This document shows positions 1 through 50,980 of a DNA stretch of 50,980 nt, piece after piece (within the stretch, counting starts at the first letter, position 1; the number at the start of each line of letters is the position of its first letter). The DNA is from Anaerolineae bacterium. Its GTDB lineage: Bacteria > Chloroflexota > Anaerolineae > Aggregatilineales > Phototrophicaceae. Both the position numbers and the translations under genes were made by a program. Location of the stretch: assembly GCA_025454525.1 (NCBI GenBank), contig JALOOG010000017.1, positions 1-50,980 on the forward strand, in the 5' to 3' direction. Under the pieces are notes generated by a model that had not been told where the DNA came from, ran no database searches, and saw nothing but the letters and a program-made list of their open reading frames with translations.

Positions 1-1080
1 CGGTTGCGGGGTTGGCACAGGTGGCGGGTTGCCCTGAAACCCTTGACTCGGACGCGCTCCATATCCCGGATTTGGCACAGGGGCATCCGGCGCAATGTTA
101 TAGCGTTGGGTTGGCATTGCAGGCGGCGGAGGCGGTGCTTGAGTCGGGGCTGAAACTGGGGCCGGTGGGACTTGTGGACGCGGTTGGGTTTGTGGCAAGG
201 TTTGTGGCGGAGGTGGGGCCATATTCGCGGTGCGATCATTCCCCCGTTCACGATAAGCGCTTAACACTTGCCCCAACTGATCGGCGATCCGAAAGCGATC
301 GGAAGGCTCTTTGCTCATGGCCCGTTGCACGATCAACGCCAATTCTTGCGGCACATTGGGATTAAATTCAGTCACTGACGGAATCCGCTCTTTGATATGT
401 GCCATAGCAAGGTCTTGTTGCGTTTGACCCATGTACGGGACGCGCCCAGTCAACATCTCAAACAACACGATCCCGATCGAATACACATCCGCTGAAGCGG
501 TCGGTTTTTCACCGCGTGCTTGTTCTGGCGCAAAGTAATGTGGACTCCCCCACACCACGCTTTCTTTTTGTTGCGGTTGGGTATCGCTTAAGGCTTGCGC
601 GATGCCGAAATCGGTCATCTTGACCGTTTGATCTTTGGTCAAGAGGATATTTTGCGGTTTAATGTCCGCATGGACGATACCCGCTCGATGCGCGTAACCG
701 ATCCCGGCACACACTTGGATTCCGAACGTTAGCGCTTGATCCACATTGAGCGCGCCTTGTGTACGGATCAACTTTTTCAGGTCTTGCCCTTCCACAAATT
801 CCATCACGATGTAATGGGTTTTGCGTCCATGCACATCGACATCCGTCCCAACATCATGTACGGTGACGATGTTGGGATGCGCTAGATTGGCGATCGCCCG
901 CGCTTCATTCTGAAACCGTGTGATAAACATGGGATCGCTGGTCATACTTGGACGTAAGATCTTGACGGCCACTACCCGCCCCAGCGCGATGTCAGTTGCT
1001 TTATAGACGACAGCCATTCCCCCAGAAGCGTATTGGGTCATGAGCCGATAGCGCCCGTTCAGAATCGTTTCCCCAGCCAT
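1..1080 (-). CDS. Serine/threonine protein kinase, C-terminus cut by window edge
   Basis: The minus strand reads open from an ATG at 1080 to the left edge (360 codons), so the C-terminus is missing. It is a Hanks-type (PknB-like) cytoplasmic kinase domain of about 280 residues: glycine-rich loop near residues 19-22, VAVK lysine near 40, catalytic loop HADIKPQN near 138-145, DFG near 157-159, and a WGSPHYFAPEQ activation/P+1 region. The HRD arginine is replaced by Ala (HAD). After the kinase comes a Pro/Gln-rich linker (residues about 285-360), as in kinases that go on to a membrane or sensor region, which is not visible here. It lies 52 bp downstream of the dGTPase gene on the same strand and may be cotranscribed. 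Substrates cannot be inferred. Confidence 0.93.
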   Translation of the reverse strand, partial: MAGETILNGRYRLMTQYASGGMAVVYKATDIALGRVVAVKILRPSMTSDPMFITRFQNEARAIANLAHPNIVTVHDVGTDVDVHGRKTHYIVMEFVEGQDLKKLIRTQGALNVDQALTFGIQVCAGIGYAHRAGIVHADIKPQNILLTKDQTVKMTDFGIAQALSDTQPQQKESVVWGSPHYFAPEQARGEKPTASADVYSIGIVLFEMLTGRVPYMGQTQQDLAMAHIKERIPSVTEFNPNVPQELALIVQRAMSKEPSDRFRIADQLGQVLSAYRERGNDRTANMAPPPPQTLPQTQPRPQVPPAPVSAPTQAPPPPPAMPTQRYNIAPDAPVPNPGYGARPSQGFQGNPPPVPTPQP

Positions 1081-1132
1081 GCAGATCCTTTCACCACCGT
1101 TTTCTAAAATCTTACCTCAATTTTACAGCACA

Positions 1133-2284
1133 TTAGGGGCGCGTCAAAGGATCGAACAAGCGCCGATGTTCTAACAAGGCCTCACGATCGGTCATGCTGG
1201 CGATATAATCGGCTACAATGCGATAGGGGTCTTGTGTGGAGAGTTGTGTGCGATATTCGGTGGGCAGTTGACGCGGCTCTTTGACGTAACTGTTAAAAAT
1301 ATCGCTAATAAAATGTTCTGCCCGTTGCGACATCCGCACAATCCGAAAGTGGTAGTACATATTCTCATATAAAAATTGTTTCAAGGCGCGATTCTGCTCT
1401 TTAAAGATCGGGCTATGTGTCACGACATTTTCATGATGGGTCTGAATATCCATCGGGGATAACGGGTTCAAGTCTGCTAATTTTTCGGAGGTGGCTTGTA
1501 ACACATCATCCACCTGCATCCCGATCTGTTCGCGGATAAAACGGTGTCGTGTCACCTCATCCAAGGTTCCTCCTTGCCATGCGATTCGCTCACACAATGT
1601 CCGCCAGATCGCTAATTGACTTAACTGCTCTGGGGTGAGGATCCCTGCTTGTAGGCCATCATCAATATCGTGCGCGTTATAGGCCAGATCATCGGAAATG
1701 TTGGCGATTTGGGCCTCTAAGCTACCGCGGGTGTCCGCTTGTATCCCTTTGATTGTTGACCAGTTAAAATGAGTTTCGTGTTTTGCGATCCCCTCTAATG
1801 ACTCAAAAGTGAGATTTAGTCCTTTCCATCCAACATAGCGTCGCTCTAATTCGGTGACGACTCGATAACTCTGATGATTGTGGTTAAAGCCGCCATGTTC
1901 GCTCATCAAACGGTCTAGGATATGCTCCCCCGCGTGTCCAAAGGGGGGATGACCGAGGTCATGTGCTAGACAGATCACCTCGACCAGATCCTCATTCGCC
2001 CCTAAGGCGCGTGCGATTGTGCGTCCAATTTGGGCCACTTCCAAGGTATGGGTTAAGCGGGTGCGATAATAATCACCAGCATCGTTGACGAATACTTGGG
2101 TTTTGTATTCTAACCGCCGAAAGGCCGCCGAATGCACGATTCGATCGCGATCGCGTTGAAAGGCGGTGCGATATTCCGGCTCATGGTCATGATGAAAGCG
2201 CCCCCGACTATCCCGACTGCACAACGCATAGGAATGTAAATTGCGTAGTTCTAATTCTTCTAACTGTTGACGAGTGTTGATCAT
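1133..2284 (-). CDS. dgt: dGTP triphosphohydrolase-like HD-domain protein
   Basis: A 383-residue HD-superfamily protein that hydrolyses dNTPs to nucleoside and triphosphate. The metal-binding HD signature is clear: HTLEVAQ supplies the first His, AHDLGHPPFGHAGE the HD pair and following His residues, and DDLAYNAHDIDD the distal Asp. The length fits the short dGTPase-like branch rather than the roughly 500-residue E. coli Dgt. I chose ATG at 2284 because a G-rich Shine-Dalgarno (GGGGGGAAG) sits just upstream; an in-frame TTG five codons earlier falls before that site. The product probably controls dNTP pools. The kinase gene follows on the same strand. Confidence 0.92.
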   Translation of the reverse strand: MINTRQQLEELELRNLHSYALCSRDSRGRFHHDHEPEYRTAFQRDRDRIVHSAAFRRLEYKTQVFVNDAGDYYRTRLTHTLEVAQIGRTIARALGANEDLVEVICLAHDLGHPPFGHAGEHILDRLMSEHGGFNHNHQSYRVVTELERRYVGWKGLNLTFESLEGIAKHETHFNWSTIKGIQADTRGSLEAQIANISDDLAYNAHDIDDGLQAGILTPEQLSQLAIWRTLCERIAWQGGTLDEVTRHRFIREQIGMQVDDVLQATSEKLADLNPLSPMDIQTHHENVVTHSPIFKEQNRALKQFLYENMYYHFRIVRMSQRAEHFISDIFNSYVKEPRQLPTEYRTQLSTQDPYRIVADYIASMTDREALLEHRRLFDPLTRP

Positions 2285-2374
2285 CGTCTTCCCCCCCAAA
2301 ATGCAAACATTATTGAGCGCCGCTTACTGCCGCACTTTCACATTTTATCTGTGCTGCTGAATCTCTGCTGAATG

Positions 2375-2383
2375 TGTTATAAT
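2375..2383 (+). promoter_or_regulatory. Putative extended -10 promoter for the coiled-coil gene
   Basis: TGTTATAAT at 2375-2383 is a perfect TATAAT with the TGn extension, 39 bp before the ATG at 2422. The -35 position (about 2355-2360) is poor, as is usual for extended -10 promoters. Assigned by consensus only. Confidence 0.5.
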
Positions 2384-2421
2384 CACTCCGAAAGTTAGAA
2401 TTTAGGTCTAGGAATAGCTTT

Positions 2422-3624
2422 ATGGACGTTAATCAACTTGCCCGTTTGATCGAATGGCTAGACGAAGAGCGCCGACGCGATAAGGCCAACATCGCCACTT
2501 TAGAACAACGTTTAACACAACAGCAAGAGGTCATCGACGGCTTGCAACGGCGGGTGAACAGCGTCGAATCGGATCAAACGGTCATGCGAGGGCAATTTGT
2601 CCCCTCTGGGCGCGAACTTGACCTCCAAGAACAGATGCGTCGTGAAATGCGCCAAATGATCGAACAGATTGAGGCAAAACGGTTAACAGCCGAACGTGAG
2701 TCCGAACGTCGTGCCGAATTGGCCCGCGAAAACATCATGCGGCCGGTGCGTGAACTGGAAGAGCGCCTCGGTAGTGTGGCGAAACAAACCGGCGAAATGC
2801 CCGTTTTGCAATTAGATCGCGAACGCACTGGCACGGCAGTGATGATCCTGCAACAGAAGGTCGATGATCTGTTTAAAAAGTTAGATGAACCGGATCGGCG
2901 CTTGGCCTTTTTGGAAGAACAACGACGCGGTGATGCCCGTCGGCTCTCGGAAATTGAAACCGAGATCCCTGAACTTAAGAAAAACATCGAAAATGTGCGC
3001 CCCAAAGTCACCTTGATCGAAGACCTCGCGATCCGTAATGAACGTCGGATTCAAGAAGTGGGTAACGGAGATCGTGAACGGCGTGAACAGATCCAACAAT
3101 TCATTGACCAACAAACCTTGATGTTACAACAACGCGATCAACAGATCGAAGCCTTGCTTAAAAAATTCGGCTCACAAGACGATGTGATGCAACGCAATAT
3201 CGATCGATTCGAGTCATGGGAAGAAACACATCGTGCGATGCGTGCGGTGATCGATGATTTTAACCGTATTGGGGATCGTTTAGAACGTCGGATCAATGAA
3301 GTGGCCGAAATGCAACGGTTAAGCGAGGAACGCTTCCGTCAAGAGTGGAACAGTTGGCGCACCGATGATCAAAAACGTTGGAAACAATTCACACTTTCCA
3401 ATGATGAAGTGTGGCGTAGCCATGACAAAGATTTTGAGCGCTTTGTCAATCGGGTCAATGAGATGATCGAAGCGTTAAAACCCGTTGAGGATAGCATTGA
3501 GCGTCTATGGAAGTTGGAGCGTGAACGCGCCCAACTCTACCGGGAACGCTATCAAGCATTGCTCATGGAATATGACAAGGCGACACCGATCCCGCCGACT
3601 CCCAACGGAAACGGGAATTATTGA
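2422..3624 (+). CDS. Long coiled-coil protein of unknown function
   Basis: The 400-residue product is strongly charged and almost entirely heptad-like, rich in Glu, Arg, Gln and Leu from about residue 10 to 375. There is no signal peptide, membrane segment or cysteine pattern, so it should be a cytoplasmic rod. The tail is short and Pro/Asn/Gly-rich (about 388-400). I recognise no catalytic motif. A structural or scaffolding role, for example SMC-like or cell-shape related, is only a guess from composition. The gene stands alone between divergent dgt and convergent mutS, with its own promoter-like element and a hairpin after the stop. Confidence 0.85.
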   Translation: MDVNQLARLIEWLDEERRRDKANIATLEQRLTQQQEVIDGLQRRVNSVESDQTVMRGQFVPSGRELDLQEQMRREMRQMIEQIEAKRLTAERESERRAELARENIMRPVRELEERLGSVAKQTGEMPVLQLDRERTGTAVMILQQKVDDLFKKLDEPDRRLAFLEEQRRGDARRLSEIETEIPELKKNIENVRPKVTLIEDLAIRNERRIQEVGNGDRERREQIQQFIDQQTLMLQQRDQQIEALLKKFGSQDDVMQRNIDRFESWEETHRAMRAVIDDFNRIGDRLERRINEVAEMQRLSEERFRQEWNSWRTDDQKRWKQFTLSNDEVWRSHDKDFERFVNRVNEMIEALKPVEDSIERLWKLERERAQLYRERYQALLMEYDKATPIPPTPNGNGNY

Positions 3625-3635
3625 TCGAGGATGTT

Positions 3636-3661
3636 ACCCCTAAACCTCAAGGATTAGGGGT
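3636..3661. terminator. Hairpin between convergent genes
   Basis: ACCCCTAA (3636-3643) pairs perfectly with TTAGGGGT (3654-3661), between the coiled-coil stop at 3624 and the mutS stop at 3673. There is no long T tract on either strand. It may serve as a weak bidirectional terminator. Confidence 0.5.
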
Positions 3662-3672
3662 CTTAGCCATTC

Positions 3673-6297
3673 TTACACGCTATCCGCCAAACGTTTTAAT
3701 TCATACAACTTGGTCAACGCTTCGATCGGACTCAATTCATCCACTTTTAGCTCACTTAAGGCCTTCAACGCTGGATTGGTGGTGGAGGACTGAAACATAT
3801 TCAGTTGTTGGGGTTTATCTTTATCCGGTTTCGGGCGTTTTTCGGAAAGTGGTCGAAAATCCCCGCTCTGATTTTCCAAGTGTTGAAGAAGTTCACGGGC
3901 GCGTTCTACCACAGGTTTCGGCATACCGGCTAATTGTGCGACATGCACCCCATAGCTGCGATCTGCTCCCCCGGTGACCACTTTGTGTAAAAACACGATC
4001 TCATCATGCTCTTCGGTGACTGCGACATTGTAATTGTGGGTGCGAGGCAAGACGTTCGGTAATTCGGTCAATTCATGGTAATGGGTTGCGAACAGCGTGC
4101 GACAATTGAGGCGGGGATTATTGTGGATATATTCGATCACGGCCCGCGCAATCGCTAGGCCGTCATAGGTAGATGTCCCACGGCCGACTTCATCAAGAAT
4201 CAACAAGCTACGTTTGGTGCTACCAGAGAGTAAACGGGCGGTTTCGACCATTTCGACCATAAAGGTACTTTGTCCGGCGTGGATCTCATCTTGTGCGCCA
4301 ATGCGGGCAAAAATGCGATCTACCACCCCGATCACCGCTTCATCAGCCGGGACAAAACTGCCAATTTGAGCCAATAAGGTGATAATCGCCACTTGACGGA
4401 TATAAGTGGATTTACCGGACATATTCGGCCCGGTGATGATATGAATCCGCGAATGGGTGTCAAAATCGGTGTCATTCGAGACATAACGCGCTCCGGCTTC
4501 TAACAATTTTTCGACCACTGGATGTCGTCCATCGCGGATCAGTAAACGATCATCCGTGGTCAAAATCGGACGGCTATACCCTTCCCGTACTGCAACTTCG
4601 GCTAACGAAAGAAACGCATCAATATGCGCGATTGTGCGTGAGACTTGGATGATACGTTGGGCATATTGGTTTAATTGTTCGCACACTTCTTGAAACAAGC
4701 GCCGTTCCACCGATAGGATCTGTTCTTCTGCATTCAAAACCAGTGATTCGTATTCTTTCAGTTCTGGGGTGATGTAACGCTCCGCATTGACCAAAGTCTG
4801 CTTACGGATGTAATCGGCTGGGATCTTGGTGGCATGAGCATGGGTGATCTCGATGTAATACCCGAATACTTTGTTAAAACCGACTTTGAGCGATCCAATT
4901 CCCGAACGTTCCCGTTCTTTCGGTTCCAGTTGCGCGATCCATTCTCGCGCATGTTGACTCGCTTGGATAATCGAGTCTAATTCTTCAGAAAAGCCAGAGC
5001 GGATTGTGCCGATATGATTCAAAACCGTAGGCGCTTGATCATCAATCGCGCTTTGGATTAAATCACAGACTTCTTGACAGGGATCAAGGTGCTTCAATAA
5101 GGTATTAAATGCCGGAAGGCGCTCTAACAATGTATGTAATTCGGGGATCACACACAGACTCTGACGCAACGCCAACAGATCACGCGGGTTCGCCCGTCCG
5201 ATGATCAAACGATTGGCAAGGCGTTCAATATCGGCGACCTGTTTCAAGGGTTCGCGTAGGGTTTGACGATGCGCTTCATCTTTGGTGAGCGCTTCTACGG
5301 CGTTTAAACGGGCATTGAGCGGTTGCAAATCTAACAGGGGTTGGGTGATCCAAGTATGGAGCAACCGTGCGCCCATTGCCGTGACGGTGCGATCTAACAC
5401 CCCTAGCAGACTGCCGCGGGTTTTGCGGGCGCGCAGTGTTTCGGTGAGTTCTAGATTGCGGCGGGTGAAGTGATCTAAGACCATAAAATGCGCGGTGGAG
5501 TAACTTTGTAGGCTGACCAGTTGTGCCAAGTTACCCCGTTGTGTGGAGTAGAGATACTGTAAGATGGCACCAGCAGCACTGATAGCAAACGGTTGATCCT
5601 CTAAACCGAAACTTTGTAGGGTTTTGATTTTAAAATGGCGTAATAAGCTGTCTTGGGCGGTTGTAAATTCAAAGTGCCAATCTTCATACGCGGTGAGATG
5701 ACTGCCATTCGGCAAAGATGCGCCTCGTTGCGCCCAAGAAGTCGGCATCAAGACTTCACGCGGGGTCAAACGTGCTAACTCTTCTAAGACCAATAAGCCG
5801 ACATTTTCGCCAATCAATTGTGTGGCGCAAAATTCCCCTGTCGTAATATCCGCATAGGCGATCCCGGCCGTTTGCCATTCGCCCTTTTCGACATCACCCA
5901 CTGGAAAGACGGCTAACAAATAATTCGGGCGATTTTGGGTTAACATTTCGGGTTCGATGACCGTCCCCGGTGTCAACACCCGGGTGACTTCGCGATCGAC
6001 CGGCCCCCGCCCATCGGGTTCAGTCATCTGATCGCAAATGGCGACATGATACCCGCGTTCGATCAGTTTCGCGATATACCCTTCGGCCGCATGATGCGGA
6101 ATACCAGCCATAGGGGTTTTTTCACCTTCTTTGCTAAAACTACGGGAGGTTAAGGTGATGTCAAGTTCGCGGGCGGCGATCTCTGCGTCTTGATCAAACA
6201 TCTCGTAAAAATCTCCCATGCGAAACATCAAAATGGAGTCGGGATGTTGTGCTTTGATGTCTAAATATTGTTGACGAACGGGTGTTACGCGCATCAT
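3673..6297 (-). CDS. mutS: DNA mismatch repair protein MutS
   Basis: The 874-residue MutS recognises mismatches and small loops and starts methyl-independent mismatch repair with MutL. The N-terminal mismatch-binding domain has the GDFYEMF motif that carries the Phe-X-Glu wedge (near residues 28-34). The C-terminal ATPase has Walker A GPNMSGKST, Walker B LLILDEVGRGTSTYDG, and the signature region ATHYHELTEL. The length is normal for MutS1, so this is the repair enzyme and not MutS2. Start ATG at 6297; a second in-frame ATG follows at once. No mutL is present in the window. It converges on the coiled-coil gene. Confidence 0.98.
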   Translation of the reverse strand: MMRVTPVRQQYLDIKAQHPDSILMFRMGDFYEMFDQDAEIAARELDITLTSRSFSKEGEKTPMAGIPHHAAEGYIAKLIERGYHVAICDQMTEPDGRGPVDREVTRVLTPGTVIEPEMLTQNRPNYLLAVFPVGDVEKGEWQTAGIAYADITTGEFCATQLIGENVGLLVLEELARLTPREVLMPTSWAQRGASLPNGSHLTAYEDWHFEFTTAQDSLLRHFKIKTLQSFGLEDQPFAISAAGAILQYLYSTQRGNLAQLVSLQSYSTAHFMVLDHFTRRNLELTETLRARKTRGSLLGVLDRTVTAMGARLLHTWITQPLLDLQPLNARLNAVEALTKDEAHRQTLREPLKQVADIERLANRLIIGRANPRDLLALRQSLCVIPELHTLLERLPAFNTLLKHLDPCQEVCDLIQSAIDDQAPTVLNHIGTIRSGFSEELDSIIQASQHAREWIAQLEPKERERSGIGSLKVGFNKVFGYYIEITHAHATKIPADYIRKQTLVNAERYITPELKEYESLVLNAEEQILSVERRLFQEVCEQLNQYAQRIIQVSRTIAHIDAFLSLAEVAVREGYSRPILTTDDRLLIRDGRHPVVEKLLEAGARYVSNDTDFDTHSRIHIITGPNMSGKSTYIRQVAIITLLAQIGSFVPADEAVIGVVDRIFARIGAQDEIHAGQSTFMVEMVETARLLSGSTKRSLLILDEVGRGTSTYDGLAIARAVIEYIHNNPRLNCRTLFATHYHELTELPNVLPRTHNYNVAVTEEHDEIVFLHKVVTGGADRSYGVHVAQLAGMPKPVVERARELLQHLENQSGDFRPLSEKRPKPDKDKPQQLNMFQSSTTNPALKALSELKVDELSPIEALTKLYELKRLADSV

Positions 6298-6355
6298 TGG
6301 TCTAGGCTTTCTGTTTTTACGCTAATCGGGTCTATTTTAGCACGCACGGTCTAAA

Positions 6356-6384
6356 TCGACATTGGCTTTTTTCGTTGCTATACT
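6356..6384 (+). promoter_or_regulatory. Sigma-70-type promoter for the aminotransferase gene
   Basis: TCGACA (6356-6361), a 17-bp spacer and TATACT (6379-6384) lie in the divergent mutS/aminotransferase gap and point at the ATG at 6426. The transcript would start near 6391, leaving a short leader with GAGGGAAA as ribosome-binding site. Confidence 0.55.
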
Positions 6385-6425
6385 TACACAAAATTAAACA
6401 CAAGGATGAGTGAGGGAAACCTTTT

Positions 6426-7799
6426 ATGCCCACCATGGAACATGGTTTTATTTTTCGTGATCCAAGCGAAAAATCGCGTGAAATCGTCAAGCGTGATGTT
6501 CAACTGCTCTCCCCTTCTTACACCCGTTCGTATGGTTTTGTGATGAGTCATGGCAAAGGGGCCGAAGTCTGGGACATAGACGGGAATTATTACATCGATT
6601 TCGCGGCCGGCATCGCGGTGTTAGCGACCGGACACGCGCACCCCAAGATCATTGACGCGATCCGCGCTCAAGCAGAACAATATGTGCATATCGGTGCAAC
6701 GGATTTTTTCTGTCCGCAACAGATCAAATTAGGCAGTAAACTTCGTGAGATCACACCGATTCATAACGCCGCCCACCCCGAAGATAAAATGATCTATTTT
6801 TGTAACTCTGGTACAGAAGCGGTTGAGGCTGCATTAAAATTGGCGCGTTACCGCGAAAATCGCAAGTACATCATCGGTTTTTACGGCGGTTTTCACGGTC
6901 GCACCATGGGATCGTTATCGGTGACGGCTAGTAAAGCGATCCAACGTGAAGAATATTCCTATATCCCCGGTGGTGTGGAGCATGTCCCCTTCCCCGGACG
7001 CGCTTTTAGTGAGCGCGCTAAACAAGACTCGTGGGATTGGGGCGATGTGGTGATGTTTATTGAGCAGTTTGTGATCAAGCGCAAATTGCCGGGAGATGAG
7101 ATCGCCGCGATCATCGTAGAACCGATTCAAGGTGAAGGCGGGTATGTGTTACCGCGTGATGACTTTTTCCCCAAGCTACGCAAATTGTGTGATAAGTATG
7201 GCATTTTGTTGATCGTTGATGAGATTCAATCCGGCATGGGACGCACCGGTAAATGGTGGGCGGTAGAATATGAAGGGGTTCAACCGGATATTGTCTGTAC
7301 CGCAAAAGGGTTAGGATCGGGTTTTCCGATCGGCGCGATCATCACCCATAAAGACATCATGGGTAAATGGGTTCCTGGGGCACATGCCAGCACATTCGGC
7401 GGGAATCCGGTCGCGTGCGCGGCAGCTAATGCCACGATCGAATTGATCGAAAGCGAAGGGTTGTTACAGCATGTCACTGACTTAGGTGATTATACCCTCA
7501 ATCGGTTAACACAATTCCGTCGTGATCATCCGTCGATTGTGCGCCTTGAAGGCCGCGGTTTGATGATCGGGGTGGAGTTTGGTGGCGCACAAGGTCAACC
7601 GCTTTCTCAATTCCGGGATGAAGTGGTCAATCAATGTTATTTAGACGGCTTAATCACGTTAGGTTGTGGGTCAAGTGCGATGCGGATCGCGCCACCACTG
7701 ATGATCAGTCGTGAATTGATGGAACAAGGTTTAGATATTCTGGAACGTGCGATCGCGATTGTGGAAGAAAATCACGCGGAGCTATTTGAACACGCTTAA
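6426..7799 (+). CDS. Class-III PLP aminotransferase (4-aminobutyrate/acetylornithine type)
   Basis: A 457-residue fold-type-I PLP enzyme that moves an amino group from an omega- or alpha-amine donor to a 2-oxo acid. Family landmarks are FCNSGTEAVEAALKLAR (phosphate and cofactor contacts), GFYGGFHGRTMGSLS, PIQGEGGY, the Asp of LLIVDEIQSGMGRTG that contacts the PLP nitrogen, the Schiff-base lysine in CTAKGLGSGFPIGA, and STFGGNPVACAAA. Architecture and length match GabT and related omega-aminotransferases. The exact substrate cannot be read from sequence, so no symbol is given. GAGGGAAA precedes the ATG. A strong hairpin follows the stop, so it is probably monocistronic. Confidence 0.93.
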   Translation: MPTMEHGFIFRDPSEKSREIVKRDVQLLSPSYTRSYGFVMSHGKGAEVWDIDGNYYIDFAAGIAVLATGHAHPKIIDAIRAQAEQYVHIGATDFFCPQQIKLGSKLREITPIHNAAHPEDKMIYFCNSGTEAVEAALKLARYRENRKYIIGFYGGFHGRTMGSLSVTASKAIQREEYSYIPGGVEHVPFPGRAFSERAKQDSWDWGDVVMFIEQFVIKRKLPGDEIAAIIVEPIQGEGGYVLPRDDFFPKLRKLCDKYGILLIVDEIQSGMGRTGKWWAVEYEGVQPDIVCTAKGLGSGFPIGAIITHKDIMGKWVPGAHASTFGGNPVACAAANATIELIESEGLLQHVTDLGDYTLNRLTQFRRDHPSIVRLEGRGLMIGVEFGGAQGQPLSQFRDEVVNQCYLDGLITLGCGSSAMRIAPPLMISRELMEQGLDILERAIAIVEENHAELFEHA

Positions 7800-7825
7800 C
7801 CTTGCGTTGATAATGGGTTTTCCAT

Positions 7826-7855
7826 GGCGGTGTGAGGTCATTTGATCACACCGCC
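7826..7855 (+). terminator. Terminator hairpin after the aminotransferase gene
   Basis: GGCGGTGTGA (7826-7835) and TCACACCGCC (7846-7855) form a perfect 10-bp stem with a 10-nt loop, followed by CTTATTT. It sits 26 bp after the stop codon. Confidence 0.75.
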
Positions 7856-7857
7856 CT

Positions 7858-7981
7858 TATTTGAGGATGTTATGACGGATAATTTCGGTATTTGAGGATG
7901 TTACCGGATAATTTCGGTATTTGAGGATATCATGACGGATAAATTCGGTATTTGAGGATGTTATGACGGATAAACGTTCGG
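7858..7981 (+). repeat. Four tandem copies of a translation-start region (about 31 bp each)
   Basis: Copies lie at 7858-7888, 7889-7917, 7918-7948 and 7949-7981. Each starts TATTTGAGGAT and continues into a GACGGATAA- or CCGGATAA-like stretch ending TTCGG. The last copy contains the real ribosome-binding site and ATG of the S9 peptidase. Copies 1 and 3 keep RBS and ATG and encode seven-codon ORFs (7872-7895, MTDNFGI; 7932-7955, MTDKFGI), each ending at a TGA that overlaps the GAGG of the next copy. Copy 2 has lost its ATG through a small deletion. Confidence 0.9.
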
Positions 7982-9957
7982 TTGAATTGACGGATTTGTA
8001 TCAGATGAAGTGGATCGAAGATCCACGCATCAGCCCGGATGGGCAATGGGTGGTTTATGTAAGGGTGGATCTAGACAAGGCCAGTAACGGTTATAAACGC
8101 AATCTGTGGTTAGTAAAAACCGATGGCCATAGCCCAGCGATCCAACTCACCCGTAGCGGCAAGGACTCGCATCCGCGGTGGTCAGGGAATAGGTTGGCGT
8201 TTCTCTCTGGTCGGGGCGAAAAGCCACAGATTTTTTTGATCGCCACAGAAGCGCCCGGCGGTGAACCGCGAGCCTTGACCAGTCATCCACAAGGGGTAAC
8301 GAGTTTCACCTGGTCGCATGACGGGACACAGATCGCGTTTTTAGCGGCTTTTAACCCTTTAGAAGACCGCGATGAAGAAACACCGCCAGCAGATAAATTA
8401 GAGGGCAAGTATCGCACCGAACGCCGTGAAGAAGACGAAAAAAAGAAGATCGATCCGCGGGTAGTACGACAAGTCCCCTATCGGGTTGGCACGGCGTATC
8501 TATCGGATCGGTTTTCACAGATTTATGTGATCAATGCCGTAGATGAAAGCGCAAAGGCTCGCCGTCTCACCGGAGAGTTCGCCAACTTCCAAGAGCCGCA
8601 ATGGTCACCGGATGGTCAATATCTGTACACCGCCCGTGCGGTTGATCCGGCAGCTGATGAACCCTTTCGCCAAAGCCGTCTGTATCGCATTCGCCTTGAA
8701 GATGGACTCGCTGAGCCGATCCAACATCTGGCCAATTACACCGATGTGCAACCGATCCCGTCTCCGGATGGGAAATGGATCGCCTATTTACGCTTTCCAG
8801 ATGATCGCGCCAGTATGCGGATCAATCGACTCGCGGTGATTCCTGTGTCAGGGGGTGAAGCACGCGATCTAAATTTAACCTCCGATCGTCAAGCTTCGAT
8901 TTTCCGTTGGGTGGGTGATGGGCTGGTATTTTTCGCGGAGTGGCACGGTTCATCGCATGTTTATCGGGTGGCACCACAAGGCGGCGATGTCACCCTCTTA
9001 ACCCCCGGTGTGCATCGCATGGATGGATTCGATGTACATCAAAGTGGTTTGATCGCTTATGCCGCTAGTACCCCAACGCATCTCCCAGAACTGTATTTAC
9101 AGCGCCCTGATCAGTCCGATCCTGTGCGTTTGACGACACTCAATCAACCGTTGCTTGATCAAGTGCAGGTACAACCCCCACAACACCTCGTGTATCAAGC
9201 CCCAGATGGGTACACGTTAGAGGGGTGGTATTTCCTACCTGTGGGCTATCAAGCGGGTGAGCAATATCCCTTGATTGTCAATGTTCATGGCGGGCCGCAT
9301 ATCATGTGGGGCCCCAGTGATCCGAATATGTGGTTAGAATGGCAAAGTTTCGCGGCACGGGGCTATGCGATGTTCTTTTGTAATCCGCGTGGAAGCGGGG
9401 GATATGGTGAAGCGCATCAAATGGCGGTTTATAAGTCATGGGGTGAGATCCCGTTAGGGGACATCTTAGCCGGAGTCGATGCGTTAAGCGCAAAAGGGTT
9501 TGTTGATTCGAGTCGTGTTGGAATCACAGGGGGATCTTACGGCGGGTATATGACGACATGGGCGCTGTCGCAAACCGATCGGTTTAAGGCCGGTGTCACT
9601 CAACGCGGGGTCTATAACCTGTTAAGCTTTTTTGGAACGAGTGATATTCCGTCGTTTGTCCGCGATGAGATGGGTTATTTGCCGATGGATAACCCGCAAT
9701 TTTTATGGGAACACTCTCCGTTGGCCCATGCTCATAAGATCAAAGTCCCTGTGCTGATTATGCACGCAGAAAACGACTTCCGAGTCGCGATCTCTGAAAG
9801 TGAACAACTTTTTGGGTATCTGCGCCGTGCTGGTACGATTGTTGAATTTGTGCGTTATCCGCGTGAAGGACATGAACTCACGCGGACGGGTGAACCCGAA
9901 CATCGTATCGATCATATTGATCGAACCCTAGCTTGGTTCGATCGCTATTGCAAGTAA
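7963..9957 (+). CDS. S9-family serine peptidase (prolyl oligopeptidase/acylaminoacyl-peptidase type)
   Basis: A 664-residue protein. Residues about 1-380 form a TolB/WD40-like beta-propeller, with repeated SPDGQW, SHDGTQIAF, SPDGQYLY and SPDGKWIAYL blades. Residues about 400-664 form an alpha/beta hydrolase. The nucleophile is Ser525 in GGSYGGYM, the acid is in HAENDFRV, and the His is in EGHELTRTGEPEHR. There is no signal peptide, so it probably cleaves short or N-acylated peptides in the cytoplasm, with the propeller gating access. The start is the ATG in the last of four duplicated start regions. The next gene begins directly after the stop, so translation is likely coupled. Confidence 0.93.
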   Translation: MTDKRSVELTDLYQMKWIEDPRISPDGQWVVYVRVDLDKASNGYKRNLWLVKTDGHSPAIQLTRSGKDSHPRWSGNRLAFLSGRGEKPQIFLIATEAPGGEPRALTSHPQGVTSFTWSHDGTQIAFLAAFNPLEDRDEETPPADKLEGKYRTERREEDEKKKIDPRVVRQVPYRVGTAYLSDRFSQIYVINAVDESAKARRLTGEFANFQEPQWSPDGQYLYTARAVDPAADEPFRQSRLYRIRLEDGLAEPIQHLANYTDVQPIPSPDGKWIAYLRFPDDRASMRINRLAVIPVSGGEARDLNLTSDRQASIFRWVGDGLVFFAEWHGSSHVYRVAPQGGDVTLLTPGVHRMDGFDVHQSGLIAYAASTPTHLPELYLQRPDQSDPVRLTTLNQPLLDQVQVQPPQHLVYQAPDGYTLEGWYFLPVGYQAGEQYPLIVNVHGGPHIMWGPSDPNMWLEWQSFAARGYAMFFCNPRGSGGYGEAHQMAVYKSWGEIPLGDILAGVDALSAKGFVDSSRVGITGGSYGGYMTTWALSQTDRFKAGVTQRGVYNLLSFFGTSDIPSFVRDEMGYLPMDNPQFLWEHSPLAHAHKIKVPVLIMHAENDFRVAISESEQLFGYLRRAGTIVEFVRYPREGHELTRTGEPEHRIDHIDRTLAWFDRYCK

Positions 9958-11793
9958 ATGTTGACCTTCACACAAGTGTTTTTGATTGTCGTGGTGATCC
10001 TACCCTTGGGACTCGCCATTGCCGGCCGTTGGCGAGTCGATCTGGCAGCGTTGATCATCGCGCTGATTTTAGGCCTCGCTCAATGGGCCGGTTTAGGGGT
10101 GTTAGGCCCCCCGAATAGCCCGGACGCGCTGATCATGGTGATCTCTGGGTTTAGTCGGCCGGTAGTGATCACCTTGATCGGGTTGTTTATCATCACCCAA
10201 GTGTTAGATAAAACCGGAGTCACCCGTTGGATTGCGCGGCGAATTTTAGCGATTGGTGGGGATTCCGAAGCGCGCATTGTGGTTTTATTTACACTGGCGG
10301 CCGCGAGTCTTTCACTGTTTATGAACAATGTGGCGGTGGGGGCCTTGCTCTTGCCAAGTGCGATCGCGATCACCCGCCGCACCAAGATCAAATCTAGTAA
10401 ATTGTTAATGCCGATCGCGTTCGGGACGCTACTCGGAGGCAGCGCGACCTATTTCACCACGGCCAATATCATCGTAGACTCGCTACTCCGTAGTGCCGAT
10501 CCGCCTCAAACAGGTATCAACATTTTAGCCTTTACGCCGATCGGTGGCCTGATGGCGGTTTGCGGGATCGCTTACATTGGATTTTTCTCTAAAAATTTCT
10601 TGCCAGAGAGACTACCGCTCACCGAACAGTTGATGCAAATGCCCACCGGAAGCGAATTAGAAGAAGCCTATCAACTGGGGGAGCGGTTATGGGAGGCGCG
10701 GGTCAAACCCGGTTCTAAATTCGTTAATGGCACGCTTGCTCAAACCGAGATCGGTCAACGTTTGGGGTTAAGCGTCGTGGCGATCTGGCATGGGCGCGCT
10801 GCTATCTTTTATCCAAGTGCCGAACAAGTGATCCGCGAAAATGACATCTTGTTGATCGTCGGACGTGAAGATCGGGTGTTGCAGCTAAGCCAAGTTGGAT
10901 TAGAGATCGGCCGCGAAAAAACCGATATGCACATCAGTGAACGTGGGGTGTCGGTGGTGGAGATCATCTTATCACCACATTCCAAGGCCGAAGGGCAAAC
11001 GCTGAAACAATTGAATTTTCGTAAACGTTTCGGGTTTACCGCCGTGGCCTTATGGCGTGATGGGCGTAGTTATCGCACCGATGTCTCTGAATTTGCGTTG
11101 AAGCGTGGCGATACGTTTTTGTTGGTTGGGCAATTGAGTAACCTCAAAAAACTGCAAAGTAGCGGGATGTTCATCGCGCTTGAACCCGATGTCAGCGATC
11201 AACCGTTGCAACGTCGCAAGGCCGCCATTGCCCTTACGATCACGGCTGGTGCGGTGATTGGCTCTGTATTGGGTTTACCAGTCTATTTTGCGATGTTGAT
11301 CGCCGCGATTCTGATGGTGTTGATCAATCTGCTCACAATGGAAGAGGCGTATCGTGCGGTCGAATGGCAAGTGATTTTTTTGATCGCCGCGATGTATACC
11401 GTCGGGATCGCGATGATCGAGACGGGCCTTGCCCAAGTCATTAGCAACACGATCATCCCGTTCGCGCAACCTTTTGGTATGGTGGGACTGGCCGCGGTGA
11501 GTTTCATCCTAAGTTCACTGTTAACCCACATTATGGGCGGACAAGTGACGGCGTTGGTAACAGCACCGATCGCGATTAGTGCCGCAATCAGCCTAAATCT
11601 AAATCCGCAAGCGGTGGCCGTAGCGACCGCATTGGGTTGTTCGGCCGCGTACTTGAGTCCATTAGCGCATCCTGTGAATATGTTGATGATGGGGCCCGGT
11701 AACTATAAATTCAATGACTATACTCGTTTTGGGCTACCGTTGATGGGGATCTCGTTTGTCTGTTTGATCATTGGTCTCATTTTGTTCTGGTAA
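9958..11793 (+). CDS. SLC13/CitM-type anion permease with two TrkA-C domains
   Basis: A 611-residue inner-membrane protein with about five hydrophobic segments (residues about 1-210), a soluble middle part (about 225-415) holding two TrkA-C/RCK_C-like modules, and a second membrane half (about 420-611). This is the DASS/ArsB-NhaD superfamily layout: LFMNNVAVGALLLPSAI and a matching SSLLTHIMGGQVTALVTAP hairpin form the pseudo-symmetric re-entrant elements. Likely cargo is a divalent anion such as sulfate or a dicarboxylate; the sequence does not decide. The ATG follows the peptidase stop with no gap, so the two are one transcription unit. The RCK_C insert suggests ligand gating. Confidence 0.88.
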   Translation: MLTFTQVFLIVVVILPLGLAIAGRWRVDLAALIIALILGLAQWAGLGVLGPPNSPDALIMVISGFSRPVVITLIGLFIITQVLDKTGVTRWIARRILAIGGDSEARIVVLFTLAAASLSLFMNNVAVGALLLPSAIAITRRTKIKSSKLLMPIAFGTLLGGSATYFTTANIIVDSLLRSADPPQTGINILAFTPIGGLMAVCGIAYIGFFSKNFLPERLPLTEQLMQMPTGSELEEAYQLGERLWEARVKPGSKFVNGTLAQTEIGQRLGLSVVAIWHGRAAIFYPSAEQVIRENDILLIVGREDRVLQLSQVGLEIGREKTDMHISERGVSVVEIILSPHSKAEGQTLKQLNFRKRFGFTAVALWRDGRSYRTDVSEFALKRGDTFLLVGQLSNLKKLQSSGMFIALEPDVSDQPLQRRKAAIALTITAGAVIGSVLGLPVYFAMLIAAILMVLINLLTMEEAYRAVEWQVIFLIAAMYTVGIAMIETGLAQVISNTIIPFAQPFGMVGLAAVSFILSSLLTHIMGGQVTALVTAPIAISAAISLNLNPQAVAVATALGCSAAYLSPLAHPVNMLMMGPGNYKFNDYTRFGLPLMGISFVCLIIGLILFW

Positions 11794-11804
11794 GGAAAAA
11801 GAGG

Positions 11805-12710
11805 ATGAATCCATTTCACAAAGCGGGGCGCTTTTGGCGCGGCAACCTGCACACGCATACGACGGTTTCGGATGGAAAACTCGATCCCGAACACGTTTGC
11901 CAATTCTATCAGGCGGCCGGTTATGATTTTATCGCGTTAACCGATCACTTTCATCCCTATTTTCAATGGCGTTTAGCAGATGGGCGGCCGTATCAAACCG
12001 ATGATTTTTTGGTCTTAACCGGTGCGGAACTTCATGCCCCTGGACTCGAATTTAGCGATCTTTGGCATTTATTGGCGGTGGGTTTGCCCTTCGATTTTGC
12101 GCCCTTAGGTGAGCATGAAGACGGGCCGCAATTGGCTAAGCGTGCCTTAGATACAGGGGCATTTGTCGCGATCGCCCACCCTGAATTTTATCACCTAAGC
12201 GAAGGCGAAGCGCGTTCATTAGGGGATGTTCATGCAATCGAAATTTTCAACGGCACATCGATCGATCATAACGATAAGCCATATGGTTGGGCGTTATTTG
12301 ATGTTTTAACGGCGCGGGGACATCGTTATAGTGCTTGTGCGACGGATGATGCTCACTTTGACCCCGAAAGAAACGATGCTTTACTGGGTTGGGTGATGGT
12401 GAAAAGCGAACAGTTAACCTCCGACGCAATTTTAACCGCGCTAAAAGCCGGGGATTATTACTCCAGTACAGGCGCAGAGATTTACGATCTTCAGGTATCA
12501 CGCGAAAAAATTACAGTACACTGTTCACCGGCCGAACGGGTATTTGTCACTGGAATCTCGTATCAGGCGTTAGCGGTCTCTGGAAATGGCATTCGTACCG
12601 CAGAATTTGATCTCGCCAAGTTTAAAAGCCCCTATGCCCGCATTACAGTACGCGATCATCTTGGCCGGCGTGCATGGTCCAATGTGTTTTGGTTTGAATC
12701 AATAGGATAA
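11805..12710 (+). CDS. PHP-domain metal-dependent phosphoesterase
   Basis: A 301-residue PHP protein. Conserved metal-binding blocks are NLHTHTTVSDGKLDPEHV near the N-terminus, FIALTDHFHPYF near residues 44-55, AIAHPEFYH near 125, and the CATDDAHFD segment near 183. The fold is shared with histidinol-phosphatase and polymerase PHP domains, but free-standing proteins of this size are usually uncharacterised phosphoesterases, with 3',5'-nucleotide substrates known in some relatives. It starts 11 bp after the permease and ends 4 bp before the glucosidase gene, so it belongs to the same operon. The C-terminal 70 residues look beta-rich and have no clear match. Confidence 0.85.
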   Translation: MNPFHKAGRFWRGNLHTHTTVSDGKLDPEHVCQFYQAAGYDFIALTDHFHPYFQWRLADGRPYQTDDFLVLTGAELHAPGLEFSDLWHLLAVGLPFDFAPLGEHEDGPQLAKRALDTGAFVAIAHPEFYHLSEGEARSLGDVHAIEIFNGTSIDHNDKPYGWALFDVLTARGHRYSACATDDAHFDPERNDALLGWVMVKSEQLTSDAILTALKAGDYYSSTGAEIYDLQVSREKITVHCSPAERVFVTGISYQALAVSGNGIRTAEFDLAKFKSPYARITVRDHLGRRAWSNVFWFESIG

Positions 12711-12714
12711 GCAG

Positions 12715-14643
12715 ATGATTCAATTCGGTAGAGCTATCTGTAATGACTTTGAGCAAAGCACTAGCCGCGAATGGTTGGTGACCAATGGGATCGGCGGTTA
12801 TGCTTGTGGCACTATCGCCGGAGTTTTGACCAGAAATTATCACGGTTTGTTGATCGCGGCCTTACATCCTCCGCTTGGACGCACCCTCACCGCCGTCAAA
12901 TTGAATGAAACCGCGATTTATGACGATCGGCTCTATCGTCTGCACACCGATCATCGGGAAGATGGGTCGATTGACCCGCGTGGATTTGAGAACATTGAAC
13001 ATTTTGCGCTTGACGGCACGACTCCGGTTTGGACATTTGCCTTTGCCGATGCTTGGTTGGAAAAACGGATCTGGATGGAGCAAGGCGAAAATACCACTTA
13101 CGTTCAATACACGCTGACTCGTGCTACCCGCCCCGTCCAGTTGTCATTTAAAGCGTTGGTCAACTATCGCGATTACCACGGTAGCACCCTTGAACCATGG
13201 GTGATGCAAGTCACCTCAATCAGCCAAGGAATCCGGATTCAAGCGGATGAGCAAGCGACACCGTTTTATCTGTTTGCATCGCAAGGCAAGATCACCTCAT
13301 CGCATGAATGGATCACCGGATTTTATAAAAAGATCGAAGCAGAACGAGGTTTAGAGCTGTTGGAGCATCATCTTTGTGTGGCTGAAATTGAGGTTACATT
13401 ACAACCTAACCAAAGTATGACGTTTGCCGTTAGTCTGAATCAGCAACCTGATTTAGATGGGCAGGCTGCTTATCAACGTAAACAACAATACGAGACACGC
13501 TTGATCAATTTAGCCCTAGGGCGCGATCTGCCTGAAACGTTGATCTTAGCGGCCGATCAATTTATCGCACAACGGGCCGGCGGTCATACCGTTTTAGCGG
13601 GCTATCCCTGGTTTACGGATTGGGGACGCGATACGATGATCGCACTTCCGGGCCTCACTTTGGCCACCGGACGCGCTGATATTGCGGGCAGCATCTTACG
13701 GACGTTTGCGAAATATGTAGATCGTGGCATGATCCCGAATCGCTTTCCGGATGAAGGGGAAGAACCGGAATATAACACGGTGGATGCGACGCTTTGGTTT
13801 ATTGAGGCGATCCGCGCCTATTTTGAAGCTACTGAAGACCTTCAATTGGTGCGCGATCTGTTTCCAATGATGCGGGAGATCATGCAATGGCATCAGCAAG
13901 GGACGCGCTATCGGATCGGCATGGATCAAAACGATGGTCTGCTGTATGCAGGTGAACCGGGCGTTCAACTCACATGGATGGATGTGAAAATCGATGACTG
14001 GGTAGTGACACCTCGTATTGGCAAGCCGATCGAAATTAATGCCCTGTGGTACAACGCTTTGCGGATCATGTCTGATTTTGCTTGGCGTTTAGGGTTGCCT
14101 TTCGGAGACTATACACAATTAGCAGAGCGCGTCCGGACGAATTTCGGTCGTTTTTGGAATGGCCTGTACTGTTACGATGTGATCGATGGCGAACAAGGCC
14201 ATGATGCAACCCTCCGCCCGAATCAGATTTTCGCGGTTTCATTACATCATTCGGCGCTTTCATCCGAACAGCAACGTGCGGTATTAGACATCTGTGCGCG
14301 ATATTTGCTAACGCCACATGGACTCCGTAGTTTGACGCGGGATGATGAGGCTTATCAGGGCATTTATATCGGCGATCGGGTGCAACGCGACTCTGCCTAT
14401 CATCAAGGCACGGTGTGGAGCTGGCTGATCGGCCCGTTTGTCGAAGCGCATCTACGAGTCCATAACGATCGGGTGGTTGCGCGCTCTTTCTTAGAACCCT
14501 TGATCCGTCATCTAGAGGCTCACGGATTAGGGTCAATTAGCGAGGTGTTTGACGGGGATGCGCCGTTTACCCCAAGAGGTTGTTTCGCGCAAGCATGGGG
14601 AGTCGCGGAAGTGATACGAGCATGGGCTTTGATCAACCGTTAG
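12715..14643 (+). CDS. Amylo-alpha-1,6-glucosidase / glycogen debranching-type enzyme
   Basis: A 642-residue cytoplasmic protein with the bacterial/archaeal glycogen-debranching layout. The N-terminal beta-sandwich opens with EWLVTNGIGGYACGTIAGVLTR-type sequence (residues about 20-50), followed by a GH133-like (alpha/alpha)6 barrel from about 280 onward. Barrel landmarks are GYPWFTDWGRDTMIALPG, NRFPDEGEEPEYNTVDATLWF and the late YHQGTVWSWLIGPFVEAHLR. The expected reaction is hydrolysis of alpha-1,6 branches of glycogen-like polymer. The gene is last in the permease-PHP-glucosidase run. No other glycogen gene is in the window. Confidence 0.93.
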   Translation: MIQFGRAICNDFEQSTSREWLVTNGIGGYACGTIAGVLTRNYHGLLIAALHPPLGRTLTAVKLNETAIYDDRLYRLHTDHREDGSIDPRGFENIEHFALDGTTPVWTFAFADAWLEKRIWMEQGENTTYVQYTLTRATRPVQLSFKALVNYRDYHGSTLEPWVMQVTSISQGIRIQADEQATPFYLFASQGKITSSHEWITGFYKKIEAERGLELLEHHLCVAEIEVTLQPNQSMTFAVSLNQQPDLDGQAAYQRKQQYETRLINLALGRDLPETLILAADQFIAQRAGGHTVLAGYPWFTDWGRDTMIALPGLTLATGRADIAGSILRTFAKYVDRGMIPNRFPDEGEEPEYNTVDATLWFIEAIRAYFEATEDLQLVRDLFPMMREIMQWHQQGTRYRIGMDQNDGLLYAGEPGVQLTWMDVKIDDWVVTPRIGKPIEINALWYNALRIMSDFAWRLGLPFGDYTQLAERVRTNFGRFWNGLYCYDVIDGEQGHDATLRPNQIFAVSLHHSALSSEQQRAVLDICARYLLTPHGLRSLTRDDEAYQGIYIGDRVQRDSAYHQGTVWSWLIGPFVEAHLRVHNDRVVARSFLEPLIRHLEAHGLGSISEVFDGDAPFTPRGCFAQAWGVAEVIRAWALINR

Positions 14644-14716
14644 CTTGATCATTTTTTGGCCAGACTCTACAATAACTGTGCGTTTTGTGTAAATAAGCAT
14701 TACGAAAGTGAACGCT

Positions 14717-15751
14717 ATGTGGAAAATTTTGACCTTACTCTCGGTGATGCTACTGCTCATCACCAGTGCTACGTCTGCCGATAACACCAAATTGAGCTTG
14801 AATGGGGCGGGTTTTTCCGTATGGTTCATCTCTGGTGAACCGTCACTGGTGATCAACGGGTTTGATCTGGACTCCTTGCGCGTTGCACGTCCCGTCACCG
14901 TTGAAAGCATCAGTATTTCGGTGGTGACACCGGTTCCTGGTGCTACCGTAGAAGCGGTTGTATATCAAGACTCCAATGGAGGCTCTCCGGTGGATGCGCG
15001 GATTGTCGGACGGCAAAGCCTCAACATCCAAACATCGGGCGTGGCCAATGTGACTTTTAGCCCACCGTTGACGGTTACGGATCGTTTTATGTGGGTGGGA
15101 TTTTATCTACCGGTTGGCTTTGAATTTTATGCCGATCGTTCAGGATCGTCGGTGCTGACCTATTGGGGTTGGACACCGAACACCACTTTTGACCTGAATA
15201 ACCTATCAAGTGCGACCGTTTTTGGCCCCGCCAATGGTACCGCTCCGGTCAATATCAATATGAATGGGATCGCACGGATCACCGCGTCGATCACCCGTAC
15301 TTTTTCGGATGGAAGCAACAATGCGCCTATAGTGGGTCAACAGATTGTTGGTGATCCGGCTACGGTTAACTTTGATGTGATGGATCGGTATGGTAGTTGT
15401 GGCGCATTACGTTACGATCGCGCTGATATTTCTGTCACCTATCGCGATAACATCGATATTTACTGTAAAATCATTGCGGATTTTCTTGCTCCCACCGCGC
15501 CGACGGGTTACACCCGTATTGGGACACTATTTGATGTTTATGTGTTTGGTGTCGCTTCGGGCCTAGATCCGTTACCGGATGCGGTGACACACTGTTTACG
15601 CCCCCGTGAACAAGATCGCACCCGTGCTTTGATCGGTGTGGCGTATGGTGCGCCGCGTCGTTGGGAAATTCTACCGACTGTGCGCTTTGGCGATTTTATT
15701 TGCGCTGAGGTGAAATTCACTGGGTTTATCTCTTATTTCGTCCCGAACTGA
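14717..15751 (+). CDS. Exported protein of unknown function
   Basis: The 344-residue product starts with a clear signal peptide (MWKILTLLSVMLLLITSATSA, cleavage likely near residue 20). The mature part is beta-rich, Thr/Val/Asn-heavy and carries few cysteines. I recognise no catalytic motif. A GTG at 14708 in the same frame would add three residues; the ATG at 14717 gives the cleaner signal peptide. A 73-bp gap separates it from the upstream glucosidase gene, and the next gene begins 12 bp after its stop. Confidence 0.8.
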   Translation: MWKILTLLSVMLLLITSATSADNTKLSLNGAGFSVWFISGEPSLVINGFDLDSLRVARPVTVESISISVVTPVPGATVEAVVYQDSNGGSPVDARIVGRQSLNIQTSGVANVTFSPPLTVTDRFMWVGFYLPVGFEFYADRSGSSVLTYWGWTPNTTFDLNNLSSATVFGPANGTAPVNINMNGIARITASITRTFSDGSNNAPIVGQQIVGDPATVNFDVMDRYGSCGALRYDRADISVTYRDNIDIYCKIIADFLAPTAPTGYTRIGTLFDVYVFGVASGLDPLPDAVTHCLRPREQDRTRALIGVAYGAPRRWEILPTVRFGDFICAEVKFTGFISYFVPN

Positions 15752-15763
15752 GGTTCTCTTTTT

Positions 15764-16516
15764 ATGCAGGTCGTTAACAATGAAGCCTTGATCCGGCGGA
15801 ATCGCCGGATCGCACAGTATCTTTTCTTTTTTAGTTTAGGCGCTTTGGCCGTCGGGTTCATTGCGACCAATTTTCGCTTGATCTCCGGCACACAACCGAC
15901 CGATACCACCCTGCTTTGGGTGGAACTCGCTTTACCGGCCTTGGTCTTGCCGATCGCCTTTGTCAGTACCTTGTTGTCGGTGCGGATGACTAACCTCTGG
16001 GTGCGGTTGCCACGTCCAGAGGTGGAGATCGCCGAAGGACTCAAAGGGATCGGCAATAAAGCGGTGTTTTATAGCTACTATCACTTTCCGGCTCGGCATG
16101 TGTTGATCGCACCGCAAGGGGTGTTTGCGATCGTCACACGTTTTCAAGGTGGGGTGATCATCAATGAAGGCAATAAGTGGCGCGTGCCACGTCTCTTGAT
16201 CTCGCGAATCTTAAGCTTTTTTCGGTTTGATAACTTGGGTAATCCCACCATTGAGGCATTAGCTGCGGCCGCACACGTTAAAACCCTGCTGGCAGAGATC
16301 GCGCCCGATGTACCGGTTTATCCGGTGATCGTGTTTGTAGAGAAGCGCGTCAAGCTTACGGTGACTAATCCAGATGTGCCGGTGGTTCATGCCCAAAATA
16401 CCTTAAAACCCGGACTCAAAGATTATGTAAAAAGCATTCCCAAGAACGCTCAAAAAACGTTAACACCCGAACAGATCACACAATTTGCAACCTTGAGTAA
16501 AATTGAAGCTTCGTAA
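15764..16516 (+). CDS. Membrane-anchored NERD-like protein
   Basis: A 250-residue protein with two N-terminal transmembrane helices (about residues 22-42 and 54-78), then a soluble cytoplasmic domain. Residues about 95-210 resemble a NERD (nuclease-related) domain: GLKGIGNKAVFYSY, HVLIAPQGVFAIVTRFQGG, a KT-containing helix, and VYPVIVFVEKRVKL. NERD proteins are poorly understood; nuclease activity is not shown by sequence alone. It closes the exported-protein pair before a hairpin. Confidence 0.65.
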   Translation: MQVVNNEALIRRNRRIAQYLFFFSLGALAVGFIATNFRLISGTQPTDTTLLWVELALPALVLPIAFVSTLLSVRMTNLWVRLPRPEVEIAEGLKGIGNKAVFYSYYHFPARHVLIAPQGVFAIVTRFQGGVIINEGNKWRVPRLLISRILSFFRFDNLGNPTIEALAAAAHVKTLLAEIAPDVPVYPVIVFVEKRVKLTVTNPDVPVVHAQNTLKPGLKDYVKSIPKNAQKTLTPEQITQFATLSKIEAS

Positions 16517-16527
16517 CCTATGCCCTA

Positions 16528-16556
16528 TCAGCGCGGTGTCGCCCACGCCGCGCTGA
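16528..16556 (+). terminator. Hairpin after the NERD-like gene
   Basis: TCAGCGCGG (16528-16536) pairs perfectly with CCGCGCTGA (16548-16556) across an 11-nt loop, 12 bp after the stop codon. A short T-rich stretch follows after about 14 bp, so termination efficiency is uncertain. Confidence 0.6.
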
Positions 16557-16592
16557 CTCTCGCAAATGATTTTTTATACCAAAGGAATTTTT

Positions 16593-17402
16593 ATGCACCA
16601 CGCGCCAGCACCGGATTTACGGATTGTCGCGACACACAGTTTACACCCACACGAGGAACACGATAGCCAACGCTCACAACCCTTGATCGAAAGCATTCGC
16701 CGTTCAGATTACCTACTCAATCCGCCGATCGTTGCGCCGATGGATGAGGAACAATATGTCATTTTAGACGGCGCAAACCGTTGTTTCAGTTTCCAAGCGT
16801 TGGGGTATCCCCATATTTTGGTGCAGTTCGCAACCTATCAAAGTGGCCATGTCTCGTTGGATGTCTGGCATCACATTGTAAGCCGTTGGCATCTACAAAC
16901 GTTTTTAGAGCAAGTCCGCGCTTTAGACGGCGTATCGCTAGAGACAGGTCAACACCCTGATGCGATCGCGCACATTTTACCTCGTGAAGGGGGTAGTTAC
17001 GGGATCTTGGCCTCCGTACCGACCCTGTTAGAACGCAACGCAACCTTACGTCAAGTGGTGAGCCTCTATCAACGTCAAGCGATCTTAGATCGTACCGCGA
17101 TCAGTGAACCTCATGAGATTCTACCCTTGTACCCAGAGGCGATCGCATTGGTGGTCTTTCCAAGTTACCAACCTGCGGATATTATTGCAGCGGCCCAACA
17201 TCACGCTTATCTTCCCCCCGGTATCAGCCGCCATATCATTCAAGGTCGTGCGATCCGGGTCAATTATCCGATGGAGATCTTGCGCGATGCAACGGCTTCG
17301 CTTGCCGATAAAAACGAGGCCTTACAGGTATGGATGCAAGGCAAGTTTGCTAAGCGTCAAGTCCGCTATTATGCTGAAGCGACCTATCAATTTGACGAGT
17401 GA
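16593..17402 (+). CDS. ParB/Srx-fold protein, possibly SbnI/SerK-like
   Basis: A 269-residue protein whose N-terminal 100 residues have the ParB/sulfiredoxin-like fold: SLHPHEEHD, LIESIRRSDYLLNPPIVAPM, VILDGANRCFSFQALGYPHILVQ. There is no helix-turn-helix DNA-binding half or second ParB gene, so chromosome partitioning is unlikely. The single-domain layout with a DGxxR motif resembles SbnI/SerK free-serine kinases and related regulators, but the residues needed for that activity cannot be confirmed. I start at ATG 16593, which has AAAGGA six bases upstream; an in-frame ATG at 16566 lacks a site. An ACT-domain gene follows after 3 bp, suggesting a link to amino-acid metabolism. Confidence 0.7.
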   Translation: MHHAPAPDLRIVATHSLHPHEEHDSQRSQPLIESIRRSDYLLNPPIVAPMDEEQYVILDGANRCFSFQALGYPHILVQFATYQSGHVSLDVWHHIVSRWHLQTFLEQVRALDGVSLETGQHPDAIAHILPREGGSYGILASVPTLLERNATLRQVVSLYQRQAILDRTAISEPHEILPLYPEAIALVVFPSYQPADIIAAAQHHAYLPPGISRHIIQGRAIRVNYPMEILRDATASLADKNEALQVWMQGKFAKRQVRYYAEATYQFDE

Positions 17403-17405
17403 CCG

Positions 17406-17846
17406 ATGACTCAAACGATTGCACAAGCCCTGAAACAAGCCCGCTTTTATAGCGACGGCGCGGTTTATCAATTGATCAAATTACCTCCAACCGCGATCAC
17501 CCTCGCGGCCGGAGTCCTGGCAGAAATTGGACTCCCCTTTTCCGCGTTGATCGTGGACAAAGATGAGATCAGTTTGATCGCGGTCAAAGCGGCCCTAGAT
17601 GAATTTAGCGGGCGCTTGCGTGGGCAAGAGATCGCTAAACTACGTTATCGGTTGATCACGATCGATGTGATCTTAGAGCCAACTTTGACAGGTTTTATCG
17701 CGCTCATCGGTGCGGCTTTGGCCGCCGAAAAGATCAGTATTCTTCCGTTAGCCGCTTATAGCCGCGATCATTTGCTTGTGCCAGAAGCACAATTTGAGAC
17801 CGCGATTAAAGCTCTCGAAAAACTAAAAGCTGATTACACAAGGTAG
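17406..17846 (+). CDS. ACT-domain protein
   Basis: A small 146-residue protein with two ACT-like halves: residues about 15-75 (YQLIKLPPTAITLAAGVLAEIGLPFSALIV) and about 80-140 (LRYRLITIDVILEPTLTGFIALIGAALAAEKISILPLAAYSRDHLLV). ACT domains bind amino acids to control enzymes or act as stand-alone sensors. There is no attached catalytic domain. It sits 3 bp after the ParB-fold gene and 10 bp before the next small gene, so the pair may form a sensor and effector unit. Ligand unknown. Confidence 0.75.
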   Translation: MTQTIAQALKQARFYSDGAVYQLIKLPPTAITLAAGVLAEIGLPFSALIVDKDEISLIAVKAALDEFSGRLRGQEIAKLRYRLITIDVILEPTLTGFIALIGAALAAEKISILPLAAYSRDHLLVPEAQFETAIKALEKLKADYTR

Positions 17847-17856
17847 ATACCCTCAC

Positions 17857-18219
17857 ATGGATATTCAATTTTTTCATGATCCCAACAAGATCCCACAACC
17901 GAAAGAGAAGATCCGTATCGAGTCGATCCAAGCAGCGCCATACGCGGATCGGTTTCGGGTCTTTGTGGAAGTCAGGATCACGCCGTTTCAAGTACGTCCG
18001 AATTTGCTACTCGCCTTGTATGATGCTGATGAGCAATTGGTCACAGAACTCAGTATTATCGAAACAATGCACGCCGATATGGAGTTCACGATGCACATTC
18101 GTGGCCGACAAAATCCGGCCGGGGTGTATCGCTTGGTCGTGGAGATGTTTTACGAGACACGCAATCCACCACAAGATCGTCAAACCGTCATGATTGAAAT
18201 TTCGGAAGCGACAACGTGA
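17857..18219 (+). CDS. Small beta-rich protein of unknown function
   Basis: The 120-residue product has no signal peptide, membrane helix or cysteines. Alternating hydrophobic strands, such as RFRVFVEVRI, NLLLALYDAD and YRLVVEMFYET, suggest an immunoglobulin-like beta-sandwich. I do not recognise the family. It overlaps the JAMM gene by 4 bp (GTGA), implying translational coupling, and may be a partner of that protein. Confidence 0.75.
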   Translation: MDIQFFHDPNKIPQPKEKIRIESIQAAPYADRFRVFVEVRITPFQVRPNLLLALYDADEQLVTELSIIETMHADMEFTMHIRGRQNPAGVYRLVVEMFYETRNPPQDRQTVMIEISEATT

Positions 18220-18764
18220 AACCCTTGTGGATCCCCCCCCCGATCGTTGAACAGTTGTTTGATCATGCTTACTCTGAAGCGCCACAAGAAGCCTGTGGGA
18301 TCTTGGGCATTGATCCCGATTCGGGTCAAGTGATCCGTTGGATTGCGACCGCAAACCGCGCCGCTGATCCGACTCGTTTTTACGCGATTGACCCGACCGC
18401 TTTAGCCCAATATTTGCCTGAATTAAGCGATCAAGGGCTTCAGATCGGTTTTTACCACTCGCATCCTAACGGCGATCCGATCCCGTCAGTGACCGATGTC
18501 TCAGAGGCCACTTATCCAGAGTCGCCGTATCTCATTTTGGGGATCAAACAAGATACAAGGCGTTTAGCGGCTTGGGAATTGCGCTACGGAGCAGTGACAC
18601 CGATCCCGCTTCATATTAGCGATCTCCCACCAGCGCCTTATATTGATGAGAGTCTAAGCAGTCGTCAAACGGTGGCGATTCTACTCACCGGTGCGCTTGT
18701 TTTTTCCGCGTTGATCGCGATTGCGCTAAGTTTACTTCCTCCTGCTCCGCCTATTCCAACTTAG
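18216..18764 (+). CDS. JAMM/MPN+ metalloprotease-like protein with C-terminal membrane anchor
   Basis: A 182-residue JAB1/MPN/Mov34 metalloenzyme. The zinc site is intact: Glu in PQEACGILG near residue 24, and the HxHx10D signature in YHSHPNGDPIPSVTD near residues 83-96. This fold removes ubiquitin-like or C-terminal tails, or acts as a simple isopeptidase. In bacteria, small single-domain versions also act in sulfur-carrier or cysteine metabolism. Residues about 153-177 form a transmembrane helix with a short Pro-rich tail, so the active domain faces the cytoplasm if it follows the positive-inside rule. It starts with GTG overlapping the previous stop. Confidence 0.85.
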   Translation: MKPLWIPPPIVEQLFDHAYSEAPQEACGILGIDPDSGQVIRWIATANRAADPTRFYAIDPTALAQYLPELSDQGLQIGFYHSHPNGDPIPSVTDVSEATYPESPYLILGIKQDTRRLAAWELRYGAVTPIPLHISDLPPAPYIDESLSSRQTVAILLTGALVFSALIAIALSLLPPAPPIPT

Positions 18765-18773
18765 GAGTTTTGC

Positions 18774-19598
18774 ATGGCCCTTTTGATGTTGTTGGTCGCT
18801 GTCATTGGGATCTTCGCCGGAGGGGTGGTCAACGTTTTAGCTGATGACCTCCCGAAACGGCGTAATCCACGTTTACCCCATTACCCCGATGATACCCCTC
18901 GCCCGTTGAGCGCATGGCTAGGGTTAAGCGCGTTCGTCTTGGGAAAACGCACCTCTCCTAACGGTGTGAGTCTGTCATGGCGCTATCCCTTGACCGAATT
19001 GCTGACCTCTGGCCTCATGGTGTTAACGGTGTATGTCACCTATGAGAAAATCGACATGAGCGCGCTACAACTCGGTTTCTGGTTGCTGTATATGGCGCTG
19101 CTGGTGTTAGTCACGGTGATCGATGTGGAACACAAATTGATCTTGTTTGTGGTGATGATCCCGTTTGGCGTGATCACGCTATTGGATGCACTGTTGACAG
19201 GTGAACAAGCACGTCCAGTCTTACAAGATGCGTTAATCGGAGGTGCGGCCGGCTTCATGGTGTATTTCATCCTCTATAACGGCGGGTTTTTGTTTACCTA
19301 CATTATGGGCAAATTGCGCGGACGCGAGATCCGCGAAGTAGCATTTGGTTATGGTGATGTGATGTTATCCACTGTGAGCGGTCTGATGTTGGGTTGGCAA
19401 GGTTGGATATTTGCGACGTTCATCACCGTGTTTTTAGGCGCATTCGGAGCGCTGTTATACATCCTTTCGCGTCAACTGTTAGGCAAACGTTATAGCGCTT
19501 TCACCGCGATCCCGTATGGCCCTTACATCGTGATCGGCACGCTGATCATGCTCCTGTTTCCTAACTTCGCGGGAACCCTTTCCGGTCTGATTTTCTAA
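18774..19598 (+). CDS. A24-family prepilin peptidase lacking the methylase zinc motif
   Basis: A 274-residue polytopic membrane protein of the type-IV prepilin (aspartic) peptidase family. The two catalytic aspartates are visible: VTVIDVEHKLI near residue 117 and the FGYGDVMLS (FGxGD) motif near residue 193. The N-terminal region keeps the general layout but has no paired CxxC motifs, so it should cleave prepilins without the zinc-dependent methylase module. AGGAG lies upstream of the ATG. It is last in the run that ends at a hairpin shared with convergent mnmA. No pilin gene is present in the window, so its substrate is not clear. Confidence 0.85.
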   Translation: MALLMLLVAVIGIFAGGVVNVLADDLPKRRNPRLPHYPDDTPRPLSAWLGLSAFVLGKRTSPNGVSLSWRYPLTELLTSGLMVLTVYVTYEKIDMSALQLGFWLLYMALLVLVTVIDVEHKLILFVVMIPFGVITLLDALLTGEQARPVLQDALIGGAAGFMVYFILYNGGFLFTYIMGKLRGREIREVAFGYGDVMLSTVSGLMLGWQGWIFATFITVFLGAFGALLYILSRQLLGKRYSAFTAIPYGPYIVIGTLIMLLFPNFAGTLSGLIF

Positions 19599-19602
19599 AA
19601 TT

Positions 19603-19624
19603 GAGGGCGATCTGAGTCGCCCTC
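19603..19624. terminator. Bidirectional hairpin between convergent genes
   Basis: GAGGGCGA (19603-19610) and TCGCCCTC (19617-19624) form a perfect 8-bp stem with a 6-nt loop between the A24 peptidase stop and the mnmA stop. The right arm touches the mnmA stop codon. No T tract. Confidence 0.6.
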
Positions 19625-20769
19625 TAAACCAAAGTCACATTGACTTGGGATACTGGGGTTTCAACGGTTGCGTCCGAGTCACGTTCGATGATGCCACCGC
19701 CTAAACATTGATCTCCATGATAGATCACCGCGCCTTGCCCCGGTGTGATGTCCCGTAAGGGGTGATCAAATTTCACCGCGATGCGATCTTCTGGTAAGGG
19801 CGTGATCCATGCGGGCATTGATTTCGCCTTATAGCGGATTTTGACCTCCGCCCGGAAAGGTGCGGTCGGGACATTTTGATCGTTCACCCACGTCACCCGC
19901 TTCGCGGTTAAATGATCTTTACCAAGATCATCGGCTATGCCAACGATCAGTGCATTGCGATACGGGTTTGTGCCGATCACATACAATGGTTCGGAATAAC
20001 TGATATTCAATCCCTTACGTTGACCGATGGTATAGTTGGCGAGTCCTTGATGCTCACCCACAATTTGCCCATTTTTTAAGACGATCGGCCCCGGTTCCAT
20101 GACTTCCGGTGCGTAATCGCGCAAAAAGCGACGGTAATCCCCATCACCCAAAAAACAGAGGTCTTGGCTGTCTTTTTTGCTGGCCGTGGGCAATCCAAAA
20201 CGTGCGGCGATCTCTCGCACTTCCGATTTAGGATACTCGCCGATCGGGAACATCACCTGTTTGAGATGCTCTTGACGCAAGACGCTTAACACGTAACTTT
20301 GATCTTTGCTGTCATCTACCCCGGCACGCAATTGATACACACCGTCTGATCCAAGCATGACCCGCGCATAATGTCCGGTGGCGAGATAGTCCGCATCTAA
20401 GGCAAGTGCATTGTTTAATAACCAATTGAACCGGATATGACGGTTACATTCAATGCACGGATTCGGAGTGAACGCTTGCCGATGTTGATCGATAAAAAAT
20501 TCTACGATCGTGTTACGAAAGACCTCTTGCGTATCCAAGACATAAAACGGAATGCCTAGCTTATCGGCGATTCGACGCGCATCATTTAATTGTTCCGGGG
20601 TACAGCAACGGTTATGGGTGCTACACGAGTCTGATTCTTCGGACCAGAGTCGCATCATCATACCGATCACTTCATACCCTTGTTCTACCAATAACGCGGC
20701 AGCGACAGAACTATCTACGCCTCCGCTCATGGCGACTACCACTCGCTTGTTTTCATTCACGATGACCAT
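19624..20769 (-). CDS. mnmA: tRNA-specific 2-thiouridylase MnmA
   Basis: The 381-residue enzyme adenylates and thiolates U34 of tRNA-Lys, -Glu and -Gln. It has the PP-loop [14 protein letters not shown] near residues 13-26, the catalytic Cys in [12 protein letters not shown] (Cys105), and the second, persulfide-accepting Cys in [11 protein letters not shown]. The C-terminal IRYKAKS and [11 protein letters not shown] motifs match. It lies 72 bp downstream of a cysteine desulfurase on the same strand, which fits a sulfur donor and acceptor pair. The start is ATG at 20769, inside the last unit of a 17-bp tandem repeat; an alternative GTG is three codons in. The hairpin at 19603 terminates it. 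Confidence 0.97.
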
Positions 20770-20858
20770 ACTCTCACGATGACCATGCTCTCACGATGAC
20801 CATGCTCTCACGATGACCATACTCTCACGATGACCATACTCTCACGATGACAATACTC
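20761..20858 (-). repeat. 17-bp tandem repeat spanning the desulfurase stop and mnmA start
   Basis: Minus-strand unit GTGAGAGTATGGTCATC (or GTGAGAGCATGG...) occurs as five full copies (units at 20761, 20778, 20795, 20812, 20829) plus a partial sixth at 20846-20858. Each full unit carries an ATG preceded by GAGAG. Because 17 is not a multiple of three, successive ATGs are out of frame and the upstream ones give nine-codon ORFs (MVIVRVWSS or MVIVRAWSS). The desulfurase stop lies in the fifth unit and the true mnmA start in the first. Confidence 0.92.
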
Positions 20859-22020
20859 TGTTTAACTTCCGTAACTTTTCCACTGAGTCAGCGACTGCGT
20901 TCACAGCATATTCAACATCTTCTGGTGTGGTCTGTAAGCCTACGCTTAAACGCAACGTCCCGATGGCCTGTTCGGCCGGATACCCCATCGCTAATAACAC
21001 ACTAGACGGTTCAGGATTGCCCGTCTTACATGCTGATCCGCCGCTTGCCGCCACGCCTTTCATATCGAGGTGCATGAGCAGTTTGGTGCTATCGATGCCG
21101 TCAAACACAAAACTCGCATGTGAAGGTAAACGGTCTTGGGGGTGTCCGGTTAATTCAACATCGGAGATATGGGCTAAGATACCCGTGATGAGTTGATCAC
21201 GCATCGCACGATAATGGGCGATCCGGGTTTCACGTTCGTCATACGCCCATTGTAAAGCGTAAGCCATGCCAACAATCGCTGGGGTATTATGTGTACCTGC
21301 ACGCCGATTTTCCTCATGGCTTCCGCCCGTTTGACTCGGCACAAGATCGATCCCCTTGCGAACATATAACACGCCGACCCCTTTGGGGCCGTAGAATTTA
21401 TGAGCTGACAAGCTCATCAGATCGACTCCGAGTACCTCGACATCTAAGGGCAATTGGCCGGCTGCTTGCACCGCGTCGGTATGTAACCAGATGCCGCGCT
21501 CATGGGCGATCTGGGCTAGTTGTGGGATTGGGGCGATCGTCCCCACTTCATTATTGGCGTAGATGACACTCGCTAAAGTGGTTTCGGGACGACAGGCCGC
21601 GATAAAATCTTCTTCGTCAATTTGCGCGTGACGATCCACAGGCAGTAACGTGCGTTCAAATCCCATTAACGCCGCTAATTGGGCGGTGGTGCGCCCAATC
21701 GCGCTGTGTTCTACCGGAGTCGTGATCAAATGATTGCCCCGCCCTTGCTGTTGCGCTGTCCAAGCCGCGCCCCGCAAAGCAAGGTTATCACTTTCTGATC
21801 CACCACTGGTAAAGACGATCTCGATCGGATCACAATGAAGGATTTTAGCGATCATTTCGCGGGCATCTTCGATCGCTTGTTCGGCTTTACGTCCGAATCC
21901 ATGAATTGAGGATGCATTGCCATAAAATTCGGTAAAATAAGGCAGCATTTTTTCGACGACACGCGGATCGGTCGGGGTTGTGGCCGAATGATCAAGATAG
22001 ACTGAACGGCGATTCTTCAT
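20842..22020 (-). CDS. Cysteine desulfurase (NifS/IscS family)
   Basis: A 392-residue PLP enzyme that converts Cys to Ala and forms an enzyme persulfide. It begins VYLDHSATTPTDPRVVEKM, has the Schiff-base Lys in SLSAHKFYGPKGVG, and the catalytic Cys loop SGGSACKTGNPEPSSVL. The long Cys loop places it in the group-I NifS/IscS branch. The order desulfurase then mnmA argues that sulfur is passed to tRNA thiolation; no iscU/sufU scaffold is in the window. GAGG sits upstream of ATG 22020. Its last codons (RVLSS) and TGA are within the tandem repeat. Confidence 0.95.
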   Translation of the reverse strand: MKNRRSVYLDHSATTPTDPRVVEKMLPYFTEFYGNASSIHGFGRKAEQAIEDAREMIAKILHCDPIEIVFTSGGSESDNLALRGAAWTAQQQGRGNHLITTPVEHSAIGRTTAQLAALMGFERTLLPVDRHAQIDEEDFIAACRPETTLASVIYANNEVGTIAPIPQLAQIAHERGIWLHTDAVQAAGQLPLDVEVLGVDLMSLSAHKFYGPKGVGVLYVRKGIDLVPSQTGGSHEENRRAGTHNTPAIVGMAYALQWAYDERETRIAHYRAMRDQLITGILAHISDVELTGHPQDRLPSHASFVFDGIDSTKLLMHLDMKGVAASGGSACKTGNPEPSSVLLAMGYPAEQAIGTLRLSVGLQTTPEDVEYAVNAVADSVEKLRKLNRVLSS

Positions 22021-24059
<2,039 letters not shown>

Positions 24060-24073
24060 GCTCTCCTCACCGT

Positions 24074-24107
24074 GTTTCCCCTCTCCGTAAACCGGTTGAG
24101 GGGAAAC
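24074..24107 (+). terminator. Hairpin after enolase
   Basis: GTTTCCCCTC (24074-24083) pairs perfectly with GAGGGGAAAC (24098-24107) across a 14-nt loop, starting 15 bp after the eno stop. No T tract follows, so intrinsic termination may be weak. Confidence 0.6.
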
Positions 24108-24156
24108 AGCATGATATAACGCCTGTTCACAGGGAGTTAGGCTTGATGATCGTCTA

Positions 24157-24185
24157 TTGATCCATCAAGGATTTTTGTATACAAT
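24157..24185 (+). promoter_or_regulatory. Sigma-70-type promoter of tRNA-Arg
   Basis: TTGATC (24157-24162), 17-bp spacer, TACAAT (24180-24185). The predicted start near 24192 leaves only about 8 nt before the mature tRNA 5' end at 24200. Confidence 0.6.
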
Positions 24186-24199
24186 TAGTAAGGAAATGC

Positions 24200-24272
24200 G
24201 CCCTCGTAATTCAGTGGATAGAATAGCCGCCTTCTAAGCGGAAAGTCGCAGGTTCGAGTCCTGCCGGGGGCA
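24200..24272 (+). tRNA. tRNA-Arg (anticodon TCT)
   Basis: A 73-nt cloverleaf can be drawn by hand. Acceptor GCCCTCG (24200-24206) pairs with CGGGGGC (24265-24271) with one U-G, then discriminator A at 24272. The D arm is ATTC/GAAT, the anticodon loop CTTCTAA has TCT at 24233-24235, and the T arm is GCAGG-TTCGAGT-CCTGC. CCA is not encoded. The anticodon stem has one unpaired outer position. Confidence 0.95.
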
Positions 24273-24359
24273 ATAAGGTTATCTTCATGGCTCAACTCTA
24301 CCAAAACAAATATCCCTTCATATCACTCGCAAGATACTCAACGATATTTTTTTGCTTTG

Positions 24360-24402
24360 ATAAAATCATCGCACCTTGATGTTTTGTGAACGATGATTTT
24401 AT
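24360..24402. repeat. 12-bp perfect inverted repeat
   Basis: ATAAAATCATCG (24360-24371) and CGATGATTTTAT (24391-24402), loop 19 nt. The right arm overlaps the left arm of the longer repeat at 24397-24444, so only one of the two can form at a time. Confidence 0.85.
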
Positions 24403-24444
24403 GGGTTGATAGCTGGGGAGTATCGTGGCTATCAACCCATAAAA
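24397..24444. repeat. 17-bp perfect inverted repeat
   Basis: TTTTATGGGTTGATAGC (24397-24413) pairs perfectly with GCTATCAACCCATAAAA (24428-24444), loop 14 nt. It shares sequence with the inverted repeat at 24360-24402. Confidence 0.9.
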
Positions 24445-24506
24445 CCTGTTTTACCGTTTATATTCGGTTTGGGGTCGCTAAGTGATGTGAACTTCCCAGT
24501 AACATT

Positions 24507-24634
24507 CGGAAAATTTCTTGCTTACAACCCCACCATAGACCGTATAAATCGGAAAATTTCTTGCTTACAACCCCACCCTAGACCGTGTAAGATGGGATAT
24601 TTGTCTGCATGGGTCGGATACTTTTCTGAGATTA
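24507..24634. repeat. Interspersed hairpin repeat, copy B, with a 43-bp tandem duplication
   Basis: Units 24507-24549 and 24550-24592 are near-identical (start CGGAAAATTTCTTGCTTACA, then ACCCCACC). After the second unit the copy continues GTCTGCATGGGTCGGATACTTTTCTGAG (written here in pieces: GTCTGCATGGG, TCGGATACTTTT, CTGAG), matching the right end of copies A and C. The central CCCATGCATGGG palindrome is missing, so it appears deleted internally and then duplicated on the left. Confidence 0.75.
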
Positions 24635-24638
24635 TTTT

Positions 24639-25691
24639 TCATAACTTTCCGACAGAGATAGTCCCTATTTCGTCGGCTACTGCGATCATGCTGTCATCTG
24701 GTGTCCATGCGAGTCCGGCAATCGGGTCTTTGAATACCGCACTTGTTAACAAGACGGATTGTTTCTTGTCTACGCGCCAGATCGCTAACATACCATCTTT
24801 GCCACCAGAAGCCAGAAGATTGCCTTGATGTTGAAATTTCAGGTGCTTGATCAAGTGCTGATGACCTTGAAGCATGATCGGCTTTGATCCCGCCGGCCCC
24901 TTACCGGAGCAATCCCAGATCACCACTTGCGAACCGCCGCCTGTCGCTAAATAGCGGCTGTTGAAGCTCCATGATAGCTCCATCACCTTGGTTTCATAGC
25001 CCCACATTTGTAGGTCTTGTCCGGTCTTGGTGATCCAAAAATGGACGGTGGAGTCTTGATCTCCTGTGGCAATATAACTACCATCGGGACTCCATTCTAA
25101 GGTGAGGGTTGAACCTTTCCATTCAAAGCGCCGCAACGGTTCATCTTGAAGGGGGTCGTATAACACGACCCCGTTGTAAGCAGAAACTGCAAACTGTTGT
25201 CCGTCATTGCGCCATTTGATGTCGGTGATGGTGCTTTTCGCATCGGGATATTCACGGAGTAACTCACCGTGGAGGTTCCATAATTTTAGTTTGCGTCCGG
25301 CGGCCGATAAAAACCAATCGGCAGTAGGACTAAAAGCGACTCGTTCAACCCAACTGGCTCCTCCGGTCATTTCTGCGGTTTGTGTGCCTGTTTCGGTGTC
25401 CCATAAACGTACTTTGCCATCTTGTCCGACACTCGCTAGGAAACGATTATCGCGATGCCATGAGATCGCCATGGTATCTAACGTGTGGCCGGGTAAATTC
25501 TGATGAGGTGCGCCATCATCCCCTTTAAACAAACGAATTGGCCCAGAAACCCCTGCGACGGCTAACGTTTTCCCATTTGGCGACCATGCTAAGGCAACTG
25601 GATGATCGTCGAATGAGGTGCGCCACTTGGTTTTTAACGCCGCTGGTGGCGGTTTCGATTTGTCTTTCCGTTGCATCATGATACGAGACAT
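24639..25691 (-). CDS. WD40 repeat protein
   Basis: The 350-residue product is a single beta-propeller of about seven WD40 blades from residue 25 to the end. Recurrent segments include VALAWSPNGKTLAVAG, AISWHRDNRFLASVGQDGKVRLWD, LEWSPDGSYIATGDQDSTVHFW and LKFQHQGNLLASGGKDGMLAIW. There is no signal peptide or catalytic domain, so it is probably a cytoplasmic scaffold. It overlaps the 3' end of the COG0523 GTPase gene, and is the last gene of the zinc-linked run. I keep ATG 25691, with a GAGGGTGG site upstream; ATG 25679, which gives a 4-bp ATGA overlap, is the alternative. Confidence 0.88.
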   Translation of the reverse strand: MSRIMMQRKDKSKPPPAALKTKWRTSFDDHPVALAWSPNGKTLAVAGVSGPIRLFKGDDGAPHQNLPGHTLDTMAISWHRDNRFLASVGQDGKVRLWDTETGTQTAEMTGGASWVERVAFSPTADWFLSAAGRKLKLWNLHGELLREYPDAKSTITDIKWRNDGQQFAVSAYNGVVLYDPLQDEPLRRFEWKGSTLTLEWSPDGSYIATGDQDSTVHFWITKTGQDLQMWGYETKVMELSWSFNSRYLATGGGSQVVIWDCSGKGPAGSKPIMLQGHQHLIKHLKFQHQGNLLASGGKDGMLAIWRVDKKQSVLLTSAVFKDPIAGLAWTPDDSMIAVADEIGTISVGKL

Positions 25692-27034
25692 GCGCGAAAC
25701 CCACCCTCAAGCGCATCGCGATCTAGATTGCGCCCGATAAAGATCATCTTATTATGGCGTAATTCATGCCCCCAAGGGCGATCAGGGCGGCCATCAAAAA
25801 GCATGTGTACTCCCTGAAACACAAACCGCTCATCCCACCCACGCACGCTTAACACCCCTTTCATACGGAAGATGTCTTGGCCGTGGATACGCAACAGTTG
25901 GCTTAACCAAGCGTTGAGTTTATCCAAGTGGAGATCCCCAGCGATGGTGATACCGACGGAAGTCACTTCCTCATCATGTTCGTGATCGGGTTTGTATTCA
26001 CGAGTTTGGAGCGGTTCAATTACCGCGTCTGAGCTATGGAGATGCGCCTCAAATTCATCGGGGTGATGTTCGGTGAAAAGCTGATAGTAGCCGGGTTGTT
26101 CTATGTTGATTTTAAAGAGGGTTTCTCCGGTTGGGTTTAGTACCAATTGGTTTAGTTGCCCCTTACCGATCGGCAAGACCGCTCCGGCTTGCACCTCATG
26201 ATCATCTTCAGCAAAAGCCAATACCGCTTCCATCAGAGTGGCTTCTTGGGCAGCCATACCCTTATTTTCGGTTGACAGTATCGCCATACCCATCACCGGA
26301 TCGGGGCCTTCCCCCATGACCCATTCGTATGTGCCGGCCGCTAAGTGATAGAGGCCTGACCACTCAAAGGGGTATTCTGGTTCCATAAACTTAGGATCGA
26401 CTTCTAAGGCGCGATCTAGGTTAAAACCGCCCACATTCAGGATTTTATCCATCTCGATGATCGCGTCACGGGTGCGATAGACTTTTGCCATCGTGTTCAT
26501 GTTTTTGATACGCGCCTCAAGCTTATCCAGATCTTCTGGCGCTACCAGATCGGTCTTATTGAGTAGGATCACATCGGCAAAGGCGATCTGTTCTTGCGCT
26601 TCATCGCTATCATCAATGTGTTCCCAGATATGTTTAGCATCTACCACCGTGACGATCGCATCTAAGCAAAGTTTTTGTTGCATATCATCATCAACATAGA
26701 AGGTTTGGGCGACAGGGCCGGGGTCAGCCATGCCGGTGGTTTCAATCATGATGTAATCGAATTTGTCACGGCGTTTCATCAGATGGCCAAGGATACGGAT
26801 TAAATCTCCGCGCACCGTACAACAAATACAACCGTTGTTCATCTCGAATATTTCTTCTTCTGCGCCGATCACTAGATCGTTATCGATCCCGATTTCGCCG
26901 AACTCATTCTCAATAATGGCAATTTTCTTGCCGTGGTTTTCAGTCAAAATACGGTTTAAGAGGGTGGTTTTACCCGATCCCAAAAAACCAGTTAAGACGG
27001 TGACAGGGATTCGGGTTTCAGTTGAAGGCATCAT
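25676..27034 (-). CDS. COG0523 (G3E) metal-chaperone GTPase
   Basis: A 452-residue CobW/COG0523-family GTPase. It has Walker A GFLGSGKT (residues 16-23), the family metal-binding CxCC motif in NNGCICCTVRGD (Cys69-72), MIETTGMADPGPV, and NKTD for guanine recognition. The C-terminal CobW_C region is long, with HHPDEFEAHLH and DHEHDEE His/Asp patches. Family members deliver or allocate zinc to client proteins in low zinc; the neighbours (Zur, znuABC) support a zinc role here. ATG 27034 has GGAG eight bases upstream; a GTG three codons earlier overlaps that site. It overlaps the WD40 gene. Confidence 0.93.
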   Translation of the reverse strand: MMPSTETRIPVTVLTGFLGSGKTTLLNRILTENHGKKIAIIENEFGEIGIDNDLVIGAEEEIFEMNNGCICCTVRGDLIRILGHLMKRRDKFDYIMIETTGMADPGPVAQTFYVDDDMQQKLCLDAIVTVVDAKHIWEHIDDSDEAQEQIAFADVILLNKTDLVAPEDLDKLEARIKNMNTMAKVYRTRDAIIEMDKILNVGGFNLDRALEVDPKFMEPEYPFEWSGLYHLAAGTYEWVMGEGPDPVMGMAILSTENKGMAAQEATLMEAVLAFAEDDHEVQAGAVLPIGKGQLNQLVLNPTGETLFKINIEQPGYYQLFTEHHPDEFEAHLHSSDAVIEPLQTREYKPDHEHDEEVTSVGITIAGDLHLDKLNAWLSQLLRIHGQDIFRMKGVLSVRGWDERFVFQGVHMLFDGRPDRPWGHELRHNKMIFIGRNLDRDALEGGFRACLVS

Positions 27035-27049
27035 TTTTAACACTCCTTT

Positions 27050-27271
27050 TTATCGTTTTATTGAACAACAAGCACAACCTAAGCGATGAGCGGGGGATGG
27101 CAACATTTCAGGGGAATGTCGCATCCCGATAACAGCTACTTGGCTCATGAGACGTGTGGTGAGCAGACTGTGACAAGCCGGACATGGGGCCACTTTATCA
27201 GCATCTGACATGCTTCTTTTCTGCTCAAAAACCGTGTGACATTCCTCACAACGATAATCGTAAACAGGCAT
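27050..27271 (-). CDS. FmdB-type zinc-ribbon protein
   Basis: A 73-residue protein starting MPVYDYRCEECHTVFEQK, the FmdB/CxxC_CxxC_SSSS signature. Two knuckles, CEEC and CPAC, should bind one zinc. Unlike typical members, it ends in GCACCSIKR, giving an additional Cys cluster. The chosen ATG has GGAG seven bases upstream; upstream in-frame codons overlap the preceding gene. It sits 15 bp before the COG0523 gene and overlaps the miniature CxCC gene by 26 bp, so all three are probably made together. Function unknown; a metal-sensing or metal-carrying role fits the locus. Confidence 0.85.
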   Translation of the reverse strand: MPVYDYRCEECHTVFEQKRSMSDADKVAPCPACHSLLTTRLMSQVAVIGMRHSPEMLPSPAHRLGCACCSIKR

Positions 27272-27695
27272 GGACGGTCTCCTCATACACAAACGGTTCA
27301 TATAGGACAAGATCACTGTAAAACACGAATTTCTGTGCTAGATAGGGATATTGGGTTTTTGTCGAGTCATCCACTAACGCAATCGTCGTGATTTGTACCC
27401 GCGATCCGCGTAAACTATCTAACAACAAGTACAACGTTTCTGGATCAGACGATGAAGATGTGAGCAACAAGCCATAGTCGGTTTTTAATCGCCAAACTAG
27501 AGGAATCACGGCGGCGGCTAATGAACAGCAAACACACCCTCCCGCTAATCGTGTTCCTATACCTAACTTCAACGGTTCATCACCGTTGTCGATCACCGTT
27601 AGGGGGATGTTTTGCGCGGTCAATGCTTCAATTAAAGCCCGTGCAAGCTCCGTTTTGGCGCTATGACGCATCCCGGTAATGACGATTAATTGCAC
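27246..27695 (-). CDS. Miniature G3E-like protein with CxCC motif and degenerate P-loop
   Basis: The 149-residue product resembles only the N-terminal half of a COG0523 GTPase. It opens LIVITGMRHSAKTELARALIEAL, where the P-loop (GMRHSAKT, residues 8-15) keeps Lys-Thr but loses the glycine before the lysine. The metal motif GGCVCCSL (Cys54-57) is intact. The NKxD guanine motif and the whole C-terminal CobW domain are absent. It starts with GTG 7 bp after the DegT-like gene and overlaps the zinc-ribbon gene. A metal-binding accessory to the full-length GTPases nearby is my inference; it could also be a nucleotide-binding decoy. Confidence 0.75.
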   Translation of the reverse strand: MQLIVITGMRHSAKTELARALIEALTAQNIPLTVIDNGDEPLKLGIGTRLAGGCVCCSLAAAVIPLVWRLKTDYGLLLTSSSSDPETLYLLLDSLRGSRVQITTIALVDDSTKTQYPYLAQKFVFYSDLVLYEPFVYEETVHACLRLSL

Positions 27696-27701
27696 GTTGC
27701 A

Positions 27702-28868
27702 TCAATCCCCGACAGCTTCGATCGGATCTAGCATAAATAATGGGCGATAAGCGTCGTGTCCGCGGCCATACGTCCGATCCATTAAAGCGGCGTATTCCGC
27801 AGCATAAGATGGATTGATGCGCCAACGCACGCCCAAATATTCCGCAGATTTGACAATGCCTAATACACCGTGTTTGATCTCCTCAAAGGTATAGTCTGGC
27901 CCGACAGGGACATACAACCAACGGCTTAGATTGGTAGCCGTGGCGCGGTGATCTGGCGCACCGTCGGGACGCAAGGCGGCATAATGAAGCGGTTGAATCT
28001 GCGGTAGCCAACGCACAGGCGTGTTTTCTTGTTCTACATAAGCATAAAACGTGGCAACATCGCTCTCTAATGGAATTTGCACCGCAACTCCCGTGGCTAA
28101 TGCCAGACGGTTCCCTTGAGCTGTCACCAGTCCGGCCGCTTCATGTAAACCGCGCCGCACCTCATCTAGATTCTTGGTTTGCAAATCAGATAACCGGAAT
28201 AACCGTTGGCATTGGGCCAAGGCCTGCGCGGGATTGGGAATGTCGTTGGCTTGGCGCAAATTATGAACGCCGTTGTACAAGTTCTCATCACCGAACACCA
28301 ACAAAGCACCAGAACGACTGACATCGGATAGATGCAACCCATACAGCGTTACCGCCGGACGTTCGGTTGGATAAGGAAGCGGCAAGGTATCGGCATAATC
28401 AAGCCACTCCGCTTGATCGGGTTGCCATAAACCCCGTACTACTTGCGTCCAAGTCCACCGAATATCGGCTTCCCGGGAAGTGAGTTGTAAATTCGCATCA
28501 AAATCTAGAAAGCGCGGTAACGCTTTGTGATGTTTGACCGACTCGGCTAAATCATTGCTGGCATTGGCAGGGATGCCGATCGCATCACCGGGTTGAATCT
28601 TCGCGGCTTGATGCAATAATCGGCGTGCGCGGTAAGCGTCACGGATTAACAAGACTTTCGCGCCGCCTAAATATTCTGACCACGCTTTTTCCGCTGCTGC
28701 TAAGGTGACATTGGTAGGTAAAGTGGTGTTAGCGGGTAAGCTAAGCAGATCGTCTAAGGGCGGATGCGCGGCGTAATCTGCACCACGCACGGGCAACCCG
28801 CCTAGCGCTCCCACCGCGCAAAATCCCCCTAACCATAAGGTTGACCAATCAACCGGTAAATTTAACAT
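27702..28868 (-). CDS. DegT/DnrJ/EryC1-fold protein, catalytic lysine apparently lost
   Basis: A 388-residue protein whose layout looks like the fold-type-I PLP superfamily. AKIQPGDAIGIPANASNDLAES and ALPRFLDFDANLQLT resemble the DegT cofactor region, and RWLYVPVGPDYTFEEIKHGV resembles its C-terminal end. At the usual HxxK Schiff-base lysine the sequence is GLHLSDVSRSGALLVFGDE, with Asp in place of Lys. I therefore expect a non-aminotransferase role. The start is ATG 28868, two bases after the znuB stop, with GAGG upstream; earlier in-frame codons overlap znuB. Presence in a Zur-linked operon is unusual. Family call is tentative. Confidence 0.6.
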   Translation of the reverse strand: MLNLPVDWSTLWLGGFCAVGALGGLPVRGADYAAHPPLDDLLSLPANTTLPTNVTLAAAEKAWSEYLGGAKVLLIRDAYRARRLLHQAAKIQPGDAIGIPANASNDLAESVKHHKALPRFLDFDANLQLTSREADIRWTWTQVVRGLWQPDQAEWLDYADTLPLPYPTERPAVTLYGLHLSDVSRSGALLVFGDENLYNGVHNLRQANDIPNPAQALAQCQRLFRLSDLQTKNLDEVRRGLHEAAGLVTAQGNRLALATGVAVQIPLESDVATFYAYVEQENTPVRWLPQIQPLHYAALRPDGAPDHRATATNLSRWLYVPVGPDYTFEEIKHGVLGIVKSAEYLGVRWRINPSYAAEYAALMDRTYGRGHDAYRPLFMLDPIEAVGD

Positions 28869-28869
28869 C

Positions 28870-29724
28870 TTATTCCTCTCTCTCTTGTTTCTCTTGATGA
28901 ATGCGAACATTAAGCGTTTGCCATAACCACGCTAGGAAAAAAAATCCGGTACACACTAAGACAATCGCGGCCCCGGAGGAGACATTGGCGTAAAATGAGG
29001 CATATAAACCGATCACACCGGAAGATATGGCGATGATGATCGCGATGCCGATCATGTGCCAAAGGCGATGCGTTAGCAATGAAGCTGCGGCCGCGGGAGT
29101 CACCAACAGCGCGGATGTCATCACCACACCAACCACCTGAATACTACTCACCACAGCAAAGGCCAGTAAAAGCAATAAGAGGTAGCGTAATCGGGTGGTT
29201 TTTAACCCGATCATTTCGGCGTGAATTGTGTCAAATGAGGTGAGTTCCAGTTCTTTGTGAAACAGGAATAACAGTACTAGAACTCCTCCAGTCATCAATG
29301 CAATGAAGATCAGATCGTTGGAGGTCACGCCTAAAATGTTGCCGAACAGGATATGCGTAAAATCACGAAACGAACGGGTACTGCTCATCAAGAGGACACC
29401 TAAAGCAAACATACCCGTAAAGGTCACGCCAATCGCTGTATCTTCTCGGATGATTTCGCGCCGTGACAGCCAACCAATCCCCAAGGCGGTACATACCCCC
29501 GCCAATAACGCACCAATCGACAGATTGACTCCCTGTAAATATGCGATCACAACACCGGGTAAGATCGTGTGAGACAACGCATCGCCAATAAAGGCCATGC
29601 GTCGCAACACCACATATACGCCGATGCTGGCACAAACCAATCCAACCAGAGCAACCGCTATCAATGCGGATTGCATAAAATTGAATTGAAACGGGGTTAT
29701 CAGCCAATTGATGATGTCATCCAT
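28870..29724 (-). CDS. znuB: Zinc/manganese ABC transporter permease (ZnuB-like)
   Basis: The 284-residue polytopic inner-membrane protein is an ABC-3 family metal permease with about eight or nine hydrophobic helices. Diagnostic stretch: YVVLRRMAFIGDALSHTILPGVVIAY near residues 35-60, then IIREDTAIGVTFTGMFALGVLL. It forms the translocation pore for the binding protein and ATPase encoded just upstream. I start at ATG 29724, which overlaps the ATPase stop by 8 bp; a longer frame upstream would be inside the ATPase gene. No metal-specific residue distinguishes zinc from manganese; zinc follows from the ZinT domain and Zur gene. Confidence 0.92.
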   Translation of the reverse strand: MDDIINWLITPFQFNFMQSALIAVALVGLVCASIGVYVVLRRMAFIGDALSHTILPGVVIAYLQGVNLSIGALLAGVCTALGIGWLSRREIIREDTAIGVTFTGMFALGVLLMSSTRSFRDFTHILFGNILGVTSNDLIFIALMTGGVLVLLFLFHKELELTSFDTIHAEMIGLKTTRLRYLLLLLLAFAVVSSIQVVGVVMTSALLVTPAAAASLLTHRLWHMIGIAIIIAISSGVIGLYASFYANVSSGAAIVLVCTGFFFLAWLWQTLNVRIHQEKQEREE

Positions 29725-30457
29725 GTAAATTTGTCCCCGTGAAGTCTGCTGATAAGGGCATAATTTCGCGGCCTTCAGCAAGATATAGTGCGCTATCAAA
29801 ATCACTTTTTAGCCTACTGAGATCATGGGTAGCCGTGATCACGGTTTTTTTCTCCTCGCGAAGCAAGGCTAACAACTCCCCCATGAGTTGACGTGTTTCC
29901 GCATCAACCGCGTTTAAGGGTTCATCTAGTAATAACAGTTCAGCCTCTTGCGCTAAGGCCCGGGCCAAAAGCGCCCGTTGTTGTTGCCCGCCCGAAAGTT
30001 GACTGATCTGGCGTTCGCGTAAATCACTCAAACCTAAGCGCTCAATGACATGATCGGCCACGCGCCAATCATCTTGTGAGGGGCGCTTAAACCAACCTAA
30101 ATGAACATAACGTCCGGTCAATACCAATTTGCGTAGGGTAATCGGGAAATGCCAATCGATCTCTCCACGTTGTGGTAAATAAGCGACACGATGATGACAA
30201 GCGCCCGGTGGATTCCCATAAATGGCGATGCTACCGGAACGAATGGGCAATAACCCGGCGACGGTCTTAAGCAAAGTGGATTTGCCCGCGCCGTTATGTC
30301 CGACTAAGGCAATCTGTGATCCGATCGGCACACGAAGGCTTACGCCTTTTAATGCCAGTCGCCGTGTGTTTGGGTAGACAGCGGTGAGATCACGCACTTC
30401 TAGCGCTAACGCCCCGGCCACTGCATCCTTATGAACACGACGACTGTAGGGAAACAT
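29717..30457 (-). CDS. znuC: Zinc ABC transporter ATPase (ZnuC-like)
   Basis: A 246-residue ABC ATPase. Walker A is GHNGAGKST (near residues 53-61), the Q-loop is LPQRGEIDW, the signature is QLSGGQQQRALLARALAQ, and Walker B is LLLLDEPLNAVD followed by the H-loop in ITATHDLS. It drives uptake of a divalent cation through the ZnuB-like permease. The start ATG is 2 bp after the znuA stop, and the stop overlaps znuB, so the three subunits are coupled. Confidence 0.94.
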   Translation of the reverse strand: MFPYSRRVHKDAVAGALALEVRDLTAVYPNTRRLALKGVSLRVPIGSQIALVGHNGAGKSTLLKTVAGLLPIRSGSIAIYGNPPGACHHRVAYLPQRGEIDWHFPITLRKLVLTGRYVHLGWFKRPSQDDWRVADHVIERLGLSDLRERQISQLSGGQQQRALLARALAQEAELLLLDEPLNAVDAETRQLMGELLALLREEKKTVITATHDLSRLKSDFDSALYLAEGREIMPLSADFTGTNLHG

Positions 30458-30459
30458 GG

Positions 30460-32016
30460 CTACCGCAGGGCCTCGGTGATGGTATCGATGTTATAGCGGA
30501 GCATACTGATATAGCTTTCGCCCGGCGTTCCTAATTGACCTAAAGCATCGGTGTATAAGGCAGGCGCAACTTGAACGCCGGCTTCGTCCGCTACCTGCTC
30601 AATTAGATCTGGGTTGGTGATATTTTCGGCAAAGATCGCGGGGATGCCGCTTTCCTCAATTTCAACGGCTAATTCTGCAATTTCACCCGCGCCGGGATCT
30701 GCGGCTTCGGTGGAAATAGACCCCAACACATTTAGCACCTCAAAACCATATTCCTCTGCGAAATACCCAAAGGTGTCATGTGAGGTGACAAGGATACGGT
30801 TCGCTTCTGGGATCAGGGTCACTTGTGAGCGGATATATTCATCTAATGCGGTCAATTCCGCAATATAGGCTTCGGCGTTGGTTTCATATTCTGCTGCGTT
30901 CGTCGGGTCAAGTTCGATCAGAGCATCTCGGATATTTTCTGTCATCACGATACCATTGTTCGGATCATGCCAGATATGCGGATCAAATTCGCCATGCTCA
31001 TGATCATGGTCATGGTCTTCTTCCTCGCTCATCATGGCCATTTCTTCATCCGTGATGGCGATCTCTCGGCCGACCACCCCGGCGACATATATTCCCAAGG
31101 GGCGGGCATTGGCTTCATAGACGAGAATGATGTCAGCAGCGGTAGTGCCTACTGGGTAAAGTGACGGGAAAAAAACCCCGTTTTCTTCAATGAGCGTTTC
31201 GAGATCACCACTGCCATAGCTCATGTGGAAGTGCGGGATGCTGCCTTCTTCGGCGGCATGAATGGGATTGAGCAGCAAATACTGATACCCAGCATCCAGA
31301 CAAGTTGCCTCGGTGGTGTCAAAAATAGACCAAGTTTCCCCTTCAACTTGGGGGATAGGATGTGTTTCGACAAAAGCATAGGTACAAGTCAAGTCACCGT
31401 CAGAATGTCCGAATGTGACACGATCCCCATTTACCGAAAAGGTATCAAATGAGGTTACGTTGGTCATTTGCCAATAGGTGTTTAGATCTTCGGTCGTCAA
31501 TTCGGGTGTCGTGGCGATCACCGCTTCCCAACCGGGTTGGAGGGCATCAACACCAAAGGATGAGGCACTCATGAACTCACCTTGCCATGCTTCTAAGGTG
31601 GTTGGTGCTTCCATGTGATCATGATCGCCTTCATGTTCGTGTTCTTCATGTTCTTCATGTTCTTCAAAAGCCAACGGTTCGATCCCTTCGCTCACTACGA
31701 TACGGGTAGCCGTTGAACCTGATGCCTCATACAAGTCATCTAGCCAAGTTTCAAATTCCAGTCCGTTTTCAAAAATGAGATCCGCTTCGGATAAGACGAT
31801 CGCATCTTGAGGGGTGGGTTCATAGACGTGTGAGTCGCCATCGGGCCCGACTAAAACAGTAAGTTCAATCTGATCTCCAGCGATATTCTGTACAATGTCA
31901 CCCAAAATGCTATAAGTGGCCACCACGCGCAGCGGTTCTGGTTGTGCGACAACGATAGATCCACTCCAAGCGAAAACCAAAAATAGACATAATGCGGTTA
32001 AGCGGCGTAAAGCCAT
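30460..32016 (-). CDS. znuA: ZnuA zinc-binding protein with an inserted ZinT-like domain
   Basis: The 518-residue exported protein has a signal peptide (about 1-24) and a cluster-A-I metal-binding fold. ZnuA ligands are visible: His63 in [10 protein letters not shown], His347 in DPHIWHDP, His413 in TSHDTFGYF, and Asp490 in LYTDALG. Ordinary ZnuA has one His-rich loop between the first and second ligands. Here that loop (117-134, [15 protein letters not shown]) is followed by a 150-residue domain (about 140-288) that resembles ZinT/Yod[32 protein letters not shown], and PHFHMSYG (262-264 HFH). A second His/Asp run (334-341) follows before DPHIW. In AdcA-type proteins ZinT is C-terminal, so this insertion is unusual. 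Confidence 0.9.
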
Positions 32017-32044
32017 GTTTTCCTCTTTTCAGTCACTAAAATCA

Positions 32045-32485
32045 TTAAGAATGTTGCTGACAGGCCACGCAAGTACCGAAAAGTTGCAAACGACTATCGG
32101 TGATGTGGTGACCACTAGAGCGTTCACTTTGATGTATGAGATCATGTAGCGGTTGTCCGTCAAGATAATCTGCGCGTCCGCAGACCAGACAGATAAACAG
32201 CATCATGGGTTCAGGCAAGGTTGGCAGAAAAGAACAACACCCTTGATAGCCATGAATACGACGCAATAGATTTAAGCTTTCCAATTTCTCTACCATGCGA
32301 TAAACCGTGGCCCGCCCGGTTTCTGGACGAATCTGACGCGCTGTTTCCCAAACTTGTTCAGCACTTAACGGAATCTCTGTATGTGCCAAGATATGGACTA
32401 GCATTTCCTGTACATCGGTTATGCGGCACCCGTTTTCACGCAAGGCCGTCAACCATTTATTCGCGTCGATTGTGTGTGCCAACAT
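32045..32485 (-). CDS. zur: Fur-family regulator, probably Zur
   Basis: The 146-residue protein has a winged-helix DNA-binding half (ENGCRITDVQEMLVHILAH, GRATVYRMVEKLESLNLL) and a dimerisation half with two CxxC knuckles (CLVCG and CVACQ) that hold the structural zinc. It lies 28 bp upstream of znuA on the same strand, so it controls its own operon. Two palindromic operators stand in the promoter it shares with the divergent COG0523 gene. Zinc as the effector is inferred from these neighbours; sequence cannot exclude another metal. The start is ATG 32485, one codon after a GTG. Confidence 0.9.
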   Translation of the reverse strand: MLAHTIDANKWLTALRENGCRITDVQEMLVHILAHTEIPLSAEQVWETARQIRPETGRATVYRMVEKLESLNLLRRIHGYQGCCSFLPTLPEPMMLFICLVCGRADYLDGQPLHDLIHQSERSSGHHITDSRLQLFGTCVACQQHS

Positions 32486-32514
32486 CACCCCACCTTACCA
32501 CCCTTGCGTCATCA

Positions 32515-32533
32515 ATTGATACCAAGTATCATT
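32515..32533. promoter_or_regulatory. Putative Zur operator 1
   Basis: ATTGATAC-CAA-GTATCATT is a near-perfect palindrome (core TGATAC/GTATCA). It lies 30 bp upstream of the zur start and 27 bp, centre to centre, from operator 2. Confidence 0.75.
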
Positions 32534-32541
32534 TACAGTGT

Positions 32542-32560
32542 ATTGATACCACGTATCAAT
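32542..32560. promoter_or_regulatory. Putative Zur operator 2
   Basis: ATTGATAC-CAC-GTATCAAT is a perfect 8-bp inverted repeat around a 3-bp spacer. Its position fits a minus-strand promoter with TTGTCA, 17 bp and TATCAA, whose -10 would lie inside the site. Repression of both divergent transcripts is expected. Confidence 0.78.
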
Positions 32561-32762
32561 TAGATTGACAAGATCGAATTGAAGTGGGTGCGGTTTGAAC
32601 CAAAAACGGGATCTCCCTTTTGCTGAAGGTGTGGAAAGAGTGAGTTAGAAAAACACAGCGAGTCGCTCGTATTTGGGTTTTAGAGAAGATCCTTAACCGT
32701 GAAACTTACTGCGTTGCCCGTCGTTTAACACCCTTATAAATCAGAATGGAGGCGTATCTGTT

Positions 32763-33863
32763 ATGAATAAATATAATTTTCCAGTTCCTATGACTATTCT
32801 GAGCGGCTTTCTTGGTGCCGGCAAAACAACGCTGCTTAATCATATTTTGCATGGCAACCACGGTCTAAAGATCGCCATTTTAGTGAACGACTTTGGCGCG
32901 ATCAACATTGACGCGCAATTGGTGGTAGGGGTAGAAGGCGAAACGATCAACCTGTCTAACGGCTGTATCTGTTGCACAATTCGCGGTGATTTACTCAAGG
33001 AAAGCCTCAAATTGCTCCAACGGGAAGATCCGCCCGAATATATCATCATTGAAACCAGTGGTGTTTCTGATCCTGTTGCGGTTGCCAATACCTTCTTGAT
33101 GCCGGAGGTGAAACCTCTGGTGCGTTTGGATAGTATTCTTGTTGTGGTTGATGCGGAACATATCCAAACCTTAGAAGAAGAATATTATATGCTGGCGATC
33201 GATCAAATTGCGGTTGCAGACATTGTGATCTTAAACAAAGTTGATCTCATTACCCCGGAAGAACTTCAGGACATCAAAACTAAGCTCATCCGTGGTATTG
33301 TGCCAGAGGCCCGCATTTTAGAAGTGACCTATGGACAAGTGCCGTTAGAATTGGTGCTAGGCGTAGGGCAGTATGCCTTAGAGCGGGTGTGGCAACGCGA
33401 GGTGAAAGATGTGCATGTGCATGGGGCAGAAGAGGAGGATGATCATCATCATGAACACGAACATGAACACGATGAACATACGCATCATGAACATACAGAT
33501 CATACCCTTGTTTTTAGCACATGGAGTTGGACAACCGATAAACGATTGTCACTCAAGGCATTGCGGGCTATGTTTGAAGAATTACCGAACACCATTTACC
33601 GCGCTAAAGGGGTCGTTCATCTGGATGATGTACCAGATAACATGGTTATTCTTCAGATGGTGGGTAAGCGTGCGAGTTTAACACTGGCTGGCGAATGGGG
33701 AGATGAAACACCCCGTACTCAGATCGTGATGATTGCTTCACATGGGGGCTTAGATGTCGAAACGCTTCGTCAGCAATTGATGGAGTGTGTGGTTGAAGAT
33801 GAACATGATGCCCAAAAACAGAATATTAACCCTAAAACTGAGTGGATGCGACAACCGCGATAA
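32763..33863 (+). CDS. Second COG0523 (G3E) GTPase with His-rich loop
   Basis: The 366-residue protein has Walker A GFLGAGKT (15-22), CxCC in SNGCICCTIRGD (68-71), IIETSGVSDP, and NKVD. A His/Asp/Glu-rich loop (about residues 215-250: DDHHHEHEHEHDEHTHHEH and around) precedes the CobW_C domain, as in zinc-handling members such as YeiR-like proteins. It is divergent from zur and shares the two operators, so it should be induced in low zinc. The two COG0523 proteins in this locus differ in length and in where their histidines lie. GGAGG is upstream of ATG. Confidence 0.93.
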   Translation: MNKYNFPVPMTILSGFLGAGKTTLLNHILHGNHGLKIAILVNDFGAINIDAQLVVGVEGETINLSNGCICCTIRGDLLKESLKLLQREDPPEYIIIETSGVSDPVAVANTFLMPEVKPLVRLDSILVVVDAEHIQTLEEEYYMLAIDQIAVADIVILNKVDLITPEELQDIKTKLIRGIVPEARILEVTYGQVPLELVLGVGQYALERVWQREVKDVHVHGAEEEDDHHHEHEHEHDEHTHHEHTDHTLVFSTWSWTTDKRLSLKALRAMFEELPNTIYRAKGVVHLDDVPDNMVILQMVGKRASLTLAGEWGDETPRTQIVMIASHGGLDVETLRQQLMECVVEDEHDAQKQNINPKTEWMRQPR

Positions 33864-34060
33864 TTTCTAGTCACCGTGAGTTAAACGTAGGCATTGGAAT
33901 ATTGAACGGTTTGCATGATGGACGTTTAGGTGATGTTGCTCATGCAATCGTCATACTTCTCAATGCCTCTACGACGCTAAAGCGCTCCGCTACTTTGCTC
34001 AGAAACCCTATCGCACGCATGACACTTTTGGGTGTTGCGTGGCGGATAAGCCCTGTAAGG

Positions 34061-35344
34061 TTAATTCATAAGCTCTTGATAGAGTTGGATTAAAGAGGGC
34101 GGGACGGGGAGTTGTTGATGCTCATACAACAATTCCAAGTTTCGGTAATGTAAGATGGCCTCGACACGCCGACCTAATAAAGCCAATAAGCGCATGAGTG
34201 CGAGATTGATGTCTAACAGCAACGGATCGGCCTCTAGGATCTTTTGGTAGATCATCAAGGTATGTTCATAATTTTGACGTTGTAGGGCATCTTGTGCCAA
34301 GCAGCGTAGGGCCTCAATGTACCCTTCGCGAAAATCGGCGCGCCGCTCCTCGATCCAAGGTTCGGTATGGGTTTTGAGGTAAGGGCCACGATACAAACGC
34401 GAGGCATAATACCAAGACTCTAACGCTTCTGCATTGTTGGGATCACGCGCCATGATCAAGGCCTTGACAAATTCAATCGTGTCGTAATACATCGGTAGGT
34501 TATGATCAAAGCGGTAATAGCCGTCTTGATGTTCTAAAACATCCCTGTGTAAAGCACGATGCAAGCGGCGTTTGGTGACATGAAAGATGTTAACGGAATC
34601 ATCTCCATTGAGTTCTGGCCAAAAAGCGCGGCAAATGTTGGTTCTGGTAATGGTGGGACGATCCAAAGCATAAAACAACATTAAACGCGGGAGATGACCT
34701 TCCCATGAATCCACAAATTCACCATTCAAACGGACAAAGCCGGGCCCTAAAGCGTAAACCTCCAAAATGGATTCTTCATGATTGGCAAATCCGTAAAAGT
34801 TGTCCATCAAGCGCTCATCATCTAATAACAAGGTGGCACGGTTGCGTGCGATCAATCCCATCCATGATAAACGCGGCATCGTCCGACTATTGATGATTAA
34901 GGTACAATTGAGAGGTAATTCTAGCGTTAGGCGCTCAATAAAATATTGCACCTCATCCGAGAGATCACAATAATCGTACTCATCAAAAATCAAGATGTAG
35001 GGACGGTCGCTTAGCTCAGCGAGATCCTTAATAAACGTATGAAGGATCAGTGGTAAATTCTGCTCCCACGGTTCATAAATCGAGTCGGGTAATAGGATAG
35101 TATGCTGGCCAAAAGTGGGTTTTTGGGCGGCTAAACGGTGGATGATGTTGTTTAAAAACGAAGCGATGTCTACATCATCAAAGTGAAATGGGTAGTAAAA
35201 TGTTTGGAAACTGGGATCGCAGGCTAGACGCGCTACTAGCAAACTACGATAACGGCTGTTAGGATGCAACAAGACCACCGGACTTTGGTGGATGTATTGT
35301 CGCAAGGTTTGATACGCTTTTTCTAAATTGAATGGTAATTTCAT
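34061..35344 (-). CDS. Regulator with degenerate STAND-like NTPase and BTAD domain
   Basis: A 427-residue putative transcriptional regulator. Residues about 1-190 look like a MalT/STAND-type NTPase core: Walker B ILIFDEYDYCD is present, but the expected P-loop position (LLHPNSRYRSLLVARLA) has no GK(S/T), so ATP binding is doubtful. Residues about 205-290 look like a winged-helix (MLFYALDRPTITRTNICRAFWPE, VNIFHVTKRRLHRALH). Residues about 290-427 are a BTAD/TPR region (YEHTLMIYQKILEADPLLLDINLALMRLLALLGR), as in SARP proteins. The divergent membrane gene 137 bp away is a candidate target; an inverted repeat lies between them. Confidence 0.78.
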   Translation of the reverse strand: MKLPFNLEKAYQTLRQYIHQSPVVLLHPNSRYRSLLVARLACDPSFQTFYYPFHFDDVDIASFLNNIIHRLAAQKPTFGQHTILLPDSIYEPWEQNLPLILHTFIKDLAELSDRPYILIFDEYDYCDLSDEVQYFIERLTLELPLNCTLIINSRTMPRLSWMGLIARNRATLLLDDERLMDNFYGFANHEESILEVYALGPGFVRLNGEFVDSWEGHLPRLMLFYALDRPTITRTNICRAFWPELNGDDSVNIFHVTKRRLHRALHRDVLEHQDGYYRFDHNLPMYYDTIEFVKALIMARDPNNAEALESWYYASRLYRGPYLKTHTEPWIEERRADFREGYIEALRCLAQDALQRQNYEHTLMIYQKILEADPLLLDINLALMRLLALLGRRVEAILHYRNLELLYEHQQLPVPPSLIQLYQELMN

Positions 35345-35391
35345 CGGCGACGGCTTTCGGCGATTAGAATAAGTAAATGGTTATCCGATTG

Positions 35392-35417
35392 TACCAAAGA
35401 AAGTACATACTTTGGTA
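35392..35417. promoter_or_regulatory. Inverted repeat between divergent regulator and membrane gene
   Basis: TACCAAAG (35392-35399) and CTTTGGTA (35410-35417) are perfect 8-bp arms with a 10-bp spacer. The position, 48 bp upstream of the regulator start, suits an operator. No protein is assigned by sequence. Confidence 0.45.
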
Positions 35418-35481
35418 ACAAGGTTAGCGCAAAATTAATGCAATCTTCATTAAAATTTATCTGTAGATTGAGAGGACAATC

Positions 35482-36072
35482 ATGTCTCAAGTTTCCCCTT
35501 CGGTCGCTGCAAGACCCGGCCGTCCATTAGGTTTAAGCTTAGCGATTCTTAGCACAGTGTTTGTGTTTTCGTTATTGCCGTTGACCCGCTTAGGGCTTGA
35601 TCTGTTAATTGAGAACCATATCCGTAACCTTGATTGGAGCTTAGATTTAGGCGGAGAGCGCTACGATCCCTATTTTGCAGGGGGAGAAGTTGATGTGGTG
35701 AGCGATCAACGCTTGCTCACGGAGGTGACGCTGGGCGGTTTATTCTTGATGATCGCGATCATGGCGTGGATCGGGCGGCCGAAATGGATTCGCTGGATGT
35801 TATTCGCGTGGATTTTGGGATTAGGGTCAGTTTATGCCCTGTTATTGCTAAGCGCCTTGCTTACACCGACGGGTATTGATCAAAGTTTAGATTCGGCGGC
35901 GAATTTAGTACGATCGTCACAGATCGGTTATTTACTTACGATCGTGCTGGTGTGTGTGTATAGCGTGTGGTATATGAATCGTGCGCCGGCACGCGCTTTT
36001 TATCGGGGCTATTATTTGCCGTCGGAACTAGGGGCGGATACATTTTCACCCGCCCCTGATCAATCTGTTTAA
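35482..36072 (+). CDS. Four-helix membrane protein of unknown function
   Basis: A 196-residue protein with about four transmembrane segments, near residues 20-42, 83-100, 107-130 and 147-168. I recognise no family motif. The loop between helices 1 and 2 is charged. It converges on the acyl-CoA ligase gene with a 4-bp overlap of the two ends, and diverges from the BTAD regulator. Confidence 0.75.
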   Translation: MSQVSPSVAARPGRPLGLSLAILSTVFVFSLLPLTRLGLDLLIENHIRNLDWSLDLGGERYDPYFAGGEVDVVSDQRLLTEVTLGGLFLMIAIMAWIGRPKWIRWMLFAWILGLGSVYALLLLSALLTPTGIDQSLDSAANLVRSSQIGYLLTIVLVCVYSVWYMNRAPARAFYRGYYLPSELGADTFSPAPDQSV

Positions 36073-37823
36073 CGGGCGGATGGATAGCTTTCGGTTTCCA
36101 TGCGGATCAATTCGCGTCGTAAGGTTTTACCAACGGCCGTCTTAGGCAGTTCCTTGATGAAACTGTAACGGCGCGGCACTTCATAAGAGGCGAGGTACTT
36201 TGAACAGTGATCGATCAACTCTTGTTCGGTCACTTGCATGTCTGGTTTCAAGACGATCCAAGCTTTGAGGGCCTCTTGGCCTTCTTTTTCGGGGTGAGGG
36301 ACAGCGGCCACACCCACTTCTAAGACGGCGGGATGATCTTTGATCACTTTTTCGATATTGTTGGGATAGACATTAAACCCGCCGATCAAGGCCATGTCTT
36401 TCTTTCGATCAACAATGTAGAAATAACCGTCTTCGTCCATGCGGGCAATATCCCCCGTATACAACCAGATTTTGCCGTTGTGTTCACGGAGTGCATTGGC
36501 GGTCTCGGTGGGCATCTTATGATAGCCCTTCATCAGTTGCGGGCCCGACATCAATAACTCACCCACTTCACCCACTGGGACATCCGTCACCCCGTCGTCA
36601 AGGCTCACGATCCGCATGTCCATGTCCGGTAACGGAATACCGATCGATCCGGTGCGATTTTGGCCGTGAACAGGGTTCACATGAGTGGCTGTGGGGGCCT
36701 CGCTCATGCCGAATCCCTCTAACAGTTTGCCGCCGCTTAAACGCTCAAATTCACCTTTGGTGGCCGGAGGCAAGGGGGCCGAACCGCTCACACAAGCGCG
36801 GATCGATTTTAGGCTCACTTTGCCGGATTTAACATCTGGGTGATTGTTGATCGCATTATAGAGAGCTGGCACACCATGGAATAAGGTCGGTTTAAACGTG
36901 GCGATGTGACCCAATACGTCGTCAATATCGCGGGCATTGACCACCAAAACGATCGTAGAGCCTAATTTCACGCCTTCGCTTAACACCGAGACCATGCCGA
37001 ACACATGGAACAAGGGGATCGCGGCTAAAAATATCTCTTTTTCTGGCGGTAAATTATCCACCAACAAAAAGGATTCTTGTTGTAATAGGTTAGCTACCAA
37101 GGCCTTGTGAGTGGACATGGCGGCCTTCGAGATGCCCGTCGTTCCGCCCGTGTATTGGAATAAGGCGATGTCCTCAGGGGTTACATTGACATTCGGCTTA
37201 CGACCGTCGTAGCGCTTGAGCAGATCTTGGAAGGCGTAATCACCCTTAGCCAATTGTTCGACATAATGCCCGTCTTTTTTCTCACGGGTTTTTTCAAACA
37301 AGAACTTCATCAGCGGCGGGAAATATTCTTTGACGTTGGCCACGATCACCGATTTTACCTTGGTTTTTGATTGGATCTCTTTGATCGTCTTGTAGTAAAG
37401 ACTCATACACAAGACAAACTCCGCATCACAATCATCGATCTGGAGTTGCATTTTGTCTGCGGGATAGGTGGGATTGACCGCGGCCACTACCCCACCCGCT
37501 TTGAGGATCGCGTAGAAACTGATGGCAAATGCGACCATATTGGGCATCACGATCGCCACACGATCCCCCTTCTTTAGCCCTAATTCCACTAAGGCGGCGG
37601 CCAAAGCATCGGATTCGCGATCTAACTGCCCATAGGTAACGGTGTGCGATAAGCGCCCTAATAAGGGTAACTTGCGCGGTGCGGTGATCAGGGCCGGTTG
37701 ATTCGGGAGACGGGCGGCGGTTTGACGCAAAAAGTCATGTAAAGCAATTTTGGGATAGGTGAGCGTATTAGCAACGCCCTTATCGTAACATTTGATCCAG
37801 GGCCTCTCGGCGTAAGTGACCAT
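36069..37823 (-). CDS. fadD: Long-chain acyl-CoA ligase (AMP-forming)
   Basis: A 584-residue ANL-superfamily adenylating enzyme. It has the P-loop-like FQYTGGTTGISKAAM (near residues 214-228), A5-like LLEGFGMSEAPTATHVNP, YTGDIARMDEDGYFYIVDRKKD with the adenylate-binding Asp, and the C-terminal FNVYPNNIEKV and KTAVGKTLRREL lysine region. These fit fatty-acid CoA ligases; chain length is not readable. The start is ATG 37823, with GGAGAG upstream. The gene for a hotdog thioesterase follows 189 bp upstream on the same strand, a natural pair in acyl-CoA turnover. Confidence 0.9.
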   Translation of the reverse strand: MVTYAERPWIKCYDKGVANTLTYPKIALHDFLRQTAARLPNQPALITAPRKLPLLGRLSHTVTYGQLDRESDALAAALVELGLKKGDRVAIVMPNMVAFAISFYAILKAGGVVAAVNPTYPADKMQLQIDDCDAEFVLCMSLYYKTIKEIQSKTKVKSVIVANVKEYFPPLMKFLFEKTREKKDGHYVEQLAKGDYAFQDLLKRYDGRKPNVNVTPEDIALFQYTGGTTGISKAAMSTHKALVANLLQQESFLLVDNLPPEKEIFLAAIPLFHVFGMVSVLSEGVKLGSTIVLVVNARDIDDVLGHIATFKPTLFHGVPALYNAINNHPDVKSGKVSLKSIRACVSGSAPLPPATKGEFERLSGGKLLEGFGMSEAPTATHVNPVHGQNRTGSIGIPLPDMDMRIVSLDDGVTDVPVGEVGELLMSGPQLMKGYHKMPTETANALREHNGKIWLYTGDIARMDEDGYFYIVDRKKDMALIGGFNVYPNNIEKVIKDHPAVLEVGVAAVPHPEKEGQEALKAWIVLKPDMQVTEQELIDHCSKYLASYEVPRRYSFIKELPKTAVGKTLRRELIRMETESYPSAR

Positions 37824-38012
37824 TTAAGAATCTCTCCAATTTAAAACTAAAATGTTCATTTCAACTTCTTGTAAGGAAGTATAGACGATCGGCAAAGTAT
37901 GGGGCAAGCGGGATTCACCCCTCACCCATTTTAAGGATTGGTGAACTTCACGGAGATAGCCATTGACTCGGTAACTCAATTTGAATAATCATCCGCGTGA
38001 TTCGGCACTCCC

Positions 38013-38453
38013 TCACTCCTTGTCCATTTTATCATCCATTGATCGATCCGCCCAATGTCGCCATGCGTCCGGTAAACGGGTCACTTTGCCGTCCAGATTT
38101 AAACAGAGGTGTTTGGTGGTGCCGGTGACATGAATTTCACCCGTTTCAGCATGGGTGATCTCATAAGCAAAGACGAGTCCACGACTTTGTAAATCTTCGA
38201 TCCAAGTGTGGATCGTGATCTGTTGTCCGTAACGGGCAGGCTTGACATAACGGGCATGGACTTCTGTCACCGCTAAAAACAGGCCGTCACGTTCAAAGAG
38301 CGCGTAATCGCTGCCGCGTTGACGGGTGTAATCACTACGGGCCTCTTCAAAGTAGATCACATAACTGCTGTGATGCACGATCCGCATTGCGTCGGTTTCG
38401 GCATAACGGATATGAAAGGTGGTTTGTGAGACAAAACGATCGGTCGGTGGCAC
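38013..38453 (-). CDS. Acyl-CoA thioesterase of the hotdog family (YbgC/FadM type)
   Basis: A 146-residue single-hotdog protein. The family signature IRYAETDAMRIVHHSSYVIYFEEARSDY has the catalytic Asp in the YAETDAM turn, near residue 20. It hydrolyses acyl-CoA thioesters. No transmembrane or signal segment. It starts with GTG, with an AGAGG-like site a few bases upstream. It is upstream of the acyl-CoA ligase on the same strand. Confidence 0.88.
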   Translation of the reverse strand: MPPTDRFVSQTTFHIRYAETDAMRIVHHSSYVIYFEEARSDYTRQRGSDYALFERDGLFLAVTEVHARYVKPARYGQQITIHTWIEDLQSRGLVFAYEITHAETGEIHVTGTTKHLCLNLDGKVTRLPDAWRHWADRSMDDKMDKE

Positions 38454-38550
38454 GGGTACCTCTCCCCTCGATTAACTGAAATCGCACTTCCCTAGAGACA
38501 TTAGAGCGTTTAAACTGGCTAGAATCCGATAAAACAAGGTAAATCACGTT

Positions 38551-39930
38551 ATGATCAATGGTAAAACTTTTTTGGTCATGTTGATCGCCGCGATTGTGGT
38601 GGTCTTGGTCTTGGCTACGATTCAACTCAATAATCAATCTGCGATCGTCACTCCGCCAGCTACAAACGCGGTGACATTACAATCGGGTTATCTAGAGCGT
38701 TACGAGGGAATCCCGACCAGTCGCACCGCTGACGGCGCATTTGTGCTAGGTGAGGCTACGGCCCCGGTGACGATCGTCGAATTTGCCGATTTTATGTGTC
38801 CGCATTGTCAAACTTATCAGACCATTGCTCATGACTTTATCGATCGTTATGTTAAAACGGGACGTGCCAAGTTTGAATACCGCCTTTATCCGGTTGTCAG
38901 CCCGGATCTTTCGGTGTATAGCGCAAAATTGGCGCAGTGTGCTGATGAACAACGGGAGGGGATGTTTTGGCCCGCGCATGATCTCCTGTACGATCTGGCG
39001 TTAAACCGGGAATTAAACCGTAATACGACGGTACAAGTCATGGCCGAAACCTTAGATTTAGATGCAACTGTGCTAAATGATTGTATTCCCACCGCCAACC
39101 AACATGAGACCGATCTCGCATTAGGCAAATCGATGGGCGTGACAGGTACGCCGGCCGTCTTGATCCGAGCCAGTGATGGGACACTCGGTTGGATGAGGGT
39201 AGAGGGGCGCGTTTTAGGACGCGGCGGTTTACCGTTTGATGCCTTGCAATTGGTGATGGATACCCCCGATCCGCGTGAGTTGATCGTGATTCCGCGCCCG
39301 CTGTTGGCCTCACTGATCACCCCGGATCCGATTTGTGCGCTCCCCTGCTGGAATGACATTACGCCGGGGGTCACTTCATGGACGGATGCAAATATCTTAG
39401 TGGGTGCGGAACGTAATTTCGTCAATGTCGAGACGATCAATTCACCCAATGACCCTACGGCTCAGCTTCTTCGTTGGCGTTCGATCGATGGGCTAGATTG
39501 TTGCGAGATGTTTAGTCAGGACGGGCAGACGGTGGCCGGGTTAAACATCATCGCGATCACCGACATCACCGCCGCCGAATTGATCGAAGCACAAGGCGAT
39601 CCTGAAGGGGTCTATGTGAACGTGCGTGGGGCGAATGAGGCGTTGGTCTACTTATTTTACCCGTCGAAACAATTGATCGTGTACGTGTTTGTTGATGGGG
39701 CATTTAGCGCGGAAAATTCGGTGATCGGGATCAACCTGTTATCACCGGACTTGATGCAAGAGACCCTCACCAGCGTCAATTTAGCCTCATGGGAAGGTTA
39801 TGACGCATGGGACGTTTATCTGGCGGCCGCGCAAGCCACTCCCGAAGCCATTGCCACTGAAGAAGCGACTCCTGAAGCGACTCCTGAAACCATTGTCACT
39901 GAAGAAGTGACTCCTGAAACCGCGCCTTAA
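38551..39930 (+). CDS. DsbA-like thioredoxin fold joined to an extra extracellular domain
   Basis: A 459-residue protein with an N-terminal membrane anchor (about residues 7-27). Residues about 60-230 are a DsbA/DSBA-like oxidoreductase domain: VTIVEFADFMCPHCQTY with a CPHC active site and a cis-Pro loop GVTGTPAVLI. Residues about 245-420 form a second domain, starting CALPCWNDITPG and with a Cys pair near GLDCCEMF, which I do not recognise. The tail (about 425-459) is a TPEA/TEE-rich low-complexity repeat. The whole part after the anchor should lie outside the membrane, where it would oxidise or reduce disulfides. The fusion suggests a built-in substrate. Confidence 0.82.
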   Translation: MINGKTFLVMLIAAIVVVLVLATIQLNNQSAIVTPPATNAVTLQSGYLERYEGIPTSRTADGAFVLGEATAPVTIVEFADFMCPHCQTYQTIAHDFIDRYVKTGRAKFEYRLYPVVSPDLSVYSAKLAQCADEQREGMFWPAHDLLYDLALNRELNRNTTVQVMAETLDLDATVLNDCIPTANQHETDLALGKSMGVTGTPAVLIRASDGTLGWMRVEGRVLGRGGLPFDALQLVMDTPDPRELIVIPRPLLASLITPDPICALPCWNDITPGVTSWTDANILVGAERNFVNVETINSPNDPTAQLLRWRSIDGLDCCEMFSQDGQTVAGLNIIAITDITAAELIEAQGDPEGVYVNVRGANEALVYLFYPSKQLIVYVFVDGAFSAENSVIGINLLSPDLMQETLTSVNLASWEGYDAWDVYLAAAQATPEAIATEEATPEATPETIVTEEVTPETAP

Positions 39931-39941
39931 TCAGATGAGGA

Positions 39942-39970
39942 ACGAGGGGTAGAGGACATCTACCCCTCGT
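39942..39970. terminator. Bidirectional terminator between the DsbA-like gene and hisE
   Basis: ACGAGGGGTAGA (39942-39953) pairs perfectly with TCTACCCCTCGT (39959-39970), a 12-bp stem with a 5-nt loop. It lies between the convergent stops at 39930 and 39976. No T tract on either side. Confidence 0.7.
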
Positions 39971-39975
39971 ATGGA

Positions 39976-40266
39976 TTAACCTTTGGGGCGATGCCGCCGC
40001 TCTAATTCTTGATAAACCGCGCTCAATGGGATGTCTAAGGACGACATCAACACCAAGCTATGATAAAAGAGATCGGCCAATTCATTGATCTGGGTTTGAC
40101 GATCTTGGCGCAAAGCGGCGATCACCGTTTCTACCGCTTCTTCTCCGACTTTTTGCGCGATTCGCTCTAGGCCCGCGTCCAATAATTGATTGGTATAACT
40201 ATCGGGTTTGGGGTTCGTCCGACGATCTTGGATGATCAATTCAAGTTGTTCTAACATGGTGTTCAT
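39976..40266 (-). CDS. hisE: Phosphoribosyl-ATP pyrophosphatase
   Basis: The 96-residue all-alpha NTP-PPase-type protein catalyses step 2 of histidine synthesis, PR-ATP to PR-AMP. The metal-binding helix [14 protein letters not shown] and following [14 protein letters not shown] match the HisE fold. It is separate from HisI, whereas many bacteria have a HisIE fusion. ATGA overlaps the hisI stop by 4 bp, giving coupling. It is the last his gene in this run. Confidence 0.95.
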
Positions 40267-40595
40267 TCAATTTCCTCCAAGCGGCGGTAAAAACACGTCA
40301 CCGCACCAGTATGACACGCGGGGCCGGCCGGTTCAACCAAGATCAACAACGCATCTAGATCACAATCGATCCGAATTTCATGCACTTTTTGGGTATTGCC
40401 AGAGGTCGCGCCTTTGTGCCATAGCTCTTGACGACTCCGACTCCAAAAGACGGTTTCGCCGATCGTTAAGGTCTGCTCCAGCGATTCGGCGTTCATGTAA
40501 GCTAAGGTCAAAACCTCGCGAGTGTTTATATCTTGGACAATCGCCGCGATCAAGCCGTGTTGATCCCATTTGATCTGCTCAAAGCGCTTATCCAT
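40263..40595 (-). CDS. hisI: Phosphoribosyl-AMP cyclohydrolase
   Basis: The 110-residue zinc enzyme catalyses step 3, ring opening of PR-AMP. Motifs: [54 protein letters not shown] and CFYRR. The metal-binding Asp and Cys residues are in place. It overlaps hisF by 8 bp and hisE by 4 bp. Confidence 0.96.
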
Positions 40596-41367
40596 CGATC
40601 CGTTCCCATCCTGCTAAGCGGATCGCGATACCTTGATCGGCTAAATACCGTTTGAGATCACCAATCCGCAATTCGTTATAATGAAATAAGCTGGCAGCGA
40701 GGGCCGCATCGGCTTTACCTTCAGTCAAGGCCTGATAAAAATGCTCTTTTGCCCCTGCCCCACCAGATGCGATCACCGGAATTGACACCGAGTCCGCGAT
40801 CAAACGGGTCAATTCAAGGTCATAGCCGGCCTTAGTGCCGTCCCGATCCATGCTGGTCAGTAAGATCTCCCCCGCGCCCCGTAAAGCGGCCTCTTGCGCC
40901 CATGCCACTGCCTCCCATTCAGTTGGGACGCGGCCGCCGTTGATATGCACGATCCACCGATCGCCGATCTTCTTAGGATCGATCGCTACGACAATACATT
41001 GACTGCCAAAAGCCCACGCGCCTTCATTGATCAATTGCGGGTTTTTGATCGCTGCGCTGTTGATCGAAACTTTGTCCGCGCCGGCCAAAAGCGTTGAACG
41101 AATATCTTCAATCGTGCGAATCCCGCCTCCCACACAAAACGGGATGAAGATCGTATCCGCCACTTGGCGCACCATATCTAAGGTAGTGTTGCGATTTTCG
41201 TGCGAGGCGGTGATGTCTAAAAACACCAATTCATCCGCGCCTTCTTGATCGTAGATCGCGGCCTGTTCCACCGGATCACCTGCATCGCGTAAATTGACAA
41301 AGTTCACGCCCTTCACCACACGCCCATTCAGCACATCTAAACACGGGATAATGCGTTTTGCCAGCAT
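40588..41367 (-). CDS. hisF: Imidazole glycerol phosphate synthase subunit HisF
   Basis: The 259-residue TIM-barrel synthase subunit uses ammonia from HisH to turn PRFAR into IGP and AICAR. It begins [15 protein letters not shown] with the catalytic Asp near residue 11, and has the second catalytic Asp in [15 protein letters not shown]. Phosphate sites [10 protein letters not shown] and GGGIRT are intact. It starts 2 bp after the hisA stop. Confidence 0.97.
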
Positions 41368-41369
41368 GG

Positions 41370-42095
41370 TTATGCTCCTAGACTCGCCGCTAAAAATGCT
41401 TCGGCTAAGGTGATCCGCCCTTCATACAACGCCATGCCGATCACCGCGCCGGCCACGACTCCGCTACGGGCCAATTGTGCGATCTCGTTAATTGTGCTGA
41501 CTCCGCCGGAGGCGATCACCGCGAGTCCGGTGCTACGCCCTAAAGCGATCGTTTCATGGACATTCGCGCCGATCAAACTACCGTCCCGATGCACATCGGT
41601 GTATAAAACGTGTTGGATGCCAAATTGCGCGATCTGTCGGCCAAATTCGATCGGCGTAACTTCGGACATTTGCTGCCAACCGTGCGTTGTGACTTTGCCT
41701 TCACGCGCATCTAAGGCCACACATAGGCGATCTGCCCCGAATTGTGTCACCCATGGGGCTAATAATTCCGGTTGTGCTACGGCGACCGTGCCTAAAACGA
41801 CGCGCTTTACGCCGGCCTCTAGTGCGTTTTCAAGGTCTTGAAGGCTACGAATACCACCACCGAATTGTACATTTACCCCTAAGGCGGTGATCTGTTTGAC
41901 GATTGCGTCATTGCTGTTGGCCTCGGAAAAAGCGCCGTCAAGGTTGACTATATGTAACCATTGCGCGCCTTGTTCGATCCATTGACGCGCTACGGCGATC
42001 GGATCATCGCTAAAGGTGGTTTGTCGGTTAGGATCGCCTTCACGTAGACGGACGACTTGACCGCCACGTAAGTCAATAGCAGGATAAATGATCAT
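41370..42095 (-). CDS. hisA: HisA ProFAR isomerase
   Basis: A 241-residue TIM barrel that isomerises ProFAR to PRFAR. It begins [20 protein letters not shown] with the catalytic Asp in AIDL, and has [16 protein letters not shown] with the second Asp. The phosphate loops GGGIRS and ASGGVST are visible. The ATG at 42095 overlaps the hisH stop as ATGA; a longer in-frame ORF would only extend into hisH. Confidence 0.97.
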
Positions 42096-42736
42096 GAAGG
42101 TGTCACTTTCTCGCTCAAATTGAGGAAATTTTGTAAGAGGCGTAATCCGGTCTTTTGGCTTTTTTCCGGATGAAACTGTACTCCGAAGATATGATCTCGT
42201 GCTACTGCGGCCGTAAAGGGCCATCCATATTCCACCGTGATCAAAACATCGTTCTGATCCGATGGAAAACAGTAGTAACTGTGGACAAAATAGGCGTAAC
42301 TTCCGTCAGGAATGCCGTCTAAGAGCGATGAAGTCCGCGAGGGTTTGAGCTGATTCCAGCCTATGTGCGGGATCTTGAGATCACCGGGTAGATCCTCAAA
42401 ACGGGTCACAAAGCCCGGCAATAAACCTAAGCCTTCAAACGTCCCCATTTCATCGCTACTCTCAAAGAGGAATTGCATTCCAAGGCAGATCCCTAAGTAG
42501 GGCATTCCCGCACGTACCGCCGCTTTGATCGGTTCAATCAAGCCCTGTTCACGTAACTGATTCATGCCTGCACCAAAGGCCCCGACTCCGGGCAAGATCA
42601 AGCGTGTCACCCCTTTTAGATCGGCGGGGGTGGTGATCAAGCGAAAATCGGTGACTTGTAGATATTTGAGCGCGTGTACCACACTTCGCAAATTGCCCGC
42701 GCCATAATCGATCACGCCTAGCGTGGTGTTCCCCAT
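42092..42736 (-). CDS. hisH: Imidazole glycerol phosphate synthase glutaminase HisH
   Basis: A 214-residue class-I glutamine amidotransferase that feeds ammonia to HisF. The nucleophile elbow is GICLGMQFLFES (Cys near residue 84), and the His-Glu dyad is in VQFHPEKSQ. It is the first gene of hisH-A-F-I-E. The upstream leader contains a GAGG RBS directly after a terminator T tract, so its expression should depend on antitermination. Confidence 0.97.
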   Translation of the reverse strand: MGNTTLGVIDYGAGNLRSVVHALKYLQVTDFRLITTPADLKGVTRLILPGVGAFGAGMNQLREQGLIEPIKAAVRAGMPYLGICLGMQFLFESSDEMGTFEGLGLLPGFVTRFEDLPGDLKIPHIGWNQLKPSRTSSLLDGIPDGSYAYFVHSYYCFPSDQNDVLITVEYGWPFTAAVARDHIFGVQFHPEKSQKTGLRLLQNFLNLSEKVTPS

Positions 42737-42753
42737 AATCGTTATCGCTCCTC

Positions 42754-42790
42754 AAAAAATAAAAAAAAGCCCGTGTCGGTTGACACGGGC
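42754..42790 (-). terminator. Intrinsic terminator in the his leader (attenuator)
   Basis: On the minus strand, GCCCGTGTC (42790-42782), a 4-nt loop AACC and GACACGGGC (42777-42769) form a perfect 9-bp GC-rich stem, followed by T8 (42768-42761), A and T6. This canonical terminator sits between the leader ORF and the hisH RBS rather than after a gene, which is the mark of an attenuator. Confidence 0.92.
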
Positions 42791-42833
42791 GATTAAGCAC
42801 AAACACAAACAAACGTGACGGTCAAACCAACAC
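42773..42833 (-). promoter_or_regulatory. Candidate antiterminator pairing in the his leader
   Basis: Minus-strand GTGTTGGTTTGAC (42833-42821, over the leader stop) can pair with GTCAACCGACAC (42784-42773), which is the terminator loop plus most of its descending arm. The duplex has 11 Watson-Crick pairs, one G-U and one bulged T. It excludes the terminator stem. Confidence 0.72.
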
Positions 42834-42878
42834 TAGCCGAAATTGTCCCGAATGATGATGATGTCCAAGAACAAACAT
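42822..42878 (-). CDS. hisL: His leader peptide, 18 residues with four consecutive histidines
   Basis: The minus-strand ORF reads MFVLGHHHHSGQFRLVLV and stops at TGA 42824-42822. Codons 6-9 are all CAT (42863-42852). GAGGTG lies 5 bp upstream of the ATG. It starts about 18 nt after the predicted transcription start and ends 31 nt before the terminator stem. Stalling at the His codons would leave 42833-42821 free to pair with the terminator; reading to the stop would cover it and allow termination. The sequence is too short for standard gene callers and lies under a false N-terminal extension of the divergent gene. Confidence 0.85.
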   Translation of the reverse strand: MFVLGHHHHSGQFRLVLV

Positions 42879-42902
42879 ACCCACCTCACGCTGATGAAGG
42901 AG

Positions 42903-42931
42903 AGTATACCGACTCGGATCATGACTGTCAA
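42903..42931 (-). promoter_or_regulatory. Sigma-70 promoter of the his operon
   Basis: Minus strand TTGACA (42931-42926), 17-bp spacer, TATACT (42908-42903). The -35 is perfect and -10 has five of six consensus bases. Predicted start near 42896. Confidence 0.82.
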
Positions 42932-42936
42932 TCAGG

Positions 42937-42942
42937 TATAAT
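42937..42942 (+). promoter_or_regulatory. Candidate -10 of the divergent SAM-hydrolase-type gene
   Basis: TATAAT on the plus strand, 44 bp before the ATG at 42986. The matching -35 is weak (about TCGGAT at 42914). It lies close to the his promoter on the other strand, so polymerases may compete. Confidence 0.4.
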
Positions 42943-42985
42943 CAGCGGACTTGACTTATTGAGAACATTTAGGAGGTGGATCGCG

Positions 42986-43834
42986 ATGATCGCCTTATTG
43001 ACCGATTTTGGCATAGAAGATATTTATATTGGTGTGATGAAAGGGGTGATTCATGGCCTTCACCCCGGCGCGCATACGGTGGATCTCACGCATGGGATTG
43101 AACCTCAAAATGTGCGTCAAGCCGCGTTTGCCTTGTTGAACGCTTATCGCTATTTTCCGAAAGGCACGGTGTTTTTAGTGGTGGTCGATCCGGGAGTCGG
43201 ATCAACGCGTCGTCCGATCGCGGTCAAAGCGGGGGATTATTATTTTGTGGCACCGGATAATGGTGTACTCTCATATGCCTTAGCCGAATTAGGGGAAACG
43301 AGCGAAGCCATTGAGATCCAAGTGAGCGATGACGGCGTTAGCAAGACCTTTCACGGGCGCGATGTGTTTGCGCCAACCGCGGCCCGCTTACTTAAAGGTG
43401 ATGCGCTGACATCGCTTGGCACATCGATCACCCACCTATTCACCCTACCCCAACCGCCGTTGTACATTGACGGGAAACAAGTGATTGGGGAGATCGTCCA
43501 CATTGATCGCTTTGGCAACTTGATCACCAACATTGGGAAATTGCGTTGGATCGGTGGTGAACGCTTAACTTTGTCACCGTCGTTCGGGCATCATGAGGCC
43601 GCTTTGCATGTGTTTGCAGAAACGAGTGTGATCACGGTTAACGATCATACGATCCTTGGCATTCGGCACACGTATAGCGAAGCAGAACGCGGTGGTCTCT
43701 TGAGCCTGATCGGTAGCTCGGCATATTTAGAGATCAGTATGAATCAGGGCAACGCGCAAAAACGCCTTGATGTGATGATCGGCGATCGGGTTGAGTTAAC
43801 GATCGGAGAATTTGATGCAACAGTTCTTGATTGA
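42986..43834 (+). CDS. SAM hydroxide adenosyltransferase / SAM hydrolase (DUF62 family)
   Basis: A 282-residue protein of the family that hydrolyses S-adenosylmethionine to adenosine and methionine. It starts MIALLTDFGIEDIYIGVMKG, has VVDPGVGSTRRPI, FVAPDNGVLSYAL, and IVHIDRFGNLITNI near the C-terminal half. The longer in-frame GTG start at 42815 is rejected: AGGAGG lies 9 bp before ATG 42986, the family starts here, and the extension would run over the his leader. The last 20 bp overlap murA. Confidence 0.92.
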   Translation: MIALLTDFGIEDIYIGVMKGVIHGLHPGAHTVDLTHGIEPQNVRQAAFALLNAYRYFPKGTVFLVVVDPGVGSTRRPIAVKAGDYYFVAPDNGVLSYALAELGETSEAIEIQVSDDGVSKTFHGRDVFAPTAARLLKGDALTSLGTSITHLFTLPQPPLYIDGKQVIGEIVHIDRFGNLITNIGKLRWIGGERLTLSPSFGHHEAALHVFAETSVITVNDHTILGIRHTYSEAERGGLLSLIGSSAYLEISMNQGNAQKRLDVMIGDRVELTIGEFDATVLD

Positions 43835-45140
43835 AGGCGGAGTCGCCTTGCGGGGTGAAGTCACCCCCGGCGGCAATAAAAACGCGATCCTCAAGATGAT
43901 GGCCGGCTGTTTATTGACCGATCATCCGGTCATCCTGCATAACGCGCCGGATATTGGCGATGTGCGAACGCTGATCGAAATCATGCGAAAGATCGGGGTA
44001 CAAATTGAGTGGATCGCCGAAAAGACGCTCAAGATCCATGCAGAAAAGATCCATTCGACAAGCCTAGATCGCGAATTGACGCAAAAGTTACGGGCTAGTT
44101 TTGTGTTGGCGGGGCCAATGTTGGCGCGCTGTCATCAATTAGAGATCGCGCCCCCCGGCGGGGATCTGATCGGTGAGCGACGACTCGATGCCCATATCAA
44201 CGGCTTCAAAAAATTGGGGGTGAATACCCGCTATGAAAAAGGCATGTTCATCATGAACGTGTCTGAACCGTGTGGCGCGGACGTTCTGTTACAAGAAGCG
44301 AGTGTGACAGCGACCGAAAATATCCTCTTGTTAGCGGTCTTAGCCAAAGGCACCACGATCATCCGCAATGCTGCAAGTGAACCGCATATTCAAGATCTAT
44401 GTCAGATGTTAAACATTTTAGGCGCAAAAATTGACGGCGTTGGGTCGAATCGTTTGACAATCGAAGGTGTAGATCGATTACACGGTGGAGAAGTGCGATG
44501 TGGCGCGGATTTTATGGAAGTCGGGAGTTGGATCGGCGTGGCGGCGGTGACGGGTGGTGAGATCCGCATCAAAGACGCTGATCCCCAACACATGGATATG
44601 GTGGCGTTGGTGTTTGAACGGCTCGGAGTCACTTGGCAGGTTGAAGGCCAAGACATCCTCGTTCCGCCGAATCAATCGATGGCGATTCAACCGGATTTTG
44701 GTGGACGCATCCCGATCATCAAGGCGCAACCTTGGCCGGCCTTTCCACCTGATTTGATGAGTATCGCGCTCACGGTCGCCACTCAAAGCGCCGGAACAGT
44801 GATGTTTCACGATTGGATGTATGAGAGTCGGCTATTTTTTACTGATAAACTGGTACGGATGGGAGCGCGGATCACGTTATGCGACCCGCATCGTGTGTTG
44901 GTGCAAGGGCCGACCGCGCTAAAAGGATCGCCGTATATTTCGAGTCCTGATATTCGGGCGGGCATGGCGATGGTGTTGGCGGCATTGGCAGCCAAAGGCG
45001 AAACGCGGATCGCGAACATCGGGCAGATCGATCGCGGTTACGAGAAGATCGAACACAAGTTACGCTCTTTAGGTGCAAAGATCCAACGGATCAACGTGGA
45101 AAAGCTGCAAACGGTGGAAATAGAACAAATTCGCACTTAA
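43815..45140 (+). CDS. murA: UDP-GlcNAc enolpyruvyl transferase (MurA) with Cys-to-Asp active site
   Basis: The 441-residue EPSP-synthase-fold enzyme transfers enolpyruvate from PEP to UDP-GlcNAc, the first step of peptidoglycan synthesis. GGNKNAILK carries the conserved Lys22/Asn23-type residues. In the mobile loop the normal PGGC..GARPVDLH becomes PPGGDLIGERRLDAH, so the catalytic Cys (E. coli Cys115) is Asp117 here. Such enzymes (M. tuberculosis, Chlamydia, Borrelia) are insensitive to fosfomycin. The ATG at 43815 has GGAG upstream; a TTG one codon earlier is less likely. It overlaps the SAM-hydrolase gene by 20 bp. A hairpin follows the stop. Confidence 0.95.
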   Translation: MQQFLIEGGVALRGEVTPGGNKNAILKMMAGCLLTDHPVILHNAPDIGDVRTLIEIMRKIGVQIEWIAEKTLKIHAEKIHSTSLDRELTQKLRASFVLAGPMLARCHQLEIAPPGGDLIGERRLDAHINGFKKLGVNTRYEKGMFIMNVSEPCGADVLLQEASVTATENILLLAVLAKGTTIIRNAASEPHIQDLCQMLNILGAKIDGVGSNRLTIEGVDRLHGGEVRCGADFMEVGSWIGVAAVTGGEIRIKDADPQHMDMVALVFERLGVTWQVEGQDILVPPNQSMAIQPDFGGRIPIIKAQPWPAFPPDLMSIALTVATQSAGTVMFHDWMYESRLFFTDKLVRMGARITLCDPHRVLVQGPTALKGSPYISSPDIRAGMAMVLAALAAKGETRIANIGQIDRGYEKIEHKLRSLGAKIQRINVEKLQTVEIEQIRT

Positions 45141-45149
45141 CTGGATCAG

Positions 45150-45175
45150 CGGATGATCGACTCATCGATCATCCG
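45150..45175. terminator. Hairpin between murA and the sigma-factor gene
   Basis: CGGATGATCGA (45150-45160) pairs with TCGATCATCCG (45165-45175), an 11-bp perfect stem and CTCA loop. The stem is between the murA stop (45140) and the convergent sigma gene stop (45181). Confidence 0.7.
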
Positions 45176-45180
45176 TTGCT

Positions 45181-46020
45181 TTACCTCAAGGTGCGTGACA
45201 AATACACCAATTTTTCTGGATTGATGACGATTCGCACGGCATGGATCAAGCCCTGATCTACTTCTAATACCAACACTAAGCGGATCGCGCCCTGTTCGCG
45301 GATAATGAGACCCGGACACGCATTTAGCATCGCTATTTCGATCTGCATGGTCGGGGTATAAGAACGGCGAAAACTTAACAAAAATTTTGCCGTGCGCTCA
45401 CGTCCGATCACCGGGCGAGTGGCGGCGGTAACTTTACCCCCACCGTCAGAGGTCACGATTGCATCTTCGGTCAAGAGTTGTAACATCGCGTCTAAATCCC
45501 CATTGGCGATCGTTTGAGTAAATGTCGTGAGGATCGTTTGATGTTGGGCGGGAGTCGCGGAAAAACGCGGGCGATGCGCGGTGATGTGCTGTTTAGCGCG
45601 ATGCAACAATTGACGACAGGCGGCGGTGTCTTTGCCAAGCATTTCGCCGATCTCCTGATAGGAATAATCGAACACCTCGCGGAGTAAAAATACCGCACGC
45701 TCTGCTGGAGTCAGCGTTTCAAGCAAGACTAAAAACGCCATGGAAAGTGTGTCCGGTTCATCTTCATCTGTCACGATCGGTTCTGGTAGCCATGGCCCTA
45801 GATAAACTTCACGTTGAGCGCGGGCAGATTTTAATTGATCTAAACATAAATTGGTGATCATTTTGGTGAGATATGGCTTAGGCGAGTGAATCATCTCTTG
45901 CGCGATAGATTGATAGCGCAAATAGGCCTCTTGGATCATGTCTTCGGCTTCCATTGCGCTTCCTAACATCCGGTAAGCAATGGCAAATAACAGCGGTCGG
46001 TATTGCTCAAATACGTCCAT
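45181..46020 (-). CDS. ECF41-type sigma factor with SnoaL-like C-terminal domain
   Basis: The 279-residue protein has sigma-2 (LLFAIAYRMLGSAMEAEDMIQEAYLRY) and sigma-4 (PAERAVFLLREVFDYSYQEIGEMLGKD) regions, and a C-terminal SnoaL-like domain. The ECF41 signature motifs are all visible: GPWLPEP in the linker, SDGGGK near the middle of the C-terminal domain, and NPEKL near the end. In ECF41 the C-terminal domain replaces a separate anti-sigma factor. The family is usually next to a carboxymuconolactone-decarboxylase, oxidoreductase or epimerase (COE) gene, and here it overlaps an NDH-2-like oxidoreductase gene by 14 bp. Confidence 0.93.
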   Translation of the reverse strand: MDVFEQYRPLLFAIAYRMLGSAMEAEDMIQEAYLRYQSIAQEMIHSPKPYLTKMITNLCLDQLKSARAQREVYLGPWLPEPIVTDEDEPDTLSMAFLVLLETLTPAERAVFLLREVFDYSYQEIGEMLGKDTAACRQLLHRAKQHITAHRPRFSATPAQHQTILTTFTQTIANGDLDAMLQLLTEDAIVTSDGGGKVTAATRPVIGRERTAKFLLSFRRSYTPTMQIEIAMLNACPGLIIREQGAIRLVLVLEVDQGLIHAVRIVINPEKLVYLSRTLR

Positions 46021-47119
46021 AGTTTTTTGGACGTGGGTAACGATATAGCCCCGGTAAAAAGCGCTCTAATTGAATCGCCCAGAGCGTGTAAGATGAGATC
46101 AATTCCTTGACAACCGCCCCGCGCCAACCCATGATCACCCGCAATTGTGGTTGATCGTCTTGATCAACCCATTGGGCTAACCCCTTCCAACGCCCTAAAC
46201 TGATACATTGCACCATATAGGCAAATTGAAACGCCGGCAAGGACTCGCCACGCAAGCGTGCCAGCAAATGATCGGCGGCATACGCTCCCGTAGGCATTGC
46301 CGTCGCGCAAGACATCCGTAGACCTGTGGCGGCCGCATCGCCGATCGCGTAAATGCGATCATCCGAAACGGAACGCAAATATTGATCTACCAAGACTTGC
46401 CCGATCGCATTGGTCTGAATTCCAGACTCCCTAGCAATGGGAGAAACCTCAAACGACCCCGCCCAAAGCGTGACATCAGAGACAAAATCACCGCGATTGG
46501 TGATCACGCGATCCGCCTCTAAACGGTTGACTGAAGTCCGTTCGATGTAATCGATCCGCAATTGATTAAAGACCTCTTGTAAGTAGGCGCGCCCTCCCAC
46601 CGATAACCCTGCCCCCATCTGACCTTGTGTGATCAAGGTGACAGAGTGAGTCGGATAACGTGCAGCGATTTCGCTGGCTGCTTCGATTCCGGTTAATCCG
46701 CCGCCCACGATCACGACATGCTTTGTGGCAGCGGAGCGCAATCTTTGGATTAACTTATATGAATCTTCGGGATTTAGGGTTAGGGCATGTTGGGATAAAC
46801 CGGGAACTCCGGTAACACTGACCCGACTCCCCAAGGCATACACCAAATAATCATAGCCGATCGCTTGTTCACCCACATACACTTGCTTGGTGGCTGGGTC
46901 AATACGAGTCACATATCCACAGATCAAACGCACATTTGAAGGGCATAAATTGGCAATGCGAAGATTGCGAATCGATTGGCCGGTGGCGACTTGATGCAAG
47001 CGAATCCGCTCAACGAACAAATCGGACGCATTAATCAAGGTGACTTCTGCATGACACGCTAATCGCAATGCGGCGATCATGCCGGCATATCCTGCCCCTA
47101 AAATTACAATTTTTGTCAT
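46007..47119 (-). CDS. NDH-2-like FAD-dependent oxidoreductase (ECF41 partner)
   Basis: A 370-residue FAD/NAD(P)-linked pyridine-nucleotide-disulfide oxidoreductase. The first Rossmann GxGxxG is MTKIVILGAGYAGMIAALRLA (read as KIVILGAGYAG and following), and the second is VVIVGGGLTGIEAASEIA near residue 155. FAD-binding IYAIGDAAATGLRMS is near residue 275. No signal peptide or clear membrane helix, so peripheral membrane binding is expected, as in type-II NADH dehydrogenases. I start at ATG 47119 (GGAGG eight bases upstream), dropping 70 residues of unlikely extension. It precedes and overlaps the sigma gene, so the two are co-expressed. Confidence 0.9.
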   Translation of the reverse strand: MTKIVILGAGYAGMIAALRLACHAEVTLINASDLFVERIRLHQVATGQSIRNLRIANLCPSNVRLICGYVTRIDPATKQVYVGEQAIGYDYLVYALGSRVSVTGVPGLSQHALTLNPEDSYKLIQRLRSAATKHVVIVGGGLTGIEAASEIAARYPTHSVTLITQGQMGAGLSVGGRAYLQEVFNQLRIDYIERTSVNRLEADRVITNRGDFVSDVTLWAGSFEVSPIARESGIQTNAIGQVLVDQYLRSVSDDRIYAIGDAAATGLRMSCATAMPTGAYAADHLLARLRGESLPAFQFAYMVQCISLGRWKGLAQWVDQDDQPQLRVIMGWRGAVVKELISSYTLWAIQLERFLPGLYRYPRPKNYGRI

Positions 47120-47236
47120 CGCGTTTACCTCCTGATGATGTGCGCTATTTGAAGATGAGACGATCAACGGGATGCGTTTGTGACAGGCATTCGCTGTGTT
47201 ATGCTTAAAGACTGCCAATTTGAAAAAGGAATCAAC

Positions 47237-48121
47237 ATGAGTGCAACATTGATTGACGGCGAAGTGATCGCGGTGCGAATGCGTGCCGAAATTGCCGCCC
47301 AAGTGCAACAATTCACCGAACAACATCATTATGCCCCTGGTTTAGGGGTGGTATTGGTGGGGGATGACCCCGCTTCGCAAATGTATGTTCGCATGAAACG
47401 TAAAAATTGTAAAGAAGTCGGAATCGAGTCTTATGCCCATTATCTTCCAGCCGATGCGACTCAAGCACAGGTGGAAGAAGCGGTCTTATCGCTGAATCAA
47501 GATACTAAAGTTCATGGGATCTTGGTGCAGTTACCGCTCCCGAAACATCTCAATGAAGAAGCGGTGTTAAACCTAATCAGCCTCGAAAAAGACGCGGACG
47601 GCATTCATCCGCTTAATATGGGTTTGTTGGCGATGCGTGGACGTGAACCGCTATTTACTCCTGCTACGCCCACCGGTTGTCTCGTTTTACTGAAAGAAAT
47701 GAATGTACCGATCGCAGGGGCGAATGCGGTGGTAGTTGGCCGGAGTAATATTGTCGGAATGCCCGTCGCATTGATGCTCACCAGAGAAAACGCCACTGTG
47801 ACCATTTGTCATAGCAAAACCCGCGATCTCCCGTCATATTTGCGCGAGGCAGATATTGTGATCGCCGCGATCGGTTTGCCGGAATTTATCAAGGGTGATT
47901 GGCTAAAACCCGGCGCGGTAGTGATCGATGTAGGGACGAATAAGATCGATGATGCCACTGCCGAAAAAGGCTATCGCTATGTAGGTGATGTCGAATTAGA
48001 GAGCGCGCAAGCGGTGGTCAAGGCGATCACCAAAGTCCCCGGCGGAGTGGGGCCATTGACACGCACGATGTTACTCGCGAACACGATGAAAGCCGCTTAC
48101 CGTTTGACAGCAAAGGCCTAA
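47237..48121 (+). CDS. folD: Bifunctional methylene-THF dehydrogenase/cyclohydrolase
   Basis: The 294-residue FolD interconverts 5,10-methylene-, methenyl- and 10-formyl-THF. Family motifs: YVRMKRKNCKEVGIE with the catalytic Lys, HGILVQLPLPKHL, DADGIHPLNMG, the NADP-binding VVVGRSNIVGMPVA, and KVPGGVGPLTRTMLLANT at the C-terminus. The ATG has AAGGA upstream; an in-frame start at 47180 is before that site. It is divergent from the oxidoreductase gene. Confidence 0.97.
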   Translation: MSATLIDGEVIAVRMRAEIAAQVQQFTEQHHYAPGLGVVLVGDDPASQMYVRMKRKNCKEVGIESYAHYLPADATQAQVEEAVLSLNQDTKVHGILVQLPLPKHLNEEAVLNLISLEKDADGIHPLNMGLLAMRGREPLFTPATPTGCLVLLKEMNVPIAGANAVVVGRSNIVGMPVALMLTRENATVTICHSKTRDLPSYLREADIVIAAIGLPEFIKGDWLKPGAVVIDVGTNKIDDATAEKGYRYVGDVELESAQAVVKAITKVPGGVGPLTRTMLLANTMKAAYRLTAKA

Positions 48122-48197
48122 TCCCGAAAAGTGGTGTAAATAGTTGAATTTTTTGCGCCTTTGCAGTTTCATAGAGGGAATACAGGAGCAAATCGGT

Positions 48198-48941
48198 ATG
48201 ACCACCAAAGCAAAGGCGCTGTTAACCTATATCCATGAGCATCAATTGGAGCTACCCCGCGCTTTTCAGCGAGAGGTGTTGCGATTGACTCTGCAAGCAT
48301 TGATGGACTGGGAAGTAAGCACGATGATCAATGCGAGTCACTATGAACGGATTGATCATCGCACCAATTACCGCAATGGTTATCGTTCGCGGTATTGGCG
48401 TTCAAGCATCGGTGAGATCCAATTGGACATCCCCAAATTGCGGCGCGGCACTTACTATCCACAATTTCTACGGGAGGCGGAGCGTTTGATCCTTCAGATC
48501 GCTCAAGAGGTGTTCGTGGAGCAAGGTTCAGAGCAAGCGCTGATCGATCTCGCACAAACACTTCAGATCGAAACTCCTTCGCAAGCGCAACTTGAGGACT
48601 TGTTACAAAACCTCGATGCGCTCACGGTGCGCGCTAAACGTGGTCAAGTCACTGAACGATACGAGTCATTAGCGCTAGACGTGATCGAAGTTAACGCATG
48701 GCAACGGGTGTATGTGGCAGTCGGGGTCAAATGGACAGGCGATGCAGAATTGATCGGTTACGATGATCACCAACACTGGGATCAGTTTATCGCGGATCTC
48801 ACGCGGCGCGGTTTACAAGCCAACCTCTGGATGGTATTGGATCGCGATCACTTGCTGGAGACCGTACAGGTCTGTCTTCCGAAGACTCACATAAGATTGT
48901 TTACACCGCGCGCCGCCCCGATGTTACGCTTAGTGGCCTAA
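48198..48941 (+). CDS. IS256/Mutator-type transposase remnant or domesticated derivative
   Basis: The 247-residue product matches the N-terminal part of IS256-family transposases. The N-terminal block is YRNGYRSRYWRSSIGEIQLDIPKLRRGTYYP, and a DDE segment begins LALDVIEVNAWQRVYVAVGVK with the first Asp (Asp161). The second Asp is in MVLDRDHLLE (215 or 217). The protein then ends after about 30 residues, so the third acidic residue and the C-terminal third of a 400-residue transposase are missing. No terminal inverted repeats or target duplications are visible. Yet it has AGGAG before its ATG, normal codon use and no internal stop, so it might be domesticated rather than decaying. Confidence 0.78.
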   Translation: MTTKAKALLTYIHEHQLELPRAFQREVLRLTLQALMDWEVSTMINASHYERIDHRTNYRNGYRSRYWRSSIGEIQLDIPKLRRGTYYPQFLREAERLILQIAQEVFVEQGSEQALIDLAQTLQIETPSQAQLEDLLQNLDALTVRAKRGQVTERYESLALDVIEVNAWQRVYVAVGVKWTGDAELIGYDDHQHWDQFIADLTRRGLQANLWMVLDRDHLLETVQVCLPKTHIRLFTPRAAPMLRLVA

Positions 48942-48950
48942 AGCGGCGCG
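48909..48950 (+). terminator. Hairpin across the end of the transposase-like gene
   Basis: CGCGCCGC (48909-48916) and GCGGCGCG (48943-48950) form a perfect 8-bp GC stem around a 26-nt loop that holds the last codons and the stop. TTTATT follows. It may mark the edge of the truncated segment. Confidence 0.5.
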
Positions 48951-48994
48951 TTTATTCCCTTAAAAGTCGTCAATATTCGATAGGAGTCGATTCA

Positions 48995-49606
48995 ATGATC
49001 GTGAATCAGGTGATCCCGATGGTGGTGGAACAAGGTCATCAAGGTGAACGCGCTTATGATATTTACTCACTGCTGCTCAAAGAGCGTTTGGTGATGATGG
49101 GTAGTCCGGTGAATCAGCAATCCGCGAATTTGTTGATCGCCCAACTGTTATATTTAAGTCGTGAAGATCCCAAAAAGCCGATTCAACTGTATATCAGTTC
49201 TCCCGGTGGTGAGGTTTATCCGGGCATGGCGATCTACGATACGATGCAGCAGATCGAAGCGCCAGTAAGTACAACGGCGGTTGGCATGACGGCGAGTTTC
49301 GGCACAGTGTTGTTAATTGCGGGATCCAAGGGACTCCGCTATGCCTTGCCTCATGCGACGATCCATCTCCATCAACCGTTAGGTGGGACACAAGGCCAAG
49401 TCACCGATATGCTGATTCAGGTCAATGAATTTCTCCGCTTAAAAGCGCAATTGATCGAGGTTTTTGTCAAACACACGGGCCAAAACGCGGAAGTGATTGA
49501 GCGCGATATGGATCGGGATCTCTACAAAACTCCGATGCAAGCGGTCGAATATGGATTAATTGATGCGATTTTGAATCACGATAAAGTCGCCCCGTTAATG
49601 CGTTAA
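48995..49606 (+). CDS. clpP: ATP-dependent Clp protease proteolytic subunit
   Basis: The 203-residue peptidase forms the ClpP tetradecamer that degrades proteins fed by ClpX/A/C. Catalytic triad: Ser in GMTASFGTVLLIAGS, His in ATIHLHQPLGG, and Asp in DRDLYKTPMQAVEYGLID. The usual Ala after the Ser-containing GMAAS is Thr here (GMTAS), a tolerated change. YISSPGGEVYPGMAIYDTM is the glycine-rich oxyanion segment. No N-terminal propeptide is apparent. AGGAG upstream of ATG. No clpX in the window. Confidence 0.95.
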   Translation: MIVNQVIPMVVEQGHQGERAYDIYSLLLKERLVMMGSPVNQQSANLLIAQLLYLSREDPKKPIQLYISSPGGEVYPGMAIYDTMQQIEAPVSTTAVGMTASFGTVLLIAGSKGLRYALPHATIHLHQPLGGTQGQVTDMLIQVNEFLRLKAQLIEVFVKHTGQNAEVIERDMDRDLYKTPMQAVEYGLIDAILNHDKVAPLMR

Positions 49607-49929
49607 GGGTTGGGTCGGAAAGGTAAAGCGGTTGGGATCAGTTAATTGAACTCCGATGATCTTTTATTTGCCTTTTTCTACACCCTGTGATTAGCGTTTC
49701 TATCAAAACAGGGAGAACAGAAGTAATCTCAGGAAAGTTTCTTGCTTCCAACCCCACCCTAGCCCTCACCCATACATGGGGAGGGAACTGGATTGCGTGG
49801 CATGGGTTGATCCGTCTCCGTGGGTGGGGTATTTTTCTGAGGTTACTGAGATAACATCCGTTCTCCCAACATGGTTTATTGGATCACTTTCGCAATTAGG
49901 TGAAATTCGCTTTTACCGGCTTGATAAAG
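49607..49929. other. 323-bp intergenic region holding hairpin repeat copy C
   Basis: Between clpP and the convergent propeller gene. Apart from the interspersed repeat (49732-49842) I see no gene or RNA. The short plus-strand ORF across 49776-50096 runs through the repeat and antisense to the neighbour and is not credible. Confidence 0.6.
49732..49842. repeat. Interspersed hairpin repeat, copy C
   Basis: Best-preserved copy. Left ACCCCACCC (49751-49759) pairs perfectly with right GGGTGGGGT (49822-49830), with an inner CCCAT/ATGGG hairpin between. Conserved pieces shared with copies A and B: TTTCTTGCTT, AACCCCACCCTAGCCCT, AGGGAACTGG, TGCGTGG, GTGGGTGGGGTATTTTTCTGAG. The right-end T5 tract means it could act as a terminator read left to right. 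Confidence 0.78.
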
Positions 49930-50980
49930 CTAAAAATCCATCTGTAGGATACTTCGTTCGCTACTCCCCAATGTGTGAGGGGACTCTAATCTCACCGATT
50001 GCAACGTGTTTCCCGCTAAATCAAGGATCTCATACGTACCTGTATCGGCATAATGCACCAAGATTTGTCCGGTGTGTGAAAGTGCGTAATCTGTGACTGG
50101 AAGTGAAACGAGAGGAATAAGAGAAACAGTTTCGCCTGTAACCACAGTGCTATAGAGCCGTTGATCCTCTGCATTTAACATGAACACCCGATCTTGATAG
50201 GTTTCAAATTGTTGAAATGTTTGCTCTGGTAGTAGAATTGACCATGTTCGCGTTGTGAGGTCAAAATAGCTTAAACCTCCACCCGTCGCTTCTGAGCCAC
50301 GCATATCAAACAAAATTTGAAACAAAATGCCGTTTTTTATATATGCAAGTGCATCAAACGAACTCAAAAATTTTTCGTTGATCACATAGGGGGTACTAGT
50401 AGTGGTTTGTGAGTCAAGATCAATGATCTTTAAAATGTTGCTATAGTAGGCTTGAGCATCATCAGACAACGAAACTACCGCCAACTGAGTAATATCTGGA
50501 GAAGATATCCAATTGATACCTTCACCCACGACCAAAGGGGTGTTTCCATTTAATGGAACATATACGATTGAATAGTTATGGAGATTGCGACGTAAAAAGC
50601 TATAGGTGACACCAATAAGCATAGCTGTTTGATCAGTGAGCCATGAAGCGTTGATTATCTGCGTTTCGGGGTGTCGATAAGTTGATAAAAATGGTACATC
50701 CTTGTATTGAATATTATGATACCCTAAATTGAATACTAACTCGCTTTGTTGAGTTTGGGTATCAATCATCAAAAGTCGTGTTGTTCCATAACATTCAAGA
50801 GTGTTCGGCGGGATACATCTATCGTAGGAAATTTGCAGTAGAAGTTTGTCCCCTCTTGGTGATACCACTAGATCGCTAACATGAGAATACAGTCTCGTAG
50901 TCTCTAAATCACTAGAACTGAAATTTATGGAGAGGTATTCGCGTAGTAGATTAAACTCATCTTCTGGTAATACCTCTATC
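49930..50980 (-). CDS. Propeller-like protein, 5' end beyond the window
   Basis: The frame is open from the right edge (last full codon ends at 50979) to a TAG/TGA-type stop at 49930, about 350 codons; an internal GTG at 50868 is just one candidate start and the true start is not visible. Sequence of the form LVVSPRGDKLLLQISYD, SSPDITQLAVVSLSDD, YALSHTGQILVHYAD and YEILDLAGN suggests TolB/WD40-like blades. The product looks like a surface or periplasmic beta-propeller, but there is no signal peptide within view. Function unknown. Confidence 0.7.
   Translation of the reverse strand, partial: IEVLPEDEFNLLREYLSINFSSSDLETTRLYSHVSDLVVSPRGDKLLLQISYDRCIPPNTLECYGTTRLLMIDTQTQQSELVFNLGYHNIQYKDVPFLSTYRHPETQIINASWLTDQTAMLIGVTYSFLRRNLHNYSIVYVPLNGNTPLVVGEGINWISSPDITQLAVVSLSDDAQAYYSNILKIIDLDSQTTTSTPYVINEKFLSSFDALAYIKNGILFQILFDMRGSEATGGGLSYFDLTTRTWSILLPEQTFQQFETYQDRVFMLNAEDQRLYSTVVTGETVSLIPLVSLPVTDYALSHTGQILVHYADTGTYEILDLAGNTLQSVRLESPHTLGSSERSILQMDF

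Follow-up and report, generated by a model that had tools for sequence, protein, structure and literature searches.

The locus examined here raises the question of why a domain resembling the metal chaperone ZinT should lie between the two lobes of a zinc-binding protein, and what it might do there. The gene (30460-32016, minus strand) belongs to a 50,980-nucleotide stretch of an Anaerolineae bacterium contig, JALOOG010000017.1, and this whole stretch is referred to as the window. Its single uninterrupted frame, free of stops, encodes 518 amino acids, which ORF and profile evidence identify as a zinc binding protein of the AztC/ZnuA type that carries ZinT as an internal domain. In order, and all on the minus strand, the protein comprises a signal peptide (recognized by eye) with the N-terminal lobe (residues 1-119; 31660-32016), a first histidine-rich run (residues 117-138; 31603-31668), the ZinT insert, which is lipocalin-like (residues ~137-319; 31060-31608), a second histidine-rich run (residues 332-344; 30985-31023) and the C-terminal lobe from residue ~343 (30460-30990). 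The initial annotation of this DNA had described two flanking histidine runs, and both are present, with His120, His123, His126, His128, His132 and His134 in the first and His335, His337, His339 and His341 in the second. The insert begins after the histidines of the first run and stops before those of the second, directly ahead of the DPHIW motif.

Both lobes are intact by several measures. The Pfam ZnuA family (PF01297) matches the protein at 304.9 bits against a cut-off of 29, in two stretches, with the C-terminal lobe covered over residues 323-515, and residues 31-118 of the N-terminal lobe are matched separately by the AztC model. The embedded position that had been claimed for the insert is borne out by these ZnuA stretches on both of its sides and by close relatives in which no domain was found (G005, G042, G053, G048:C208 and G058:C262), where the loop is only 16-36 amino acids long. 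The core ligands also stand where the initial annotation had placed them: His63 in the N-terminal lobe and His347 (of DPHIW), His413 and Asp490 in the C-terminal lobe, three histidines and one acidic residue that form a putative zinc site between the lobes.

The assignment of these lobes to ZnuA is correct at the level of the Pfam family, but they appear from profile scores to be nearer to AztC than to E. coli-type ZnuA: the AztC equivalog NF040870 gives 295.6 bits, below its cut-off of 350, as against 104 bits for the ZnuA model PRK09545. The AdcA model NF033605 reaches 113 bits against a cut-off of 700, which falls short of membership, and ZinT is internal here. Compared with AztC structures over residues 27-518, a model of the whole protein scores Z 22.3 (rmsd 3.4 for 255 residues), and both lobes are therefore present; its best fold matches are 5w57 and 5kzj (both Z 22.3, where rows within 1 count as tied). 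With a pLDDT of 74 and a pTM of 0.48, this model does not allow the placing of the domains relative to the cleft to be interpreted.

The identity of the insert rests on profile, model and alignment. Pfam ZinT (PF09223) matches residues 138-296 at 32.7 bits (E 8e-8, cut-off 27), rising to 35.1 bits for the excised insert alone, so that the profile search named in the initial annotation as a test of its claim came out in favour of ZinT. A sequence search of the PDB found Salmonella ZinT (4arh, E 3e-5) and the AdcA C-domain (7jja, E 0.009), both over residues 140-296. The excised segment was modelled at a pLDDT of 89.3 with the lipocalin-like ZinT fold that the second test named in the initial annotation called for, and its nine top fold matches are all ZinT or AdcA structures (Z 16.2-17.1), the next fold scoring 7.1. 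The histidine triad is kept: His253, His262 and His264 align with His167, His176 and His178 of E. coli ZinT, and their H-x8-H-x-H spacing (9 and 2) is that given for His452, His461 and His463 of AdcA (PMC7858048). The segment was thus correctly named, but its proposed limits of ~140-288 end too early, since helices at 293-302 and 304-315 in the model extend the domain to residue ~315-320. The equivalog for free ZinT, PRK10306, gives 14.9 bits against a cut-off of 300, and the insert is accordingly best described as a divergent ZinT-type domain and not as an orthologue of free ZinT. The protein is the single ZinT match in its genome (G000), and a family search of that genome detected no AztD.

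The surrounding genes are those of a typical zinc uptake operon. The binding protein is followed on the minus strand by the ABC ATPase of the transporter (29717-30457; PF00005) and an ABC-3 family permease (28870-29805; PF00950, 253 bits), and further downstream by a COG0523/CobW-type GTPase (25676-27043, minus strand). Upstream lies a Fur-family regulator (32045-32488, minus strand; PF01475), which its context makes likely to be Zur, and a second COG0523/CobW-type GTPase, with a histidine-rich stretch, is encoded divergently (32763-33863, plus strand). The same gene run also holds a 402-amino-acid protein with no clear family (27702-28910; best match DegT, E 0.1), a small GTPase-like protein with a CobW match below cut-off (27246-27695) and a zinc-ribbon protein (27050-27316; Zn_ribbon_8). 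Between fur and the divergent cobW are two similar palindromes, ATTGATACCAAGTATCATT and ATTGATACCACGTATCAAT (32514-32561). Allowing at most one mismatch, the palindrome pattern has 12 matches genome-wide (both strands counted) at eight distinct places, two of them in the window, as against none for the same pattern read backward. The two palindromes are candidate Zur boxes, and Zur would be expected from this setting to control the operon. The stronger claim of a proven Zur box was not accepted: of the six places outside the window, the two inspected, on contig C212, do not adjoin plain zinc genes.

An insertion unique to this protein was at first favoured, since ZinT was detected in one genome of a 400-genome draw from the phylum, the window's own, and searches with the bare insert returned no related locus and no plasmid sequence; viral contigs contained no relative. 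That view was later overturned, and uniqueness is rejected, by ZinT in four of the 154 genomes of the order and in Subdoligranulum. The search for the same insertion elsewhere, which the initial annotation had proposed, identified four sequences from Clostridia and three further genomes of the order, in one of which the protein is spread over two frames. The survey covered one order (154 genomes), the 400-genome phylum draw and some of the class to which G552 belongs; an initial search with the window protein covered 61 genomes and found long frames in several. Loop domains were called with profiles built from these sequences; Pfam and NCBIfam confirmed them independently for a subset of the proteins and through the family searches for ZinT and AztD.

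Within the order, the four genomes carry five ZinT domains, and all five are at the binding-protein loop. There is one in G000, two in series in G486, and a ZinT followed by an AztD in both G491 and G505. The ZinT and AztD protein of G491 lies in a frame of 1024 codons (L069 3291-6362), whereas that of G505 (L070 3986-6803) extends over two overlapping frames, with the break inside AztD and the C-terminal lobe in the second frame. At the G491 locus, the end of an upstream Fur-type gene, with weak Fur/PerR matches, shares the frame with no intervening stop. A record labelled Bacteroidetes, JAPUDW010000271.1 (L110), is the same contig as one in G491, a genome of the window genome's family.

AztD also occupies the loop. 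NCBIfam AztD detects the domain at 229-263 bits in four proteins. In three of these it lies between the lobes; in the fourth, the start of which is lost at a contig end, it precedes the C-terminal lobe. Across the order, AztD matches occur in 18 of 154 genomes: 11 are strong and lie in binding-protein frames (with G505 counted over two frames, and with only AztD and the C-terminal lobe seen in G006 and G498, which are cut by a contig end), one stands in a frame of its own of 372 codons (G475), and six weak partial matches were left out of the count. In the phylum draw, 12 of 400 genomes have matches, four of them in a binding-protein loop (G217, G281, G278 and G378, from two families of the same phylum), one without lobes seen (G154) and seven weak. 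A third domain, Pfam PCuAC, was found between the lobes in G004; PCuAC is present in 115 of the 154 genomes of the order, with at least this one loop case among the matches listed. The loop is thus a recurrent insertion site, which within one order holds ZinT, two ZinTs, ZinT with AztD, AztD, or PCuAC.

Other arrangements were seen in passing. PCuAC is C-terminal, behind the lobes of zinc-type binding proteins, in G002 and G006:C42 (L036 1753-3330 and L039 1621-3021). Three further proteins (L041 1345-2769, L042 2385-3725 and L038 2486-4081) have loops of 130-198 amino acids that are rich in histidine, aspartate and glutamate, with 27-35 histidines and none of the domains sought.

The same architecture is found in Clostridia. 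A tblastn search of plasmid records returned a 516-codon frame of Subdoligranulum variabile in the order lobe, ZinT, lobe (ZinT 117 bits), with a Fur-type gene before it and an ATPase and permease after it, as read by eye from the translations. In the class of G552 (a record called Clostridiales; 291 genomes), ZinT occurs in eight genomes: in the loop in three (G625, G794 and G610; Pfam ZinT 80-234 bits), as a gene adjoining a binding protein in four, and at the end of a long SLH-looking protein in one. In all, four Clostridia sequences have a loop ZinT, one of them on a circular record of 334,647 bases.

Several Clostridia and other sequences are organized differently. In a Clostridiales MAG (L114 2-4258), a ZinT domain ends a long protein that looks SLH-type by eye. 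Four Clostridia binding proteins (L122 139-1494, L123 103-1449, L124 110-1423 and L125 2023-3414), each with a ZinT gene next door, carry an unclassified loop insert of ~150 amino acids with FGHTHED and EMGH-x-x-G-like motifs, noted by eye. Pfam scans of L122 and L123 found no family in this insert, and a PDB search with that of L123 returned only the flanking lobe and two chance-level matches. On Phyllobacterium plasmids, a single ORF beside aztC encodes AztD followed by ZinT, the reverse of the order in G491 (L126 3872-5731, 620 codons, and L127 2675-4504, 610 codons); the L126 record lists ZinT as its own gene. A Deferribacteraceae MAG has a 408-codon frame (L112 3857-5080) with two ZinT-like domains in a row, the second recognized by the profile built here only.

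The distribution of ZinT carriers bears on how often the domain was acquired. In a 36-row lobe tree (23 of the 45 surveyed loop proteins, G505 and 12 others), the Chloroflexota-type and Clostridia ZinT carriers are far apart and a joint clade is rejected (p-AU 2.2e-4); in this tree the E. coli branch is very long, and four Clostridia rows have an unusual composition. In a tree of 21 ZinT domains, with four of 18 inner branches strong, grouping of the loop ZinTs from the two sources is also rejected (p-AU 2.8e-4), and the four Clostridia domains themselves do not form one group. A single origin of the ZinT insertions seen is therefore rejected by both trees, and ZinT seems to have entered the loop at least twice. 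In a 49-row lobe tree, the four ZinT carriers of the order group together (86/84), beside AztD carriers; it may be guessed from this sequence comparison that ZinT was added to AztD and later replaced it in G000 and G486. No AztD remnant was recognized by eye in the window protein, and its linker after ZinT resembles those of G491 and G486. A single clade for the 15 AztD rows of the lobe tree was likewise rejected (p-AU 1.7e-5, with long branches present), a test that does not address one ancient insertion with many losses, which is a different model.

Most inserts in relatives keep their zinc ligands. The 15 loop-type AztDs were aligned to Phyllobacterium AztD, with numbering and roles as given in PMC6689063, where site 2 is described as the site passing zinc to AztC. 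This site is readable in 14 of the 15, with His99 in 14/14, His102 in 13/14, and aspartate or histidine at position 104 in seven each; at site 1, His124 is present in 13/14, His167 in 14/15 and His218 in 13/15. Four ligands are lost in G281 and one in G217, and in the second ZinT of G486 an asparagine replaces one triad histidine; some inserts thus need not act as chaperones.

What the loop is known to do elsewhere suggests a role for the insert. The AztC loop and its three histidines are reported to be needed for zinc transfer from AztD, a transfer described as associative (PMC6689063), and in a docking model the loop enters the AztD pore (PMC6689063, PMC7463823); in Paracoccus this loop is short (residues 117-133; PMC7463823). 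The ZnuA loop has been implicated in cooperation between ZinT and ZnuA (PMC7731109), and in AdcA the histidine-rich loop is reported to lie where the lobes meet the ZinT domain, which is dispensable unless the loop is deleted too (PMC7858048). According to a 2019 account, an interaction of ZinT with ZnuA had been shown and metal transfer had not (PMC6689063), and a 2021 account states that direct in vivo interaction of ZinT in Gram-negatives had not yet been observed (PMC7858048).

Given that the loop is reported as needed by both ZinT and AztD, and that both are found at the loop, the insert is taken here as a tethered chaperone. The reading that we favour, with a probability of roughly 0.6, is that the protein is a natural fusion in which ZinT would be tethered at the chaperone docking loop and zinc would be passed within one chain. 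ZinT has been inserted into the flexible histidine-rich loop (the D-loop of AztC), before the second zinc ligand; the tethered domain would most likely capture scarce zinc at its histidine triad and hand it, via the two flanking histidine runs, to the interlobe site with its four ligands. The usual encounter of chaperone and binding protein would thereby take place within a single polypeptide. The three-part zinc relay in one polypeptide that the initial annotation put forward is a proposal of this kind. For the window protein itself, it is from sequence and from the analogous systems that we infer capture of zinc, its passage from ZinT to the lobes and any gain in uptake. The joining of partners in a single polypeptide commonly signals that they are functionally linked.

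The main competing explanation, in which ZinT buffers or stores zinc, raising its local level or retaining it, and the metal gets to the lobes by way of the solvent with no direct hand-over, is considerably less probable than the tethered chaperone. The AdcA C-domain site is reported to be less selective and open to solvent, and import to need no more than the N-domain (PMC7858048), and long simple histidine runs, such as those of the three extended loops without a domain found, would suit buffering. However, AztD, itself among the loop modules described above, is reported to transfer zinc associatively and to need the loop (PMC6689063), and mere buffering would not call for the repeated choice of one loop by unrelated chaperones. 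PCuAC, by its Pfam name a copper chaperone, fits less well with a zinc relay.

A further idea is that the loop is merely tolerant, with inserts retained for metal detoxification, surface attachment or folding, or nearly neutral. An exposed, flexible loop would be expected to accept insertions from tolerance alone, and it does hold other material, both the histidine-, aspartate- and glutamate-rich stretches and the unclassified insert of the four Clostridia; the TIGR03772 family also seems to carry a long insert between its lobes. Against this, the inserts that could be identified all handle metals and mostly retain their ligands, a bias not expected from chance, and we regard mere tolerance as improbable. 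That two genes were wrongly joined in assembly or gene calling might be suspected from the many contigs of most genomes, the MAG label of several records and the broken frame of G505, but is refuted for practical purposes: the G000 frame has no stops, the same layout occurs in G486, G491 and the four Clostridia sequences (including the circular record), and lobes of one protein stand on both sides of the insert, an arrangement that a false join of two genes would not produce.

If the tethered-chaperone reading is extended beyond ZinT, the histidine-rich loop would serve periplasmic metal chaperones in general as a plug-in socket, accepting AztD, PCuAC, two ZinTs or ZinT then AztD in the relatives. 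Under this extension, to which we give even odds, unrelated folds (the ZinT barrel, the AztD propeller and PCuAC) would have been spliced repeatedly, singly or serially, into the same position in Chloroflexota and, for ZinT, in Clostridia, giving an intramolecular relay. ZinT followed by AztD would then amount to a single-chain relay of two steps, and the fusions would reveal the site of action of free ZinT and free AztD. In these natural proteins ZinT and, in separate cases, the unrelated AztD stand at the loop to which mutants had pointed. The single-chain proteins would allow first-order transfer kinetics, free of docking, and related lobes with no insert, ZinT, two ZinTs, AztD, or ZinT and AztD constitute a natural swap set.

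The components of this system, and a C-terminal ZinT fusion in AdcA, are already known. In the open-licence PMC literature, no description was found of chaperones inside the loop, of binding proteins that combine ZinT with AztD or contain two ZinTs, or of such insertions having arisen repeatedly. A further parallel may be TIGR03772, which scores 174 bits on the window protein (cut-off 350) with the lobes matching profile positions 2-60 and 310-485; as these are far apart, this family likely holds a long insert in the same region. Its members are anchored-repeat binding proteins, presumably of Actinobacteria and with an insert domain that, to our knowledge, is neither ZinT nor AztD. AztC and AztD of Paracoccus denitrificans are similar in that the lobes are nearest to AztC by profile and fold and that relatives hold AztD in the loop, but there AztD is separate and the loop short, whereas the window loop holds ZinT. 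Enterobacterial ZnuA and free ZinT represent the same two components, encoded by separate genes (znuA and zinT in E. coli) and fused in the window protein. AdcA of streptococci and enterococci likewise combines lobes and ZinT in one chain, with equal spacing of the histidine triad, but its ZinT is C-terminal (lobes 39-318 and ZinT 344-511 in Enterococcus AdcA), whereas that of the window protein lies between the lobes.
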